Of a stretch of DNA of 64,000 nucleotides, positions 1 to 64,000 are shown one piece after another. Source of the stretch: Cyanobium sp. N.Huapi 1H5 (GTDB lineage Bacteria; Cyanobacteriota; Cyanobacteriia; PCC-6307; Cyanobiaceae). Position numbers and translations under genes: made by a program. Position 1 is the stretch's first letter. Each line of letters starts with the position of its first letter. Location of the stretch: the NCBI RefSeq assembly GCF_024345535.1, contig NZ_JAGQBH010000001.1, positions 620,001 through 684,000 of the forward strand, written 5' to 3'. The notes beneath the pieces are model-generated. The model saw nothing but the letters and a program-made list of their open reading frames with translations, ran no database searches and was not told where the DNA came from.

Positions 1-952
1 GCCGCGGCCGCAGCTCGGGTGTCACGCTCGTGAGCTCCAACCGGTCGGGCGCCACCCCCGCCAGCAGCAGATCCCGCAGCAGGCTGACCAGCCCCTGGAG
101 CACGGCGGCCGGTTCCCGCCCCCGGTCCAGCAGTTCGCGGCAGCCCTCCACCACCAGCAGGGGATCCGCCGCCGCCATGGCTTCGGCCAGCTGCAGCAGC
201 TCCACCTCCGGCACCGCCCCCAGCAGGTCCCACACCGCGTCGGCGGCGATCGGCGCCGGCAGCAGGCTGAGCTGGTCGAGCAGGCTTTCGGCGTCCCGCA
301 GACCCCCCTGGGAGCGCTGGGCCACCAGGTGCAGGGCCTCCGGGGTGATGCCGATGGACTCCTCGGCGGCGATCCACTGCAGATGCCCCACCAGGGCCTC
401 GAGGGGGATGCGGCGGAAATCGAAACGCTGGCAGCGGCTCAGGATGGTGGGCAGCACCCGCTGGGGATCGGTGGTGGCCAGCACGAACACCACCCGCGGC
501 GGCGGTTCCTCCAGGGTCTTGAGCAGGGCGTTGAAGGCGGCGGTGGAGAGCATGTGGCACTCGTCCACCACGTAGACCTTCCAGCGGGCCTGGACCGGGG
601 CGAAGCGGGACCGTTCGATCAGCTCCCGGATGTTGTCGACGCCGGTGTTGGAGGCGGCGTCGATCTCGATCACATCAAGGGCGTTGCCGGCGGCGATGTC
701 GAGGCAGAGCTGGCAGCGGCCGCAGGGCTCCGGGGTCGGTCCCGGGCTGGCCAGGCAATTGAGCGAGCGGGCCAGGATCCGGGCGCTGGAGGTCTTGCCC
801 GTGCCCCGGGGGCCGCTGAACAGATAGGCCGGGGCGATGCGGTTCTGGAGCAGGGCCTGGCTGAGGGTGTCGGCCACGGCCTTCTGGCCCACCAGCTGGT
901 CGAAGCGCTGGGGCCTGTACTTGTGATGAAGGGGCTCGTAGGCCTGGACCAT
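1..952 (-). CDS. dnaX: DNA polymerase III subunit gamma/tau, 3' end cut by window
   Basis: This is the clamp-loader ATPase subunit of DNA polymerase III. The start codon is the ATG at 952, giving MVQAYEPLHHKYRP, the usual opening of the family. The Walker A motif (SGPRGTGKTSSAR), the zinc-module cysteines (CGRCQLC) and the Walker B/DECH-like motif (VVDECHMLS) are present in order, followed by the SRC sensor/arginine-finger region (ILSRCQRFDF) and domain III. About 317 residues are visible and the frame is still open at base 1, so the tau-specific part lies outside the window. It sits 27 bases downstream of the LRAT-type gene on the same strand. The identification is secure; only the length is unknown. 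Confidence 0.95.
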   Translation of the reverse strand, partial: MVQAYEPLHHKYRPQRFDQLVGQKAVADTLSQALLQNRIAPAYLFSGPRGTGKTSSARILARSLNCLASPGPTPEPCGRCQLCLDIAAGNALDVIEIDAASNTGVDNIRELIERSRFAPVQARWKVYVVDECHMLSTAAFNALLKTLEEPPPRVVFVLATTDPQRVLPTILSRCQRFDFRRIPLEALVGHLQWIAAEESIGITPEALHLVAQRSQGGLRDAESLLDQLSLLPAPIAADAVWDLLGAVPEVELLQLAEAMAAADPLLVVEGCRELLDRGREPAAVLQGLVSLLRDLLLAGVAPDRLELTSVTPELRPR

Positions 953-979
953 GCACCCTGCCCTGACCGGATAGGGAGC

Positions 980-1714
980 CTAAGGCGGGCCGTCTTCGGT
1001 CGGATCGGGGCCCGCCGGCTCCAGCAGTCGCTGCAGCCTGTCCTCCATCTCCTCCACCGCGGCCAGCTGGTCGGCCAGGTTCTGTCCCGCCAGGCGCAGG
1101 CGTTCGAAGGGGTCACTGCCCGTGGTGATGGGGCCATCCCCTTCGCCCCAGCGCCGTTCGGCCCTGGCCAGCTCCTCCTCCAGCCGCTCCTGCAGCCGCT
1201 GGCGCAGGCCATCGAGCTGCTCCAGGCTGCGCCGGGCGAGTTCTCGGCCCTTGGCCAGCTGCTCGGGGTCGAGGCCGCTGGCCAGGGTCTCGGCGAGGGA
1301 CTGGCCCTGGCGCAGCAGCACCCGGGCTCCGGTGAGCACGGCCGCCGGCACGAACTGGCCCAGGGCCAGGGCGCCGAGGCTGCCCGTGTGCAGCCAGTCC
1401 TCCACCTGGGCGCTGCGATGCCGGCCGGTCTTGCACCAGTGGGCGAAATGCTCGCAGTTGTTGAACAGCAGGTTGTAGCGCTGCTCCCCGATGCGCCCCA
1501 TCGCCCGCCGCAGGGTCACCCCCACCGGCGAGCAGGACCCCTCCGGGTAGGCCACGGCGCTGATGGGCTCCCCGCGGCTGAAGTCCTGCAGGGGGCTGCG
1601 CAGGATTTCCCGGCCCTCCAGGTAGTGGGCCACCGTGCCGTCCCCCAGATCGATGCCGTGGTGCAGGAACAGGCCGTGCTGGCGGGGGGCCTGCAGGTGA
1701 TCGGCGGCGGCCAA
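980..1714 (-). CDS. LRAT/NC-domain (permuted NlpC/P60-like) protein
   Basis: This 244-residue protein carries the marks of the lecithin-retinol acyltransferase-like (NC) family. It has a histidine pair followed by GIDLGDG (H18/H19) and the NCEHF box with the candidate nucleophile C87, the pattern of a permuted papain-like fold. Such proteins are thiol acyltransferases or hydrolases of lipids; the substrate in cyanobacteria is not known. The second half (residues about 135-244) is rich in Leu, Glu, Gln and Arg and looks like a long helix or coiled coil. The best start is a TTG at 1714, because an in-frame stop lies about 40 bases upstream and there is no ATG between. It lies between clpX and dnaX on the same strand. 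The family is fairly sure, the role unknown. Confidence 0.75.
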   Translation of the reverse strand: MAAADHLQAPRQHGLFLHHGIDLGDGTVAHYLEGREILRSPLQDFSRGEPISAVAYPEGSCSPVGVTLRRAMGRIGEQRYNLLFNNCEHFAHWCKTGRHRSAQVEDWLHTGSLGALALGQFVPAAVLTGARVLLRQGQSLAETLASGLDPEQLAKGRELARRSLEQLDGLRQRLQERLEEELARAERRWGEGDGPITTGSDPFERLRLAGQNLADQLAAVEEMEDRLQRLLEPAGPDPTEDGPP

Positions 1715-1858
1715 GGGGCGGAGCGGAACAAGGGGACTCCGCTCAGCATCGCGTCACCGGTATGGCCGGGGATTCAACAGGGGAGTGGGGATTGCCGTTC
1801 GCCCGGATCCCTCGCGCACCGTGACGCGGTCGATCACCTGATCGCGCACAGCCCCGTG

Positions 1859-3232
1859 TCAGGCCGTGGCCTGTTCACCCCGATGGCCGTCGAGGTCGGC
1901 GGCGGCACTGATCGGCAGCACCTTGGCCTTGCTGCGCTGCTCCACCAGCTCCCGGGTGATGGTGAAGGTCTGGACGTCGCGGCGGGAGGGCAGGTCGTAC
2001 ATGACGTCGAGCATCAGCTCCTCGACGATGCCCCGCAGGGCCCGGGCGCCGGTCTTGCGGCGGTGGGCTTCGGCGGCGATGGCCTCGACGGCCCCCGGTT
2101 CGAACTCGAGCCGCACGTTGTCCATGCTCAGCAGCGTCTGGAACTGTTTCACCAGGGCGTCCCGGGGTTCGGTGAGGATTGCCTCCAGGGCACTGGTGTC
2201 GAGGGGTTCGAGCACCGCGCTCACCGGCAGCCGGCCGATGAACTCGGGAATCAGGCCGTAGCGCACCAGATCCTCCGGTTCGAGGTGGCGCATCACTTCA
2301 CTGGACTGTCTGTCCTTGCCGGTGCGCACCCGGCTGCGGCCATCGGCCGGCAGGAAGCCGATCGCATTGCGGCCCATCCGCTTCTGGACCAGGTCCTCCA
2401 GTCCCACGAAGGCGCCGCCACAGATGAACAGGACCTGGCTGGTGTCGATCTGGATGCAGTCCTGGTAGGGGTGCTTGCGGCCGCCCTGGGGGGGCACGTT
2501 GGCCACGGTGCCCTCCAGCATCTTGAGCAGGGCCTGCTGCACCCCCTCACCGGAGACGTCGCGGGTGATCGAAGGGTTCTCGCTCTTGCGGGCGATCTTG
2601 TCGATCTCGTCGATGTAGATGATGCCCCGCTGGGCCTGTTCGACGTCCAGATCGGCCTTCTGGAGCAGGCGCAGCAGGATGTTCTCCACGTCCTCGCCCA
2701 CGTAGCCCGCCTCGGTGAGGGTGGTGGCATCGGCCACCGCGAAGGGCACGTCCAGCATCTCGGCCAGGGACTGGGCCAGGAGGGTCTTGCCGCAGCCGGT
2801 GGGGCCGATCAGGAGGATGTTCGACTTGTGCAGGCGGGTGGCCGTCTGGTCCGTCTCACCCTTGCCGTCCCCCTGCCAGGCCAGCCGCTTGTAGTGGTTG
2901 TAGACGGCCACGGCCAGCACTTTCTTTGCCTCCTCCTGGCCCACCACCTGCTGGTCGAGGAAGCTCTTGATCTCCTGGGGCCGGGGGATGGTGGCCAGGG
3001 TGGGGGCGGGCCGGGCCGATTTCTTCGCCGGGGCCTTGCGGCCCCCGTCGGCCATGGGCCGGCCCGGGGGGCCATGGCCGTGGTGCTCGACCAGTTCCTC
3101 GTCGAGGATCTCGTTGCAGAGATCGATGCACTCGTCGCAGATGTAGACCCCAGGCCCGGCGATCAGCTTGCGCACCTGTTCCTGGGACTTGCCGCAGAAA
3201 GAGCACTTCAGATGGGCGTCGAACTTGGCCAT
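1859..3232 (-). CDS. clpX: ATP-dependent Clp protease ATP-binding subunit ClpX
   Basis: This is the AAA+ unfoldase that feeds substrates to ClpP. The N-terminal zinc-binding domain has C10, C13, C32 and C35 (CSFC...CDEC). The Walker A motif GPTGCGKT is at residues 143-150, followed by the Walker B segment [10 protein letters not shown], the pore-loop/sensor region and the C-terminal small domain. The length is 457 residues, normal for the family. The ATG at 3232 ([14 protein letters not shown]) is preferred to a TTG two codons upstream because it gives the canonical N-terminus. It lies 143 bases downstream of clpP on the same strand, the usual cyanobacterial tig-clpP-clpX order. Confidence 0.97.
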
Positions 3233-3375
3233 CGGCAAGGAGGCGGCGGGAGCGGCGGTGGTCGCCCTGGGTATGGCGGCAGGAAGGACCTGCCTCCAGG
3301 ATCGACCCCAGCCGTCGATTTGTCAGTCGTTCCTGAAGTTCGGAGCGGTGATCGGTGACGTCCTGGCCAGAGGCG

Positions 3376-4122
3376 CTAAGGGACGACAGGGGCTGGGGCG
3401 TCATCGACCACCCGGTCGATGAGTCCGTATTCAACCGCCTCTGCCGGGGAAAGGAAGTAGTCCCTGTCCGTATCTTCAGCGATCTTGTCCAGCGGCTGGC
3501 CGGTGTGCTCGGCCATCAGTCCGTTGAGGGTGTCCTTCAGGAAGAGGATCTCCCGGGCCTGGATCTCGATGTCCACCGCCTGGCCCTGGGCGCCCCCGAG
3601 GGGCTGGTGGATCATGATCCGGGCATTGGGAAGGGCCATCCGCTTGCCGGGTGCCCCACCGGTGAGCAGGAAGGCCCCCATGCTGGCGGCCAGCCCGTAG
3701 CAGATGGTGACCACGTCCGGCGCCACCTGCTGCATGGTGTCGTAGATCGCCAGGCCGGAGGTCACCGAGCCGCCCGGGGAGTTGATGTAGATCTGAATGT
3801 CCTTCTCGGGATCCTCGGCTTCCAGGAACAGCAACTGGGCCACCAGGGAATCGGCCACCTGGTCGTCGATGCCGGTGCCGAGGAAGATGATCCGCTCCCG
3901 CAGCAGCCGGGAATAGATGTCGAAGGCCCGGTCGCCGCGGCCGGACTGCTCCACCACCGTGGGCAGCACCCCAGGGGCAGCGGAGGGGTCCGGAGCGACC
4001 ATCCCGTTCCAGGGCATCGGCCCCTGCCAGAGGTTGTTCACGGGGTGGGGCCGCGCCCCCGATGGGCCCGCCAGGGCGGCGGGCAGCCAGTCGGGGATCA
4101 GGGGCGGTCGGGCGTCGATCAC
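3376..4122 (-). CDS. clpP: ATP-dependent Clp protease proteolytic subunit ClpP
   Basis: This is a serine peptidase subunit of the Clp complex. The catalytic triad is complete: S147 in [10 protein letters not shown]172 in IMIHQPLGG and D221 in DTDRDYFLS. The protein has 248 residues. About 55 residues precede the conserved [22 protein letters not shown] block; a Pro-rich N-terminus opening with MIDAR is typical of one cyanobacterial ClpP paralogue, which supports the GTG start at 4122. It is located between tig and clpX on the same strand, so the three are probably co-expressed in protein quality control. The identity is secure; the propeptide length is uncertain. Confidence 0.95.
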
Positions 4123-4158
4123 GCGGTTTCGCTGGCGGACGGGGGGAGTGGCCTCAAT

Positions 4159-5622
4159 CTATGGCTGGGCGTCGTCCTCCCGGGCCTTGGCGGCGGCGGC
4201 TCCCTTCTTCGCCTTGGCGGCCTTGGCGGGTTTGGGCGACGCTTCGCCGCTGGCCTCAGGTCCGTCCTCCGCCGGGGCCTCCTCCGCGGCCGGGGCCTTG
4301 TCGGTGATCGTGCTGTTGGCCTCGAGCCACTCGAGCAGCTTCTCCTTCAGCAGGTCCTCGGCCACGGCCAGCCGCAGCCGCTCGGGGTCGATGGCGGCAC
4401 TGTCGCTCAGGCCCTTGCGGATCTCGGCCAGCCTGGCCTCCAGGTCGCCAGCGGGCACCTCGATCTTCTCGGCCGCGGCCAGGGCCTTGAGCGCCAGGCT
4501 GCGCCGCAGCCGCTGCTCGGCCTCGGGCCGGGAGGTGTCCATCAGGCTGCGCACCAGATCGGGGGTGAACAGTTTCTTGACGTCCATGCCCTGCTGGGAG
4601 ATCTGCCCGGCGGTCTGCTCGATCAGGTTGCGCACCTCCTGCTGGATCAGGGTCTCGGGCAGCTCCACCTCCAGCTCCTCCACCAGGACCGCCAGCAGGG
4701 CCTCGTGGCGGTTGGCGCGATGGCGGCGCTCGGCGTCGTCCCGCAGGCGGGTCTCCAGGTCGGCGCGGAGTTCGGCCAGGGTCGGCTTGTCGCTGGCCTG
4801 CTGGGCGAAGGCGTCGTCGAGGGCGGGCAGCTCTCGGGTCTTCAGTTCCAGCAGGGTGATGGCGAACAGGGCCTCCCGGCCCGCCGCCTGCTCCTGGGGA
4901 TAGCTGTCGGGGAAGCGGCAGGAGACGTCGCGGCTGTCCCCGACGGCCATGCCGATGATGCCGGCCACGAAGCCGGGGATCATGCGGCCCTCCTCCAGCT
5001 CCACTTCCATCCCGTCGCTGCTGCCGCCTTCGATGGCTTCGCCGGTATCGACGAAGGTGCCGCGGAAGGCGATCTGGGCCACGTCACCCTCGGCGGCGGG
5101 CCGGTCCTCCACCGGCACCAGGGTGGCCAGCTGGCGGCGCGACTGCTCGATCAGTTCGTCGACCCGGGCCGGGTCGAAGGGCACGGGCTCCGCCTCGGCC
5201 TTGAAGCCCTTGGTGCTGCGCAGGGTGGGGGTGGGCTCCACGTCCATCTCCAGGGTGATGGTGAGCTCCTCCCCGGGCGTGAAGCGCTCCAGCACCCGTT
5301 CGAAGGCTTCGCTGAGTTCGGGCCGGCCGATGGCCTCGATGGCCTCCTGCTGCATCGCCTCCCGCACGACCGCATCGACCAGGTCCTCGAGGGCGGTGGC
5401 GCGGATCCGCAGCGGTCCGATCTGCTGCAGCAGCACTGGCCGGGGCACCCGTCCCTTGCGGAAGCCGGGCAGCTTGACGCTGCGGCTCAGCTTCTCGAGG
5501 GCGGTCTCGTAGCTCTTCTGGCTGCGCCCCGCAGGCACGGCGACCTCCACCGCCAGACGGCTTCCGGGGCGCGGGGAGGTGGTCACCCGGAGGTTGGCTT
5601 CGGTGCTGGCGGCAGGACTCAT
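4159..5622 (-). CDS. tig: trigger factor (ribosome-associated chaperone/PPIase)
   Basis: Trigger factor binds the ribosome exit tunnel and folds nascent chains. The N-terminal domain has the ribosome-binding loop GFRKGRVP. The central part matches the FKBP-like PPIase domain, with [14 protein letters not shown] and a [13 protein letters not shown] strand. The C-terminal helical arms follow, and the last 40 or so residues form a Lys/Ala/Glu-rich tail as in other cyanobacteria. The ATG at 5622 ([13 protein letters not shown]) is chosen; the open frame continues upstream but the additional residues are arginine- and glycine-rich and do not resemble the family. The length is 487 residues. clpP starts 36 bases downstream. 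Confidence 0.95.
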
Positions 5623-5886
5623 GAAACGGGGCTCGCTTCGGGCAGCCCCCCATCCTAGAAACTGGCCGTTCCGGGCCTTCGCCACGTATTGTGCGATCGA
5701 CGCATCGGCGCGCCCATATCTCCAACTGAAGAGTGCGATCCGGCCATCAGGCCGGAGGATTTGTCTCAGGTTCCCGTCCCCGGGCCCTCCCCCCCCTCCG
5801 TTTTCCGATTCCCCTCCCAGGGTTTCCTTCCGGGCCCCGTTTTCAGTCCGCAGGCCCGCTCCCGCCACCCGTCCCGTTTCCCCCCG

Positions 5887-6969
5887 TTGACCGTCTCAGC
5901 GACCCTCCCCTCCCCTCCGCGCCACCTGCCCTCGAGGCCGTTGCGCATCGCCATCCTCGGCGCCACCGGAGCCGTGGGCCAGGAGCTTCTGGTCCTGCTG
6001 CAGGAGCGGGGTTTTCCGGTGGCGGAGCTGCTGCCGCTGGCCTCGCCGCGCTCGGCGGGCCAGGAGCTGGACTGGCGGGGCGAGCGCCTGCGGGTGCAGC
6101 CGGTCGGCGCTGACGCCTTCGAGGGCATCGACCTGGTGCTGGCCTCCGCCGGCGGTTCGGTGTCTCGGCAGTGGGCGCCGGTGGCCGTGGCCGCCGGTGC
6201 GGTGGTGGTCGACAACTCCAGTGCCTTCCGGATGGATCCGGCCGTGCCCCTGGTGGTGCCCGAGGTGAATCCCCAGGCCGCCTTCGCCCACGGCGGGATC
6301 ATCGCCAATCCCAATTGCACCACCATCCTGCTGACCCTGGCCCTGGCCCCCCTGGCGGCCCGGCGGCCGATCCGCCGGGTGGTGGTCAGCACCTACCAGT
6401 CCGCCAGCGGTGCCGGCGCCCGGGCCATGGAGGAACTGCGCGACCTGAGCCGCACCGTGCTGGACGGGGGTGAACCGGTCAGCACGGTGCTGCCCCATTC
6501 GCTGGCCTTCAACCTCTTCCTGCACAACTCGCCCCTGCAGCCCTCCGGCTACTGCGAGGAGGAGCTCAAGATGCTCCACGAGACCCGCAAGATCATGGGT
6601 CTGCCCGACCTGCGCCTTTCGGCCACCTGCGTGCGGGTGCCGGTGCTGCGGGCCCATTCCGAGGCCGTCAACATCGCGTTCGAGGAGCCCTTCCCCGTGG
6701 CGGAGGCCCGCGAGCTGCTGGCGGCCGCCCCCGGGGTCGAGCTGATCGAGAACTTCGAGACCAACCGCTTCCCCATGCCCACCGACGTCACCGGCCGCGA
6801 TCCGGTGGCCGTTGGCCGCATCCGCCAGGACCTCAGCGATCCCTGCGCCCTGGAGCTCTGGCTCTGCGGTGACCAGATCCGCAAGGGCGCCGCCCTCAAC
6901 GCCATCCAGATCGCCGAACTGCTGCGGGATCCCGCCGCGGCCGATGCCGCCACCGGAGGTGCCGCTTGA
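5887..6969 (+). CDS. asd: aspartate-semialdehyde dehydrogenase
   Basis: This enzyme reduces aspartyl phosphate to the semialdehyde, feeding lysine, threonine and methionine synthesis. The NADP-binding motif is [11 protein letters not shown], and the catalytic cysteine lies in the NPNCTTI box. The substrate-binding region ([17 protein letters not shown]) and the C-terminal [17 protein letters not shown] segment are conserved. There is no ATG near the expected start. A TTG at 5887 gives 360 residues and a short leader typical of relatives; another TTG at 5941 would begin directly at the Rossmann strand. The stop codon overlaps the dapA start (TTGA), so the next step of the lysine pathway is translationally coupled. 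Confidence 0.93.
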
Positions 6970-7895
6970 GCACGGCCACCCTGCAGGCGCCGAGCACGGC
7001 CCCCTCCCCCGAGGCCCCCTTCGGGCGGGTGCTCACCGCCATGGTGACCCCCTTCCAACCGGATGGGGCCGTCGATCTGGAGCTGGCGGCCCGGCTGGCG
7101 GACCATCTGGTCCGCCACGGCTCCGATGGCCTGGTGCTGTGCGGCACCACCGGCGAGTCCCCCACCCTCACCTGGCAGGAGCAGCACGAGCTGTTCGCCG
7201 CCGTGAAAGGAACGGTGGGAACCCGCGCCACCCTGCTGGCCGGCAGCGGCAGCAACTGCACCGCAGAGGCGGTGGAAGCCACTGGCGAGGCTGCCGCCCT
7301 CGGCGCCGACGGTGCCCTGGTGGTGGTGCCCTACTACAACAAGCCCCCCCAGGAGGGCCTGGAAGCCCATTTCCGTGCCGTGGCCCAGGCCGCCCCGGAA
7401 CTGCCCCTGATGCTCTACAACATCCCTGGGCGCACCGGCTGCAGCCTGGCCCCGGACACCACGGCCCGCCTGCTCGACGAGGCCAACGTGGTGGGCTTCA
7501 AGGCCGCCAGCGGCACCACCGAGGAGGTCAGCCGGCTGCGGGAGCTTTGCGGCGATCGCCTGGCGATCTACAGCGGCGACGACGCCCTCACCCTGCCGAT
7601 GCTGGCGGTGGGTGCGGTGGGTGTGGTCAGCGTGGCCAGCCACCTGGTGGGTCCCCGGATCCGGGCCATGGTCCAGGCCTTCCTGAGCGGCGACCTCGCC
7701 GCCGCCCTCGACGAGCACCAGCAGTTGCTGCCCCTGTGCCGGGCCCTCTTCTGCACCACCAACCCCATCCCCGTCAAAGCCGCCCTGGAGATCTGCGGCT
7801 GGCCGGTGGGTGCCCCCCGACTTCCCCTGCTTTCCGCCGATACCGCCGTGCGACAGCGCCTTTCCTCGATCCTGGCTGCCCTGCGTCCCACCTGA
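6966..7895 (+). CDS. dapA: 4-hydroxy-tetrahydrodipicolinate synthase
   Basis: This enzyme condenses pyruvate with aspartate semialdehyde, the first committed step to diaminopimelate and lysine. It is a TIM-barrel Schiff-base aldolase. The signature GTTGESPTL is near the N-terminus, the catalytic tyrosine is in LYNIPGRTG and the Schiff-base lysine is in [10 protein letters not shown]. The length of 309 residues is normal. The start is a TTG at 6966 that overlaps the asd stop by four bases, so reinitiation is likely. rnj follows after 78 bases. Asd, DapA and the distant LysC at 19.4-21.2 kb together cover early lysine synthesis. Confidence 0.95.
7552..7559. repeat. HIP1 octamer GCGATCGC
   Basis: This is a copy of the highly iterated palindrome found across many cyanobacterial genomes, here inside dapA. 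It supports the taxonomic placement and has no assigned local function. Confidence 0.7.
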
Positions 7896-7973
7896 CGCCA
7901 AGGCTGATGTCCAGAGTCATCTCCGCTTCCGCTTCACCTTCATTCCCATCGCCACCCCTGAGTCCCTAACTAC

Positions 7974-9983
7974 ATGTCCAGTCAGAACGTCAATCCCATC
8001 GTCCGCTCCGGCAACGGCGCCAAAGCCAAGCACCAGGGCCTGCGCGTCATCCCCCTGGGCGGCCTGCACGAGATCGGCAAGAACACCTGCGTCTTCGAAT
8101 ACGGCGATGAGCTGATGCTCGTCGATGCCGGTCTCGCGTTCCCCAGCGATGGCATGCATGGCGTCAACGTGGTGATGCCCGACACCAGCTACCTGCGGGA
8201 GAACCAGAAGCGCATCCGCGGCATGGTGGTCACCCACGGCCACGAAGATCACATCGGCGGCATCCCGCACCACCTCAAGAACTTCAACATCCCCATCATC
8301 TACGGCCCCCGGCTGGCCATGTCGATGCTGCAGGGGAAGATGGAGGAGGCGGGTGTCACCGACCGCACCACCATCCAGACGGTGGGTCCGCGGGATGTGG
8401 TGCATGTGGGCCAGCACTTCAAGGTGGAGTTCATCCGCAACACCCACTCGATGGCGGACAGCTTCACGCTGGCCATCACCACCCCCGTCGGCGTCGTCAT
8501 CTTCACCGGTGACTTCAAGTTCGACCACACCCCCGTCGATGGCGAGGCCTTCGACCTGCAGCGCCTCGCCCACTACGGCGAGCAGGGCGTGCTGTGCCTG
8601 TTCAGCGATTCCACCAACGCCGAGATCCCCGGTTTCACGCCGCCTGAGCGGGCCGTGTTCCCGAACCTGGATCGCCACATCAGCCAGGCCGAAGGCCGGG
8701 TGATCATCACCACCTTCGCCAGCTCGATTCATCGTGTGTCGATGATCCTGGAACTGGCAATGAAGAACGGCCGCAAGGTGGGGCTGCTGGGCCGCTCGAT
8801 GCTCAACGTGATCGCCAAGGCCCGGGAGCTCGGCTACATGCGTGCCCCCGATGATCTGTTCGTGCCCATCAAGCAGATCCGCGACCTGCCCGACCGCGAA
8901 ACCCTGCTGCTGATGACCGGCAGCCAGGGCGAACCGCTGGCGGCCCTCAGCCGCATCTCCCGCGGCGAGCACCCCCAGGTGCAGGTGAAATCCAGCGACA
9001 CGATCATCTTCTCGGCCAGCCCGATCCCCGGTAACACCATCTCGGTGGTGAACACCATCGACCGGCTGATGATGATGGGCGCCAAGGTCGTCTACGGCAA
9101 GGGCGAGGGCATCCACGTCTCCGGCCACGGCTGCCAGGAGGACCACAAGCTGATGCTGGCGCTGGCCAAGCCGAAGTTCTTCGTGCCCGTGCATGGCGAG
9201 CACCGCATGCTCGTCTGCCATTCCAAGACGGCCCAGTCGATGGGGATTCCGGCCGATCACATCCTGATCATCGACAACGGCGACGTGGTCGAACTCACCC
9301 CCGACACCATCAACAAAGGTGAGCCGGTGAAGGCCGGCATCGAGCTGCTCGACGCCTCCCGCAACGGCATCGTCGATGCCCGGGTGCTCAAGGAGCGCCA
9401 GCAGCTGGCCGAGGACGGCGTCATCACCCTGCTGGCGGTGATCACCACCGACGGTGTGATGGCGGCGCCGCCGCGGGTGAACCTGCGCGGAGTGGTCACG
9501 GCCGCCGATGCCCGCAAGCTCTCGGTCTGGGCCGAGCGGGAGATCACCTGGGTGCTGGAGAACCGCTGGAACCAGCTGGCCCGCAACACCGGTGGCAAGG
9601 CCCCCGACGTTGACTGGGTGGGTGTGCAGCGGGAGGTGGAGGTGGGCCTGCAGCGCCGCCTGCGCCGCGAGCTGCAGGTGGATCCCCTGATCATCTGCCT
9701 GGTGCAGCCCGCCCCCGCCGGCACCCCGGCCTACAAGGGCCGGGCCGATGCCGAGCCCGACACCCGCCCCGCGCCCCGGGGCGGCCGCAGGGATGGGGGT
9801 GGGCGCCAGCCCGCCGCCGTGCCCCAGCGCCAGCTGGTGACCGCAGCGGCTCCCGCGCAGACGGCGGCCACGGCCACCGCCGCAGCGCCGGCGCCGGTGG
9901 CGTCGGCCAGCAAGGCCCCCGTTGAAGAGCCGGAACCCACCGGCCGTGTCCGTCGCCGCCGCTCGGCCGCGGCGGCGGGCTGA
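7974..9983 (+). CDS. rnj: ribonuclease J
   Basis: This is an RNA-processing beta-CASP metallo-beta-lactamase nuclease with endo- and 5' exonuclease activity. The zinc-binding motif THGHEDHIGG is present, as are the beta-CASP blocks (TGSQGEP near residue 320 and the C-terminal VHGEHRM/SGHG motifs). The core ends around residue 565. The last 100 residues form a Pro/Ala/Arg-rich disordered tail ending in RRRRSAAAAG-like sequence, which may bind RNA. The ATG at 7974 gives 669 residues. It lies downstream of dapA and converges with the gene ending at 10000, only 16 bases away. Confidence 0.95.
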   Translation: MSSQNVNPIVRSGNGAKAKHQGLRVIPLGGLHEIGKNTCVFEYGDELMLVDAGLAFPSDGMHGVNVVMPDTSYLRENQKRIRGMVVTHGHEDHIGGIPHHLKNFNIPIIYGPRLAMSMLQGKMEEAGVTDRTTIQTVGPRDVVHVGQHFKVEFIRNTHSMADSFTLAITTPVGVVIFTGDFKFDHTPVDGEAFDLQRLAHYGEQGVLCLFSDSTNAEIPGFTPPERAVFPNLDRHISQAEGRVIITTFASSIHRVSMILELAMKNGRKVGLLGRSMLNVIAKARELGYMRAPDDLFVPIKQIRDLPDRETLLLMTGSQGEPLAALSRISRGEHPQVQVKSSDTIIFSASPIPGNTISVVNTIDRLMMMGAKVVYGKGEGIHVSGHGCQEDHKLMLALAKPKFFVPVHGEHRMLVCHSKTAQSMGIPADHILIIDNGDVVELTPDTINKGEPVKAGIELLDASRNGIVDARVLKERQQLAEDGVITLLAVITTDGVMAAPPRVNLRGVVTAADARKLSVWAEREITWVLENRWNQLARNTGGKAPDVDWVGVQREVEVGLQRRLRRELQVDPLIICLVQPAPAGTPAYKGRADAEPDTRPAPRGGRRDGGGRQPAAVPQRQLVTAAAPAQTAATATAAAPAPVASASKAPVEEPEPTGRVRRRRSAAAAG

Positions 9984-9999
9984 TCGCCCGGGGGCAGGC

Positions 10000-10746
10000 T
10001 CAGCGGACCCTGACCAGCATCAGGCCGCTGAGCAGCTCCTCGTCCTCTTTGTCCATCGGCGCCGCCGTGGCTGGGCTGGACTCCTGCCAGCTCAGTTCCA
10101 CGTCGTCGGCCAGGGCCGGATCCGCCTGGTGCAGTTCGATCAGTTCGGGCTCCTCCACCACCTCCGGGATCAGCGAAGGCTCGCTCCAGGGGGCGGCCGG
10201 CGTCATGGCCGTCGCCGCAGCGGGGCCCTCCCCTGGGGGCGCCGGTTCCAGATCGGCGGCGGGGGCCGGGGTGGTAGCGGCCACAGCCGCCGCTGCGGCC
10301 GCCGCCGTGCTCAGCCACGGAGCCGCCGGAGCGGTGCTCCCCGGTGCGGTGACCGCCGGGCCTGGGGCCGCCTCGGCGAGGAAAGCGGGGGCGGGCGCGG
10401 CGGTCACCGCTGCCCCCGTGGTCGGGGCGGCGGCGGCCTCATCGATGGCGCACTGTTTGAGACCCTGTTCCGCGATCCTGGTGAGGGCGGCCTCGCCGCT
10501 CTGTTCCGCCACGGACCCGTAGTACCCGGCGGCGGCGGCCTTGTCCCCGTAGCCATAGAGCTGGGTGTGGCCCAGCAGCAGCTGCAGCCGCAGCTTCAGC
10601 CCGGTGAGCTGGGGGTTGTCCGATGGCCCCAGCTCCTGCAGCAGCTCCCCCCCATCGCTCAGCACCGAAGCCCACTTCTCCCTGGAGTAGGCCTGCTCGA
10701 TCACCGCGTAGCGCTGGGCGGCGTCATTGGCGCTGGTCTCAGCCAT
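10000..10746 (-). CDS. conserved cyanobacterial protein of unknown function, low-complexity C-terminus
   Basis: The protein has 248 residues. The first 90 look helical and tetratricopeptide-like (paired helices around YAVIEQAYSREKW and LKLRLQLLLGHTQLYG). Residues about 100-190 are almost pure Ala, Pro, Thr and Val and are probably disordered. The last 60 are acidic and end in LLSGLMLVRVR. The ATG at 10746 lies inside the last codons of tilS (8-base overlap), so it is translated right after TilS. No catalytic motif is visible. An accessory or scaffold role would be a guess. It is a real gene judged by its coupling to tilS and its full-length frame. Confidence 0.7.
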   Translation of the reverse strand: MAETSANDAAQRYAVIEQAYSREKWASVLSDGGELLQELGPSDNPQLTGLKLRLQLLLGHTQLYGYGDKAAAAGYYGSVAEQSGEAALTRIAEQGLKQCAIDEAAAAPTTGAAVTAAPAPAFLAEAAPGPAVTAPGSTAPAAPWLSTAAAAAAAVAATTPAPAADLEPAPPGEGPAAATAMTPAAPWSEPSLIPEVVEEPELIELHQADPALADDVELSWQESSPATAAPMDKEDEELLSGLMLVRVR

Positions 10747-11770
10747 GGAGCGGGTCGGGTGGGCGGACCCACAGTGTGCTGTGATCCCAGTGCAGTTGCC
10801 ATCCTTCGGCCAGATCCAGCCGGCCCGGACTCCGCCCGCGGGCCAGCCGGTCCAGCAGGGTTTCGACGCCCCTGGCTCCCGGATCCCGCCCCAGGTGCCG
10901 CCGCAGCCAGTGGTGCAGCAGCCGTCGCTGGCTGGCCGGGGCCAGGCTGGCCAGCCTTCGGCGCGGCAACCGAGCGGTGTCCTCTCCCAGCTGCAGTCCC
11001 GCCAGGGCCAGGTCCAGCAGTTCCGTCTCGGCCGCGAACTGCGCCTCCAGGCGCTCCGCCTGGGCGCTGATCCGCCGACCGGCCCCGGGATGGAGGGCCT
11101 CCAGCACCGGCATGACGTCGGCGCGCAGCCGGTTGCGGGCGAAGCGCAGATCCGCGTTGCTGCTGTCCGGCCAGACGGGCAGGCCCCGCTCCCGGCAGAG
11201 GCGGCCGGTGTCGCCGCGGTCGAAGATCAGTAGCGGTCGGGCCAGCTGCAGGCGGCCGGCGGCCGGGTCCAGGGGCCGGCTGGCCCCCAGGCTGGCCAGG
11301 CCCCGCAGGTGGCTGCCGCGGGCCAGGTTGAGCAACACGGTCTCGGCCCGGTCGCTGGCGGTGTGGCCCGTCACCACATGGGTGCAGTGCCCCTGGAGGG
11401 CCGCCGCGGCCAGGCAGCCGTAGCGCCAGTCCCGGGCCGCGGCCTCGCTGCCGGGCACCGGATCGGCCCGATCGAGCCTCAGGTCCAGTCCCTGGCTGCG
11501 GGCCCACCGGGCCAGTTCCCCCGCCTGCTGGGCCGCGTCGGGGCGCCAGCCGTGATCGCCGTGCCACAGCTGCAGCTGCCAGCCGTGCAGGGGCTGGAGG
11601 TCCAGCAGCAGGGTGCTCAGGGCCATGGAGTCCTGGCCGCCGGACACGGCCAGCAGCAGCGACCCCCCCGCCGGCAGCAGGGTGGGTCGCCGCAGCAGGT
11701 GCCGGTGCAGCCGCGCCTGGTCGCTTCCCCAGGGCCGCCGGCCATGGCAGGGGTCGGGTGGGAGAATCAC
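10739..11770 (-). CDS. tilS: tRNA(Ile)-lysidine synthetase
   Basis: TilS converts cytidine 34 of tRNA-Ile(CAU) to lysidine so that it reads AUA. The PP-loop ATPase motif SGGQDSM is near residue 45, followed by the conserved HGDHGWR segment and the GHTASDRAETVLLNL block. The RNALR-type motif is here RNRLRADVMPVLEALHPGA. The length of 343 residues fits the short cyanobacterial form. The start is a GTG at 11770, 23 bases from the divergent ycf23 start. Its end overlaps the next minus-strand gene by 8 bases. Confidence 0.93.
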   Translation of the reverse strand: MILPPDPCHGRRPWGSDQARLHRHLLRRPTLLPAGGSLLLAVSGGQDSMALSTLLLDLQPLHGWQLQLWHGDHGWRPDAAQQAGELARWARSQGLDLRLDRADPVPGSEAAARDWRYGCLAAAALQGHCTHVVTGHTASDRAETVLLNLARGSHLRGLASLGASRPLDPAAGRLQLARPLLIFDRGDTGRLCRERGLPVWPDSSNADLRFARNRLRADVMPVLEALHPGAGRRISAQAERLEAQFAAETELLDLALAGLQLGEDTARLPRRRLASLAPASQRRLLHHWLRRHLGRDPGARGVETLLDRLARGRSPGRLDLAEGWQLHWDHSTLWVRPPDPLHG

Positions 11771-11793
11771 GGCATGCGTCCTTCCGTCCTCCG

Positions 11794-12564
11794 ATGACCC
11801 GCCTCTCCAGCCTGCCCACCGCCCTGCAGCAGGCGATCCGTCAGGGGCGGGCGCTGAAGGTCATCGCCGGCCTCGACAACTTCGACGCGGCCCGGGTGCA
11901 GCGGGTGGTCCGGGCCGCCGCTGCCGGCGGCGCCGACCTGGTGGATCTGGCCTGTGACCCCACCCTCGTCCGTCTGGCCGTGGCGCTGGCCCCGGGTCTG
12001 CCGGTCTGCGTCTCGGCCGTGGATCCCACCCTGTTCCCGCCGGCCGTTGAGGCCGGTGCCGCCATGGTGGAGATCGGCAACTACGACAGCTTCTATCCCC
12101 AGGGTCGGGTCTTCGGGGCCGACGAAGTGCTCGACCTCACCCGTCGCACCCGGGCGCTGCTGCCCGGCACGGCGCTCTCGGTCACCGTGCCCCACACCCT
12201 GCCCCTCGATGAGCAGGAGCGGCTGGCGGTGGAGCTGGTGGCCGCCGGCGCCGATCTGATCCAGACCGAGGGCGGGACCAGCGCCCGTCCCCTCAGCGCC
12301 GGTGCCCTGGGCCTGATCGAGAAGGCCGCCCCGACCCTGGCGGCCGCCCATGCCATCAGCCGGGCGGTGGATGTGCCGGTGCTGTGTGCCTCCGGCCTTT
12401 CCGCTGTCACGGTGCCCATGGCCCGGGCCGCCGGTGCCGCCGGTGTCGGCGTGGGCTCCGCCGTCAACCGCCTCGACGATGAGCTCGCCATGGTGGCGGC
12501 GGTGCGTGCCCTGCGGGAGGCCCTGCCCGTGGCGTCGATGGTTCAAAGCGAACAGCCTCAGTAA
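11794..12564 (+). CDS. ycf23: Ycf23/DUF561 family TIM-barrel protein
   Basis: This protein matches the Ycf23 family, conserved in cyanobacteria and red-algal plastids and without a proven activity. Recognisable blocks are LKVIAGLDNFD, VCVSAVDP, EIGNYDSFYPQGR, VTVPHTLPL and DLIQTEGGTS, arranged like a phosphate-binding TIM barrel. The ATG at 11794 gives 256 residues; an earlier in-frame ATG at 11758 would add 12 residues that lie in the tilS promoter region and is less likely. It is divergent from tilS. Confidence 0.85.
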   Translation: MTRLSSLPTALQQAIRQGRALKVIAGLDNFDAARVQRVVRAAAAGGADLVDLACDPTLVRLAVALAPGLPVCVSAVDPTLFPPAVEAGAAMVEIGNYDSFYPQGRVFGADEVLDLTRRTRALLPGTALSVTVPHTLPLDEQERLAVELVAAGADLIQTEGGTSARPLSAGALGLIEKAAPTLAAAHAISRAVDVPVLCASGLSAVTVPMARAAGAAGVGVGSAVNRLDDELAMVAAVRALREALPVASMVQSEQPQ

Positions 12565-12591
12565 GGTGAAAGGGTTGCGGCATCGCTTCCC

Positions 12592-13014
12592 ATGGGCTCG
12601 CTCACCTGGCTCCTGCAATGGCCGATCCGGGCCCTCATTCTGCTTCTGGTGGCGCGACTGCCCGTAGGAGTGGAGTTGGCGAGCTTTTCCGCCGCCCTGC
12701 TGTCGGCCATCGTCATTGCCCTGCTGGGTACCCTGCTGGTCGTCCCCCTGAAGCTCCTGCTGGGGCCGGTCTGGTTCGTCTCCTCCCTGGGGGGCCTGAT
12801 CAGCCCGGTGTCCTTCCTGTTCAACTGGCTGATCACGATCATCCTGTTCAGCCTGGCCGCCTGGCTGATCAAGGGGTTCCGCCTCCATAACGGCCTGATC
12901 AGCGCCATCCTCGGGGCCCTGGCCTACAGCGTGCTGAGCAGCGTGGTGCTGGGCTGGATGGGCCTGGATGTGCCCCTGACCCGGGCGATGGCGGCGTCCT
13001 CCGGCCTGGGCTGA
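12592..13014 (+). CDS. holin-family-like four-helix membrane protein
   Basis: This 140-residue protein consists largely of four hydrophobic segments (about residues 12-30, 33-58, 62-100 and 105-130) separated by short polar turns. The pattern fits the phage holin superfamily IV/4-TMS family that is common on bacterial chromosomes and not tied to phage. It starts 27 bases after ycf23 on the same strand and is followed 51 bases later by uvrB. No lysis genes are near, so a phage role is unlikely. The function is unknown. Confidence 0.7.
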   Translation: MGSLTWLLQWPIRALILLLVARLPVGVELASFSAALLSAIVIALLGTLLVVPLKLLLGPVWFVSSLGGLISPVSFLFNWLITIILFSLAAWLIKGFRLHNGLISAILGALAYSVLSSVVLGWMGLDVPLTRAMAASSGLG

Positions 13015-13065
13015 CCGGTTTTCCCCGCCGGTCCGTTCCCCTCGGGTGAACGCCAGAATGGTCCG

Positions 13066-15075
13066 ATGCCATTCCAGCTTCACGCCCCCTACGAACCGAA
13101 GGGCGATCAACCCGCCGCCATCGAGGCGATGGTGAAGGGCGTCGATGGGGGCGAACGCTTCCAGACGCTCCTTGGCGCCACCGGCACGGGCAAGACCTTC
13201 TCGATCGCCAACGTGATCGCCCGCACGGGGCGCCCCACCCTGGTGCTGGCCCACAACAAGACCCTGGCGGCCCAGCTCTGCAACGAGCTGCGGGAGTTCT
13301 TCCCCAACAATGCCGTCGAATACTTCATCTCCTACTACGACTACTACCAGCCCGAGGCCTACGTTCCGGTCTCGGACACCTACATCGCCAAGACCGCCTC
13401 GATCAACGAGGAGATCGACATGCTGCGGCACTCGGCCACCCGGTCGCTGTTCGAGCGGCGGGATGTGATCGTCGTCGCCTCGATCAGCTGCATCTACGGC
13501 CTCGGCATCCCCTCGGAGTACCTCAAGGCCGCCGTGAAGTTTCAGGTGGGCGACAAGCTCGATCTGCGCGGCTCCCTGCGGGATCTGGTCAACAACCAGT
13601 ACTCCCGCAACGACATCGAGATCAGCCGCGGCCGCTTCCGGGTGCGGGGCGACGTGCTGGAGATCGGTCCGGCCTACGAGGACCGGCTGGTGCGGATCGA
13701 GCTGTTCGGTGATGAGGTGGAGGCGATCCGCTACGTCGATCCCACCACCGGCGAGATCCTCCAGAGCCTGGAGACGATCAACATCTACCCGGCCAAGCAC
13801 TTCGTGACCCCCAAGGAGCGGCTGCAGGGGGCGATCCAGGCGATCCGGGCCGAACTGCGCGAGCGGCTCGAGCTGCTCAACGGCCAGGGGCGGCTGCTGG
13901 AGGCCCAGCGCCTCGAGCAGCGCACCACCTACGACCTGGAGATGCTGGAGCAGGTGGGCTACTGCAACGGGGTGGAGAACTACGCCCGTCACCTGGCCGG
14001 TCGGGAGGCCGGCACCCCGCCCGAATGCCTGATTGATTATTTCCCCGACGACTGGCTGCTGGTGGTGGATGAGAGCCACGTCACCTGCTCCCAGCTCCAG
14101 GCCATGTACAACGGCGACCAGAGCCGCAAGCAGGTGCTGATCGAGCACGGCTTCCGCCTGCCCAGCGCCGCCGACAACCGGCCCCTCAAGGGGGACGAGT
14201 TCTGGGAGAAGGCCCGCCAGACCATCTTCGTGTCGGCGACGCCCGGCGCCTGGGAGCTGGCCCAGAGCAAGGGCCAGGTGGTGGAGCAGGTGATCCGCCC
14301 CACCGGCGTTCTCGACCCGATCGTGGAGGTGCGCCCCTCGGAGGGTCAGGTGGACGACCTGCTCGGTGAGATCCGCCTGCGGGCCGATCGCCAGGAGCGG
14401 GTGCTGGTCACCACCCTCACCAAGCGCATGGCGGAGGACCTCACCGACTACCTGGCCGAGAACGGGGTGCGGGTGCGCTACCTGCACTCGGAGATCCATT
14501 CGATCGAGCGGATCGAGATCATTCAGGATCTGCGCAACGGCGCCTACGACGTGCTCGTGGGCGTCAACCTGCTGCGGGAGGGTCTCGACCTCCCCGAGGT
14601 GTCCCTGGTGGCGATCCTCGATGCCGACAAGGAGGGCTTCCTGCGGGCGGAGCGCTCCCTCATCCAGACCATCGGCCGGGCGGCGCGCCACATCGACGGG
14701 GTGGCGCTGCTCTATGCCGACAACCTCACCGATTCGATGGCCAAGGCGATCTCCGAGACCGAGCGGCGCCGGGTCATCCAGCACGCCTACAACGAACGCC
14801 ACGGCATCACCCCCACCCCGGCCGGCAAGCGGGCGGGCAATGCGATCCTTTCCTTCCTGGAGCTTTCCCGCCGGCTCACCGACGACCAGCTGGAGGTGGC
14901 GGCCGAGCAGGCCGAGCACAACGAGGTGCCCCTCGATGCCCTGCCCGAGCTGATCACCCAGCTGGAGGAGAAGATGAAGGCGGCGGCCAAGAGCCTGGAG
15001 TTCGAGGAGGCCGCCAACCTGAGGGATCGCATCAAGAACCTGCGCCACAAGCTGGTGGGGCGCCCCGCGGCCTAG
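13066..15075 (+). CDS. uvrB: excinuclease ABC subunit UvrB
   Basis: UvrB is the DNA-damage verification helicase of nucleotide excision repair. The Walker A motif [10 protein letters not shown] and the beta-hairpin [12 protein letters not shown] near residue 95 are present. DEXX-like (VVDESHVT) and helicase motifs V and VI ([23 protein letters not shown]) follow. The C-terminal UVR domain that contacts UvrC ([20 protein letters not shown]) is intact. The length of 669 residues is normal. It converges with mscL; a strong hairpin covers both stop codons. Confidence 0.97.
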
Positions 15076-15097
15076 GCGGCACCCGCCGCCTCCGCGG
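15065..15097. terminator. hairpin between convergent uvrB and mscL
   Basis: A 7-bp stem (AGGCGGC / GCCGCCT, loop ACCC at 15081-15084) is nested in an outer 6-bp stem (CCGCGG at 15065-15070 with CCGCGG at 15092-15097, bulge CCT on the left arm). It covers the uvrB stop and touches the mscL stop. There is no U-run on either strand, so a bidirectional terminator is an inference from position and symmetry. Confidence 0.5.
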
Positions 15098-15098
15098 C

Positions 15099-15491
15099 CT
15101 AGAGCGCCCGCCGATCCAGGGCTTCGGCCAGGCGGTTGGCGGCGGCCGCCAGTTCGGCCTGGGGATCGGGCCCGGCATCGGCGGCCTTGATCTCCTCCTG
15201 GCGCTTCATCGCCTCGATGGCCCGCACGATCAGGAACACCACGAAGGCGATCACCAGGAAGTTGATCAGGGCAACGATCACCGTGCCGGCGGGCCAGGCA
15301 CTGATCGAATCCACCTGCGCCGCCTTCAGGGCCGGCTCCAGCAGGTTGGTCATCACCAGGCTGACGATGGCATCCACCACCTTGCCGAAGGCACCACCGA
15401 TGACGACGGCCACCGCCAGATCGACCACATTGCCCTTGTTGATGAACGCCTTGAAGTCGCTCAGAAAGGAGGTGGCGGCGCGCCGGGCCAT
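15099..15491 (-). CDS. mscL: large-conductance mechanosensitive channel
   Basis: MscL opens under membrane tension and releases osmolytes during hypo-osmotic shock. The N-terminal amphipathic helix (SFLSDFKAFINKGNVVDLAVAVVIGGAFGKVV) contains the pore-lining TM1. A second helix (IVALINFLVIAFVVFLIVRAI) is TM2, followed by the cytoplasmic charged helix bundle. The length of 130 residues is typical. The ATG at 15491 is clear. The EAL gene lies 33 bases away and is on the same strand, upstream. Confidence 0.95.
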   Translation of the reverse strand: MARRAATSFLSDFKAFINKGNVVDLAVAVVIGGAFGKVVDAIVSLVMTNLLEPALKAAQVDSISAWPAGTVIVALINFLVIAFVVFLIVRAIEAMKRQEEIKAADAGPDPQAELAAAANRLAEALDRRAL

Positions 15492-15524
15492 GGGAATCCT
15501 GCGTGAATGTCGTCCTTTCCTACC

Positions 15525-16310
15525 TCACGGCTGGAGGTCCCCGTCGGCGTCCTGCGGACCATGGGTTCGCTGATGGAAGCTGACCAGGTCGCCGGCGGCG
15601 ATCGGAGGGGACAGCAGGAAGCCCTGGGCGGCCTGGACCCCCGCCTGCATGAGCACCTGGAGTTGCTGGGCCGTCTCGACCCCTTCGGCGATGACCATCA
15701 GCCGGGACGAGCGGATCAGGGCGGTGAGTCCCTCCAGCCACTCAGGATTGGGTGTCTCCGGGGTGATCATGGCCAGCATCTCGCGATCCACCTTGATGAT
15801 GTCGAAGGGGCAGCGGCCGAGGATGGCGAGATTGGCGCCCCGCAGCAGGCTGACGTCATCGAGCGCCATCTTGATGCCGAGTTGCTGGGCCTGGAACATG
15901 CCGGCCAGACCCAGGGCATCGGGAAGCCCCCGTTCGGTGACCTCCAGGATCAGCTGGGGAATCATGTCGGCCAGGCCGGATTTCATCGCGGCGTAATAGA
16001 CCCCGCCACGCCCGGTGATCTCCGGTGGAACGTTGAGGCTGAGATGCACGTCGGGATGGCGCCGCAACCAGTCCCTGAGTTCCGCCGCCGCGGTCTCGAT
16101 CACCCAGTAGGTGAGCACACCCGAGGCGGGGGTGGACTCCAGGGATGGGATGAACTCCCCGGGCATCACCAGGGAGCCATCGGCCCGCCGCCAGCGGATC
16201 AGGGCTTCGGCTCCGATGCAGCGGAGATCCGGGAGGGACAGGATCGGCAGATACTCCAGATAAAACTCACCCTTCGCCAGGCCCTCCGCGATCTCCTCGG
16301 GCCGGATCAT
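15525..16310 (-). CDS. stand-alone EAL-domain protein (c-di-GMP phosphodiesterase-like)
   Basis: The whole 261-residue protein is one EAL domain. The signature E35-A-L, N93, E123, D151/D152, K173, D175, E209 and Q229 are at the expected positions for metal and c-di-GMP binding. The loop 6 motif, normally DDFGTG, is DDVSLL here, which may weaken dimer-controlled activity. The ATG at 16310 is preferred; the open frame extends further upstream, into the end of the sugar dehydrogenase gene. No sensor domain is fused. It is either a working phosphodiesterase or a c-di-GMP-binding receptor; motif retention makes activity plausible. Confidence 0.85.
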   Translation of the reverse strand: MIRPEEIAEGLAKGEFYLEYLPILSLPDLRCIGAEALIRWRRADGSLVMPGEFIPSLESTPASGVLTYWVIETAAAELRDWLRRHPDVHLSLNVPPEITGRGGVYYAAMKSGLADMIPQLILEVTERGLPDALGLAGMFQAQQLGIKMALDDVSLLRGANLAILGRCPFDIIKVDREMLAMITPETPNPEWLEGLTALIRSSRLMVIAEGVETAQQLQVLMQAGVQAAQGFLLSPPIAAGDLVSFHQRTHGPQDADGDLQP

Positions 16311-16371
16311 GAGAATCTCCGTCCCATGGGAAAGGTGATGCTTCGAAAGAGTTGGAACCCTAATCCAACCA

Positions 16372-17529
16372 TCAGGGCGCTCCGGTGGGCTCCAGGCGCA
16401 GCAGCTGGCCATCGCCGGCTCCGTCGGTGAGCACATAAAGGAATCCATCCGGTCCCTGGCGCACGTCCCGCACCCGGGCGCCGATCGGAATCGCCTGCTG
16501 GGATGTCACCGATCCCTGCGGATCCAGGCGCAGCCGATGCACCTGCCGGGACACCAGTCCGCCGGCAAAGAGATCACCGCGCCAGCCCGGATAGCGGTCC
16601 CCGTCGTAGACCGCCAGGCCGGAGGGGGCGATGGCGGGCGTCCAGACGAGGACCGGATCCCGCAGGCCCGGGGCACTGGTGGCCGGTGCGATCGGCGGAC
16701 CGAAGTACTCGCGGCTGTGGGTCACCCGCGGCCAGCCGTAGTTCACGCCGGCCTCGATCCGGTTGAGCTCGTCGCCATCGCGGGCGCCGTGTTCGCTCGC
16801 CCAGACCCGCCCCGTGCGCTGATCGAGGGCCAGCCCCTGGATGTTGCGGTGCCCGAGGCTCCACAGCCCCGGCAGGGCACCGGGCTTGGCGGCGAAGGGG
16901 GTGCCCCTGGCGGCGGTGCCGTCCGCGTTCAGGCGCAGCAGCTTGCCCAGGGCGCTGCCCGGGTTCTGGGCCTGGGTGCGGATCGGCTGTCCTTCCAGTT
17001 CGATCGGAGGATTGCCCCCGTCCCCGATGGCCAGCAGCATGGTGCCATCCGGGAGCCAGAGCAGGCGGGAGCCGAAGTGCTGGGCGCCGCTCTTGCGCTG
17101 CGGCACCGCGTACAGCACCTGCACATCGCTGAGGGCGCGGCCATCGAAGCGGGCCCGGGCCAGCCGGGTGTGGTTGGCCTCGGCGCTGCCGGCCGCATAG
17201 GTGAGATAGATCCAGCGGTTGGTGGCGAAGTCAGGATGGACGGCCACGTCCAGCAGGCCCCCCTGGCCGGCGGCCAGCACCTCCGGCACACCGGGGATCG
17301 GCTCGGCCTGCAGCACACCGCCCCGCACCAGGCGCAGCCGGCCCGGCCGCTCCGTGATCAGCAGATCGCCGCCCGGCAGCCAGGCCACGGCCCAGGGGTG
17401 CTCGAGGCCGCCCACCACCGGCACGCTGCGCACCGGGGCGGAGACGGCCGCGCTCTGGCAGCTGGCCAGGGCCGGCAGCAGCAGGACCCCGGCCAGCCCG
17501 TTCAGGAATGGTGGACGGCGACGGGCCAT
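16372..17529 (-). CDS. PQQ-dependent sugar (glucose/sorbosone) dehydrogenase, lipoprotein
   Basis: This is a six-bladed beta-propeller quinoprotein-type aldose dehydrogenase, expected to oxidise sugars outside the inner membrane. The N-terminus has a lipoprotein signal ending in LPALASC, so it is probably membrane-anchored. Family blocks are visible: VGGLEHPWAVAWLPGGDLLITERPG-like opening, GGLLDVAVHPDF, SGAQHFGSRLLWLPDG, GHRNIQGLA, and EHGARDGDELN followed by NYGWP. The length is 385 residues. The ATG at 17529 overlaps the end of the upstream MBL-GAF gene by 28 bases. No PQQ biosynthesis genes are in the window, so cofactor supply is unresolved. Confidence 0.88.
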   Translation of the reverse strand: MARRRPPFLNGLAGVLLLPALASCQSAAVSAPVRSVPVVGGLEHPWAVAWLPGGDLLITERPGRLRLVRGGVLQAEPIPGVPEVLAAGQGGLLDVAVHPDFATNRWIYLTYAAGSAEANHTRLARARFDGRALSDVQVLYAVPQRKSGAQHFGSRLLWLPDGTMLLAIGDGGNPPIELEGQPIRTQAQNPGSALGKLLRLNADGTAARGTPFAAKPGALPGLWSLGHRNIQGLALDQRTGRVWASEHGARDGDELNRIEAGVNYGWPRVTHSREYFGPPIAPATSAPGLRDPVLVWTPAIAPSGLAVYDGDRYPGWRGDLFAGGLVSRQVHRLRLDPQGSVTSQQAIPIGARVRDVRQGPDGFLYVLTDGAGDGQLLRLEPTGAP

Positions 17530-19343
17530 GGCTTGGGGGACAGCTCCAGAAGCACCAGATCGCGCAGGTCGTGGAGCAGGGAGAGCTCGGCGCCGCTGAG
17601 CTGACGCGGGCGGGTGTCGATCAGGCACAGGGTGCCCAGGCAGGTGCCGTCCTCGAGGATCAGGGGCGAGCCGGCGTAGAAGCGGATCCGGGGCTCCCCC
17701 AGCACCAGCGGATTCTCGGCGAAGCGCTCGTCGAGCCAGGTGTCCGCCACCAGCAGGTCCGAGCGCTGCAGGATCGCATGGGCGCAGAAGGCCAGGTCAC
17801 GGGAGGTCTGGCAGGTGGCCAGGCCATGGCAGGACTTGAACCACTGACGCTCGGCATCGACCAGGCTGATCAGGGCGATCGGCACATCGAAGGCGGCCGC
17901 GGCGATCCGGGTCAGCCGGTCGAAGCGCTCCTCCCGCTCCGTGTCCAGCAGGTCCAGCTCCGCCAGCCGCCGCAGGCGCCGTTCCTCGTCCTGTGGCGGC
18001 CGGGCCCGCTCCCAGCGGCAGGGGGTGCGCAGGCTCCAGGCCCGCAGCCGGGCCCGCAGGAAGCTCTCGGAGACGGGCAGCACCAGCCACTCGCTGACCA
18101 GGGGATCGTCGTAGCGGGCCTGCTCCTGGAGGGCCGCCAGCATCACGACGGGGATGTCGGCCATCGCCGTGGACTCCCGCAGCCGGCGGACCAGCCCGGG
18201 GCCATCGCGGACGGGCAGCGCCTGGTCCAGCAGCAGCAGGGACGCCCCGTCGCGCTCGAGACGCTGCTTCAGATCGGCTTCGCCGCCGACCACATGGAAG
18301 GGCAGGCCCTCGAGTCGCAGGGCGGTGGTGAGGGCCGCCTCCAGATTTCTGTCCGTCACCCAGACCAGGGCCGGGGGGGCGCCGCTCTCGCTGCTCAGGG
18401 CCCTGGGACCGGGCTCCGATCCCGCTTCGCCCCCGGCTTCCGCCGAAGGCGCGCCGGCTGCGGCCTCCGGGGTGCGGGGGGTGGTGCGCAGCACCAGGCC
18501 CTCCGAGGCCGCCAGCACCTCCAGGGGGGTGCCCCGCTCGGCCAGATCGGCGCGCACACCGGCCAGGATCAGGTCGATGGTGGCGTCGTTGCGCAGCGGG
18601 TCGTGGTGGGTGAGCACCAGCCGGGCCACCCCGGCCTCCTCGCAGATGCGCACGGCGTACTCCACCGAGCTGTGGCCCCAGCCGAGCTTGGCCGGGAACT
18701 CCAGGGCCGTGTACTGGGCGTCGTGGATGACCAGGTCGGCCCCCTCGATGAACTCGGCGTAGTGCAGGTCCTGGCCGGAGAGCGGACCGAGGCCGCTGGC
18801 CAGTTCGGGCGCGTGGGGTTCGTGGTCGCAGCAGTAGATGACCGTGGCCCCGTCCGCCTGGAGCCGGTAGGCCAGGGTGAGGGCGGGATGGTTGAGCAGG
18901 TGGGTCGTGATCGTCACGTCCCCGATCCGGAAGGTGCCCTCGTGCAGGTCGTGGTAGCGGATCGTGGCGGCGAACTGCTCGAGGGTGACGGGGAAGTAGG
19001 CGTGCTGCATCTGGCCGGAGAGCACGCTGCGCAGGCTTCCCGAGAGGCCGCTGGGGCCGAAGACGTCCCAGGTGTGGCCAGGGGCGAAGAAGGGGGCGAA
19101 GAAGGGAAAGCCCTGGATGTGGTCCCAGTGGGTGTGGCTGATCAGCAGCGACCCCTCCATGCCGTCGGGGCGCTCCTGCATCAAGGCCTGCCCCAGCCCG
19201 TGGGCGCCGGTGCCGCAGTCGATCACCAGCAGGGTGCCGGCGTCGGAGCGGACCTCCACACAGGAGGTGTTGCCGCCGAAGCGGAAGGTGTCCGGGCCGG
19301 GCTTGGCGATCGAACCGCGGGTTCCCCAGAACCGAACCAACAT
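17502..19343 (-). CDS. metallo-beta-lactamase / receiver-like / GAF three-domain protein
   Basis: Residues 1 to about 285 form an MBL-fold hydrolase with the zinc motif H70-T-H72-W-D74-H75 and downstream metal ligands (CCDHEPHAPE, HDAQYT, THHDP). After a Gly/Ala/Pro/Ser linker, residues about 332-440 resemble a response-regulator receiver (LLLLDQALPVRDGPGLVRRLR), but the normal Lys near the end is absent (LVLPVSESF). Residues about 455-605 are a GAF domain of the kind found before diguanylate cyclases and kinases (RLAELDLLDTEREERFDRL; SLVDAERQWFKS). The ATG at 19343 gives 613 residues. The MBL part is probably a phosphodiesterase or hydrolase under GAF control. The substrate is unknown. Confidence 0.8.
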   Translation of the reverse strand: MLVRFWGTRGSIAKPGPDTFRFGGNTSCVEVRSDAGTLLVIDCGTGAHGLGQALMQERPDGMEGSLLISHTHWDHIQGFPFFAPFFAPGHTWDVFGPSGLSGSLRSVLSGQMQHAYFPVTLEQFAATIRYHDLHEGTFRIGDVTITTHLLNHPALTLAYRLQADGATVIYCCDHEPHAPELASGLGPLSGQDLHYAEFIEGADLVIHDAQYTALEFPAKLGWGHSSVEYAVRICEEAGVARLVLTHHDPLRNDATIDLILAGVRADLAERGTPLEVLAASEGLVLRTTPRTPEAAAGAPSAEAGGEAGSEPGPRALSSESGAPPALVWVTDRNLEAALTTALRLEGLPFHVVGGEADLKQRLERDGASLLLLDQALPVRDGPGLVRRLRESTAMADIPVVMLAALQEQARYDDPLVSEWLVLPVSESFLRARLRAWSLRTPCRWERARPPQDEERRLRRLAELDLLDTEREERFDRLTRIAAAAFDVPIALISLVDAERQWFKSCHGLATCQTSRDLAFCAHAILQRSDLLVADTWLDERFAENPLVLGEPRIRFYAGSPLILEDGTCLGTLCLIDTRPRQLSGAELSLLHDLRDLVLLELSPKPWPVAVHHS

Positions 19344-19369
19344 GCCCCGACCCTGGCGCGGCCCCAAGC

Positions 19370-21181
19370 CTAGGGAGCTTCTGTCCCCTGGGCCGCATGC
19401 CGCGCCGCGCCGCCGAGGCCGAAGGCCTGGTGCACCGCCTGAAGGGCGCGCACACCATCAGCCTCCGCCACCACGCAGCTGGTGCGGATCTCGCTGGTGG
19501 CGATCAGGGAGATGTTGATGCCCGCATCGGCCAGGGAACGGAACATCCGTGCCGCCGTGCCGGCGGTGCAGGCCATCCCGGCGCCCACGGCGCTGACCCT
19601 GGCGATGGCCGGGCCCTCCTCGAAGCAGGCGCCGTCCCACTGGCGCAGGATCGGGGCCAGGGCCCGCTCGGCCCCCGGCCGGTCGTCGCGCCGCAGGGTG
19701 AAGCTCATGTCCCGCCGCCGATCCTCCGGGCCGCCATGGGTGCGCTCCGACTGCACGATCGCGTCGAGGCTGATGCCCGCATCGGCCAGGGCCCGGCAGA
19801 TGGCCGCGGCGGCCCCGGGCCGGTCGGGCACCCGCCGCACCGACACCTGCACCTGGTCGCGGTCGAGGGCCACGCCCCGCACCGCCGGATCCCCCAGGTG
19901 GCAGGGGGGCGGATCGTGGCGCAGCTGCTGGTCGGCGAGCTCGAAGACCTCGCCCGCGGCCCGCAGGGCCCGGGCCCCCAGCTGGCCATCCACCACGCAG
20001 CTCACCTTCACCTCGCTGGTGGCGATCAGGCGCAGGTTGATGCCGAGGCGGGCCATGGTGTCGAACAGGCGGGCCGCCACGCCCGGTCGACCCAGGATGC
20101 CCGCCCCGGCGATGCTGAGCTTGGCCATGCCCGCTTCGGCCGAGAGCTGGGCCCCATCGGCCCCCATGGCCGCCAGCACCTCCTGGCACACCTGGCGTGC
20201 GCGCTCCATCTCCGTCGCCGCCAGGGTGAAGGCGATGTCGTTGCTGGCGCCCTCGTGGATCGCCTGGACGATCAGGTCCACGTTCAGGCCGGCGGCACCC
20301 AGGGCCTCGAACAGGGTGGCGGCCACCCCCGGCCGGTCGGGCACGTGGGAGAGGGCCAGCACCGCCTGGTCGGCCTCCAGTTCGGCCCCGTCCACGGGCC
20401 GGCCCAGCTCCAGCCCCTCACTGCCGATCGGCCGGGCCGGACCGCTGGTGAGCCGGGTGCCGGGGGCCTGGCTCCAGCTGGAGCGCACCGTCAGGGGCAC
20501 CCCGTAGTTGCGGGCGATCTCCACGGCTCGGGGGTGGAGCACCGCGGCCCCGAGGCTCGCCAGTTCCAGCATCTCGTCGCAGCTGACGCTCTCCATCAGC
20601 TGGGCATCGCTCACCTTGCGGGGGTCGGTGGTCAGCACCCCGGGCACGTCGGTGTAGATCTCGCAGCCGTCGGCGCCGAGGGCGGCCGCCAGCGCCACCG
20701 CGGAGGTGTCGGAGCCGCCCCGGCCCAGGGTGGTGATCTCCGGGGTGCCGGCGTGGCCACTGCTGGTGCCCTGGAAGCCGGCCACCACCACCACGTGACC
20801 GTCCTCAAGCAGGCGGCGCAGCCGCTCGGTGCGCACCTCCAGGATCCGGGCCCGGCCATGGGCCGACTCGGTGATGATCCCGGCCTGGGTGCCGGTCATC
20901 GAGACGGCGGGCACGCCTTCGGCATGGAGGGCCATCGACAGCAGGGCGATCGACACCTGCTCGCCCGTGGCCAGCAGCATGTCCATCTCCCGGCGGGGGG
21001 GATCGCTGCAGAGGCTGGCGGCCATGCCGGTCAGCTGGTCGGTGGTGTGGCCCATGGCCGACACGACCACCACCAGCTCATGGCCCTCCTCGCGGCTGGC
21101 GGCGATGCGGCGGGCCACCGCCCGGATCCGCTCGGTGTCCGCCACCGAGGTCCCTCCGAACTTCTGAATCAACAGGGCCAT
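19370..21181 (-). CDS. lysC: aspartate kinase with extended ACT regulatory region
   Basis: Aspartate kinase opens the lysine/threonine/methionine pathway. The N-terminal kinase domain has KFGGTSVADTERI at residue 8 and the [27 protein letters not shown] active-site block. The C-terminal half holds repeated ACT segments (each with a GVAARLF/AGIN-type pattern, visible four times), the duplicated arrangement usual in cyanobacteria and a sign of amino-acid feedback. The length is 603 residues and the ATG is at 21181. It lies 28 bases downstream of holA on the same strand. Confidence 0.95.
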   Translation of the reverse strand: MALLIQKFGGTSVADTERIRAVARRIAASREEGHELVVVVSAMGHTTDQLTGMAASLCSDPPRREMDMLLATGEQVSIALLSMALHAEGVPAVSMTGTQAGIITESAHGRARILEVRTERLRRLLEDGHVVVVAGFQGTSSGHAGTPEITTLGRGGSDTSAVALAAALGADGCEIYTDVPGVLTTDPRKVSDAQLMESVSCDEMLELASLGAAVLHPRAVEIARNYGVPLTVRSSWSQAPGTRLTSGPARPIGSEGLELGRPVDGAELEADQAVLALSHVPDRPGVAATLFEALGAAGLNVDLIVQAIHEGASNDIAFTLAATEMERARQVCQEVLAAMGADGAQLSAEAGMAKLSIAGAGILGRPGVAARLFDTMARLGINLRLIATSEVKVSCVVDGQLGARALRAAGEVFELADQQLRHDPPPCHLGDPAVRGVALDRDQVQVSVRRVPDRPGAAAAICRALADAGISLDAIVQSERTHGGPEDRRRDMSFTLRRDDRPGAERALAPILRQWDGACFEEGPAIARVSAVGAGMACTAGTAARMFRSLADAGINISLIATSEIRTSCVVAEADGVRALQAVHQAFGLGGAARHAAQGTEAP

Positions 21182-21209
21182 TCCCGCGTTGCCGGCGCAT
21201 CCGGCCCGA

Positions 21210-22214
21210 TTATCGACGCGGGGCGCTCCCGGGCTGGGCCAGGGCGGCCAGCAGGAAGCCGTCCCGGAAGGCGTCGCCGGGGTCGGCGCCGCGCTTGAGG
21301 GCGGCCTCCACGTCGAGCAGGCGGCGCAGCAGGGCCAGCAGCTGCTCGGGGCTGCGGCCGCGGATCTGTTTGCGCATCACGTAGATCCGCTTGGGGTTGC
21401 CGATCCCCGCGGCCTTGGCGATCACGGCCACGTCCTGCTCGCCGCTGCGCTCCAGCAGGCACACCCACAGCCAGCCCCGGATCTGACTGGCCAGGGCCGC
21501 CACGACGCGCAGGGCGGGCTCGCCCACCTCCAGCAGGGCCTCCACCAGGGCGATGGCCTCGGCGGGGCGCTGGGCGAGAAGGGCGTCGCCCACGGCCAGG
21601 CTGCTGGTGACCTGGCCGCCGATCAGGGCGGCCACCGCCTCGGCGGTGATCGGCCCACCACTGCTGCCAGTGCCGGCGTGGAGCGCCAGCTTCTCCAGCT
21701 CGCTGGCGAGCCGCATCCCGTCGCTGCCGATCGCCTCGGCCAGCGCCTCGGCCGCCGCCGGCGCCAGGGTCAGGCCCCGGGCCCGGGCGGCGCTCTCCAC
21801 CCGTTCGATCTGACCCGCCCCGTCCCAGATCGGCGGCAGGGTGAAGGACTGCTCCTCGGCCAGGGTCCGCAGGCGCTTGGTGGTGCGCAGCCGGGCGTCG
21901 GGCTTGCCGTCGCTGACCAGGAACAGGTGGCAGTCGTCCGGGACCAGCGCCACGGAGGCCTCCAGCTGGGCCGCCAGCTCCGCCGGGCAGGCCTGGCAGA
22001 AGGGGCTGCGCTGCAGCACCACCACCCGGGCCCCGGCGCCGAAGGGGGAGGTGCGGGCCTCCTCGAGGGCCCGGGCCGCCTGGACGGCATCGGCCCCATC
22101 CAGGCGGCTGAGGTTGATCGAAGCCCAGGCGGGATCCACCAAGGCCTCGATCCGCTCCGCCAGGGCCCGCTGGCGGGCGGCCTCGTCGTCGCCCCAGTAG
22201 AGGTGGATGGGCAT
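21210..22214 (-). CDS. holA: DNA polymerase III subunit delta
   Basis: The delta subunit opens the sliding clamp within the clamp loader. The sequence starts MPIHLYWGDDEAARQR and shows the delta-specific ARRVVVL-type strand (GARVVVLQRSPF), LFLVSDGKPDARLRTTKRL, the ELEKLALHAG block and the C-terminal collar domain. The length is 334 residues, normal for the family. Its ATG at 22214 overlaps the stop of the Phd-PIN gene (TGATG), so translation is coupled to that gene. The open frame continues far upstream but those residues overlap the Phd-PIN gene in another frame and are not used. Confidence 0.9.
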   Translation of the reverse strand: MPIHLYWGDDEAARQRALAERIEALVDPAWASINLSRLDGADAVQAARALEEARTSPFGAGARVVVLQRSPFCQACPAELAAQLEASVALVPDDCHLFLVSDGKPDARLRTTKRLRTLAEEQSFTLPPIWDGAGQIERVESAARARGLTLAPAAAEALAEAIGSDGMRLASELEKLALHAGTGSSGGPITAEAVAALIGGQVTSSLAVGDALLAQRPAEAIALVEALLEVGEPALRVVAALASQIRGWLWVCLLERSGEQDVAVIAKAAGIGNPKRIYVMRKQIRGRSPEQLLALLRRLLDVEAALKRGADPGDAFRDGFLLAALAQPGSAPRR

Positions 22215-22906
22215 CAGGGCAGGGGCGGGCGCGACGGCGGCGGCAGGACGCCGAGCAGGCGGGGGTCCTGGCTGATCATCGCCGTGGCTCCGCCATGCAG
22301 GGCCGAGGCCAGCTCCAGGGCGCCATCGGGCCCCAGGGCCGGCCCGGTGCCGGGCCGCTGCAGGCGTGCCGCCGCCAGGGCGACCTGGGGCGTGAGGCTC
22401 ACCAGGGTCCAGGCCGCAGGATCGCTGAACACGGCTTCGTAGCGGGCCGCCAGGGTCTCGTCCCCCCGGAGCAGGGGCCCCTCCACCAGCGTCCTCAGGG
22501 TGGCCATGCTCAGGACCCCGCGCCAGTGGCCGGCGGCGATCGCGGCGATCAGCGGTTCGTGCCGGCGGCCGCTGGCGTCCCCGCGCAGCCAGGGAATCAG
22601 CACCGTGGCGTCGATGGCCACGGCCGATCCGAGGGCCAGGGCGGCGCCGCCGTCCAGGGGCGTGATCAGGGGCTCGGCCGGTCCGCGACCGCCGGCGGGG
22701 GCCGGCAGGGGATCGGGCCAGCAGTCGCGGCCGCTGCCCTTGAGGGCGATCAGGGCCTGCCGCTGGGCACGGTGGCGCCGCCACAGGGGGACCAGGGCGG
22801 CCACCGCGTGGCCATGGCGTGCGATCAGGGTCTCCTCGCCCTCCCGGGCCCGATCGAGCAGTTCGGGGAAGCGCTTCCTGGCCTCGAGCACGCCGAGGGT
22901 GTGCAT
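22214..22906 (-). CDS. Phd-type antitoxin fused to PIN-domain toxin
   Basis: This 230-residue protein joins two halves normally made by separate toxin-antitoxin genes. Residues 1-42 (MHTLGVLEARKRFPELLDRA then REGEETLIARHGHAVAALVP) match the Phd/YefM DNA-binding fold. Residues 43-68 (containing ALKGSGRDCWPD) resemble the Phd C-terminal tail. Residues about 95-225 match a PIN nuclease with candidate acidic residues D99 (AIDATVLIPWL), E142 (TLVEGPLL), D194 (LGPDGALELASAL) and D214 (ISQDPRLL). The ATG at 22906 begins exactly at the Phd motif; a start 44 codons earlier would add an Arg/Pro-rich stretch across the operator. holA is coupled downstream. Toxicity and self-neutralisation are inferred only. 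Confidence 0.8.
   Translation of the reverse strand: MHTLGVLEARKRFPELLDRAREGEETLIARHGHAVAALVPLWRRHRAQRQALIALKGSGRDCWPDPLPAPAGGRGPAEPLITPLDGGAALALGSAVAIDATVLIPWLRGDASGRRHEPLIAAIAAGHWRGVLSMATLRTLVEGPLLRGDETLAARYEAVFSDPAAWTLVSLTPQVALAAARLQRPGTGPALGPDGALELASALHGGATAMISQDPRLLGVLPPPSRPPLP
22536..22543. repeat. HIP1 octamer GCGATCGC
   Basis: This is a copy of the cyanobacterial HIP1 palindrome, located inside the PIN part of the Phd-PIN gene. Confidence 0.7.
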
Positions 22907-23208
22907 GGGTCGCGGGGTCGATATCGGAATCTGTACACAATGTACAGGTCTTGGATTCAGTGGAGAACGACTGCCCCTGGCCTTGCCCCTTCGCCTGGCA
23001 CTGTTCCGGCCCCTGGGCCCCTCTCCCGGCCCCGGCAAGGGCCAAGCCCACCGGCATGGCTGAGGTCTCGCCCCTGCACGGTCGGCTCGACCACGACCAA
23101 AGCCCCGGCCCCGACCGGCGCCTCCCGTAGCCTCGCCGTTTCCCCCCTCCGGGCTGCAGGCCGCGCCGGGCGCCGGGGGAGGTTCTGCGCTCCGGGGCGC
23201 CGCAGGCG
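22907..23208. other. 302-base gap between divergent phd-pin and cobH
   Basis: The part next to the Phd-PIN gene holds the paired TGTACA site. The rest is GC-rich. I looked for a B12-box and other cobalamin riboswitch features in front of cobH and saw none. No convincing open frame is present. Confidence 0.6.
22932..22946. promoter_or_regulatory. paired TGTACA operator, probable autoregulation site of Phd-PIN
   Basis: The sequence TGTACA-CAA-TGTACA has two palindromic hexamers at 22932-22937 and 22941-22946. It ends 26 bases upstream of the phd-pin start. TGTACA is the known core recognised by YefM, a member of the same antitoxin family, in the yefM-yoeB operator of E. coli. Binding here is an inference from motif and position. 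Confidence 0.65.
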
Positions 23209-23871
23209 ATGGACAGCTTCGATTCTTCCCGCTCCGCGGCCTCCCTCGACCATCCGATCTTTCGGGAGAGCGTGCGTCGCATCCGCGGTTGGCTGGGGCC
23301 CACCGGCCTGGAGGGGGTGGAGCAGGAGGTGCTCGAGCGCCTGGTGCACAGCAGCGGCGACCTGGCCCTGGCGCCGGATCTGCGCCTCGGGCCGGGGGCC
23401 TGCGCCGCCGGCCTCAACGCCCTGGCGGCCGGCGCGCCGATCCTCACTGACACGGCGATGGCCGCGGCGGCCGTGGCGCCCATGGCCCGGCGCACCTTCG
23501 CCAATCCGGTCCATTCGGTGCTGGCCTGGGCCCCTGCCGTCGCCCCCGCCGGCGGCACCCGGGCGGCGGCGGGCATGGAGCGGGCCCTGGTGGAGCACCC
23601 CGGAGCGGTGGTGCTGGTGGGCAGCGCCCCCACGGCGCTGGAGCGGCTGCTGGAGCTGGTGGAGGCCGGAACCATCGCCGCCCCGGCCCTGGTGATCGGC
23701 ATGCCGGTGGGGTTCGTTGGGGTGGCCGAGAGCAAGCGCCACCTGGCGGCCAGCGCCCTCCCCCAGATCCGCCTGGAGGGCAGCAAGGGCGGGGCCGGCC
23801 TGGTGGGCGCCGCCGCCAATGCCCTGCTGCGGCGGGCCTGGCTGGATCAGGCCGCTCTGGGTCCCCCCTGA
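23209..23871 (+). CDS. cobH: precorrin-8X methylmutase
   Basis: CobH/CbiC moves a methyl group from C11 to C12 of the corrin ring in cobalamin synthesis. The family pattern is clear: [16 protein letters not shown] at the start, ERLVHSSGD with the catalytic histidine in [27 protein letters not shown], and [18 protein letters not shown]. The length of 220 residues is normal. The ATG is at 23209. It is divergent from the Phd-PIN gene, and its 3' end overlaps the convergent mutS end by 25 bases. No other cob gene is in the window. Confidence 0.93.
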
Positions 23872-26681
23872 AGTCCCACCGCCACATGGCTGTTGGCCTC
23901 GATGCGGCCCAGCACCTGGCGGGCCCGCAGCACCACCGAGGCGGGAACGCCCGCCAGCCGTGCGGCCTCGATGCCGTAGCTGCGGCTGGCGCCCCCCCGG
24001 CAGACCCGGTGAAGGAACACCAGGTCGTTGCCGGTCTCCTCCACCAGCACCTGGGCGTTGCCGACGTTCGGCAGCAGCTCGGCGAGCTCGTTGAGCTCGT
24101 GGTAGTGGGTGGCGAAGATCGTGCGGGCGCCGATGCCCTCGGCCAGGTGCTCCGCCACCGCCCAGGCGATCGAGAGGCCATCGAAGGTGGCCGTGCCCCG
24201 GCCGATCTCGTCGAGCAGCACCAGGGAGCGGGGGCTGGCGTGGTGAAGGATGTTGGCGGTCTCGGCCATCTCCACCATGAAGGTGGACTGCCCGCTGGCC
24301 AGGTCGTCCACCGCCCCCACCCGGGTGAAGATGCGGTCGGCGATGCCGAGCCGGGCGGAGCGGGCCGGGATCCAGCTGCCGATCTGGGCCATCAGCTGCA
24401 GCAGGCCGCTCTGGCGCAGATAGCAGCTCTTGCCGCTGGCATTGGGCCCGGTCAGGACGATCAGGTCCGGCGCCGGGGTGCCCAGCTCCAGGTCGTTGGC
24501 GGTGAAGGACGCATCGACCAGCAGCTGCTCCACCACCGGATGGCGCCCCGCCTCGATCACCAGCTCGCGGCCCTCGCTGAGTTCGGGCCGGCAGTAGCCG
24601 CCGGTGGCCGCCACCTCCGCCAGGGAGGCCAGGGCATCGAGTTCCGCCACCCGCCGGGCCGCCGCCCGAACGGGCCCAGCCGCCTCCCCCACCCGGCGGC
24701 GCAGGTCGCAGAAGAGGTCGTACTCCCGCTGGCAGGCCCGGGCCCGCAGCTGCAGGATCCGGCCTTCCCGGCCCTTGAGCTCCGGGGTCACGAAGCGCTC
24801 CTCGTTGGCCAGGGTCTGGCGGCGGATCCAGTGGTCCGGAACGGCGGCGGCCCGGGCGCGGCTCACCGCCAGGAAGTAGCCGAAGGTGCGGTGGTACTGG
24901 AGGCGCAGGTTGGGGTTGCCGCTGGCCCGCCGTTCGATCGCCTCCTGCCGGGAGAGCCAGGCCTCCTGGTCGTCGAGCTGGTTGCGCAGGCCGTCGAGCA
25001 CCGGATCGACCCCGTCATGGAGCAGCCCGCCGTCGCTCAGCGACAGGGGCGGCGTGTCGATCAGGTGGTGGCGCACCTCCTCGGCCAGGGCGGCCAGCTC
25101 GGGCCAGGGACCCTTCAGGGCCGCCAGGGGGCCGCTGCGGCAGGGGGCCACCAGGGCCGCCAGGCGCGGCAGCCGCTCGAGGCCGTCGGCCAGGGACACC
25201 AGGTCGCGGGCGGAGGCGCTGCCGGCGCCGGCCCGCCCCGCCAGCCGCTCCAGATCCCCCATGGGCCGCAGCAGCCGGCGCAGCCCCACCCGCAGGGAAC
25301 GCTGCTCCACCAGCTCGCTCACCGCCTCCTGCCGCTCCAGGATCGCGGCCCGGTCCACCAGGGGGGCCTCGATCCAGCGCCGCAGACAGCGGCCGCCCAT
25401 GGCGGTGGCGGTGCGGTCGAGGGCCCAGAGCAGGGAACCCTGCAGGGCGCCGCCCAGCTGGGTGCGGGTGAGCTCCAAGTTGCGGCGGGTCTGGGCGTCG
25501 AGCACCAGCTGGTCGCCGGCGTGCCAGAGCCGGGGCATCTCCAGCGGGATGGCCGCGGCGCCCTCCGTCGCTGTCGCCGGGGCGAGTTCGGGCGCCGCCT
25601 GGGTGGTGTCCAGGTAGGCCAGCAGGCCCCCGGCGGCCCGCAGCGCCAGGGGCGCCTCCCCCAGCCCCAGGCCATCGAGGCTGGCCAGGCGGAAGCGGCG
25701 GCGCAGCAGGGCGGCGGCTTCGGTGGCCTCGAAGGGGGTGCGGGCCAGGGGGGTGAGCCGCAGACCCTCGGGGCACCAGGCGGGTGCCTCCGCCGGGCCG
25801 GGCCACACCACCTCGGCGGGCTCCAGCTGCAGCAGCTCCTGGTGCAGGCTGCCGCTGCCCGTGCGCTCGGTCACCCGGAACTCGCCGGTGCTGACGTCGG
25901 CGACGGCCAGGCCCCAGCGGCCCGCTGCGCTGCCGTCCCCGTCGAGGACCACGGCGCAGAGCCAGTTGTTGCGGCGGGCCGCCAGCATGCCCTCCTCCAG
26001 CACCGTGCCGGGGGTGAGCACCCGGGTGATGCCGCGCCGCAGCAGGGCCCCCTTGGCGGGGGTGGCCTCCAGCTGGTCGCAGAGGGCCACGCTGAGGCCG
26101 CGGCGCACCAGGTCGGCGCAGTAGCGCTCGGCGGCGTGGTGGGGGATGCCCGCCATCGGCACCCGGCCCAGGGCCTTGCCGGCGTCCTTGCCGGTGAGGG
26201 TGAGCTCCAGCAGGCGCGAGAGCAGGATCGCGTCCTCGAAGAAGAACTCGTAGAAGTCGCCGAGGCGGTAGAGCAGCACCCGGTCCGGGTGGGCCGCCTT
26301 CAGCTCCACGTAGTGCCGCAGCACCGGGGTGAGCGCCGCCGGGTCCACCAGGGAATGGTGGTGCCAGCGGGGCAGGTCGCCATCGGGCTCCGGGCCGTCG
26401 TCGCCGGGCGTCGCCGGGGCGCCGCTGGCGTCGCCAACTCTCGGGTCACTGGCCTGCTCGCCGTCGGCCTCGTTGCCGGTGGCCGCAGCCGTCGCCGGCC
26501 GCTGCCGGCGGGTGCGGGGCCGGGCGCTGGCATCGGCCAGCAGGGCCTGGTCGTCCGGGGCGCCCCCATCCGACGCCGAGTCCGGCGCCAGCGAGGTGGG
26601 CTCGGGCGTGCCCCCGAACAGGTCCCCCTGCAGGGCCGGATCGTCCGCGAGCGAGAGCTGCTGCTGGACTTCCCTGGCCAT
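23847..26681 (-). CDS. mutS: DNA mismatch repair protein MutS
   Basis: MutS1 recognises base mismatches. The Phe-X-Glu mismatch-reading motif is in GDFYEFF, after an unusually long N-terminal extension: about 125 residues rich in Ala, Asp, Pro, Gly and Thr precede the [17 protein letters not shown] block. The ATPase domain has the Walker A motif [14 protein letters not shown] and the [12 protein letters not shown] block. The C-terminus includes the [13 protein letters not shown] and [12 protein letters not shown] segments. The ATG at 26681 gives 944 residues. Its end runs 25 bases into the convergent cobH. Confidence 0.95.
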
Positions 26682-26712
26682 GGGTCCGCCGTCAGGAGCG
26701 TCCCGATCGTAA

Positions 26713-26787
26713 GGGGATCGGGTCGGGGGGCTGGCCTGGGTGCCCCTGGTGCTGCTCAACTGGGGCATGAGCTTCTTCGTGGTCTGA
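26713..26787 (+). pseudogene. psbZ: 3' remnant of psbZ
   Basis: In one frame these bases encode [20 protein letters not shown] then FFVV and a TGA. This aligns without gaps to the last residues of the intact PsbZ at 28865-29053 ([21 protein letters not shown]). The final 57 bases match the intact gene at about 48 positions. An in-frame TAA just upstream (26710-26712) and the absence of the N-terminal helix show that it is a fragment. It ends 4 bases before the ribH start, the place expected for psbZ in relatives with mutS-psbZ-ribH order (recalled, not checked here). Confidence 0.75.
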
Positions 26788-26791
26788 CCCC

Positions 26792-27277
26792 TTGACGGTT
26801 TTCGAAGGTCGCTTCACCGATGTCGCCGGTCTGCGGATCGGCCTGGTGATCGCCCGCTTCAACGATCTGGTGACCGGCAAGCTGCTCAGCGGCTGCCTCG
26901 ATTCCCTCTCCCGCCACGGCATCGACGTCAGCCCCGAGAGCACCCAGCTCGACGTGGCCTGGGTGCCGGGCAGCTTCGAGATTCCCCTGGTGGCCCAGCG
27001 GCTGGCCGCCAGCGGCCGCTACCAGGTGGTCATCACCCTGGGGGCGGTGATCCGGGGCGACACCCCCCACTTCGACGTGGTGGTGGCCGAGGTGAGCAAG
27101 GGGGTGGCCGCCGTGGCCCGCGACACCGGCGTGCCGGTGATCTTTGGGGTGCTCACCACCGACACCCTGCAGCAGGCCCTCGAGCGGGCCGGCATCAAGA
27201 GCAACCTGGGCTGGAGCTACGGCCTCCAGGCCCTGGAGATGGGCAGCCTGATGGCCGCCCTGCCCGCCCAGCCATGA
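26792..27277 (+). CDS. ribH: 6,7-dimethyl-8-ribityllumazine synthase
   Basis: RibH makes the riboflavin precursor lumazine. Conserved blocks are [50 protein letters not shown] with the catalytic histidine, and [18 protein letters not shown]. The length of 161 residues is typical. The start is the TTG at 26792, directly after the psbZ remnant; no ATG lies in this frame nearby. The last codons overlap the rfbA start (ATGA), tying a vitamin gene to a sugar-nucleotide gene. Confidence 0.95.
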
Positions 27278-28182
27278 AGCGCAAGGGACTGATCCTGGCG
27301 GGGGGCAGCGGCACGCGCCTGGCCCCCCTCACCACCGCCGTCAGCAAGCAGCTGGTGCCGGTCTACGACAAGCCGATGATCTACTACCCGCTCAGCACCC
27401 TGATGCTGGCGGGCATCCGCGAGGTGCTGGTGATCACCACCCCCACCGACCAGCCGGCCTTCGAACGGTTGCTGGGGGATGGATCCGGCTGGGGCATGGA
27501 GATCCGCTATGCGGTGCAGCCCAGCCCCGATGGGCTGGCCCAGGCGTTCCTGATCGGCGCCGATTTCCTCGACGGCGCCCCGGCAGCCCTGGTGCTCGGA
27601 GACAACCTCTTCCACGGCCACGACCTGATCCCCCAGCTGCAGGGGGCCAACGGCCAGCGGCCGGGGGCGACGGTGTTCGCCTACCCGGTGAGCGATCCGG
27701 AGCGCTACGGGGTGGTGGAGTTCAGCGGCGATGGCCGGGTGCTGAGCATCGAGGAGAAGCCGCCCCAGCCGCGCAGCCGCTACGCGGTCACGGGCCTGTA
27801 CTTCTACGACCACACCGTGGTGGAGCGGGCCCGCCAGGTGCGTCCCTCGCCGCGGGGCGAGCTGGAGATCACCGACCTCAACCAGCTCTACCTCGATGAA
27901 GGTCTGCTGCGGGTGGAGCTGATGGGCCGCGGCATGGCCTGGCTGGACACCGGCACCCCCGATTCCCTGCACGAGGCCGCCAGCTACATCCGCACCCTCG
28001 AGAAGCGCCAGGGCCTCAAGGTGGGCTGCCCGGAGGAGGTGGCCTGGCGCCTGGGCTGGATCGACCACGGCCAGCTGGAGCGGCTGGCCCTGCCCCTGAA
28101 GAAATCCGGCTACGGCGACTACCTGCTGCGCCTGCTGCAGGAGGCCGCCAGCGACCACCAGGCCCTGGAGCCCCAACGATGA
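27274..28182 (+). CDS. rfbA: glucose-1-phosphate thymidylyltransferase
   Basis: RfbA (RmlA) makes dTDP-glucose from glucose 1-phosphate and dTTP. The nucleotide-binding motif [13 protein letters not shown] is at residue 8, followed by [24 protein letters not shown] and the EEKPPQPRS substrate segment. The length of 302 residues is normal. The ATG overlaps the ribH stop and the gene end overlaps rfbC, both by four bases. The partner genes rfbB and rfbD are not in this window. Confidence 0.95.
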
Positions 28183-28778
28183 ACGTTCAGTTCCTGGCCA
28201 TCGACGGCCCCCTGCTGCTCACCCCGGCGGTCTACGCCGATGACCGGGGCTGGTTCAGCGAGAGCTGGAACCGGCGCCGCTTCGCCGAGGCCCTCGGACG
28301 GGAGGACGCCGATGCCCCCGAGTTCGTGCAGGACAACCACTCCCGTTCCGTGCAGGGGGTGCTGCGGGGCCTGCATTTCCAGCGGGCGCCCCACCCCCAG
28401 GGCAAGCTCGTGCGCTGCACCGTCGGGGAGGTGTTCGATGTGGCCGTCGACCTGCGCCGGGACTCCCCGACCCTGGGCCAGTGGGTGGGCGAGCGGCTCA
28501 GCGCCGAGAACCAGCACCAGCTCTGGGTGCCGGTGGGCTTCGCCCATGGCTTCCTGACCCTGAGCGCCGTGGCCGAGGTGCAGTACAAGACCGCCGGCTA
28601 CTGGAACCGTGACTGCGAGCGCTCCCTGGCCTGGAACGACCCGGCGATCGGCATCGACTGGCCCCTGGGGGAGCTGCCGGCGCCCCACCAGCCCCTGCTG
28701 GCCCCCAAGGACGCCGCCGCCCCCGGTCTGGGGGCCCTGGCAGCCGCGGGTGATCTGTTCGCGCCCGACAACGTGTGA
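28179..28778 (+). CDS. rfbC: dTDP-4-dehydrorhamnose 3,5-epimerase
   Basis: RfbC (RmlC) epimerises dTDP-4-keto-6-deoxyglucose at C3 and C5 on the way to dTDP-rhamnose. The cupin-type motifs are intact: [20 protein letters not shown] with the catalytic histidine, [13 protein letters not shown] with the partner aspartate, VPVGFAHGF, and [22 protein letters not shown] with the tyrosine region. The length is 199 residues. It is coupled to rfbA by an ATGA overlap. A second, divergent member lies at 32235. Confidence 0.94.
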
Positions 28779-28864
28779 AGGATGGCTCCGGCGGCGGGCA
28801 GGGCCCCGCGCTGCATGGCAGGATCGCCCACGCTGCCTGATCCGGCCCCGAGCCTCCCTGCCCC

Positions 28865-29053
28865 ATGCAGATCCTCAATACCCTCACCGTTCTGGCCCTG
28901 GTGGTGATGTCCTTCGCCCTGATCGTGGCGGTGCCGGTGCTCTACGCGAGCACCGAGGACAGCGGCCGCTCCAACCGCCTGATCCTGATCGGCGGTGCCG
29001 CCTGGGTGGCCCTGGTGCTGGTCAACTGGGGCATGAGCCTGCTGGTGGTCTGA
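28865..29053 (+). CDS. psbZ: photosystem II reaction centre protein PsbZ
   Basis: PsbZ (Ycf9) is a small two-helix subunit near CP43 in photosystem II. The 62 residues open [20 protein letters not shown], with the VGVPVLYAS-type turn here [19 protein letters not shown], and a second helix ending in WGMSLLVV. The ATG at 28865 lies 86 bases after rfbC. Its position between rfbC and the polysaccharide exporter is unusual; a 3' fragment of another psbZ lies between mutS and ribH, where the gene would be expected. Confidence 0.9.
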
Positions 29054-29105
29054 GGTCGACAGGGTGACGGCGTGACAGCCTCCCCTGATCACCCAGTCCC
29101 GCCAT

Positions 29106-29924
29106 ATGAGCGTCACTCGCATTCAGCCCAGGCGCCGCTTTTCATTCTTCGAGTGGAAGGAGATCGTTGAGTATCGCGATCTCCTTTATTTCCTGGCTCT
29201 TCGCGACATCAAGCTGCGCTACAAGCAGACGAGCCTCGGAGCGGTCTGGGTGATCCTGCAGCCGTTGGTGCCGGCCGTGATCTTTGCTGTGCTGTTCGGC
29301 AACTTCGCCCGATTGCCCAGCAATGGTCAGCCCTATCTGCTGATGGTGTTCACGGGCCTGATTCCCTGGGGGCTGTTCAGCAACTCGATCGGCAGGGCCG
29401 GCACCAGCTTGGTGGCCAATTCCGGTCTGCTGTCCAAGATCTATTTCCCCCGTCTGATCATTCCTCTGGCCTCGATGGGGTCGGTGGTTGTGGATGGCCT
29501 GGTCAGCCTTGGGGTCCTGGTGGTGCTGCTGGCGCTTTTCGGCATCGGACTGGGCTGGCATCTGCTGGCCGCCCCCTTCTTCCTGCTGGCGGCGTTCCTG
29601 ATGGGCCTGGGGCTGACGCTGATCGTGGCCTCGCTGAATGTCTATCACCGCGACTTCGGTTATGCGGTGCCGTTTGCCCTGCAGGCCTGGAATTATCTGA
29701 CGCCGATCGTCTATTCCTCTTCGTTGATTCCTGAGCGCTGGCAGTTTCTTTACTCGCTCAATCCAACGGTGGGGCTGATTGAAGGTTTTCGCTGGTCGGT
29801 GCTCGGCGGTGTGCCGATCACCGTCACCATGATGGCGAGCATGCTGTCGGGGCTGGTCGCTTCCCTGGCGATCGGCATGGCCGTGTTCCAGAAGATTGAA
29901 AGGGGCTTCGCCGATATCGTATGA
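29106..29924 (+). CDS. wzm: ABC transporter permease for polysaccharide export (Wzm-like)
   Basis: This 272-residue ABC-2 type permease has about six membrane segments and the family's N-terminal amphipathic helix (FFEWKEIVEYRDLLYFLALRD). Typical blocks are LKYKQTSLGAVWVILQP-like (here LRYKQTSLGAVWVILQP), YLLMVFTGLIPWG and YLTPIVYSSSLIPERW near the C-terminus. It would form the channel moving a lipid-linked glycan across the inner membrane with the next gene. The ATG is at 29106. The stop overlaps the ATPase start (ATGA). Confidence 0.93.
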   Translation: MSVTRIQPRRRFSFFEWKEIVEYRDLLYFLALRDIKLRYKQTSLGAVWVILQPLVPAVIFAVLFGNFARLPSNGQPYLLMVFTGLIPWGLFSNSIGRAGTSLVANSGLLSKIYFPRLIIPLASMGSVVVDGLVSLGVLVVLLALFGIGLGWHLLAAPFFLLAAFLMGLGLTLIVASLNVYHRDFGYAVPFALQAWNYLTPIVYSSSLIPERWQFLYSLNPTVGLIEGFRWSVLGGVPITVTMMASMLSGLVASLAIGMAVFQKIERGFADIV

Positions 29925-31180
29925 CTGCGACTCAAGATATTGCCGTCACCGTTCGCTCCCTGGGCAAGTCCTACAAGATTGACCATCTGGGCCTGGCGGA
30001 ACCCCCAGTCGAGGCCGCCGAGGGCGGCTCCCGGCGTCGTTGGCCCTGGCAGGGCAAGGGGCCGCGGCAGCGGATGAGCAGCGAGATCTTCTGGGCCTTG
30101 CGGGATGTGGATTTCGAGGTTCCCCGGGGGAAGGTCTTTGGTGTGATCGGCAGGAACGGGGCGGGCAAGAGCACCCTGCTGAAGATCCTGTCCCGGATCA
30201 CGGAGCCCACCACCGGCATGGCCGAGATCCGCGGCCGGGTGGGCTCCCTGTTGGAGGTCGGTACCGGATTTCACCCCGAGCTCAGCGGTCGCGAGAACAT
30301 CTACCTCAATGGCACGCTGCTGGGAATGCGACGCCGGCAGATTGATCAGGTCTTCGATGCGATCGTTGATTTCGCCGAGGTGCACCGCTTCATCGATACC
30401 CCGGTGAAGCGCTATTCCAGTGGCATGTATGTGCGTCTGGCCTTTGCCGTCGCCGCCCACCTGGAGCCGGACATCCTGATCATCGATGAAGTGTTGGCCG
30501 TGGGTGATCTTCAGTTTCAGAAGAAGTGCCTCGGCAAGATGAAGGATGTCACCGGCCAGGGGCGAACGGTGCTGTTCGTGAGCCACAGCCTCAGCACGGT
30601 CAACAGTCTGTGTGATACGTGCATGTTACTGGAGAATGGCAGGGTTGCCAAGATCGGCCCCACGGAGTCTGTGACGGCCTCCTATTTCGCCAGCAGTGAG
30701 GAAACGGCAGGCTCGCTTCTTGATCTCACGGCGGATCCGCCCGGCGACAGGTTCTGCCGCATGGTCGGAGCACGGATGGTGGACCGGTCCGGTGAAAGTG
30801 TCAGCTATGCCCATATCGACAGGGAGGTCGGCATCGAGATGACCTACGAGCTCCTGGAGCCTTCCACGGGACCGGTGATCCCGAACTTCCATTTCTTCAC
30901 GGCGGGTCAGTGTGCCTTCATCACCAGTCCCCTTCCCCAGCCTCCCGCCTCATCGGGACGCCACCAAGCGACGGTCTGGTTGCCGGCAAGATTTCTCAAT
31001 GAAGGAACCTATTCAGTCAATTTCGCTGCCACCACGCCGATACCCCAGTGTTGTCATTTCCATGTTCAGGATCAGTTCTGCTTTGAGGTGATCGAGGATC
31101 TGCATGATGAAGCCCGCCACGGTGCCGTGCATAAAGTCCCTGGAGCTGTCAGGCCACAGCTGAACTGGAGCATGCGTTGA
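29921..31180 (+). CDS. wzt: ABC transporter ATP-binding protein with C-terminal cargo domain (Wzt-like)
   Basis: This is the ATPase of the polysaccharide exporter. The Walker A motif GRNGAGKSTLLK is near residue 77, the signature is of the Wzt type (YSSGMYVRLAF) and Walker B is DILIIDEVLAVGD. After residue 270 there is an additional beta-rich domain of about 150 residues, as in Wzt proteins that bind the capped end of the O-chain. An insert around residues 25-50 carries GGSRRRWPWQGKGPRQR. The length is 419 residues. The cargo domain implies recognition of a modified terminal sugar, which fits the many methyltransferases downstream. Confidence 0.92.
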   Translation: MTATQDIAVTVRSLGKSYKIDHLGLAEPPVEAAEGGSRRRWPWQGKGPRQRMSSEIFWALRDVDFEVPRGKVFGVIGRNGAGKSTLLKILSRITEPTTGMAEIRGRVGSLLEVGTGFHPELSGRENIYLNGTLLGMRRRQIDQVFDAIVDFAEVHRFIDTPVKRYSSGMYVRLAFAVAAHLEPDILIIDEVLAVGDLQFQKKCLGKMKDVTGQGRTVLFVSHSLSTVNSLCDTCMLLENGRVAKIGPTESVTASYFASSEETAGSLLDLTADPPGDRFCRMVGARMVDRSGESVSYAHIDREVGIEMTYELLEPSTGPVIPNFHFFTAGQCAFITSPLPQPPASSGRHQATVWLPARFLNEGTYSVNFAATTPIPQCCHFHVQDQFCFEVIEDLHDEARHGAVHKVPGAVRPQLNWSMR

Positions 31181-31210
31181 TGGCTCCTGTCTGGCACCCG
31201 GGCAGATGTC

Positions 31211-32233
31211 ATGGGAGAATGGAGTCCTGACGTGGATTGGATTTCGATGCGTTCGCTGGCGGCCAGGATCCGGAGGAAGTTGGGTCGTATCGCTGCAGCG
31301 TCGGCCAGTCGTCCTCCGTCCTCCAGGAGGCAGGCCATCGAGCGGGTCCAGAAAAGTCCTGGCCGGTTGGTGCCCTGGCTTGATCTCATCGGGATCGTCA
31401 AGGCTGACTTTCCCGACAACCTCCGCGAACAGGTTCTGTCCCATGATCTGACACGTAGTGGTGTGATTCTCTGCTTCCAGGAGGAGCTTCAGAATCGAAT
31501 GGCGGCTGATCTTCTGCAGGCTTCCCGGCGGCTGGATCAGGAAGATGTGGCTTCCGTCTGCGGTGATGTGGCACTGGAGATGATTCGCCTCAAAACTATT
31601 GCCCAGTGTCGTGATGCCCATGCAGAAGGCAACTATTACCGGGACGCTGAGCCTTACATCCAGAAGCAGTGGGAGGGGGTGATCTGGCCCATCATCAAGG
31701 ATCTTGACTTCACAGACGTCCTTGAGCTTGCTCCGGGCCATGGCCGCAATACAGAGCATTTACGTCGGTTGGCTGGATCGATCACGCTCATTGATGTGAA
31801 TCCCAACTGCATCGAGGCCTGCAGGGAGCGCTTCGGTGAGCAGCGTGACGGCTGCACATTCCGCTACTTCGTTACCGATGGTGATTCCCTCTCGATGGTC
31901 GATTCGAGTTCCCAGTCGCTTGTCTATTCCTTTGATTCCATGGTTCATTTCGATTCGTCCGTGGTGCGGGCCTATGTCCATGAGATTGCGCGGGTCCTGC
32001 GGCCCGGTGGCAGTGCGTTCCTGCACCACTCCAACTACGGGACGGTGGCGCCTAACAGCGACTGGGCCCACAATCCCGGCAACCGCAGCGACATGACCGC
32101 CGAGCGGATGCGTGGGTTTGCGGAGGAGGCCGGTCTGGACGTGGCGTTCCAGCGCCTCAGTGGCATCGCCGATGGCTGGGGTCTGGAGGATCTCGACGCC
32201 TTCACCGTGCTGCGTCGGCCCGCTCTCGCCTGA
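31211..32233 (+). CDS. class I SAM-dependent methyltransferase
   Basis: The 340-residue protein has a Rossmann-type methyltransferase domain in its second half: motif I is DVLELAPGHGRNTEHL, followed by the acidic strand SITLIDVNP, YSFDSMVHFD at motif IV and LRPGGSAFLHHSNYG. The first 120 residues are an unrelated helical region. The ATG at 31211 is 30 bases after wzt. The substrate is probably a sugar of the O-chain or its cap. It could methylate the chain end that the Wzt cargo domain reads, but this is only inferred from its position. Confidence 0.8.
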   Translation: MGEWSPDVDWISMRSLAARIRRKLGRIAAASASRPPSSRRQAIERVQKSPGRLVPWLDLIGIVKADFPDNLREQVLSHDLTRSGVILCFQEELQNRMAADLLQASRRLDQEDVASVCGDVALEMIRLKTIAQCRDAHAEGNYYRDAEPYIQKQWEGVIWPIIKDLDFTDVLELAPGHGRNTEHLRRLAGSITLIDVNPNCIEACRERFGEQRDGCTFRYFVTDGDSLSMVDSSSQSLVYSFDSMVHFDSSVVRAYVHEIARVLRPGGSAFLHHSNYGTVAPNSDWAHNPGNRSDMTAERMRGFAEEAGLDVAFQRLSGIADGWGLEDLDAFTVLRRPALA

Positions 32234-32234
32234 G

Positions 32235-32783
32235 ATGGCCGAGACCAGCCACCGCGCCACGGCCCTCGAGGGTGTGGTGGAGATCAGCCGCCGGCCGCAT
32301 GGCGATCACCGTGGCCGCTTCCTGAATGTCTTCCGGCGAGAGGACTGGAGCCAGCTCTGGGGAGGGGATCGGCCGATCGAGCAGGTGAATCTCAGCCACA
32401 ACCCAAGCCCCGGAACGCTTCGAGGCCTGCATCTCCAACGGGGGGCGCCTCCGGAGGTCCGATTGGTCACCTGCGTGGTGGGGCGTGTCTGGGACGTGGC
32501 CGTTGACCTGCGGCCAGGCTCCGCCACGCGTGGCCACTGGGTGGCGGTGGACCTCAGCGCCGAAGCCGGGAACTCACTGCTGATCCCTACGGGCTGTGCC
32601 CATGGGTTTCAGGTGCTGGAGCCTGACAGCACCTTGCTTTACCTTCACGGGGCTCCCTATCGCCCTTCGGAGGAGACCGGTGTGCGATGGGACGATCCCC
32701 ACCTCGGCATCGACTGGCCGATGCAGCCCAGGGACTTGAGTGAGCGTGACCGGTCGCTGCCCCTGCTGGAGAGCCTGCCGTGA
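32235..32783 (+). CDS. RmlC-family nucleotide-sugar epimerase (second copy)
   Basis: This 182-residue cupin is related to RfbC but clearly different. It keeps TLRGLHLQ with the catalytic histidine, VAVDLRPGSATRG with the aspartate, PTGCAHGF and APYRPSEETGVRWDDP, so it is probably active. It follows the methyltransferase by one base and its last codons overlap the C-methyltransferase start (GTGA). Given that neighbour and the aminotransferase after it, it may act as a 5-epimerase in a branched amino-sugar route instead of the rhamnose route. The ATG at 32235 is preferred to earlier in-frame codons, which lie inside the upstream gene. Confidence 0.85.
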   Translation: MAETSHRATALEGVVEISRRPHGDHRGRFLNVFRREDWSQLWGGDRPIEQVNLSHNPSPGTLRGLHLQRGAPPEVRLVTCVVGRVWDVAVDLRPGSATRGHWVAVDLSAEAGNSLLIPTGCAHGFQVLEPDSTLLYLHGAPYRPSEETGVRWDDPHLGIDWPMQPRDLSERDRSLPLLESLP

Positions 32784-34021
32784 TCCACCACTGCCGACAC
32801 TGCGGGACTCCACTGGAGCACGAAGTCATTGACCTCGGCCATCAGCCGCCCAGCAATGCCTACCTGTGCGAGGCGAAGCTGAGTCTGCCGGAAGTCACCT
32901 TTCCCCTTCGCGTGTATGTGTGCTCGAACTGCTGGCTCGTGCAGCTACCCATGCATGCACCAGCCGATGAGTTGTTCACCGCGGATTATGCCTACTTCTC
33001 CAGCACTTCGATCACCTGGTGTCAGCATGCTGAGCGGTTCGTCAAGGCGGCCGTCGATCGACTTTCGCTCGGTCCAGGCAGTCTGGTTGTGGAAGTGGCC
33101 AGCAACGATGGCTATCTGCTCCAGTACGTGAAGGCGCAAGGGATTCCGTGCCTCGGCATCGAGCCAACCCGCGCTACGGCGGAGGCTGCGAGAAGAAAAG
33201 GCATCGACACGCTCGAGAGATTCTTCGGTGGAGATTTTGCGACAGAGCTGGTTTCCCAGGGTTTCAGGGCCGATCTGTTGGTGGCCAACAACGTGCTGGC
33301 GCATGTCCCAGATATCAATGATTTTCTGGCGGCAATCTCCCGTGTTCTCAAGCCATCTGGTGTGGCCTCTGTGGAGTTTCCCCACTTGTTGCGATTGCTT
33401 GACGGCAACCAGTTCGACACGATCTATCACGAGCACTACAGCTACCTGAGCCTTACGACTCTGCAGCGAATGGCGGAGGATGCGGGGCTGATGGTGCTCG
33501 ACGCCGAGCAGATCACCACCCACGGCGGCAGCCTGAGGGTATGGCTTGCCCGTAGCGGAGATCCTGCGGCTGCTGCCCAGACTCCGCGGGAACGGCAGGC
33601 TGTGGAGGGGGTCCTTGCGGAGGAGTCCACGGCCGGGCTCACGTCCCTGGACGCTTACGACCGCTGCCAGAAGCGCGCCTTGGAAGCCAAGTTTGCGCTG
33701 ATGGAGTATCTGCTGGCTGCCCGCCGGTCCGGGAAGCGCGTGCTTGCCTATGGTGCCGCGGCCAAGGGAAACACCCTGCTGAATTTCGCCGGGATCCGCA
33801 GCGACCTGCTGGAAGCGGTGGCCGATCTGGCCCCCAGCAAGATTGGAAAATGGCTGCCAGGAAGCCACATTCCCATCATTGATGTTGATGATCTTCTGGA
33901 GCGGCAGCCTGATGAGCTCCTTGTGCTTCCATGGAACCTGGCGGGCGAAGTGAAGGCCCAGCTCAGAGGCAGGATCGACGTACCCGTGAAGGTGGCGATC
34001 CCCATCCTCTCGGCCATCTGA
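32780..34021 (+). CDS. zinc-binding sugar C-methyltransferase (TylCIII/EvaC type)
   Basis: This 413-residue protein has the three-part layout of NDP-hexose 3-C-methyltransferases. The N-terminal zinc module has C5, C8, C48 and C51. The central SAM domain has VVEVASNDGYLLQYV and the acidic LGIEP strand. The C-terminal domain starts after the EHYSYLSL and HGGSLRVW motifs and includes YGAAAKGNTLLNF. Such enzymes add a methyl group to C3 of a keto-sugar nucleotide. The GTG at 32780 overlaps the RmlC-like stop. The family match is strong; the exact sugar is not known. Confidence 0.88.
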   Translation: MIHHCRHCGTPLEHEVIDLGHQPPSNAYLCEAKLSLPEVTFPLRVYVCSNCWLVQLPMHAPADELFTADYAYFSSTSITWCQHAERFVKAAVDRLSLGPGSLVVEVASNDGYLLQYVKAQGIPCLGIEPTRATAEAARRKGIDTLERFFGGDFATELVSQGFRADLLVANNVLAHVPDINDFLAAISRVLKPSGVASVEFPHLLRLLDGNQFDTIYHEHYSYLSLTTLQRMAEDAGLMVLDAEQITTHGGSLRVWLARSGDPAAAAQTPRERQAVEGVLAEESTAGLTSLDAYDRCQKRALEAKFALMEYLLAARRSGKRVLAYGAAAKGNTLLNFAGIRSDLLEAVADLAPSKIGKWLPGSHIPIIDVDDLLERQPDELLVLPWNLAGEVKAQLRGRIDVPVKVAIPILSAI

Positions 34022-34024
34022 GTC

Positions 34025-35149
34025 ATGGACGACTTCTCCCCCCCCAGGATTCCCTACACAAGGCCGTCGATCACTGAGCTGGAGGTGGCCTACGCCACGG
34101 ATGCTGCCCGCAATGGTTGGGGTGAGCATTGCTACGACTACATCGTCCGTTTTGAGGAGGCTTTTCGTCAGCACCTCGGCGTCGGCCATGCCCTTGCTAC
34201 GAGCAGCTGTACGGGAGCGCTGCACATGGGCTTGCACGCCCTTGGGATCGGCCCTGGAGACGAGGTCATCATGGCGGACACCAACTGGGTGGCCACGGCA
34301 GCGCCCATCGTCCATCTAGGGGCCCAGCCGGTCTTCGTCGACATTCTTGCCGATACCTGGTGCCTTGACCCAGATCAGGTGGAAGCGGGGATTACGGCAA
34401 GAACCAAGGCGATTGTGGCGGTTCACCTGTATGGCAACCTCTGCGCCATGGATCGGCTTCTGGAGATCGGGGAGCGCTATGACATCCCTGTGATCGAAGA
34501 TGCCGCAGAAGCGATTGGCTCCCAGTGGCATGGCAGGCGGGCAGGAAGCCTGGGCCGTTTCGGTGTTTTTTCCTTTCATGGCACCAAGACACTGACCACC
34601 GGGGAAGGTGGCATGTTCGTCACCAACGACAGCCAGCTCTACGAACAGGTGCTCACCTTGTCCAACCATGGCCGTGCCAAAGGTGAAACCAGGCAGTTCT
34701 GGCCTGAGCGGGTGGGATTCAAGTACAAGATGAGCAACATCCAGGCTGCCATAGGTTGCGCGCAACTAGAGCGAATTGATGAACTCATCAATGAGAAGCG
34801 TCAGACGTTCTCCCGCTACCACAAGCTCTTTTCATCTCTCCCTGTCAAGATGAACCCTGAGCCGTCCCACGTGGTCAATGGTTACTGGATGCCGACCATG
34901 GTGGTGGATCCTTCGGTGGCCTTCGACCGGGATCAACTGCTGAAGCAGTTTCAGGAGCATGGAATTGATGGCCGGGTCTTTTTCTGGCCTCTCAGTTCCA
35001 CGTCTGTGCCTGGGCGAAAGGCCTCTTCCCAGCCTTTTCTTTCCGAGACAATCCATATGAGAAGCATTAATCTGCCCAGTTACTCTGGCTTTTCCCAGCA
35101 GGATGCAGAACGTATTCATCAACTCGTGCAACAGCACCTGACGGGATAG
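34025..35149 (+). CDS. DegT/DnrJ/EryC1/StrS-family sugar aminotransferase
   Basis: This PLP enzyme transfers an amino group to a keto-sugar nucleotide. The catalytic lysine is K188 in SFHGTKTLTTGEGG, and D159 (VIEDAAEAIG) contacts the PLP ring. The N-terminal RPSITELEVAYATDAARNGW and the SSCTGALHMGLHALGIGPGDEV segments are typical. The length is 374 residues. It resembles perosamine-synthase-like C4 aminotransferases; a C3 enzyme is also possible in view of the C3-methyltransferase just upstream, three bases away. Confidence 0.9.
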   Translation: MDDFSPPRIPYTRPSITELEVAYATDAARNGWGEHCYDYIVRFEEAFRQHLGVGHALATSSCTGALHMGLHALGIGPGDEVIMADTNWVATAAPIVHLGAQPVFVDILADTWCLDPDQVEAGITARTKAIVAVHLYGNLCAMDRLLEIGERYDIPVIEDAAEAIGSQWHGRRAGSLGRFGVFSFHGTKTLTTGEGGMFVTNDSQLYEQVLTLSNHGRAKGETRQFWPERVGFKYKMSNIQAAIGCAQLERIDELINEKRQTFSRYHKLFSSLPVKMNPEPSHVVNGYWMPTMVVDPSVAFDRDQLLKQFQEHGIDGRVFFWPLSSTSVPGRKASSQPFLSETIHMRSINLPSYSGFSQQDAERIHQLVQQHLTG

Positions 35150-35208
35150 GGGGATCCGCCAATCGCCTGTTCTGCTTTTTTGTTCTCCTTATCATCGATC
35201 CTGACCCC

Positions 35209-35955
35209 ATGACGACTGATGACCGACAGCAGTTTGAGCAGTCCAGAGAGCAAAACTGCCTGGCTCTAGGACAGGATCATGAGGCATTCTCCCATTCCCT
35301 TGCGCTGATCACCGAACTTGATCGTTACGACTACTCCTATCTCTGGACGTGGATGGGTGTCCCGATCATCCAGATGCCAGCCGATGTCCTGGCCACACAG
35401 GAAGTGATCTGGAACAGCAAGCCCGACATCATTATCGAGACCGGAGTCGCCAGGGGTGGATCGGTCCTGTTCATGGCCTCGATCCTGGAGATCCTTGGCA
35501 ATGGCAGGGTCATCGGAGTGGATATTGACATTCGACCGCACAATCGCGAGGCGATTCAGAGCCACCCACTGGCCCACAGGGTGGATCTGATTGAGGGTGG
35601 ATCGGTTGACATCCCAACCCTTGAGCAAGTGCGCCGGCTGATCCCTGAAGGGGCACGTGTGATGGTGGTGCTCGACAGCGATCACAGCCGCCAGCATGTT
35701 CTTGAGGAGTGCCGCGCCTATGGCCCAATGGTGACCAAGGGATGCTATCTGGTGGTTGCCGACACCTTGGTGGGCCATGTGGAGGAGGACCAGGCGCCGA
35801 AGAAGCGCTCCAAGATCTGGTACAAGGGAGACGAACCTCTGTCGGCCTTACGGGACTACCTGCAGGAGCAGGATCGCTTCGAGCCGGATCCGGTCCTGAA
35901 TGGAAAGCTCGTCCTTTCCTCATCCCCCGGTGGCTATCTGCGCTGCCGATCATGA
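35209..35955 (+). CDS. CmcI/cephalosporin hydroxylase-family methyltransferase
   Basis: The 248-residue protein belongs to the family named after cephalosporin hydroxylase CmcI, whose members are mostly SAM-dependent O-methyltransferases, including rhamnosyl methyltransferases. The SAM site is IIETGVARGGSVLF, followed by VIGVDIDIRPHNR and the metal-linked VVLDSDHSRQHV. It lies 59 bases after the aminotransferase and its stop overlaps the next gene (ATGA). A role in O-methylating a sugar in the chain is likely. A second CmcI-like gene is at 43809. Confidence 0.85.
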   Translation: MTTDDRQQFEQSREQNCLALGQDHEAFSHSLALITELDRYDYSYLWTWMGVPIIQMPADVLATQEVIWNSKPDIIIETGVARGGSVLFMASILEILGNGRVIGVDIDIRPHNREAIQSHPLAHRVDLIEGGSVDIPTLEQVRRLIPEGARVMVVLDSDHSRQHVLEECRAYGPMVTKGCYLVVADTLVGHVEEDQAPKKRSKIWYKGDEPLSALRDYLQEQDRFEPDPVLNGKLVLSSSPGGYLRCRS

Positions 35956-36452
35956 CCCTGCAATTGCGTCGGTATATCCCCCACGCCGATGAAGAGGTCC
36001 TCAGGGAGCTGCGCACGGACATCCCCTTGCAGCATCGACTTCTGGCCCATCCTGACCCTGAGGCGACGGTCGATGTCCAGGCCTGGGTCAGCCGAAGAGA
36101 AACCATGGGCTGGTTTCGGGTGATCGAGCTGGATGGCCGTAGCACCGCGGGCTTTGTGCAATTGACGGACCGCCATGGTCTGGATCGGTACGCCTGGGTG
36201 GGCATTGCCCTGCATCCCCGTTGGCAAGGATCTGGCTGGGGCCGCCGCGCCATGGTGGCCTTGGCGGAAGAGGCGAGAGTCCATCTGGGCCTTCGCAAGC
36301 TGATGCTGCAGGTGAGGTCGGATAATCAGATCGCCTTGCACCTTTACGCCTCGATTGGGTATCGGATGGTTGGCCATCTCAAGCAGCATTATTTTGATGG
36401 GAACCACTACCATGATGTCACGATAATGGAGATGCTTCTGGAGACCGTATGA
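35952..36452 (+). CDS. GNAT-family N-acetyltransferase
   Basis: The 166-residue protein is a single GNAT fold. The acetyl-CoA loop reads HPRWQGSGWGRRAMVAL, equivalent to the Q/RxxGxG/A motif, followed by LGLRKLMLQV and the ASIGYRMVGHLKQHYFDGNHYHDVTIMEML end typical of sugar or amine N-acetyltransferases in polysaccharide clusters. The ATG at 35952 overlaps the CmcI-like stop. It could acetylate the amino sugar made by the DegT enzyme, in line with its place in the operon. Confidence 0.85.
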   Translation: MTLQLRRYIPHADEEVLRELRTDIPLQHRLLAHPDPEATVDVQAWVSRRETMGWFRVIELDGRSTAGFVQLTDRHGLDRYAWVGIALHPRWQGSGWGRRAMVALAEEARVHLGLRKLMLQVRSDNQIALHLYASIGYRMVGHLKQHYFDGNHYHDVTIMEMLLETV

Positions 36453-37171
36453 CCACGGTTGTCATCAGTCAGCCCATGTACTTCCCCTGGGTCGGCTTCA
36501 TGGCCCAGATGGCTTTGGCGGATGTTCTGATCTGGCTGGATGATGCTCAGTTCTCCAAGGGTTCGTTTACGAATCGCGTGCAGGTCAGACATGGTCAGAC
36601 GACCAAGTGGATGACAATCCCTTTGGTGCGTGGCGCATCGTTTCCACGGATCATGGATCTGGGGCTGCCGGGGGAGGAGTTGTTTCTGGCCCATCGCGCC
36701 CTGTTGTCACAGAGCTTGAGGGCCCGGTCCTTTCGGCAGCAGGCCCTCAAGTTGTTCGATGAGGCGATGGTCTCCAGTTCCATGGTTGGTCGGCTGATTG
36801 CCAGCGCCGAGATGCCCGCCGAGCGCTGGGGGGTCTTGCCAGCCAGGAGGATGAGGTCCTCAGCCATGGGTGTGGAAGGTACCTCCTGGAACCGTGTGCT
36901 CAGCTTGGTGCAGGCGGTTGGAGGAACCCGTTACGTGACGGGTCATGGAGCCGCTGCTTACCTTTGCCATGAGGCTTTTGAGGCTGCGTCCATTGGGGTG
37001 GAGTATATGGTTTATGATCCAGTTCCATGGGATCAAGGTGATGCCTTCTTTACACCTTATGTTGCCAATCTCGACCTCTACTCTTCCGTTGATCCCCCGA
37101 TTGCCTTGCAGCATCTTCGCCCAGCCACTGTCGGTTGGAGAGAGCATCTAAGGAGACTGGAATGTCGTTAG
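36449..37171 (+). CDS. WbqC-family protein
   Basis: This 240-residue protein matches the WbqC family often seen in O-antigen clusters and thought to act on sugars or acyl groups, with no established reaction. Typical blocks are ISQPMYFPWVGFMAQMALAD, WLDDAQFSKGSFTNRVQV, and the C-terminal YDPVPWDQG ... LDLYSSVDP. It is coupled to the GNAT gene upstream by ATGA and its last codons overlap the start region of the next gene. Association with an acetyltransferase is common for this family. Confidence 0.85.
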   Translation: MTTVVISQPMYFPWVGFMAQMALADVLIWLDDAQFSKGSFTNRVQVRHGQTTKWMTIPLVRGASFPRIMDLGLPGEELFLAHRALLSQSLRARSFRQQALKLFDEAMVSSSMVGRLIASAEMPAERWGVLPARRMRSSAMGVEGTSWNRVLSLVQAVGGTRYVTGHGAAAYLCHEAFEAASIGVEYMVYDPVPWDQGDAFFTPYVANLDLYSSVDPPIALQHLRPATVGWREHLRRLECR

Positions 37172-37995
37172 TCACCGAGCTGGAGAGAGACGCGTTTCGG
37201 GATAGTGGAATTCTGCTCCTCAAGGGGTTCTACGATCAATCAACCCAAGTAGCTCCGATTCTTGAAGGAATCAGAGTCATCATCGAACTCTTGTGTTTCA
37301 AGTACCAGGTTGAAGCCCCCACGCAGACTGCTGATCTCGCCATGACCGAGGGGTTCATGGCCCTGATTCGGCGTGATCGTGCCTACGGGGGAGAAGTGTA
37401 TGACGCGGTCAAGCAGATCCCGGAGTTCATGCAGCTTGTCAGTGACATGCGGAATTCATGCCTGTTTCGTGAGCTTCGCTCAGGCTCCATACCCGGACTG
37501 GCTGCGGGTGGCTATGGCATTCGCATCGATTGCCCAGGTGAGGCCACCTTCCGTGCTCCCTGGCATCAGGAGTTTCCAGCCCAGTTGCGCAGCCTTGATG
37601 GCATTGTCTATTGGACACCCCTTGTCTCGATCCGACCATCGCTGGGCCCGGTAGAGGTCTGTGTCGGATCCCATCGTGAAGGCATCGTTCCCGTCCATAC
37701 AGCGTTGGATTCTGCTCAGCAGGGGGCCTATGCCCTACGCCTTGTCGGTGAGGCGGAGCGGCTGGCAAAGTACCAGCACCAGTCTCCACTGACGGAACCC
37801 GGAGACCTGCTGCTGATGGACTTTCTCACACTGCATCAGTCTGGAGAGAATGTCGACGCCTATCCGCGCTGGTCGATTCAATTCCGTTACTTCAACTTTG
37901 TGAATCCGTTGGGTGTGAAGATCAGCTGGAAGGGCTCGTTCGCAGGTGGTCAAGACTTCCGTGCTATTCTTGATCAAGCAGAAGTCGCGATCTGA
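37162..37995 (+). CDS. phytanoyl-CoA dioxygenase-like Fe(II)/2-oxoglutarate enzyme
   Basis: This 277-residue protein is a double-stranded beta-helix dioxygenase. The metal triad candidates are H135 and E137 (WHQEFPAQ) and H225 (LTLHQSGEN), with R236 or R242 for 2-oxoglutarate. A Glu replaces the more common Asp of the HxD pair. An AAGGAGA ribosome-binding site at about 37150 places the ATG at 37162; a TTG nine codons earlier is less likely. In a polysaccharide cluster, hydroxylation of a sugar or lipid carrier is plausible. It overlaps the WbqC gene by ten bases. Confidence 0.78.
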   Translation: MSLVTELERDAFRDSGILLLKGFYDQSTQVAPILEGIRVIIELLCFKYQVEAPTQTADLAMTEGFMALIRRDRAYGGEVYDAVKQIPEFMQLVSDMRNSCLFRELRSGSIPGLAAGGYGIRIDCPGEATFRAPWHQEFPAQLRSLDGIVYWTPLVSIRPSLGPVEVCVGSHREGIVPVHTALDSAQQGAYALRLVGEAERLAKYQHQSPLTEPGDLLLMDFLTLHQSGENVDAYPRWSIQFRYFNFVNPLGVKISWKGSFAGGQDFRAILDQAEVAI

Positions 37996-38002
37996 AGGCA
38001 AT

Positions 38003-39157
38003 ATGATGACTCAGTGTCGTATTTGTGGTGCAACTCTCTCGCCCCCTGATTATTCTGCTGCTGCGCCAGCGATTACTTCGATCTCCACAAATCTCGCGAT
38101 TCCTACCGAGACCTATATCTGTCGCAACTGTGGCCATGGGCAATCTCCTGACTTGCCAAAGATTCAAGAGTTCTATGACACGCAGTATCGTATTTCATTG
38201 CAATCGGATCAACACGACCAACTCTATGTCGTCCGTGACGGCCAGCCTGTCTTTCGTACGCAGCGGCAAGCCGAGATGCTGGGGGCCATTGGTCTGCCCC
38301 TGAACGCACGGGTACTGGACTTTGGTGCCGCCAAGGGAACCACTTTGCGCTCCTTGCTGGAGTCAAGGCCTGATCTGCGTCCATCCACCTTTGATGTCAG
38401 TGATGATTACATCGGCTTCTGGCAGGGCTGGGTTCCCGCGTCCGAACAGGCAACCCATTGTCTTCCTGCTGAGTGGCAAGGTCGCTTTGATCTCGTCACG
38501 GCCCATTTTGTGCTTGAGCATGTTGTCGATCCCATCGGAACACTGAAGCGTCTAGCTGAATTGTTGGCTCCTGGTGGCAAGGTGTTTTTCACGGTTCCCG
38601 ATCCTCTGAGCAACACGGGTGACTTTTTGGTGGTGGATCATGTCAACCATTTCACGGCCTCGAGCCTGATGCGCACATGTGAGCTCGCTGGTCTTGTCGC
38701 GCATACGCTCTCTCGTGAGCTGTTCCGTGGTGCCTACGTTGTCATTGCGGAACAGGCAGCCGTTTCTGCCTCGTCCAGTGGTGGTCTACAGACTGATGTC
38801 GGTTCAGACATCACTCAAGCCCTTGATGCTCTGGCTTTCTGGGCCAAGGCCCTGGGTTCCCTTGACGCTGATCAGCACGTTGAGGCACATGTACCGACAG
38901 CGATTTATGGTGCTGGCTTTTACGGTGCATTGATCACCTCGCGGCTTCATCAGAAACCGCTCTGCTTTCTGGATCGAAACAAGTATCTCCAAGGCCAGGA
39001 CTATCTCGGTGTTGCCGTCCTCGCGCCTGAGGATTGTCCTGACTCGATTCGTAGGATCTATCCTGGTCTGAACCCGCTCCATGCCAGAGCCATCCTCGCG
39101 GATGCCGAGACCTGGATGCCGCCAGCCGCAAAGATCCACTATCTAGCTGATCAATGA
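38003..39157 (+). CDS. zinc-binding class I SAM-dependent methyltransferase
   Basis: This 384-residue protein has an N-terminal zinc module with C5, C8, C40 and C43 (CRIC ... CRNC) and a SAM domain with RVLDFGAAKGTTLRSL, a DVSDDY acidic strand, AHFVLEHVVDP and LLAPGGKVFF. The last 110 residues are a further domain with a second nucleotide-like AIYGAGFYGALITSRL motif. The layout resembles the sugar C-methyltransferase at 32780 but the sequences differ. The first of two adjacent ATGs at 38003 follows a GAAGG site. The base composition here is clearly more A/T-rich than in the flanking core genes. Confidence 0.82.
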   Translation: MMTQCRICGATLSPPDYSAAAPAITSISTNLAIPTETYICRNCGHGQSPDLPKIQEFYDTQYRISLQSDQHDQLYVVRDGQPVFRTQRQAEMLGAIGLPLNARVLDFGAAKGTTLRSLLESRPDLRPSTFDVSDDYIGFWQGWVPASEQATHCLPAEWQGRFDLVTAHFVLEHVVDPIGTLKRLAELLAPGGKVFFTVPDPLSNTGDFLVVDHVNHFTASSLMRTCELAGLVAHTLSRELFRGAYVVIAEQAAVSASSSGGLQTDVGSDITQALDALAFWAKALGSLDADQHVEAHVPTAIYGAGFYGALITSRLHQKPLCFLDRNKYLQGQDYLGVAVLAPEDCPDSIRRIYPGLNPLHARAILADAETWMPPAAKIHYLADQ

Positions 39158-39238
39158 CCGTGGGTGGTGATTACGGCTGCAACGCCATTGCTGAGGTCTT
39201 TCTGTGATGTCTGGACTGACTCTGTCGTCGCCGTCTAA

Positions 39239-40132
39239 ATGAACCAGACTCCTTTGGTGACTGTTGGAATGCCGACGTACAACAGGCCTCAAGAGCTTGA
39301 GCGATCGCTGGCTATGATTCGCGCCCAGTCTTATCAAAACCTTGATATTGTTGTCTCAGATAATGCCTCTCCCGATCCCCGTGTTGCACGGCTTGTGTTG
39401 GCAAAGTCGGAGCAGGACCCGCGCATCAGGTATTTCCGCCAAGATTCGAATATTGGCCCAAGCGCGAATTTTGTTTTTGTTCTGCGTAAGGCCAAGGGCT
39501 CTTTCTTTATGTGGGCAGCAGATGATGATGAATGGCACCCATTATTTATCGAAAAGCTGTTGCAGGCTTTGCTGGGAAATTCTTCCTGCGGCTTGGCTTT
39601 CTGCGACTTCGATGTTCGCTACCCCGATGGAACAGCATGCCTTTCCTATGGTTCGTTCTATCAGGCCTATGAGGACTTTCTTCGCGACACCGGTCCCGAC
39701 CGTGTTTCTACTTATGCCCTTCAGGCTCCTGAGCGAGGCAAGGCCAACCTGATTTACGGACTTTTCCGACGCGAGGCTTTGATTGACGACTCCGTCGACA
39801 GTTACTTTCATTCGAAAGCATGGGGGGCTGACATGCTTTTCGTGTGCGACGTTCTATCGCGATGGTCATTCAGCCTTGTCCCTGACAAACTGTATTCGGT
39901 AGGCATTCCGTTTCCAGCTCCCGTGCCTGCCGTTGTCGACCAAACCGTTCCCATAACCCATCGCCCTAGGCGCCAGTGGGGATTGGCGATGAGCCACCTG
40001 CAATACTTCGCAACCTATTTTCGAATTATGGTGCGGGCGCCCGGTTCCAGTCCGTCGTTGATCGTGAAGTTTCTCTACCGCCTGTTGCCGCTGTCTCTGC
40101 GCTGGCTGAAGCAGGATCTCACGGTTCGTTGA
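39239..40132 (+). CDS. family 2 glycosyltransferase
   Basis: The 297-residue protein is a GT-A fold transferase. It opens VTVGMPTYNRPQELERSLAM, has NASPDP and the donor/metal motif MWAADDDEWHP with DDD near residue 92. There is no membrane segment except a short hydrophobic stretch near the C-terminus. The ATG at 39239 is 81 bases after the methyltransferase. The codon use is A/T-rich. Donor and acceptor are unknown. Confidence 0.88.
   Translation: MNQTPLVTVGMPTYNRPQELERSLAMIRAQSYQNLDIVVSDNASPDPRVARLVLAKSEQDPRIRYFRQDSNIGPSANFVFVLRKAKGSFFMWAADDDEWHPLFIEKLLQALLGNSSCGLAFCDFDVRYPDGTACLSYGSFYQAYEDFLRDTGPDRVSTYALQAPERGKANLIYGLFRREALIDDSVDSYFHSKAWGADMLFVCDVLSRWSFSLVPDKLYSVGIPFPAPVPAVVDQTVPITHRPRRQWGLAMSHLQYFATYFRIMVRAPGSSPSLIVKFLYRLLPLSLRWLKQDLTVR
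39301..39308. repeat. HIP1 octamer GCGATCGC
   Basis: This is a copy of the HIP1 palindrome inside the family 2 glycosyltransferase gene. Its presence in the A/T-rich island suggests the island has been in a cyanobacterial host. Confidence 0.7.
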
Positions 40133-40221
40133 ACGGCGGAACAGTTCTTTCTGTTTCATGCCTCCTAGTGCCTGAACACGCAACAGGATTCACATGGTGT
40201 CCGTCATCCCTGAGGAATCTC

Positions 40222-41826
40222 ATGAAGACGGAGGCTGGCAGCGGAGGTAGTAACATCAGCTATAGGAAGCCCCCAGCGGAATACATGGCCCTACTGGATC
40301 AGCACGCAAGCAATATCGTTTCCCAGAATGGCGAGGATGGCATTCTCGCAGAGATCTTTCGGCGTATCGAGCCTCGATCAAGGCTATGTGTGGAGTTTGG
40401 TGCCTGGGACGGCAAGCATCTGAGCAACACGTGGGCGCTTTGGCACGAGTCGGGCTGGTCTGCCGTGCTCATCGAAGGTGACCGTGAAAGATTTCTCCAG
40501 CTTGAGCAGTCCATCACCCGTTTTCCGTCGGTGACAGCTGTCCATGCGTTCGTCGCGGCCGCCGGTCCCAACACCTTGGACAGCCTGCTGAGCAAGGAGG
40601 GGGTGTCCCCTGATGGTGTGGATCTTCTGTCGATTGATATTGATGGCGACGATTATCATGTCTGGTCATCCCTGACCACGTATAGACCCAGGGTCGTTGT
40701 TGTTGAGTACAACCCAACGATTCCGCCTGAGCTTGATCTTGTGCAGCGACAGGGGGAGTATTTTGGTGCTTCCGCAGCCGCATTGACGCGCCTGGCCAGG
40801 GAGAAGGGCTATGGATTGGCAGCTTGCACGGCCACCAATTGCATCTTTGTGCATCGTGATGACTTTGCCGCCCTCGGCATCCCTGAGCTCGACCTGAGCA
40901 CTGGTTTTGACAGGAGCCAGTTGTGTTATGTCATCAACGCCTATGACGGCCGAACGTTTCTGGCCACCAAGCCTGTCTACTCGCGGCCTTTACCGCTGGC
41001 TTCTTTTGCCTATTGGTGGGAGAGGTTGAGGCAGAATCTCCTCGCTGCGGCCGGTGAGACGATCCTTCCGGTTGAGGATCTGCAGCCCGTCAGCCTGGTG
41101 CTGGAGTCGACCCTGCGGCGCCGCAGCCTCAAGGACCGTGTGATGGCCACCTTGTCTCGGACGATCACCATGTCCTGGGGTCACCTCGTGTCCCTTGTGA
41201 CGGCCCTGCCCCCGTATCGGCTGGTTGAACGCCTTCTTCAGGCCCTGCAGCGGCGGGCGATGGAGCGCGAACTGATCAGGGCCTGGCGGCACTCGGGCAG
41301 TCCGGTCCCGCCACCCCATCTCTACAAGCAGAAGCTGCTCACCAGCTACGCCTCCCGCTACCGACTGTCAACGCTGGTGGAAACAGGAACCTATCTCGGC
41401 GACATGGTCTTTTCTCTGCGCAAGCGCTTCAAGACCATCATTTCCATCGAGCTCAGCTCTGAGCTCTGTGCACGGGCCCAGCAGCGCCTCCGTGAGTTCC
41501 CCCATGTCTCCATTATTGAGGGAGACAGCTCCCAGGTTCTTCCCGACATTCTTGATGGCTTGAAGGTTCCCACGCTCTTCTGGCTTGACGGCCATTACTC
41601 GGCCGGTAATACGGCACTCGGCGAGCGTGAAACACCCGTGTCTGCAGAGATGGAAGCCATCCTTAACCATCCCGTTCCCGGCCATGTCGTGTTGATCGAT
41701 GATGCCCGCAACTTTGATGGCACCCACGATTACCCCACGCTCTCCTCGCTCAGGGATTATGTCCACGGGGCCTATCCTAAGGCTGATTTCTCCGTGAAGG
41801 ATGACGTCATCCGCATCGTGCTCTGA
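40222..41826 (+). CDS. fusion of FkbM-like and class I SAM methyltransferase-like domains
   Basis: The 534-residue protein has two methyltransferase-like domains. The first (about residues 20-250) resembles FkbM enzymes: NIVSQNGEDGILAEIF, CVEFGAWDGKHLSNT, VLIEGDRERF, LLSIDIDGDDYHVW and VVEYNPTIPP. The second (about 370-534) has TLVETGTYLGDMVF, IISIELSSELCARA, IIEGDSSQVLPDIL and FWLDGHYS, followed by VLIDDARNFDG. A basic helical linker joins them. The ATG at 40222 follows a TGAGGA site; the frame is open further upstream but overlaps the end of the glycosyltransferase. It probably methylates two positions or two sugars. Confidence 0.82.
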   Translation: MKTEAGSGGSNISYRKPPAEYMALLDQHASNIVSQNGEDGILAEIFRRIEPRSRLCVEFGAWDGKHLSNTWALWHESGWSAVLIEGDRERFLQLEQSITRFPSVTAVHAFVAAAGPNTLDSLLSKEGVSPDGVDLLSIDIDGDDYHVWSSLTTYRPRVVVVEYNPTIPPELDLVQRQGEYFGASAAALTRLAREKGYGLAACTATNCIFVHRDDFAALGIPELDLSTGFDRSQLCYVINAYDGRTFLATKPVYSRPLPLASFAYWWERLRQNLLAAAGETILPVEDLQPVSLVLESTLRRRSLKDRVMATLSRTITMSWGHLVSLVTALPPYRLVERLLQALQRRAMERELIRAWRHSGSPVPPPHLYKQKLLTSYASRYRLSTLVETGTYLGDMVFSLRKRFKTIISIELSSELCARAQQRLREFPHVSIIEGDSSQVLPDILDGLKVPTLFWLDGHYSAGNTALGERETPVSAEMEAILNHPVPGHVVLIDDARNFDGTHDYPTLSSLRDYVHGAYPKADFSVKDDVIRIVL

Positions 41827-41835
41827 GGCAGGACA

Positions 41836-42846
41836 TTGGCTGATCCCCTCGTTTCCGTCCTGCTTCCTGTCTATAACTGCGAGCGCTATCTCGCCGACGC
41901 TATCGATAGCATCCTTTCCCAGACCTTTTCTGACTTCGAGTTCATCATCATCGACGATGGGTCCACGGACCGATCTTCTGATGTGATCGCTGGCTACGGT
42001 GATCAGCGGATCAGAATCATCCAGCAAGAGAATCGCGGTCTGGCCGCCACACTCAATCGGGGCATTGGTCTTGCCACCGGCAAGTACATCGCACGCCAGG
42101 ACCAGGACGACCTCTCCTACCCCGAGCGTCTTGGTCAGCAGGTCGACTTCATGGAGGCCCATCCTGATTGTGTGTTGCTCGGTACCTGGGCACAGATCAT
42201 GGAGATTGACCGTGTCGTCAATCGCTTCCACCGCCATCCGGTCGATGAAGCGGAGCTTCGGTATCTGATGTTGTTCAACAACCCGTTTGTCCACAGTTCC
42301 GTCATGCTGCGCCGGACCGCACTTGCCCAGGTCGGTGGTTACACGACGGACCCGGAGCGGCAGCCTCCGGAGGACTTCGAGCTCTGGTCACGCCTTGCCC
42401 GTGCAGGAGGGATCGCCAACCTCGGCGAGGTTCTGCTCGCCTACAGGGAGATCCCCGGCAGCATGTCGCGCGTCGGTCCGGCCCCATTCCGCCGTCGCCT
42501 GATCACGATCTGTTCAGAGAACCTTGCGGCCGCCTCGGGCCTTTCCGCTGACGATCCCGATATCCGGGCCATCGCGGCCCTCACCCACGGGGGGGTGGAG
42601 GAGGTTTCCACCCGTCCCGATTTCTCCCGGATGCAGTCCATCCTCCTGGGCGCCATTCAGCCCTCGGTGGCCGAGTCCCTCGCCGCGTCCCTGCGCCAGG
42701 ATGCGCTGGCCCGCGTCCAGGCGATGCAGGCCGGCTGGATGGTGCGGGAGTCGCCCGCCTATGACCTCCTGCACCGGTCGGGGCCCTTCCGGACTCTTGC
42801 CAAGCGCCTCTGGCGCCTGGCGCAACGGCTCAGGGGGCCCCAATGA
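41836..42846 (+). CDS. family 2 glycosyltransferase
   Basis: This 336-residue GT-A enzyme has SVLLPVYNCERYLADAIDSI, the IIIDDGSTD nucleotide motif and YIARQDQDDLSYPERL with the metal-binding DxD at D-Q-D-D. The acceptor-side segment EDFELWSRLAR is typical of the group. A TTG at 41836 is the start, ten bases after the previous gene. The stop overlaps the epimerase start (ATGA). Base composition moves back toward GC-rich here. Confidence 0.9.
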   Translation: MADPLVSVLLPVYNCERYLADAIDSILSQTFSDFEFIIIDDGSTDRSSDVIAGYGDQRIRIIQQENRGLAATLNRGIGLATGKYIARQDQDDLSYPERLGQQVDFMEAHPDCVLLGTWAQIMEIDRVVNRFHRHPVDEAELRYLMLFNNPFVHSSVMLRRTALAQVGGYTTDPERQPPEDFELWSRLARAGGIANLGEVLLAYREIPGSMSRVGPAPFRRRLITICSENLAAASGLSADDPDIRAIAALTHGGVEEVSTRPDFSRMQSILLGAIQPSVAESLAASLRQDALARVQAMQAGWMVRESPAYDLLHRSGPFRTLAKRLWRLAQRLRGPQ

Positions 42847-43778
42847 AGACGATCGTCATCGGCGGTGCCGGGTTCATCGGGTCCCTGGTCAGCCAGGCTC
42901 TGATCGCCTCCGGCCGGGAGGTGACCGTCGTGGGACGGCGTCCCCCCGGTGCCCACACGGACGCCCTGGCTTGCGCTTATCGCTGTGCCGATCTCGGTAA
43001 TCGGGCCCAGATGCGGGAGATCCTCGAGCCGGGCTGTGAAGTGATCGACCTGGCCTATGCCACCGTCCCCAAGACCAGCTACGGCGACCCCGTCTTCGAT
43101 CTGCTCGCCAATCTGCCCGGCAGCGTCGGCTTGCTTGAGGAGGCGATGGCCGTGGGGGTCCGCCGTCTGCTGCTCGTTTCCTCCGGGGGCACGGTCTACG
43201 GCCCCCCTTGCACCCTGCCGATTCCGGAATCCCACCCGACGGCCCCCGTCAGCCCCTACGGCATCACCAAGCTGACCATCGATCACTACGCCCTGATGTT
43301 CCATCACACCCGCGACCTGCCGGTGGTGGTGGTGCGGCCGGCCAATGCCTACGGCGTCCAGCAGCGTTCCCGGACCGGCCAGGGTTTCCTCGCTGCCGCC
43401 ATCGACGCCATCCTTTCGCGACGCGAGATCGAGATCTATGGTGATGCTGGAACCATTCGCGACTACATCCATGTCAGTGATGTGGCTAGCGGAATTCTTG
43501 CGGCCCTGGACTTCGGGAAAGATGGTGAAATCTATAACCTCGGCACCGGCATCGGCGCCAGCAATCTTGATGTGATCGCCCTGCTGCGCCCGTTGGCCGA
43601 GGCGGCCGGACACACCATCCAGGTGCGCCATCTGCCCTCACGGCGATTCGATGTTGAGGCCAATGTGCTGGATGCCCGGAAGCTTTGCTCCGCCAGCGGA
43701 TGGCGTCCGGATGTATCTCTCCAGCGTGGTCTCTCAGAGATGTGGGATCATGCCCTGATGGCGTCCTCCACCATCTGA
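42843..43778 (+). CDS. NAD-dependent epimerase/dehydratase (extended SDR)
   Basis: The 311-residue protein has the glycine-rich VIGGAGFIGSL start, the VSSGGTVYGPP catalytic serine region and SPYGITKLTI with the Tyr-x-x-x-Lys pair. The C-terminal IYGDAGTIRDYIHVSDVASGIL is typical of UDP-glucose 4-epimerase-like enzymes. It is probably a sugar-nucleotide epimerase. It is not GalE itself; that gene is at 47573. It is coupled to the glycosyltransferase upstream. Confidence 0.88.
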   Translation: MKTIVIGGAGFIGSLVSQALIASGREVTVVGRRPPGAHTDALACAYRCADLGNRAQMREILEPGCEVIDLAYATVPKTSYGDPVFDLLANLPGSVGLLEEAMAVGVRRLLLVSSGGTVYGPPCTLPIPESHPTAPVSPYGITKLTIDHYALMFHHTRDLPVVVVRPANAYGVQQRSRTGQGFLAAAIDAILSRREIEIYGDAGTIRDYIHVSDVASGILAALDFGKDGEIYNLGTGIGASNLDVIALLRPLAEAAGHTIQVRHLPSRRFDVEANVLDARKLCSASGWRPDVSLQRGLSEMWDHALMASSTI

Positions 43779-43808
43779 GGATTCCCCCTGCCCGCCCGAT
43801 TCACAATC

Positions 43809-44555
43809 ATGGGACTCCTTACTCGGCTGCTGGATCTGCGTGGGTCCTCCGCCGAACGTTCGACATCCCTGGATCCCTTTCTCAGCACGGCCAACCCCTC
43901 CCGCAATCCCGCCTGCGGGGAGTTCGAGGTGGACGGCTGGGTCACCTCTGCGTTCGTGGCCCGCACCCTGGTCCCCGTGGTCGGCGTCCATCCCTTTCCC
44001 CTCCAGGAACTGATGCTGATGACGGCGACGGTGTGTCGCTTCCAGCCCTCCCTGATCTTCGAATGGGGCACCAACATCGGCAAGTCGGCGCGAATCTTCC
44101 ATGAAATCGCCCAGTATTTCCATATCCCCACCACCATCCATTCCTGCGACCTCCCCGACGATGTCGACCACGTGGAGCATCCCCACGCCCAGCGGGGCGC
44201 CATGGTGCGGGGCCTGGCGGGGGTGGAACTGCACCAGGGCGATGGCCTGACCACTTCCCTCGGCCTCTGGGAGCGGGCGGGGCGTCCCCCTTCTCCCCTC
44301 TTCTTCCTCGATGGTGACCACAGCCACGCCAGCGTCAGGCGGGAGATCGACGGGATCCTGGCGGCCGTCCCCGATCCGGTGCTGCTGCTCCACGACACCT
44401 TCCTCCAGTCCCCCCAGTCCGGCTACAACATCGGCCCCCGCCAGGCCGTCGAGGAGTCCCTGGCCGCCTGTCCCGGCCGCTTCCAGGCGGTGCATTCCGG
44501 GCTCAGCCTTCCGGGCATGACCCTGCTCTATTCCACCGCCCCGGCAGCGGCGTAG
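43809..44555 (+). CDS. CmcI-like/class I SAM-dependent methyltransferase
   Basis: This 248-residue protein has the SAM motif LIFEWGTNIGKSARIF, the HSCDLPDDVDHVEHP strand, and LFFLDGDHSHASVRREI followed by VLLLHDTFLQSP, as in methyltransferases of the CmcI/Methyltransf_24 group. The first 60 residues are variable. The ATG is at 43809, 30 bases after the epimerase. It is the second such protein in the cluster, so at least two sugar positions may be methylated by this family. Confidence 0.8.
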   Translation: MGLLTRLLDLRGSSAERSTSLDPFLSTANPSRNPACGEFEVDGWVTSAFVARTLVPVVGVHPFPLQELMLMTATVCRFQPSLIFEWGTNIGKSARIFHEIAQYFHIPTTIHSCDLPDDVDHVEHPHAQRGAMVRGLAGVELHQGDGLTTSLGLWERAGRPPSPLFFLDGDHSHASVRREIDGILAAVPDPVLLLHDTFLQSPQSGYNIGPRQAVEESLAACPGRFQAVHSGLSLPGMTLLYSTAPAAA

Positions 44556-44578
44556 GTTCGCCCCAGCCCCGCCGGCCC

Positions 44579-45874
44579 ATGAAGATCCTCCATACGGTCG
44601 AGTCCTATCTGCCGGCCCGCCATGGCATGTCGGAGGTGGTGCGGCAGATCTCCGAGCGGCTGGTGGCCCGGGGCCACGACGTCACCGTCGCCACCCGTGC
44701 CGATCCGGCCCGCACGGGCGACAGCATCGAGGGGGTGAAGGTCAGGGGATTCGACGTCCAGGGCAAGAGTGCGGTGGGGGTCTGGGGGGACGTCTCCGGC
44801 TACCAACGTTACCTGCTCGGCTCTGATGCCGACGTGATCGTCAATTTCGCGGCGCAGCAGTGGGCCACCGATCTGATGCTGCCGCTGCTGCCCCAGCTGA
44901 AGGCCCGCAAGGTGTTCGTTCCCACGGGGTTCTCCGCCCTGGGTGATCCCACCTTCGCCGCCTACTTCGCCGCCATGGGCGAATGGATGCGCAGCTATGA
45001 CACCTGCGTCTTTCTTTCGGACTCCTACCGCGACATCGATTTCGCCCGCCGGGAGGGTGTCGATCGCATCGCCATCATTCCCAACGGGGCGGCGGCCGAG
45101 GAGTTCGTCCGTCCCCGGGATCCCGGCCTGCGGGCCCGGCTCGGCATCCCCGAAGACGATCTCCTGATCCTGCATGTCTCGGGCTACCTGTCGGTGGCCA
45201 AGGGGCAGGCCGAGGCCCTCGAGATCTTCTCCCGCTCCCAGCTGCGGCAGGCCACCCTGCTGCTGGTCAGCCCGGATTTCTCCCAGTCCCTGGCCCGTTC
45301 CCTGACGCCGCGGCAGCTGGCCCGGGGCCTTTACCACCTGCTGCGGGGCAAGGGGCTGCGGGCCCTCGCCTTCCCCACCCAGCTGCAGGTGATGAAGCGC
45401 CTCAACCGGCGCCGCAATGCGGCGGCCGGCCGCCAGGTCGTCGGCCATGCCCTCTCCCGCGAGGACACGGTGAGCGCCTTCCTCGAGGCCGACCTGCTGC
45501 TGTTCCCCTCCTGGATCGAGTGCTCTCCCCTGGTGCTGTTCGAAGCCGCCGCCTCCCACACGCCGTTCCTGGTCACGCCGGTGGGCAATGCGGCCGAGAT
45601 CATCGCCTGGACCGGGGGAGGCGAGCTGCTGCCCGGTGAGCGCAGTGACGACCGGGAAGGCAGCGTGCGGGCCGATGTGGCCGCCGGAACCCAGCGGCTG
45701 GAGGCGCTGGTGGCGGACGCCCCCGCCCGCCGCCGGATGGCCGACTCCGCCCACCGGGCCTGGCAGGCCCACTTCACCTGGGAGCGGATCGCCGATCAGT
45801 ACGAACGGCTGTACCGATCCCTTCTGGATGGCGAGGCGATCCACGACCAGTTCCCGGCTCCCCCCCAGCTCTGA
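44579..45874 (+). CDS. family 4 glycosyltransferase
   Basis: This 431-residue retaining transferase has a GT-B fold. The N-terminal domain opens MKILHTVESYLPARHGMSEVVRQI, where the glycine loop binds the donor or acceptor. The C-terminal domain has IAIIPNGAAAEEF, LLILHVSGYLSVAKG and the E-x7-E motif in WIECSPLVLFEAAASHT. The ATG is at 44579, 23 bases after the methyltransferase, and its stop overlaps the next start (TGATG). Donor unknown. Confidence 0.9.
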   Translation: MKILHTVESYLPARHGMSEVVRQISERLVARGHDVTVATRADPARTGDSIEGVKVRGFDVQGKSAVGVWGDVSGYQRYLLGSDADVIVNFAAQQWATDLMLPLLPQLKARKVFVPTGFSALGDPTFAAYFAAMGEWMRSYDTCVFLSDSYRDIDFARREGVDRIAIIPNGAAAEEFVRPRDPGLRARLGIPEDDLLILHVSGYLSVAKGQAEALEIFSRSQLRQATLLLVSPDFSQSLARSLTPRQLARGLYHLLRGKGLRALAFPTQLQVMKRLNRRRNAAAGRQVVGHALSREDTVSAFLEADLLLFPSWIECSPLVLFEAAASHTPFLVTPVGNAAEIIAWTGGGELLPGERSDDREGSVRADVAAGTQRLEALVADAPARRRMADSAHRAWQAHFTWERIADQYERLYRSLLDGEAIHDQFPAPPQL

Positions 45875-46776
45875 TGCGCCTCCTCACCCTGATCTTTTCC
45901 AAGGATCGGCCGCTGCAGCTGCAGGCGACCCTGGCCTCCTTCGCCCTGCACTGCCGGGAGGCGGCGCAGACGCCGATCACGGTGCTGTACCGGGCCAGCT
46001 CCGAGCCGTTCTCCCGCGGTTACGCCCAGCTGCGGGAGGAGTTCCAGGGCCGGCTCCTGATCGACTGGGTGGAGGAGCGCTCCTTTCGCCACGATCTGCT
46101 GGCCTGCCTGCGGCAACCACCGGCCCCGTCCCGCTGGCGCCGGATCCTGGATCGGCTGCGGCTGCGCTCCTGGCGTCCACGCTGGGAGCAGCTGCTGTTT
46201 CTCGTCGATGACAACATCTTCGTGCGGCCCTTTTCGCTGCGATCGATCGCGGAAGCCCTCGAGCAGCAGCCCTCCGCCATCGGCTTCTCCCTGCGCGTCG
46301 GCCGCAACACCACGCGCTGCTATTCGATGAACTGCGACCAGCCGCTGCCGGATTTCCAGCCGGTGGCTTCCGGTCTGCGCTTTCGCTGGGTGGGCCAGAC
46401 CGGCGACTTCGGCTACCCGATCGAGGTGTCCAGTTCCGTCTATCGCCTCGCCGATCTGATCGGCCTGCTTCGTACGCTCCCCTACACCAACCCCAATCGG
46501 CTGGAGCAGGTGCTGTCCTCCTCCAGTTCCCTCTTCGCCCTGGGCAAGCCTGACCTGCTCTGCTTCGAGCAGTCGGTGGCCTTCTGCGCACCCATCAACA
46601 AGGTGCAGACGATCCTCGACAACCGGGCCGGCGCCTCCGATGACGACTCCAGCGAGGCCCTGCTCGAACGCTTCCTCACGGGGCAGCGGGTGGATGTGGC
46701 GGCCCTCAAAGATTTCGTTCCCCGGGCCGCCCACGAGGAGATCAAGCTTCCCCTGCAGTCCGCTTCGGCGCTGTGA
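45874..46776 (+). CDS. probable glycosyltransferase of unassigned family
   Basis: The 300-residue protein has a GT-A-like N-terminus (LTLIFSKDRPLQLQATLASF, then ITVLYRASSEPFSRGY) and a DxD-like segment QLLFLVDDNIFVRPFSLRSI that fits metal binding. The middle part has GFSLRVGRNTTRCYSM and FRWVGQTGDFGYPIEVSSS, conserved-looking but not belonging to a family I can name. It lies within the glycosyltransferase block, coupled on both sides, so a transferase role is likely. Confidence 0.7.
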   Translation: MRLLTLIFSKDRPLQLQATLASFALHCREAAQTPITVLYRASSEPFSRGYAQLREEFQGRLLIDWVEERSFRHDLLACLRQPPAPSRWRRILDRLRLRSWRPRWEQLLFLVDDNIFVRPFSLRSIAEALEQQPSAIGFSLRVGRNTTRCYSMNCDQPLPDFQPVASGLRFRWVGQTGDFGYPIEVSSSVYRLADLIGLLRTLPYTNPNRLEQVLSSSSSLFALGKPDLLCFEQSVAFCAPINKVQTILDNRAGASDDDSSEALLERFLTGQRVDVAALKDFVPRAAHEEIKLPLQSASAL

Positions 46777-47591
46777 CCGCGCCCATTGCGACCCTGCTCT
46801 GCATGAAGGGGGACACCCCGGCGGTGCTGGCCCTGCGGGCCATCCGCAGCACGGCCGCCAGCCTGGCCCCCGGCGATCTCCTCTACCTGCGGGTGGATGG
46901 GGGGACCCTCAGCGATCCCGAACTGTTCCGGGCCGCCGCCGCCCCGGCCCGGCTGGTGCTCCGGGAGGTGGCCGAGGGACGGGGGCTGGCCCACGGCCTC
47001 AACCAGCTGGTGGAGGAGGTGCTGCGCGACCCCGCTATCGGCCTGATCGCGCGGATGGATGCCGACGACGAATCCCTTCCCGGAAGGATGGAGCGCCAGC
47101 GTCGGTTCCTCGCGGAGCACCCGGACGTCGACATCCTTGGCACGGCCTGCCATGAGGTCGATGAGCACGGCGCCTATCTGCAGTTCAAGCGCATGCCCCT
47201 GAGCCACCGGGCGATTGTGGCCACCCTGCCGCGCAGCAACCCCCTCAACCACCCCACGGTGATGCTGCGGCGCCGTGTCTTTGAATCCGGCCTGCGGTAC
47301 CGGGAGGATGTGAAACGCACCGAGGACTATCACCTCTGGATCTCGGCGGCGGGAGCGGGTTTTGTTTTCGCCAACCTGGCGGAACCGCTGCTGAACTTCC
47401 AACGGGATTCCGGGTTCTTCGGGCGCCGTGGTGGCTGGCAGCAGGCCTGGGCCGACCTACATGTGCGGATCCGGGCGATGCGGGAGCTGCGGTTGTTTTC
47501 AGTGCCCAACCTGCTGTGGGCCGTGGCGGCCTTCGGGCTGCGCCTCCTGCCGGCGGCGCTGCAGACATGGCTCTACCTCCGGCTGCGGTAA
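46773..47591 (+). CDS. family 2 glycosyltransferase
   Basis: This 272-residue protein has the GT2 pattern: IATLLCMKGDTPAVLALRAI, LLYLRVDGGTLSD, and LIARMDADDESLPGRMERQR with the metal motif D-A-D-D. NPLNHPTVMLRRRVFESG and EDYHLWISAAGAGF follow as in galactosyl- or rhamnosyltransferases. The GTG at 46773 overlaps the preceding gene. The last 19 bases overlap the convergent galE end. It is the last plus-strand gene of the cluster. Confidence 0.88.
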   Translation: MTAPIATLLCMKGDTPAVLALRAIRSTAASLAPGDLLYLRVDGGTLSDPELFRAAAAPARLVLREVAEGRGLAHGLNQLVEEVLRDPAIGLIARMDADDESLPGRMERQRRFLAEHPDVDILGTACHEVDEHGAYLQFKRMPLSHRAIVATLPRSNPLNHPTVMLRRRVFESGLRYREDVKRTEDYHLWISAAGAGFVFANLAEPLLNFQRDSGFFGRRGGWQQAWADLHVRIRAMRELRLFSVPNLLWAVAAFGLRLLPAALQTWLYLRLR

Positions 47592-48679
47592 CCGTGCCGG
47601 TTCTGCTGCCGCCAGGCCCAGCCATCCCGGCAGATGTCCTCCAGGCTTCGCGTGGTTGACCAGCCCAGAAGACCCTTGGCAGCAGAGGAGTCGGCCACAC
47701 TCTCCGCCACATCACCGGGCCTGCGGGGCGCGAATTCGTAGGCCACAGGAGCGCCGTTGATCCGCTCGAAGGCCTCGATCATTTCGAGCACGGAGTGTCC
47801 CTGGCCGCTGCCGAGATTGAGGGTCAGGATCTGTTCGTCCGTCGTCAGGAGCAGATCCAGGGCCTGCCTATGGCCCTCAGCCAGATCCATCACATGGATG
47901 AAGTCACGGATGCCGGTGCCATCCGGTGTGGGCCAGTCGGAGCCGAAGATCTGCACGTGGGACCGGAGTCCCATGGCCACCTGGGTGATCAGGGGGAACA
48001 GGTTGGAGGGCACCCCGTTGGGGTCTTCGCCGATGCGTCCGCTGGGGTGTGCTCCCACGGGGTTGAAGTAGCGCAACCTGGCCATGCGCCATCCCGGCTC
48101 GCTGTCCGCCATGTCGGCCAGCATCCGCTCCACCGCCGCCTTGGTACGTCCATAGGGATTCGCCGGCTGAATGCAGGCGCTCTCAGGGATCGGCAGCTCC
48201 TGCGGACAGCCGTAGAGCGCGGCGGTGCTGCTGAACACGATCGTCCGGCAGCCGTGGCGCCGCATCGCCTCGAGCAGGCAGCGGGTGCCCTCGACGTTCA
48301 CGTGCCAATAGCTCAGCGGCTCCTGGATCGAGTCCCCCACGGCCTTGAGGCCGGCGAAATGCAGCACGGCCGCCACGCCCCCGCCGCTGCCGCCGACGCG
48401 GAACGCCCCATCGAGGGCCTCCGGGCTTCGGATGTCACCGTGGATGAAGCGCAGCCGGCGATCACCCGTGGCGGTCTCCCAGGCCTGGTGCACGCCGTCC
48501 TGAACCACAGCCGGCCGGCAGGGGCTGAGCTGGCAGAGTTCCGCCACCCGGTGGAGTGCTTCGACGCTGCTGTTATGCAGGTTGTCGATGACAACCACGT
48601 CATGGCCGGCACCGATCATCACCAGACAGGTGTGACTGCCAATGAAGCCAGCCCCTCCAGTGATCAGTACAGTCGCCAA
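47573..48679 (-). CDS. galE: UDP-glucose 4-epimerase
   Basis: GalE interconverts UDP-glucose and UDP-galactose. The NAD motif LITGGAGFIGSH is at the N-terminus, followed by VLHFAGLKAVGDSIQEPL, FSSTAALYGCP, NPYGRTKAAVERML with the Tyr-x-x-x-Lys pair, and LRYFNPVGAHPSGRIGEDP with the GalE-specific NxxGA region. The length is 368 residues. The only start in frame before an upstream stop is the TTG at 48679. UDP-galactose fits a galactose-type first sugar loaded by the sugar-phosphate transferase 58 bases upstream. Confidence 0.95.
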   Translation of the reverse strand: MATVLITGGAGFIGSHTCLVMIGAGHDVVVIDNLHNSSVEALHRVAELCQLSPCRPAVVQDGVHQAWETATGDRRLRFIHGDIRSPEALDGAFRVGGSGGGVAAVLHFAGLKAVGDSIQEPLSYWHVNVEGTRCLLEAMRRHGCRTIVFSSTAALYGCPQELPIPESACIQPANPYGRTKAAVERMLADMADSEPGWRMARLRYFNPVGAHPSGRIGEDPNGVPSNLFPLITQVAMGLRSHVQIFGSDWPTPDGTGIRDFIHVMDLAEGHRQALDLLLTTDEQILTLNLGSGQGHSVLEMIEAFERINGAPVAYEFAPRRPGDVAESVADSSAAKGLLGWSTTRSLEDICRDGWAWRQQNRHGYRSRR

Positions 48680-48737
48680 AGACCATGACCAGGGATTGTT
48701 GATCCTACGCGGTTAGGGGCCGCCCATCCCCTGAGAC

Positions 48738-50126
48738 TCAAGGAAGAGTCTTGAACCGTGCCATGGAGGCCCGGGGGTGCACATCCGGTTGGGCGCCCCT
48801 GGCTCTGGCGAGCAGGCGAATCGTCTTGATCAGGATCAGTGTGTCCAGCATCAGACTGGCATTGCGCAGGTAATAGAGGTCGTAGCTGAGTTTCATCCTG
48901 CTGTCCTCGATGCTGGCGCCATAGGGATAGCAAACCTGCGCCCATCCGCTGAGTCCGGGGCGCACCCAGTGGCGGACGCGATAGTGCTGGATCTGCTGCT
49001 CCAGCGTGTCTTCGATTTCGGGCCGTTCCGGTCTCGGGCCGATCAGGCTCATCTCACCCTTGAGCACGGCAATCAGCTGGGGAAGTTCGTCGATGCGCAG
49101 CCGTCTGAGCAGCTTCCCCACCCGCGTGACGCGGGGATCGTCGCGGCAGGCCCAGCGGGCCCCCCGTGCCTCCGCTTCCGCGCACATGGTCCTCAGCTTC
49201 CAGACTTCGATGGCCTCCCCGTACAGGCCTGTCCGGACCTGGCGGTAGAGGATCCCCCCGCCGCCCTCCAGGCGGATCGCCAGGGCGGAGACCAGCAGCA
49301 CCGGCGCCGTGATGATCAGCAGCAGGCTGGCGACGATCACGTCCCCCATGCGTTTGAGCCGCCATCCCCAGCGGTTGGGCTGCAGTTCGAAGCCGTCGGC
49401 CTGCAGCAGCCAGCGGCTCGAGAACAGCTCGGGCGGGACCCGCTGGAGATGGTGTTCGGCCCAGATGACGAGGCTGCAGACACTGGCGCCCCGTTCGCGC
49501 CGCGCCAGCAGTTTCTGCAGCAGGACGTCACTCAGTTCGGCCGCCTCGCTCACGGCGATGCCGTCCACCGTCAGCAGGATGGTCTCGAACGCCGGCTCCC
49601 GGGCAAGGCAGTCGTAGTAGTGCAGATCCAGCTGGGTCTGGCCGCCGTCCCGTTCGAGTTCGCGCCGCACCACCGTCAGTTCCTCCGTCTCCCCCACCAG
49701 CAGCCAGGCCTGGCGGCGGCTCAGCAGCCGGGTGACGACCAGCTGCGCCGTTCCCGAGGCGAGCGTGACCGCCGCCAGCAGGGGAAGGACGAAGTTCCGG
49801 AACGTTCGCGGATCATCCACCTTCAGGCCCCAGTTGAGACCCACGACGACGACGGCGAGCACCATCAGGGCCACCACGGCGGTCGCGCCCAGCCGTCGCC
49901 GCTGGGAATCCCGCTGACCCTGGTCAGGCTTGGAGTAGCGCCCCAGCAGGTAGGACGTTCCCACCCAGAGCAGGGTCAGGCCCACGATCGAGCCGGTGAT
50001 GCCGGCCCAGCGGTCGAACCGCTGCAGGAACAGGCTGTTGTAGGTCCCCAGCAGCAGCAGGGTGTCGAACAGGGCCAGCCCCAGCAGCAGCCGTCGCTGT
50101 CTCAGCCAGGGAGTCCGCCACCACAT
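48738..50126 (-). CDS. initiating sugar-phosphate transferase (WbaP-like)
   Basis: This 462-residue polyisoprenyl-phosphate hexose-1-phosphate transferase starts polysaccharide assembly on undecaprenyl phosphate. The first 125 residues carry four or five membrane helices. A nucleotide-binding-like middle part follows, then a C-terminal catalytic domain with RLKRMGDVIVASLLLI, GILYRQVRTGLYGE, VWKLRTM, DDPRVTRVGKLLRRLRIDELPQL and GEMSLIGPRPERP. The ATG at 50126 gives MWWRTPWLRQ; earlier in-frame codons would add an unlikely Arg/Gly-rich leader. It lies 58 bases upstream of galE on the same strand, suggesting that galactose is the first sugar. Confidence 0.9.
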   Translation of the reverse strand: MWWRTPWLRQRRLLLGLALFDTLLLLGTYNSLFLQRFDRWAGITGSIVGLTLLWVGTSYLLGRYSKPDQGQRDSQRRRLGATAVVALMVLAVVVVGLNWGLKVDDPRTFRNFVLPLLAAVTLASGTAQLVVTRLLSRRQAWLLVGETEELTVVRRELERDGGQTQLDLHYYDCLAREPAFETILLTVDGIAVSEAAELSDVLLQKLLARRERGASVCSLVIWAEHHLQRVPPELFSSRWLLQADGFELQPNRWGWRLKRMGDVIVASLLLIITAPVLLVSALAIRLEGGGGILYRQVRTGLYGEAIEVWKLRTMCAEAEARGARWACRDDPRVTRVGKLLRRLRIDELPQLIAVLKGEMSLIGPRPERPEIEDTLEQQIQHYRVRHWVRPGLSGWAQVCYPYGASIEDSRMKLSYDLYYLRNASLMLDTLILIKTIRLLARARGAQPDVHPRASMARFKTLP

Positions 50127-50265
50127 GCCTTGCCGCCACCGCCACCGCCCGACTTTATGGGCGCTGCCGCCGTTCTCCCCCGGCCCCCGGCTCCGGTCCC
50201 GGCGTCCCGATTTGACCGAGGGGCCCCCCATGGGGCATGCTTCGTCCCGGCCCGCGGGCCGAACT

Positions 50266-50337
50266 GCGGATGTAGCTCAGTGGTAGAGCATCTCCTTGCC
50301 AAGGAGAGGGTCGAGAGTTCGAATCTCTTCATCCGCT
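50266..50337 (+). tRNA. tRNA-Gly (anticodon GCC)
   Basis: The cloverleaf is complete over 72 bases: acceptor arm GCGGATG with CATCCGC, D-arm with AGCTCAGTGGTAGAGC, anticodon arm TCTCC-TTGCCAA-GGAGA with anticodon GCC, and TPsiC arm GAGAGTTCGAATCTC. The CCA end is not encoded. The 3' nine bases overlap the end of the opposite-strand GNAT gene. Confidence 0.97.
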
Positions 50338-50793
50338 TGTCTGTTTCAGCATCAGCCGCTGGCTGTCCACCCGGCTGAAGCCCAGCTTTTCGTAGAAGCC
50401 TTCGCCTGTGGTGGTCATCAGGTAGACCCGCTCGGCCGCCGCCACCTCCGGGCTGGCCAGCAGCGTCTCGACGATCCGCCGGCCGACCCCCCGGCCCTGC
50501 TGGTCCCCGGCCACCACCACGTCCCACAGCACGGCGCGGAACACCCCGTCACTGGTGGCGCGGCCGAAGCCCACCAGGGTTCCCGCCTGCCAGGCGCTCA
50601 CCACCACCTGGCTGCCGCCGAGCATCCGCCCCAGCTGCCAGGGCCGGCGGCCGGTGGCCCAGAAGCTGTGGCCATCGAGCAGGGCGCCGAGGGCCGCCAG
50701 GCGCCAGCGCAGGCGCAGCCTCAGCCGGCCGTGGCGGACCAGCCGGATCGGGATGGCGGAGGGGGCCTCGGGCCTGGGGGGGGCGCTGCTCAA
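50329..50793 (-). CDS. GNAT-family N-acetyltransferase
   Basis: This 154-residue protein has a GNAT core: [44 protein letters not shown] with the acetyl-CoA loop, and [17 protein letters not shown]. The substrate is unknown. A TTG at 50793 is taken as start. The frame is open upstream, but those residues are Arg/Gly/Pro-rich and lie in the secA leader region. The stop codon lies inside the opposite-strand tRNA-Gly gene, overlapping it by nine bases. Confidence 0.82.
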
Positions 50794-50969
50794 CGGACCG
50801 GGGTGGGGCGCATCAGCTGCGAATCCTGCTCGGCGGCCGGTGCCGGAGGGCCCTGCAGGTGCGGATCCCCGGCGAAGGAGACGCCGAAAACCCTTGCGGC
50901 AGCACGATTCTTCGCTCTCAGCCACGGTTTTGCGATGGTAGGGTAAGAAACTACGGACAGGCCCTTTCC

Positions 50970-53793
<2,824 letters not shown>

Positions 53794-53804
<11 letters not shown>

Positions 53805-54558
53805 GGGTCGTCTCCTCGCCGTTCGCGGTTTCGCCGAGGAACTCGAGGATCTCCCGGTCGCGCAGGTTCTGGGCGGTGCCGCTGCAGGGCTCCTTCAGGG
53901 GCCTGCCGGCGGCCACCTCCTGCAGGCAGGCCTGAAGCCGGTTGACGTCGTTCTCCAGGCTGTCGATCCGCTCCATCAGGTTGCGGATCACGGACGCCTC
54001 CGCATCCGGCAGGGCGGAGTGGGCCAGGGGGTCGATCCGGGCCCCGGCCTGGTGGATCACCCGGCCGGGAATGCCCACCACGGTGCTGTCGGCCCCCACG
54101 TTGCGCAGCAGCACCGAGCCGGCGCCGATGCGGGTGTTGGTGCCCACGGTGATCGCCCCGAGCACCTTGGCCCCCGCCCCCACCACCACGTTGTCCATCA
54201 GGGTGGGGTGGCGCTTGCCGTGCTCCTTGCCCGTGCCCCCCAGGGTCACCCCCTGGTAGAGGAGGCAGTTGTCGCCGATGACGCTGGTCTCGCCGATGAC
54301 CACCCCCATGCCGTGGTCGATGAACACGCCCCGGCCGATCCGGGCCCCCGGGTGGATCTCCACGCCGGTGAGCAGCCGGGCCAGCTGGCTCAGCAGCCGG
54401 GGGATCAGGGGCAGTCCCATCCGCCAGAGGCGGTGGCTGACGCGGTGCAGCTCCAGGGCGTGGAAGCCCGGGTAGCAAAGGAGGATCTCCAGGGTGCCCC
54501 GGGCGGCCGGATCCCTCTGCCGGATGATGGCCAGGTCGGCCCGGAGTGCATCGAGCAT
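53794..54558 (-). CDS. cysE: serine O-acetyltransferase
   Basis: CysE acetylates serine, the step before cysteine synthase. The family shows [20 protein letters not shown], the [12 protein letters not shown] block, then left-handed beta-helix hexapeptide repeats ([36 protein letters not shown]) with the catalytic His and Asp, and VVGIPGRVI. The 254 residues include about 60 extra at the C-terminus that are helical and acidic. It lies 12 bases downstream of the GntR gene, so the two are probably transcribed together. It converges with secA. Confidence 0.95.
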
Positions 54559-54570
54559 GGATTCCCGCCG

Positions 54571-55560
54571 TCAGGCCGCCAGGAGGCCGATCTCCTTGCG
54601 CAGTTGGTCAATGGTGGCGCTGCCAAGGTAGCTCTGCGCACAGTGCACCATGGGCAGGCGCATCAGCTGGGCGCGGTTCTGGCGCAGGGTCTGCTCCACC
54701 AGGGGCAGGCTGGGCTTGTCGCAGATCACGTGGCTGGAGGCCCGCAGCAGGGCCAGCAGGCGGCTGCTGGTGTCGGGATTGGCCGTCATCACAAGCAGTT
54801 CGTTGCCCCGCATGCTGTGCAGGATCACCTCGGCGGCCCGCAGGATCCCGGGGCTGATGCTCACCAGGCCCACGCAGCTGCCGGGGCGCAGCTCCTTGAG
54901 CATGCCCAGTTCGTGGCCGAAGTCGTTGAGGTCGACCGGCACGGCCCGCACCCCGTGCACCTTGGCGATCTGCTCCACCTCCTGCAGGAAGTAGCGGCTG
55001 GTCACCACCGTGCCCTTGCTGGAGGTCTCCAGCACCGACTCGAGCTCCTCGATCGGCACCACCTCCACGGGCACCTCCAGGCTGGGCTTGAGTTCCTCGG
55101 CGATCAGGATCGAGGCGCCGATGTCCTCCCGGGAGGTGCTGACCAGCACCCGGGCGCCGCAGCGCAGGCGCCAGTCGATCTCACGGGTGAGCAGCTCCCG
55201 GGCCTGCTGCAGGGTGCAGCCGGCGTTGAGCAGGCCGTCGACGCTCTGGCGCACCTCCCTGTCGATGTCCGGCAGGGCCTTGCTGCGCAGGCCCGGCGGC
55301 GGCTTGATCTCGCGCGGGTTCTGCTGGTCGCGCACATAGATGCCCGACCCGGCCATGGCCTCCACCACGCCGTCGGTCTCGAGCTGGCGGTAGACCTTGC
55401 TGATCGTGTTGCGGTGCAGGCCGGTCTGCATGGCCAGCTGGCGCGTGCTCGGCAGGCGGTGGCCCGGTGGGTAGTGCCGGGCGGCAATGGCGAAGCAGAT
55501 CTGGTTGTACAGCTGGGTCGACGCCGGGATGTCGCTCTCCTGCTGAATGTGAAAACGCAC
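54571..55560 (-). CDS. GntR-family transcriptional regulator
   Basis: The first 75 residues form a GntR winged helix: QLYNQICFAIAARHYPPGHR, LPSTRQLAMQTGLHRNTISK and VYRQLETDGVVEAMAGSGIY. The remaining 250 residues are not the UTRA, FCD or aminotransferase domains usual for GntR proteins. They look like an alpha/beta ligand-binding domain (VLVSTSREDIGASILIAEEL, VGLVSISPGILRAAEVIL, ELLVMTANPDTSSRL). The ligand is unknown. The start is a GTG at 55560. It lies 12 bases upstream of cysE, so regulation of cysteine or sulfur metabolism is possible, but this is only inferred from position. Confidence 0.85.
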   Translation of the reverse strand: MRFHIQQESDIPASTQLYNQICFAIAARHYPPGHRLPSTRQLAMQTGLHRNTISKVYRQLETDGVVEAMAGSGIYVRDQQNPREIKPPPGLRSKALPDIDREVRQSVDGLLNAGCTLQQARELLTREIDWRLRCGARVLVSTSREDIGASILIAEELKPSLEVPVEVVPIEELESVLETSSKGTVVTSRYFLQEVEQIAKVHGVRAVPVDLNDFGHELGMLKELRPGSCVGLVSISPGILRAAEVILHSMRGNELLVMTANPDTSSRLLALLRASSHVICDKPSLPLVEQTLRQNRAQLMRLPMVHCAQSYLGSATIDQLRKEIGLLAA

Positions 55561-55640
55561 GCCGGTGTGGCCAAGGTGTCCTTGGCCGCCACCCTAAGGA
55601 GCTTTGGGCCCCGTGACAATTCCCTCGTTGGCATACGACC

Positions 55641-56474
55641 ATGTGCCGGTTGCCCTGTGCCGGTTTGTCCCCCTCCGATTGCGTCGCCTCCTGGCAGTCG
55701 ATCGACCCCCGCCGCCCGGACCAGGTGCCGCTGCGCTGCTGGTGGGCCCGACCCGCTGACGGGCCGCCCCGGGCCGGGGTGCTGGTGCTGCCGGAGGTGT
55801 TCGGACTCAATGGCTGGATCCGGGGCGTGACGGAGCGGCTGGCGGCGGCGGGCTACGCGGCGCTGGCGGTGCCCCTGTTCGCCCGCACCGCCCCCGATCT
55901 CGAGCTGGACTACGGCCCCGATGCGCTGGCCCTCGGGCGCAGCCACAAGGAGCGCACCCGCACCGACCAGCTGCTCGCCGATGTGGGCCTGGCCGCCGAC
56001 TGGCTGCAGGAGCAGCTGCCCCCCGAAGCCGCCGCGCCGGGCCTGGGGTGCGTGGGGTTCTGCTTCGGCGGCCACGTCGCCCTGCTGGCGGCCAGCCTCC
56101 CGGCCGTGGCCGCCACGGTGGATTTCTACGGGGCCGGCGTCGCTTCGGGCCGCCCCGGTGGTGGCCCCCCCAGCCTTGAGCTGGTGCCGACGATCGGCGG
56201 CACCCTGCTGTGCATCTGCGGCAAGGAGGATCCCCTGATCCCGGCGGCTGACGTGGCGGCGATCGAAACGGCCCTGGCCGCGGCCAATGCCGCCGGCTCC
56301 GCGGCCACGCCGGCCGGGCGGCTCCACCGGCTGGTGGTGCTGGAGGGGGGGCACGGCTTCATGTGCGCGGCCCGCTCCGATTACCACCCCGCTTCGGCGG
56401 CGGCCGGCTGGTCGCTGCTGCTGGACACGTTCGAGCGGCAGCTGGGGCCGGAAACGCACTTGGCGGGAGGCTGA
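55641..56474 (+). CDS. dienelactone hydrolase family protein
   Basis: This 277-residue alpha/beta hydrolase has the DLH catalytic triad C141 (GFCFGGH), D197 (CGKEDPLIP) and H238 (EGGHGFMC), with E52 in VLPEVFGLN as in dienelactone hydrolase. Natural substrates in cyanobacteria are not known. It is divergent from the GntR gene with an 80-base shared gap. The ATG at 55641 gives a short leader before the core; a later start is possible. Confidence 0.88.
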   Translation: MCRLPCAGLSPSDCVASWQSIDPRRPDQVPLRCWWARPADGPPRAGVLVLPEVFGLNGWIRGVTERLAAAGYAALAVPLFARTAPDLELDYGPDALALGRSHKERTRTDQLLADVGLAADWLQEQLPPEAAAPGLGCVGFCFGGHVALLAASLPAVAATVDFYGAGVASGRPGGGPPSLELVPTIGGTLLCICGKEDPLIPAADVAAIETALAAANAAGSAATPAGRLHRLVVLEGGHGFMCAARSDYHPASAAAGWSLLLDTFERQLGPETHLAGG

Positions 56475-56481
56475 ATCGGGC

Positions 56482-57063
56482 TCAGCCGGCTGCGGCGGCT
56501 GCCGTCTTGCCCGCCGCCTGCTTGCGGGGGCTCAGGAACATGATCATGTTGCGGCCTTCCCGCTTGGGGGGCTGCTGGATCTCGGCGTTCTCCTCGAGGT
56601 CCTTGGCCATGCGGTAGAGCAGCTGCTCGGCCAGGGCCGTGTGCTGGATCTCCCGGCCCCGGAAGATCACCGTGCACTTCACCTTGTCGCCGGACTTGAG
56701 GAAGCGCACCGCCTGACCGATGCGCACCTGATAGTCATGCGAATCGATCTTGTAGCGCATCTTGACTTCCTTGACTTCGGTCTGGTGCGACTTCTTCTTG
56801 GCCTCCTTGGCCTTTTTCTCCTGCTCGAACTTGTATTTGCCGTAATCCATGATCCGGCAGACCGGCGGATCGGCCTTCTCGCTCACCAGAACCAGATCCA
56901 GCTCCCGGTCGCGGGCGACATCGAGCGCCGCCTCTCGGGTGATGACTCCCAGTTGACTGCCGTCCGCATCCACCACACGAAGGTTGGGGTAGCTGATGCG
57001 GTCGTTGATGTTGGGCAGCTCCCGCACGGGAGCACGGCGATCAAAACGGGGACGGGGAGGCAT
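56482..57063 (-). CDS. infC: translation initiation factor IF-3
   Basis: IF-3 binds the 30S subunit and checks start-codon selection. The N-terminal domain shows [23 protein letters not shown] and [36 protein letters not shown]; the linker is Lys-rich. The C-terminal domain has [25 protein letters not shown] and a [13 protein letters not shown] end. The length of 193 residues is normal. The ATG is at 57063. miaA lies 20 bases upstream on the same strand, so they may be co-transcribed. Confidence 0.96.
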
Positions 57064-57083
57064 TCACAGGGGCGGTTAGTCCT

Positions 57084-58043
57084 TCACCATAAACCGCCCT
57101 TGGTCGCCCCCAGCGCACGCTGAAGCACATCCGCCTCCGAAGCCGCGGCCGTGGCGGCGTCCGTCAGCCAGAGGGGACGGTGCTGGCGCCGGAACCAGGT
57201 GCGCTGGCGCTTGGCGTACTGCCGGGTTCGCCGCTCCGTCAGGGCGACGGCGGCGTCGGGCTCCAGTTCACCCCGCAGCAGCCGGGCGGCCTCGCCGTAG
57301 CCGATCGTTTCCAGCAGCGGGCAGCCGGCCCCGAATCGCTCGATCAGCTGCGCCGTCTCCTCCACCAGGCCGTCGGCGTACAGGGCGGCGGTGCGGCGCC
57401 GGATGCGCTGGTGCAGATCGGCCGGATCCAGGCCCAGCTCCAGCACCCGCCAGGGGGGAGGGGACTGGCCCTGCTGGGCGGACAGGGGCCTGCCGGTGGC
57501 GTAGAGCACCTCCAGGGCCCGGCTGGTGCGGACCGCATCCGCCGCGGCGATGCGACCGGCCGCCGCCGGATCCGCCTGGCGCAGCATCTGGTGGCAGAAC
57601 GGCTGCCCCAGGGCGGCGAACTGATCCCTCAGGGCCGGCTGGGGCGGCACCGCCGGCGGCCGCAGGCCCGCCAGCAGGGCCTTGAGGTAGAGCCCGCTGC
57701 CCCCCACCAGCAGGGCCACACCGCGGCGGCGATGCTCGGCTTCGATGGCGGCGGTGGCCAGGGCCGTGAACTCCTGCAGGGTGAGGGGCCGGTCGGGGTC
57801 ACTCAGATCCAGCAGCTCGTGCCGCACCCGGGCCCGCTGCTCGGGGCTGGGCTTGGCCGTGCCCACGTCCATGTGGCGGTACATCTGGCGGGAATCCACC
57901 GAGAGCACGGCCACGTCGAGGGCTTCGGCCAGCTCGATCGCCAGGGCGGTCTTGCCGCTGGCCGTCGGGCCCAGCAGGGCGATCACCAGGGGGAGATCAG
58001 CGCCGGATTCGGCGCCCGGTTCGGCTCCGGGGAGGGGCGCCAC
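57084..58043 (-). CDS. miaA: tRNA dimethylallyltransferase
   Basis: MiaA isoprenylates adenosine 37 of tRNAs reading UNN codons. The P-loop is [19 protein letters not shown], followed by [24 protein letters not shown] and [18 protein letters not shown]. The C-terminal GYGEA and [16 protein letters not shown] blocks are typical. No ATG is in the right place; a GTG at 58043 gives 319 residues with a short Pro/Gly/Ala leader. Longer starts extend into the gyrB promoter region and are less likely. It is divergent from gyrB. Confidence 0.93.
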
Positions 58044-58148
58044 GGGGGTCGGGAGCGGCGGCCGCAGGCCGGGCGCGACAGGGGAATCTCGCCATCCTGC
58101 CGGAGGGGGACGCAGGCGGCGGTTGCACCCCCGATCCAAATCGGTTCT

Positions 58149-58162
58149 CAGAGGCGCCTCTG
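58149..58162. promoter_or_regulatory. 14-base perfect palindrome upstream of gyrB
   Basis: The sequence CAGAGGCGCCTCTG is its own reverse complement and lies 131 bases before the gyrB ATG, in the 249-base gap with divergent miaA. A TAGATT that could be a -10 box lies about 20 bases further toward gyrB. A regulatory role is only a suggestion. Confidence 0.3.
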
Positions 58163-58292
58163 GGGCTCTCCGGGGCGGCGGTGGTAGATTGACCTTTGCG
58201 CAGCGTCCTTTCGAAGCCGCTTCGCCCCATTGCCGCCCCACCGCCCCTGGGATTCGCCGCCCTTGTCAGCCCCCTGGGGAGCCCTTTTCTGA

Positions 58293-60250
<1,958 letters not shown>

Positions 60251-60251
<1 letters not shown>

Positions 60252-60586
60252 TGCGGCCGCGTCCTGCGATGCCTCTGCCGGCCTGGCGCTGGGCCGCCCT
60301 TCTGGGCTTCGCCTTGATGGCCCCCGCCGCCCTGCCCGCCGGCGGCGGCGAGCGGCGCCTGCCGGAGGTGCGGCGGCGGGAACGCCAGGCCGAGCCCCTG
60401 ATCAGCAGCGGCAGCCTCGGGCTCCATTGCGCCCCCCGCTGCCAGGCGCCGGTGCTGGTGCGCCTGGAAACCGGCGCCCCGCTGCGGGTGCTGCGCGAAT
60501 GGCTGGAGCCCGGCGGCCGGCGCTGGCTGCGGGTGGAGGCCCCCACCGCCGACGGCCGGGCCAGCCGTGGCTGGCTGCCCGGCTGA
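60251..60586 (+). CDS. small exported protein with SH3-like domain
   Basis: The 111-residue protein has an N-terminal signal-like segment (PAWRWAALLGFALMAPAALP) that should send it out of the cytoplasm. The rest looks like a bacterial SH3 domain with paired cysteines: GSLGLHCAPRCQAPVLVRLE, then GAPLRVLREWLEPGGRRWLR and a GWLPG end. Its ATG overlaps the gyrB stop. The link to gyrB is probably only transcriptional. Function unknown. Confidence 0.7.
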
Positions 60587-60614
60587 CTGCTGACGCCATC
60601 GGTGCCCCGCCGAC

Positions 60615-61094
60615 TCAGGCCGCCAGCGCTTTCTCGATAGCGGCGGTCAGTTCGGCCCCGTCCGGCTCCACGGCGCTCTTGAAGCGGGCCACCACGGTGC
60701 CGTCCTTGCCGATCAGGAACTTCTCGAAGTTCCAGGCCACGTCGCCGGCGGGTTCGGCCTGGGTGAGGGTGTCGTAGGGGGCCGTCTTGGAACCGGTGGC
60801 GTGCACCTTGTCGAACAGCTCGAAGCCGACGCCGTAGGTGGTGGAGCAGAACTGCTGGATCTCCTCGAGGGTCCCCGGCTCCTGGGCGCCGAAGTCGTTG
60901 CAGGGGAAGCCGAGCACGGCCAAGCCCTGGGGGCCGAAGCGGTCCTGGAGGGCCTGCAGGCCGGCGTACTGGCGGGTGAAGCCGCAGCGGCTGGCCACGT
61001 TGACGATCAGCAGCACCTGGCCGGCCCACTCTCCGAGCCGGCGCTCCTGGCCGGTGGCGGTGCGCACCACCACGTCGCTCACGTTCACGGCCAT
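60615..61094 (-). CDS. glutathione peroxidase-like thiol peroxidase
   Basis: This 159-residue protein has the GPx fold with a cysteine at the active site (C37 in VNVASRCGFTRQY), the glutamine in FPCNDFGAQEPG and the tryptophan in VAWNFEKFLIGKDG. Cyanobacterial members reduce lipid and other hydroperoxides, often with NADPH or thioredoxin as donor. The second conserved cysteine (EIQQFCSTTYG) is present. The ATG at 61094 gives MAVNVSDVVV; the frame is open upstream but crosses the mgtE start region. Confidence 0.92.
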   Translation of the reverse strand: MAVNVSDVVVRTATGQERRLGEWAGQVLLIVNVASRCGFTRQYAGLQALQDRFGPQGLAVLGFPCNDFGAQEPGTLEEIQQFCSTTYGVGFELFDKVHATGSKTAPYDTLTQAEPAGDVAWNFEKFLIGKDGTVVARFKSAVEPDGAELTAAIEKALAA

Positions 61095-61173
61095 GGGTTC
61101 CTGGGGAGGGGAGAACGCCGCGGACCCTAGCGGCTCAGCCCATACACTCGTACCCACCGGCATCCGAGAAGCG

Positions 61174-62550
61174 ATGGCTGAGGCCTCCGCCGTCGCCGAG
61201 GTGGTGGCCCGCCAGCTGGAGGGTCTGCTGCAGGCGGGCAACTACGACGGCGCCAAACTGCTGCTGCAACCCGTGCAGCCGGTGGATTCCGCCGAGGCGA
61301 TCGGCACCCTGCCGCGCACGCTGCAGGCGCTCGCCTTCCGGCTGCTGCCCAAGAACGAGGCCATTGAGGTCTACGAATACCTCGACGGATCGGTGCAGCA
61401 GAGCCTGCTGGAGCGGCTGCGTTCCGGCGAGGTGCTGGAGCTGGTGGAAGAGATGTCGCCGGACGACCGGGTGCGGCTCTTCGATGAACTGCCCGCCAAG
61501 GTGGTGCGGCGGCTGCTGTCGGAGCTGAGCCCGGCGGAGCGGCGGGTCACCGCCCAGATGCTCGGCTACGAGGCCGAGACCGCCGGTCGCCTGATGACGA
61601 CCGAGTTCATCGATCTCAAGGAATTCCACAGCGCCCAGCAGGCCCTGGACATCGTGCGTCGCCGGGCCCGGGACACCGAGACGATCTACAGCCTCTACGT
61701 GACCGATGCCTCCCGGCACCTCAGCGGCATGCTGTCGCTGCGGGATCTGGTCACGGCCGATCCGGAGGACCGGCTCGGGGACGTGATGACCCGGGAGGTG
61801 ATGAGCGTCACCACCGACACCGACCAGGAGGAGGTGGCCCGGGTGATCCAGCGCTACGACTTCCTGGCCGTGCCGGTGGTGGACCGGGAGCAGAGGCTGG
61901 TGGGCATCGTCACCGTCGACGACGTCATCGACGTCATCCAGCAGGAGGCCACCCGGGACCTGTACGCGGCCGGCGCCGTGCAGGCCGGTGACGAGGACGA
62001 CTACTTCCGCAGCAACCTGTTCACCGTGGCCCGGCGCCGGGTGGTGTGGCTGCTGGTGCTGCTGGTGGCCAACACCGGCACCTCGGCGGTGATCGCCTCC
62101 GAGCAGTTGGTGCTGAAGCAGGTGGTGCTCCTGGCGGCCTTCATCCCGCTGCTGATCGGCACCGGCGGCAACGTGGGCGCCCAGAGCTCCACCGTGGTCA
62201 TCCGGGGTCTGAGCACCCAGCGGCTGCAGTCCCTGGGCCCGTGGCGCACCATCGGCCGGGAGCTGGTCGCCGGGGCGCTGCTGGGCGGGCTGCTGGCGGT
62301 GGTGGTGGTGCCCTGGGCCTGGACCATGGGCGGCAGCCCGCTGGTGGCCGCCTCGGCGGGCATCAGCCTGGTGGCCATCACCACCCTGGCCGCCACGGCG
62401 GGCGCGGCCCTGCCCCTGCTGTTCTCAAGCCTGGGCCTGGACCCGGCCCTGATGTCGGCCCCGTTCATCACCACGGCCACCGACGTGGCCGGCGTTTTCA
62501 TCTACCTCAAGACCGCCCAGCTGCTCCTGCCCCGGCTCGGCACCGGCTGA
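61174..62550 (+). CDS. mgtE: magnesium transporter MgtE
   Basis: MgtE is a Mg2+ channel gated by cytoplasmic magnesium. The N-domain (about residues 1-135) has ALAFRLLPKNEAIEVYEYLD and MSPDDRVRLFDELPAKV, followed by a CBS pair (FHSAQQALDIVRRRARD; LGDVMTREVMSVTTDTDQEE; AVPVVDREQRLVGIVTVDDV). The membrane part has five helices and the GGNVGAQSSTVVIRGL filter motif. The length is 458 residues. The ATG at 61174 is divergent from the peroxidase with an 79-base gap. Confidence 0.96.
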   Translation: MAEASAVAEVVARQLEGLLQAGNYDGAKLLLQPVQPVDSAEAIGTLPRTLQALAFRLLPKNEAIEVYEYLDGSVQQSLLERLRSGEVLELVEEMSPDDRVRLFDELPAKVVRRLLSELSPAERRVTAQMLGYEAETAGRLMTTEFIDLKEFHSAQQALDIVRRRARDTETIYSLYVTDASRHLSGMLSLRDLVTADPEDRLGDVMTREVMSVTTDTDQEEVARVIQRYDFLAVPVVDREQRLVGIVTVDDVIDVIQQEATRDLYAAGAVQAGDEDDYFRSNLFTVARRRVVWLLVLLVANTGTSAVIASEQLVLKQVVLLAAFIPLLIGTGGNVGAQSSTVVIRGLSTQRLQSLGPWRTIGRELVAGALLGGLLAVVVVPWAWTMGGSPLVAASAGISLVAITTLAATAGAALPLLFSSLGLDPALMSAPFITTATDVAGVFIYLKTAQLLLPRLGTG

Positions 62551-62584
62551 CGCGGGCCCTCCCGTTTCTGAGAGGAGTTCACAC

Positions 62585-62615
62585 TTCGTGATGTTACGCT
62601 TTACAGACAGTTATG
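62585..62615 (+). promoter_or_regulatory. A/T-rich promoter-like patch before the sigma factor gene
   Basis: In otherwise GC-rich sequence this stretch (around TTCGTGATGTTACGCTTTAC) is rich in A and T and includes TTACGCT and TTATGGAT, which could be -10 elements for the downstream sigma factor. No clear -35 box pairs with them. Confidence 0.3.
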
Positions 62616-62625
62616 GATCGGATCC

Positions 62626-63696
62626 ATGGTCGTCGCCCTCGCCTTCGCCCAGCCCTCGACCTCCGACGCGGTCCACGTGGCCGAGACTCTCCAGGTGTCC
62701 GACACGGTCCAGACCGTGGTCCGCGCCTCCCCCGGCCGCTCCATGCCGCCGGTGGACGGCGACCTGGTCCGCTCCTACCTGCGGGACATCGGCCGCGTGC
62801 CGTTGCTCAGCCATGAGCAGGAGATCACCCTGGGCCGCCAGGTGCAGGAGCTGATGGCCCTCGAGGAGATGCGCGAGGAGCTGAAGATGCGCGCCGGCGG
62901 CACCGATCCCAGCCAGCAGGAGCTGGCGGCGGCGGCGGGTCTGCGGCCGGAGGTGCTGCGCAAGCGCCTGCACGCCGGCCGCCGCGCCAAGGAGCGCATG
63001 GTGGCCGCCAACCTGCGCCTGGTGGTGAGTGTGGCCAAGAAGTACACCAAGCGGAACATGGAACTCCTGGACCTGATCCAGGAGGGCACCATCGGCCTGG
63101 TGCGGGGTGTCGAGAAGTTCGATCCCACCCGCGGCTACAAGTTCTCCACCTACGCCTACTGGTGGATCCGCCAGGGCATCACCCGGGCGATCGCCGAGAA
63201 GAGCCGCACGATCCGCCTGCCGATCCACATCACCGAAACCCTCAACAAGCTCAAGAAGGGCCAGCGGGAACTGAGCCAGGAGCTGGGTCGCACCCCCACC
63301 CTGAGCGAACTGGCGGTGGCGGTGGAACTGCCCGAGGAGGAGGTGAAGGATCTGCTCTGCCGCGCCCGCCAGCCGGTGAGCCTGGAGACCAAGGTGGGCG
63401 ACGGAGAGGACACCGAGCTGCTGGATCTGCTGGCCGGCGACGACCTGCTGCCCGCCGATCTGGTGGACGGCGAATGCCTCAAGGGGGACCTGCGGGCCCT
63501 GCTGGAGCAGCTGCCGGAGCTGCAGGGTCGGGTGCTGAAGATGCGCTACGGCATCGATGGGGAGGAGCCGATGAGCCTCACCGGCATCGGCCGCATCCTG
63601 GGCATCAGCCGCGACCGGGTGCGCAACCTGGAGCGTGACGGCCTGGCGGGTCTGCGCCGCCTCAGCGACGCCGTCGAGGCCTACGTGGCCATCTGA
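62626..63696 (+). CDS. RNA polymerase group 2 sigma-70 factor
   Basis: This 356-residue sigma factor belongs to the cyanobacterial group 2 (SigB/C/D/E type). Region 1.2 begins [20 protein letters not shown], region 2 has [21 protein letters not shown] and the [18 protein letters not shown] -10 binding helix, and region 4.2 has [20 protein letters not shown]. The first 40 residues are variable. No long region 1.1 is present, which separates it from the primary factor. Such factors respond to light, carbon or stress. It is preceded by a 75-base A/T-richer gap. Confidence 0.93.
63187..63194. repeat. HIP1 octamer GCGATCGC
   Basis: This is a copy of the HIP1 palindrome, located inside the sigma factor gene. 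Confidence 0.7.
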
Positions 63697-63752
63697 CCTC
63701 CTTCAGAGCGCACCGTTTGCGAGGCTTGGAACCGCACGCACCTCCTCCTCCC

Positions 63753-64000
63753 ATGGCCGGCATGCCCCCCGCAGCCTCGGAGGACCCGACGATGGAGGTG
63801 ATCAGTCTCTTTCCCCGCTACCTGCTCCAGGGCCATCTGGGCCCCTCCCAGCTGGCCGATCTGCAGGCCATGGCCCGGGCGGTGCTGGCGGCGCCTGAAC
63901 GCAGCCCCGATGCCTCGGTCAAGCTGGCCGGCCAGCTGACCCAGCAGCGGGAACTCGGTCCCGACCACCCCGCCGCCGCCGAGCTCTGCCGTTCGGTGAT
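63753..64000 (+). CDS. unidentified protein, 3' end cut by window
   Basis: About 82 residues are visible from the ATG at 63753, with a second possible start at 63792 (MEVISLFPRYLLQGHL). The pattern of a LFP motif followed by SPDASVKLAGQLTQQRELGP resembles cyanobacterial proteins annotated as TIGR02466-type putative 2-oxoglutarate/Fe(II) oxygenases, but the catalytic part is beyond the window. It follows the sigma factor by 56 bases on the same strand. The assignment is weak. Confidence 0.5.
   Translation, partial: MAGMPPAASEDPTMEVISLFPRYLLQGHLGPSQLADLQAMARAVLAAPERSPDASVKLAGQLTQQRELGPDHPAAAELCRSV

Follow-up and report, generated by a model that had tools for sequence, protein, structure and literature searches.

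A Phd antitoxin-PIN toxin fusion directly upstream of holA in Cyanobium and its relatives, a candidate domesticated toxin-antitoxin complex

In ordinary toxin-antitoxin (TA) modules the toxin also serves as a co-repressor, and an excess of toxin or the loss of antitoxin relieves repression. TA autoregulation and conditional cooperativity are described in PMC4826407. EzeT of E. coli unites an antitoxin and a zeta toxin in one chain and is thought to have come from the fusion of a two-gene operon (PMC4826407, PMC4803016), and in a Phd-RelE fusion of Ralstonia eutropha the toxin is described as probably lacking enzymatic activity, the fusion's status as a dead end or otherwise being left open (PMC4826407, after Loris and Garcia-Pino 2014). 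With regard to separate genes, the two-gene association of PHD with PIN has been counted (PMC2701414), and a study of TA systems in an estuarine Synechococcus deals with separate gene pairs, its main text containing none of the words 'fused', 'fusion' or 'holA'. Neither a Phd-PIN fusion nor a linkage of one to holA was described among the matches listed from the open-licence literature, which is weak evidence of absence. CapRel has a toxin of another kind, a toxSAS. It likewise holds toxin and antitoxin in one chain, differing from the protein described here in that it senses a phage protein (PMC13423816), and the likeness is one of description. One-chain TAs thus have precedents in EzeT and CapRel, and Phd fusions in the R. 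eutropha protein.

Here we describe a fused Phd-PIN gene from Cyanobium sp. N.Huapi 1H5, found in a window of 64,000 nucleotides (the whole stretch of DNA that was analysed), and consider that on balance it probably encodes a domesticated single-chain TA complex which represses its own promoter, and hence the holA operon. An initial annotation, made from the sequence of the window, had placed a Phd/YefM-like N-terminus and a PIN nuclease in one frame at 22214-22906, leaving the strand unstated. A single open frame of 230 aa was indeed present on the minus strand (22214..22906; ATG at 22906, TGA at 22216-22214), and the plus strand of 22214-22906 matched 0 Pfam families. Domain searches and a structure prediction of the full chain, both recommended in that annotation, bore out the two-domain composition. 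The Phd/YefM DNA-binding domain (aa 1-41; 22784..22906, minus strand) matched the Pfam profile PhdYeFM_antitox (PF02604) with an E-value of 1.8e-8 and 34.4 bits against a cut-off of 29.8, and the NCBIfam profile TIGR01552 (phd_fam) narrowly above its cut-off (22 versus 20.8). The VapC-like PIN domain (aa 97-217; 22256..22618, minus strand) matched Pfam PIN (PF01850) with an E-value of 2e-4 and 22.4 bits, 1.2 below the cut-off of 23.6, and its assignment draws in addition on fold comparisons and residue tables. An AlphaFold2 model built from 26 aligned fused proteins had a mean pLDDT of 87.3, and its residues 91-224 resembled VapC toxins, the best being 4chg_A (VIA-align 2; Z 11.8, 120 residues, 2.5 A). 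In a Foldseek search with the model, 4xgr_C was the sole chain to pass an E-value of 0.001 (3.4e-4), and the N-terminal part gave weaker matches to VapB46 and phage P1 Phd (E-values of 0.027 or more).

Between the two domains lie a conserved LKGSGRDCW segment (aa 55-63; 22718..22744, minus strand) and a variable linker rich in Pro, Ala and Gly (aa 64-94; 22625..22717, minus strand), the latter marked by low pLDDT (53-55 over approximately aa 71-90 of the model). Arginines R10, R12 and R30 of the Phd domain were invariant in all 46 fused proteins collected as described below, and within the LKGSGRDCW segment G57 was found in 46/46 and W63 in 42/46. A segment of the same type (GSGRxCW) recurs in the separate antitoxins of two-gene relatives, within their C-terminal half, and is largely common to both forms. 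By its N-terminal domain, its arginines and a TGTACA-type operator before the gene, the protein would belong to the Phd/YefM family on sequence grounds, and its predicted structure has the PIN fold of the VapC family. A type II TA consists of two separate proteins with a removable antitoxin, a description that suits the gene layout of three two-gene relatives (L063, L064 and L058) and does not suit the fused gene. Having both domains in one chain, the fused protein has the layout of a single-chain TA in the manner of EzeT, with an N-terminal antitoxin and a C-terminal toxin; it differs from what is described of EzeT in that the latter has a zeta kinase whose toxin domain is active when freed, whereas the window protein has a PIN domain with canonical acids lost and a YefM-like operator.

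Relatives were sought in a family sample of 400 genomes of uneven completeness with matches accepted at E <= 1e-3, and 71 genomes matched, some merely through Phd antitoxins elsewhere. The loci examined were 52 from 51 genomes (L001, L003-L031 and L045-L066), including that of the window. A Phd-only paralogue (L002) and weak Phd- or PIN-only matches (L067-L072) were dropped before counting, and L032-L044, which match contigs already in the set in length, were not counted a second time; by tblastn, the protein was found in L067 and L068 only of L067-L072, and holA in none of these six. The gene was fused in frame at 46 of the 52 loci (window included), divided into two genes at three, and broken or largely lost at three (L017, L065, L066). 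A sequencing frameshift joining two genes, which the initial annotation had named as a finding that could overturn it, was excluded, since 45 further relatives were also fused in frame. Among the relatives are Aphanothece cf. minutissima CCALA 015, Synechococcus sp. BO 8801 and Cyanobium sp. CACIAM 14.

The occurrence of the gene was patchy, with 16 of the 42 genomes of the window's genus holding it, one of them in decayed form (G005), and 6/13, 1/6 and 1/31 genomes doing so in the genera to which the three two-gene holders belong. Within the window's genus, the 16 holders were exactly those genomes whose holA was 86-100% identical to that of the window; the 19 other genomes with a holA match stood at 70-78% identity. 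Searches of 72,556 plasmid and 50,697 phage records gave no match at E 1e-3, leaving plasmid- or phage-borne copies unsupported, and PADLOC defence-system profiles gave none at E 1. No RNA family reached its gathering score at 21000-24000. The fused gene is dispensable, as 3 of the 52 loci were broken or largely lost, the start was lost in L010 and most family genomes gave no match. At L010 (G148) the fused frame was intact and CAG stood where ATG was expected, the start being lost or shifted, and at L065 (G155) the fused frame was broken at an inverted repeat, as an assembly artefact or in reality.

The gene that follows on the same strand is holA, encoding the DNA polymerase III delta subunit (21210..22214, minus strand; TIGR01128, 158.9 bits against a cut-off of 80, with a further match to Pfam DNA_pol3_delta). 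As had been claimed, the TGA of the fused gene overlaps the ATG of holA in the sequence TGATG. The annotation had regarded holA as an odd partner; the linkage proved real and is no local oddity, as holA was next on the same strand in 52/52 loci. The collection of homologues it had advised gave conservation of the fusion in 46 and of the holA linkage in 52 of the 52 loci. Further profile-supported neighbours were an aspartate kinase gene after holA and a divergent precorrin-8X methylmutase gene upstream, which we take to be cobH.

Rates of substitution were estimated by the Nei-Gojobori method as medians of the 91 pairwise comparisons among 14 members of the genus (L010 left aside), with the linker segment set from approximately aa 39 to the start of the PIN domain. 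The median dN/dS was 0.12 for the Phd domain, 0.60 for the linker, the highest of the segments, 0.28 for the PIN domain (range over pairs 0.06-0.69), 0.32 for the whole gene and 0.20 for holA. The Phd and PIN domains are under purifying selection, and the linker is much less so. These values bear on the idea that the gene is a neutralised relic, its frame held open only through TGATG translational coupling of holA. Such a relic would suit the position of the stop codon, which in fused loci overlaps holA or lies no more than 52 nt before it, as well as the three decayed loci and the lost start codon in a fourth. Selection acts at the protein level on both domains, however, the operator is conserved, 14 PIN columns are invariant in the 46 fused proteins, and holA itself is undamaged at the loci with a broken upstream frame, so that we regard a mere relic as improbable.

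An operator-like site, TGTACA-CAA-TGTACA, is located at 22932..22946 (strand unassigned), 25 bp upstream of the ATG of the fused gene. A relaxed form of the pattern occurred once in the 64 kb against an expectation of 0.03, and GTAC-N(3-7)-GTAC was found upstream in 45 of the 52 loci, with 6 matches in the remaining 158 kb of those loci. The site was kept in both two-gene and fused forms. The pattern was missing from L019, L049, L057, L059, L060, L061 and L066 (7/52), although a one-mismatch form was recognised by eye at L049, L057, L059 and L060, and tandem arrays with a 9-bp period were present at L028, L030, L031, L052, L055 and L056. Three fused loci with an altered operator (L057, L059, L060) also had no GSGRxCW segment, and L062 had no segment but kept the operator. 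A scan for sigma-70-like promoters over 21150-23300 found none. In the operators of YefM and Axe the two TGTACA cores of a pair stand 12 bp apart, and R10 and R31 of YefM are needed for DNA binding (PMC7730913, PMC4803016). As far as these sources describe them, YefM-YoeB and Axe-Txe thus resemble the present gene in a paired TGTACA operator and in arginines at similar N-terminal positions, with R30 here plausibly corresponding to YefM R31, an equation made by position only. They differ in the centre-to-centre spacing (12 bp, as against 9 bp in the window) and in the toxin, which is YoeB or Txe in those modules and a covalently attached PIN domain here.

The initial annotation had named four candidate acidic residues of the PIN domain (D99, E142, D194 and D214). 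Catalytic columns were assigned from an alignment of the 46 fused and three split proteins, not from structure, and residues were counted by script with the broken L017, L065 and L066 left aside. D99 and D214 aligned with canonical PIN acids, whereas E142 and D194 did not; these two, which lie close to the canonical positions, were rejected as the canonical pair by alignment to the split forms, in which the canonical Glu corresponds to T139 of the window protein and the third Asp to G195. By this alignment two of the four canonical acids are thus replaced in the window protein. All four were kept in 3/3 split proteins, which lie at the same pre-holA locus. Among the fused proteins, the first Asp column held D in 43/46 and E in 3/46, the canonical Glu was kept in 3/46 (with D in a fourth), the third Asp in 0/46 and the fourth Asp in 23/46. 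PF01850 scores were 13.9-28.1 bits in the six fused proteins scanned and 47.9, 54.9 and 59.2 bits in the three split toxins.

Judged from the alignment, this loss of canonical acids in the fused clade is not a pattern of simple decay. Position 198, three residues beyond the third Asp, was acidic in 46/46 fused proteins and Q in 3/3 split proteins, and position 142, three residues beyond the canonical Glu, was E or D in 39/46 fused and T in 3/3 split proteins. In the window's genus, E stood at 142 in 12 of 15 proteins, and position 194 was D in seven, E in seven and A in one. An acid was present at alignment column 223 or 226 in 41/46 fused proteins and at the fourth site, in place or one residue earlier (columns 313/314), in 44/46. 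Conservation of the displaced acids keeps a rebuilt metal or nuclease site alive as a rival reading, in which the protein is a single-chain TA whose Glu and third Asp have shifted by three residues, about one helical turn, to E142 and E198. The Phd and GSGRxCW segments would then restrain the PIN domain, to be freed by cleavage or by a partner protein, in the way proposed for EzeT or seen in CapRel. There is a precedent in VapC1 of NTHi, where E120, an acid three residues on, appears to be used in place of D117 (PMC4229260), and EzeT is described as a single-chain TA with a cis antitoxin (PMC4826407). Acids occurred at or near all four sites in 40/46 fused proteins, and L018 and L020, opposite to most fused proteins, kept the canonical Glu and had Q at the displaced position, as if the one substitutes for the other. 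Against this, 5 of the 46 had no acid at either Glu column, three of them in the window's genus (L007, L013, L016), and the PIN profile scored lower in the fused proteins scanned. Overall we hold a rebuilt site to be unlikely, if worth serious consideration. Its most elaborate version, namely a metal site rebuilt one helical turn away (D99, E142, E198 and an acid at 213/214), silenced in cis, released by a signal, tied by operon to the clamp-loader gene holA and still being replaced horizontally by canonical two-gene alleles, appears marginally more doubtful.

In the two-gene relatives, the TGA of an 84-aa Phd gene overlaps the ATG of a 149-aa PIN gene at L063 (G192), the two frames overlap by ten bases at L064 (G127), and they lie a few bases apart at L058 (G181). 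Compared with the two-gene modules of Phd and PIN (VapBC-type) as described, the window form draws on the same domain families and differs in being one chain with two canonical acids lost. A phylogeny of the PIN sequences was rooted on an outgroup comprising 10 of the more distant PINs of the class, which had been retrieved with the L063 toxin; all ten kept the canonical motifs when judged by eye; no holA was found near the more distant PINs within the 1.5 kb fetched on either side (tblastn, E 0.01). All 46 fused sequences formed one clade (99/98), with the split sequences between it and the outgroup, and the fused sequences still formed one clade (SH-aLRT 98.8) when the alignment was stripped of its catalytic columns and of most linker positions. 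An independent fusion in each genus was unsupported, given this single clade.

The holA tree paired L063 with the fused L023 as sisters (100/96), and the distribution of split and fused forms there requires three changes, whilst in the PIN tree a grouping of L063 with the fused L023, L024 and L048 of its own genus was rejected (p-AU 0.00013). This conflict was explained by near-identical flanks around a divergent cassette. L063 (G192) and L023 (G168) were 97.0% identical from 40 bases before holA onwards and 90.4% identical over 345 columns of the upstream flank, whereas the cassette between these flanks aligned over 167 nt only, at 69%. Plain vertical descent of the G192 two-gene form was ruled out by the rejected grouping together with the difference between flanks and cassette. 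The likeliest history, as far as can be read from these sequences, would be one ancient fusion, followed later by recombination in the flanks that put a two-gene cassette in the place of a fused one. The G192 contig is short (7,650 bases), which leaves a small chance of an assembly chimera.

In a further rival reading the fused gene would be an antidote (anti-addiction) allele, the antitoxin segment of which neutralises in trans the active two-gene form circulating at the same site. The two-gene cassette of G192 set between flanks nearly those of the fused G168, the rejection of L063 from the fused sequences of its genus and the GSGRxCW segment largely common to both forms all speak for such an allele. 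However, the part of the antitoxin that follows GSGRxCW (16, 16 and 21 aa in the three split antitoxins) has given way to linker in the fused proteins, and the two-gene loci are just 3 of 52, so exposure may be rare. We give this function little credence.

Of the three options put forward in the initial annotation, a domesticated regulator was the best supported, on account of the conserved operator, the invariant N-terminal arginines, the loss of canonical PIN acids and purifying selection; a relic fitted the dN/dS values poorly, and a cleavage-activated nuclease was weakened, its residual plausibility resting on the conserved displaced acids. According to the domestication reading, an ancient two-gene pair of a Phd antitoxin and a VapC-like PIN toxin directly upstream of holA would have become one chain, and the PIN part would have been left with two of the four canonical catalytic acids, its fold being kept by selection. 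The product would be a covalently locked antitoxin-toxin complex, its Phd part binding the TGTACA pair that precedes the gene's start codon by 25 bp, and its PIN part serving for dimerisation and co-repression instead of RNA cleavage. VapC1 of NTHi offers a parallel, in that its D99N mutant is described as non-toxic and still forms a promoter-binding complex with VapB1 (PMC4229260, citing earlier work), which implies that a PIN domain can lose catalysis and retain its regulatory role. With toxin and antitoxin locked by fusion at 1:1, the derepression switch would be removed, and neither antitoxin decay nor toxin excess could relieve repression. The outcome would be a constant autorepression of the transcript, on which, judging by the TGATG overlap, holA should be present too, as a presumed passenger or beneficiary.

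Several observations count against domestication. The displaced acids are strongly conserved and a dead enzyme would not obviously need them, the gene is dispensable, 7 of the 52 loci have no operator, no sigma-70-like promoter was found at 21150-23300, the operator spacing is 9 bp instead of the 12 bp of yefM-yoeB, and single PIN pairs reach a dN/dS of 0.69.

The question left open for the Phd-RelE fusion in the account of PMC4826407 is whether a fused TA is a dead end or a working device. The two cases are alike in that a Phd antitoxin is fused to a probably dead toxin; they differ in that the toxin there is RelE, whereas the window family has a PIN domain, forms a conserved clade with a conserved operator, is under purifying selection and has two-gene relatives at the locus. 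Before and after states, the two-gene form with all canonical acids and the fused clade without them, stand at one locus with an operator-like site in both, which makes TA domestication, and the separation of the repressor role from the toxic one, directly testable. The proposal would have an essential replication gene run from a toxin-antitoxin promoter.

The position before holA may be an insertion hot spot, as suggested by other inserts and long gaps there. L157 (G062, of the window's genus), which has no fused gene, carried an unrelated Phd and PIN pair between the precorrin-8X methylmutase gene and holA (PF02604, 41.1 bits; PF01850, 55.9 bits). The same gap measured 655-1016 nt in L152, L156 and L158; of the 12 stretches examined, 7 had a gap of 11-155 nt.

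Sites with the sequence TGTACANNNTGTACA were present in 15/15 genus genomes with a fused frame, at 1-11 sites each, the single exact site of G286 not being at the fused gene. No exact site was found in G005, with its decayed gene, or in 25 further genomes without the gene (0/25), and G304 had five, although neither the gene nor holA was matched in its assembly. When one mismatch was allowed, G005 had two sites (one at the decayed gene) and 3 of the 4 gene-less genomes tried had one or two. This co-occurrence is no independent test, since the gene-bearing genomes form one holA group (86-100% versus 70-78% identity). The sites may be a regulon, titration sites or a repeat family, the last because some are long palindromes with differing arms.

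At G000, three of four other TGTACANNNTGTACA sites fell outside the ORFs that passed a codon-bias filter. With the genes named by eye, one of these lay between chlM- and rluD-like genes, one before a thiC-like gene and one on the 3' side of a lepA-like gene; the fourth site was within the first codons of a short ORF with a doubtful start (L141). The site upstream of the thiC-like gene, likewise named by eye, was followed in 20 of 21 matching genomes. It was absent from 3/3 genomes outside the holA group, and within the group it had 0-1 mismatch in 12 of 17 (G304 included), was half lost in G198 and was absent in G005, G286, G250 and G268. Clusters of operator-like palindromes were also seen at L132, L137 and L138 among small AbrB-, MazF- and PIN-like genes (identified by eye), and resemble TA islands.
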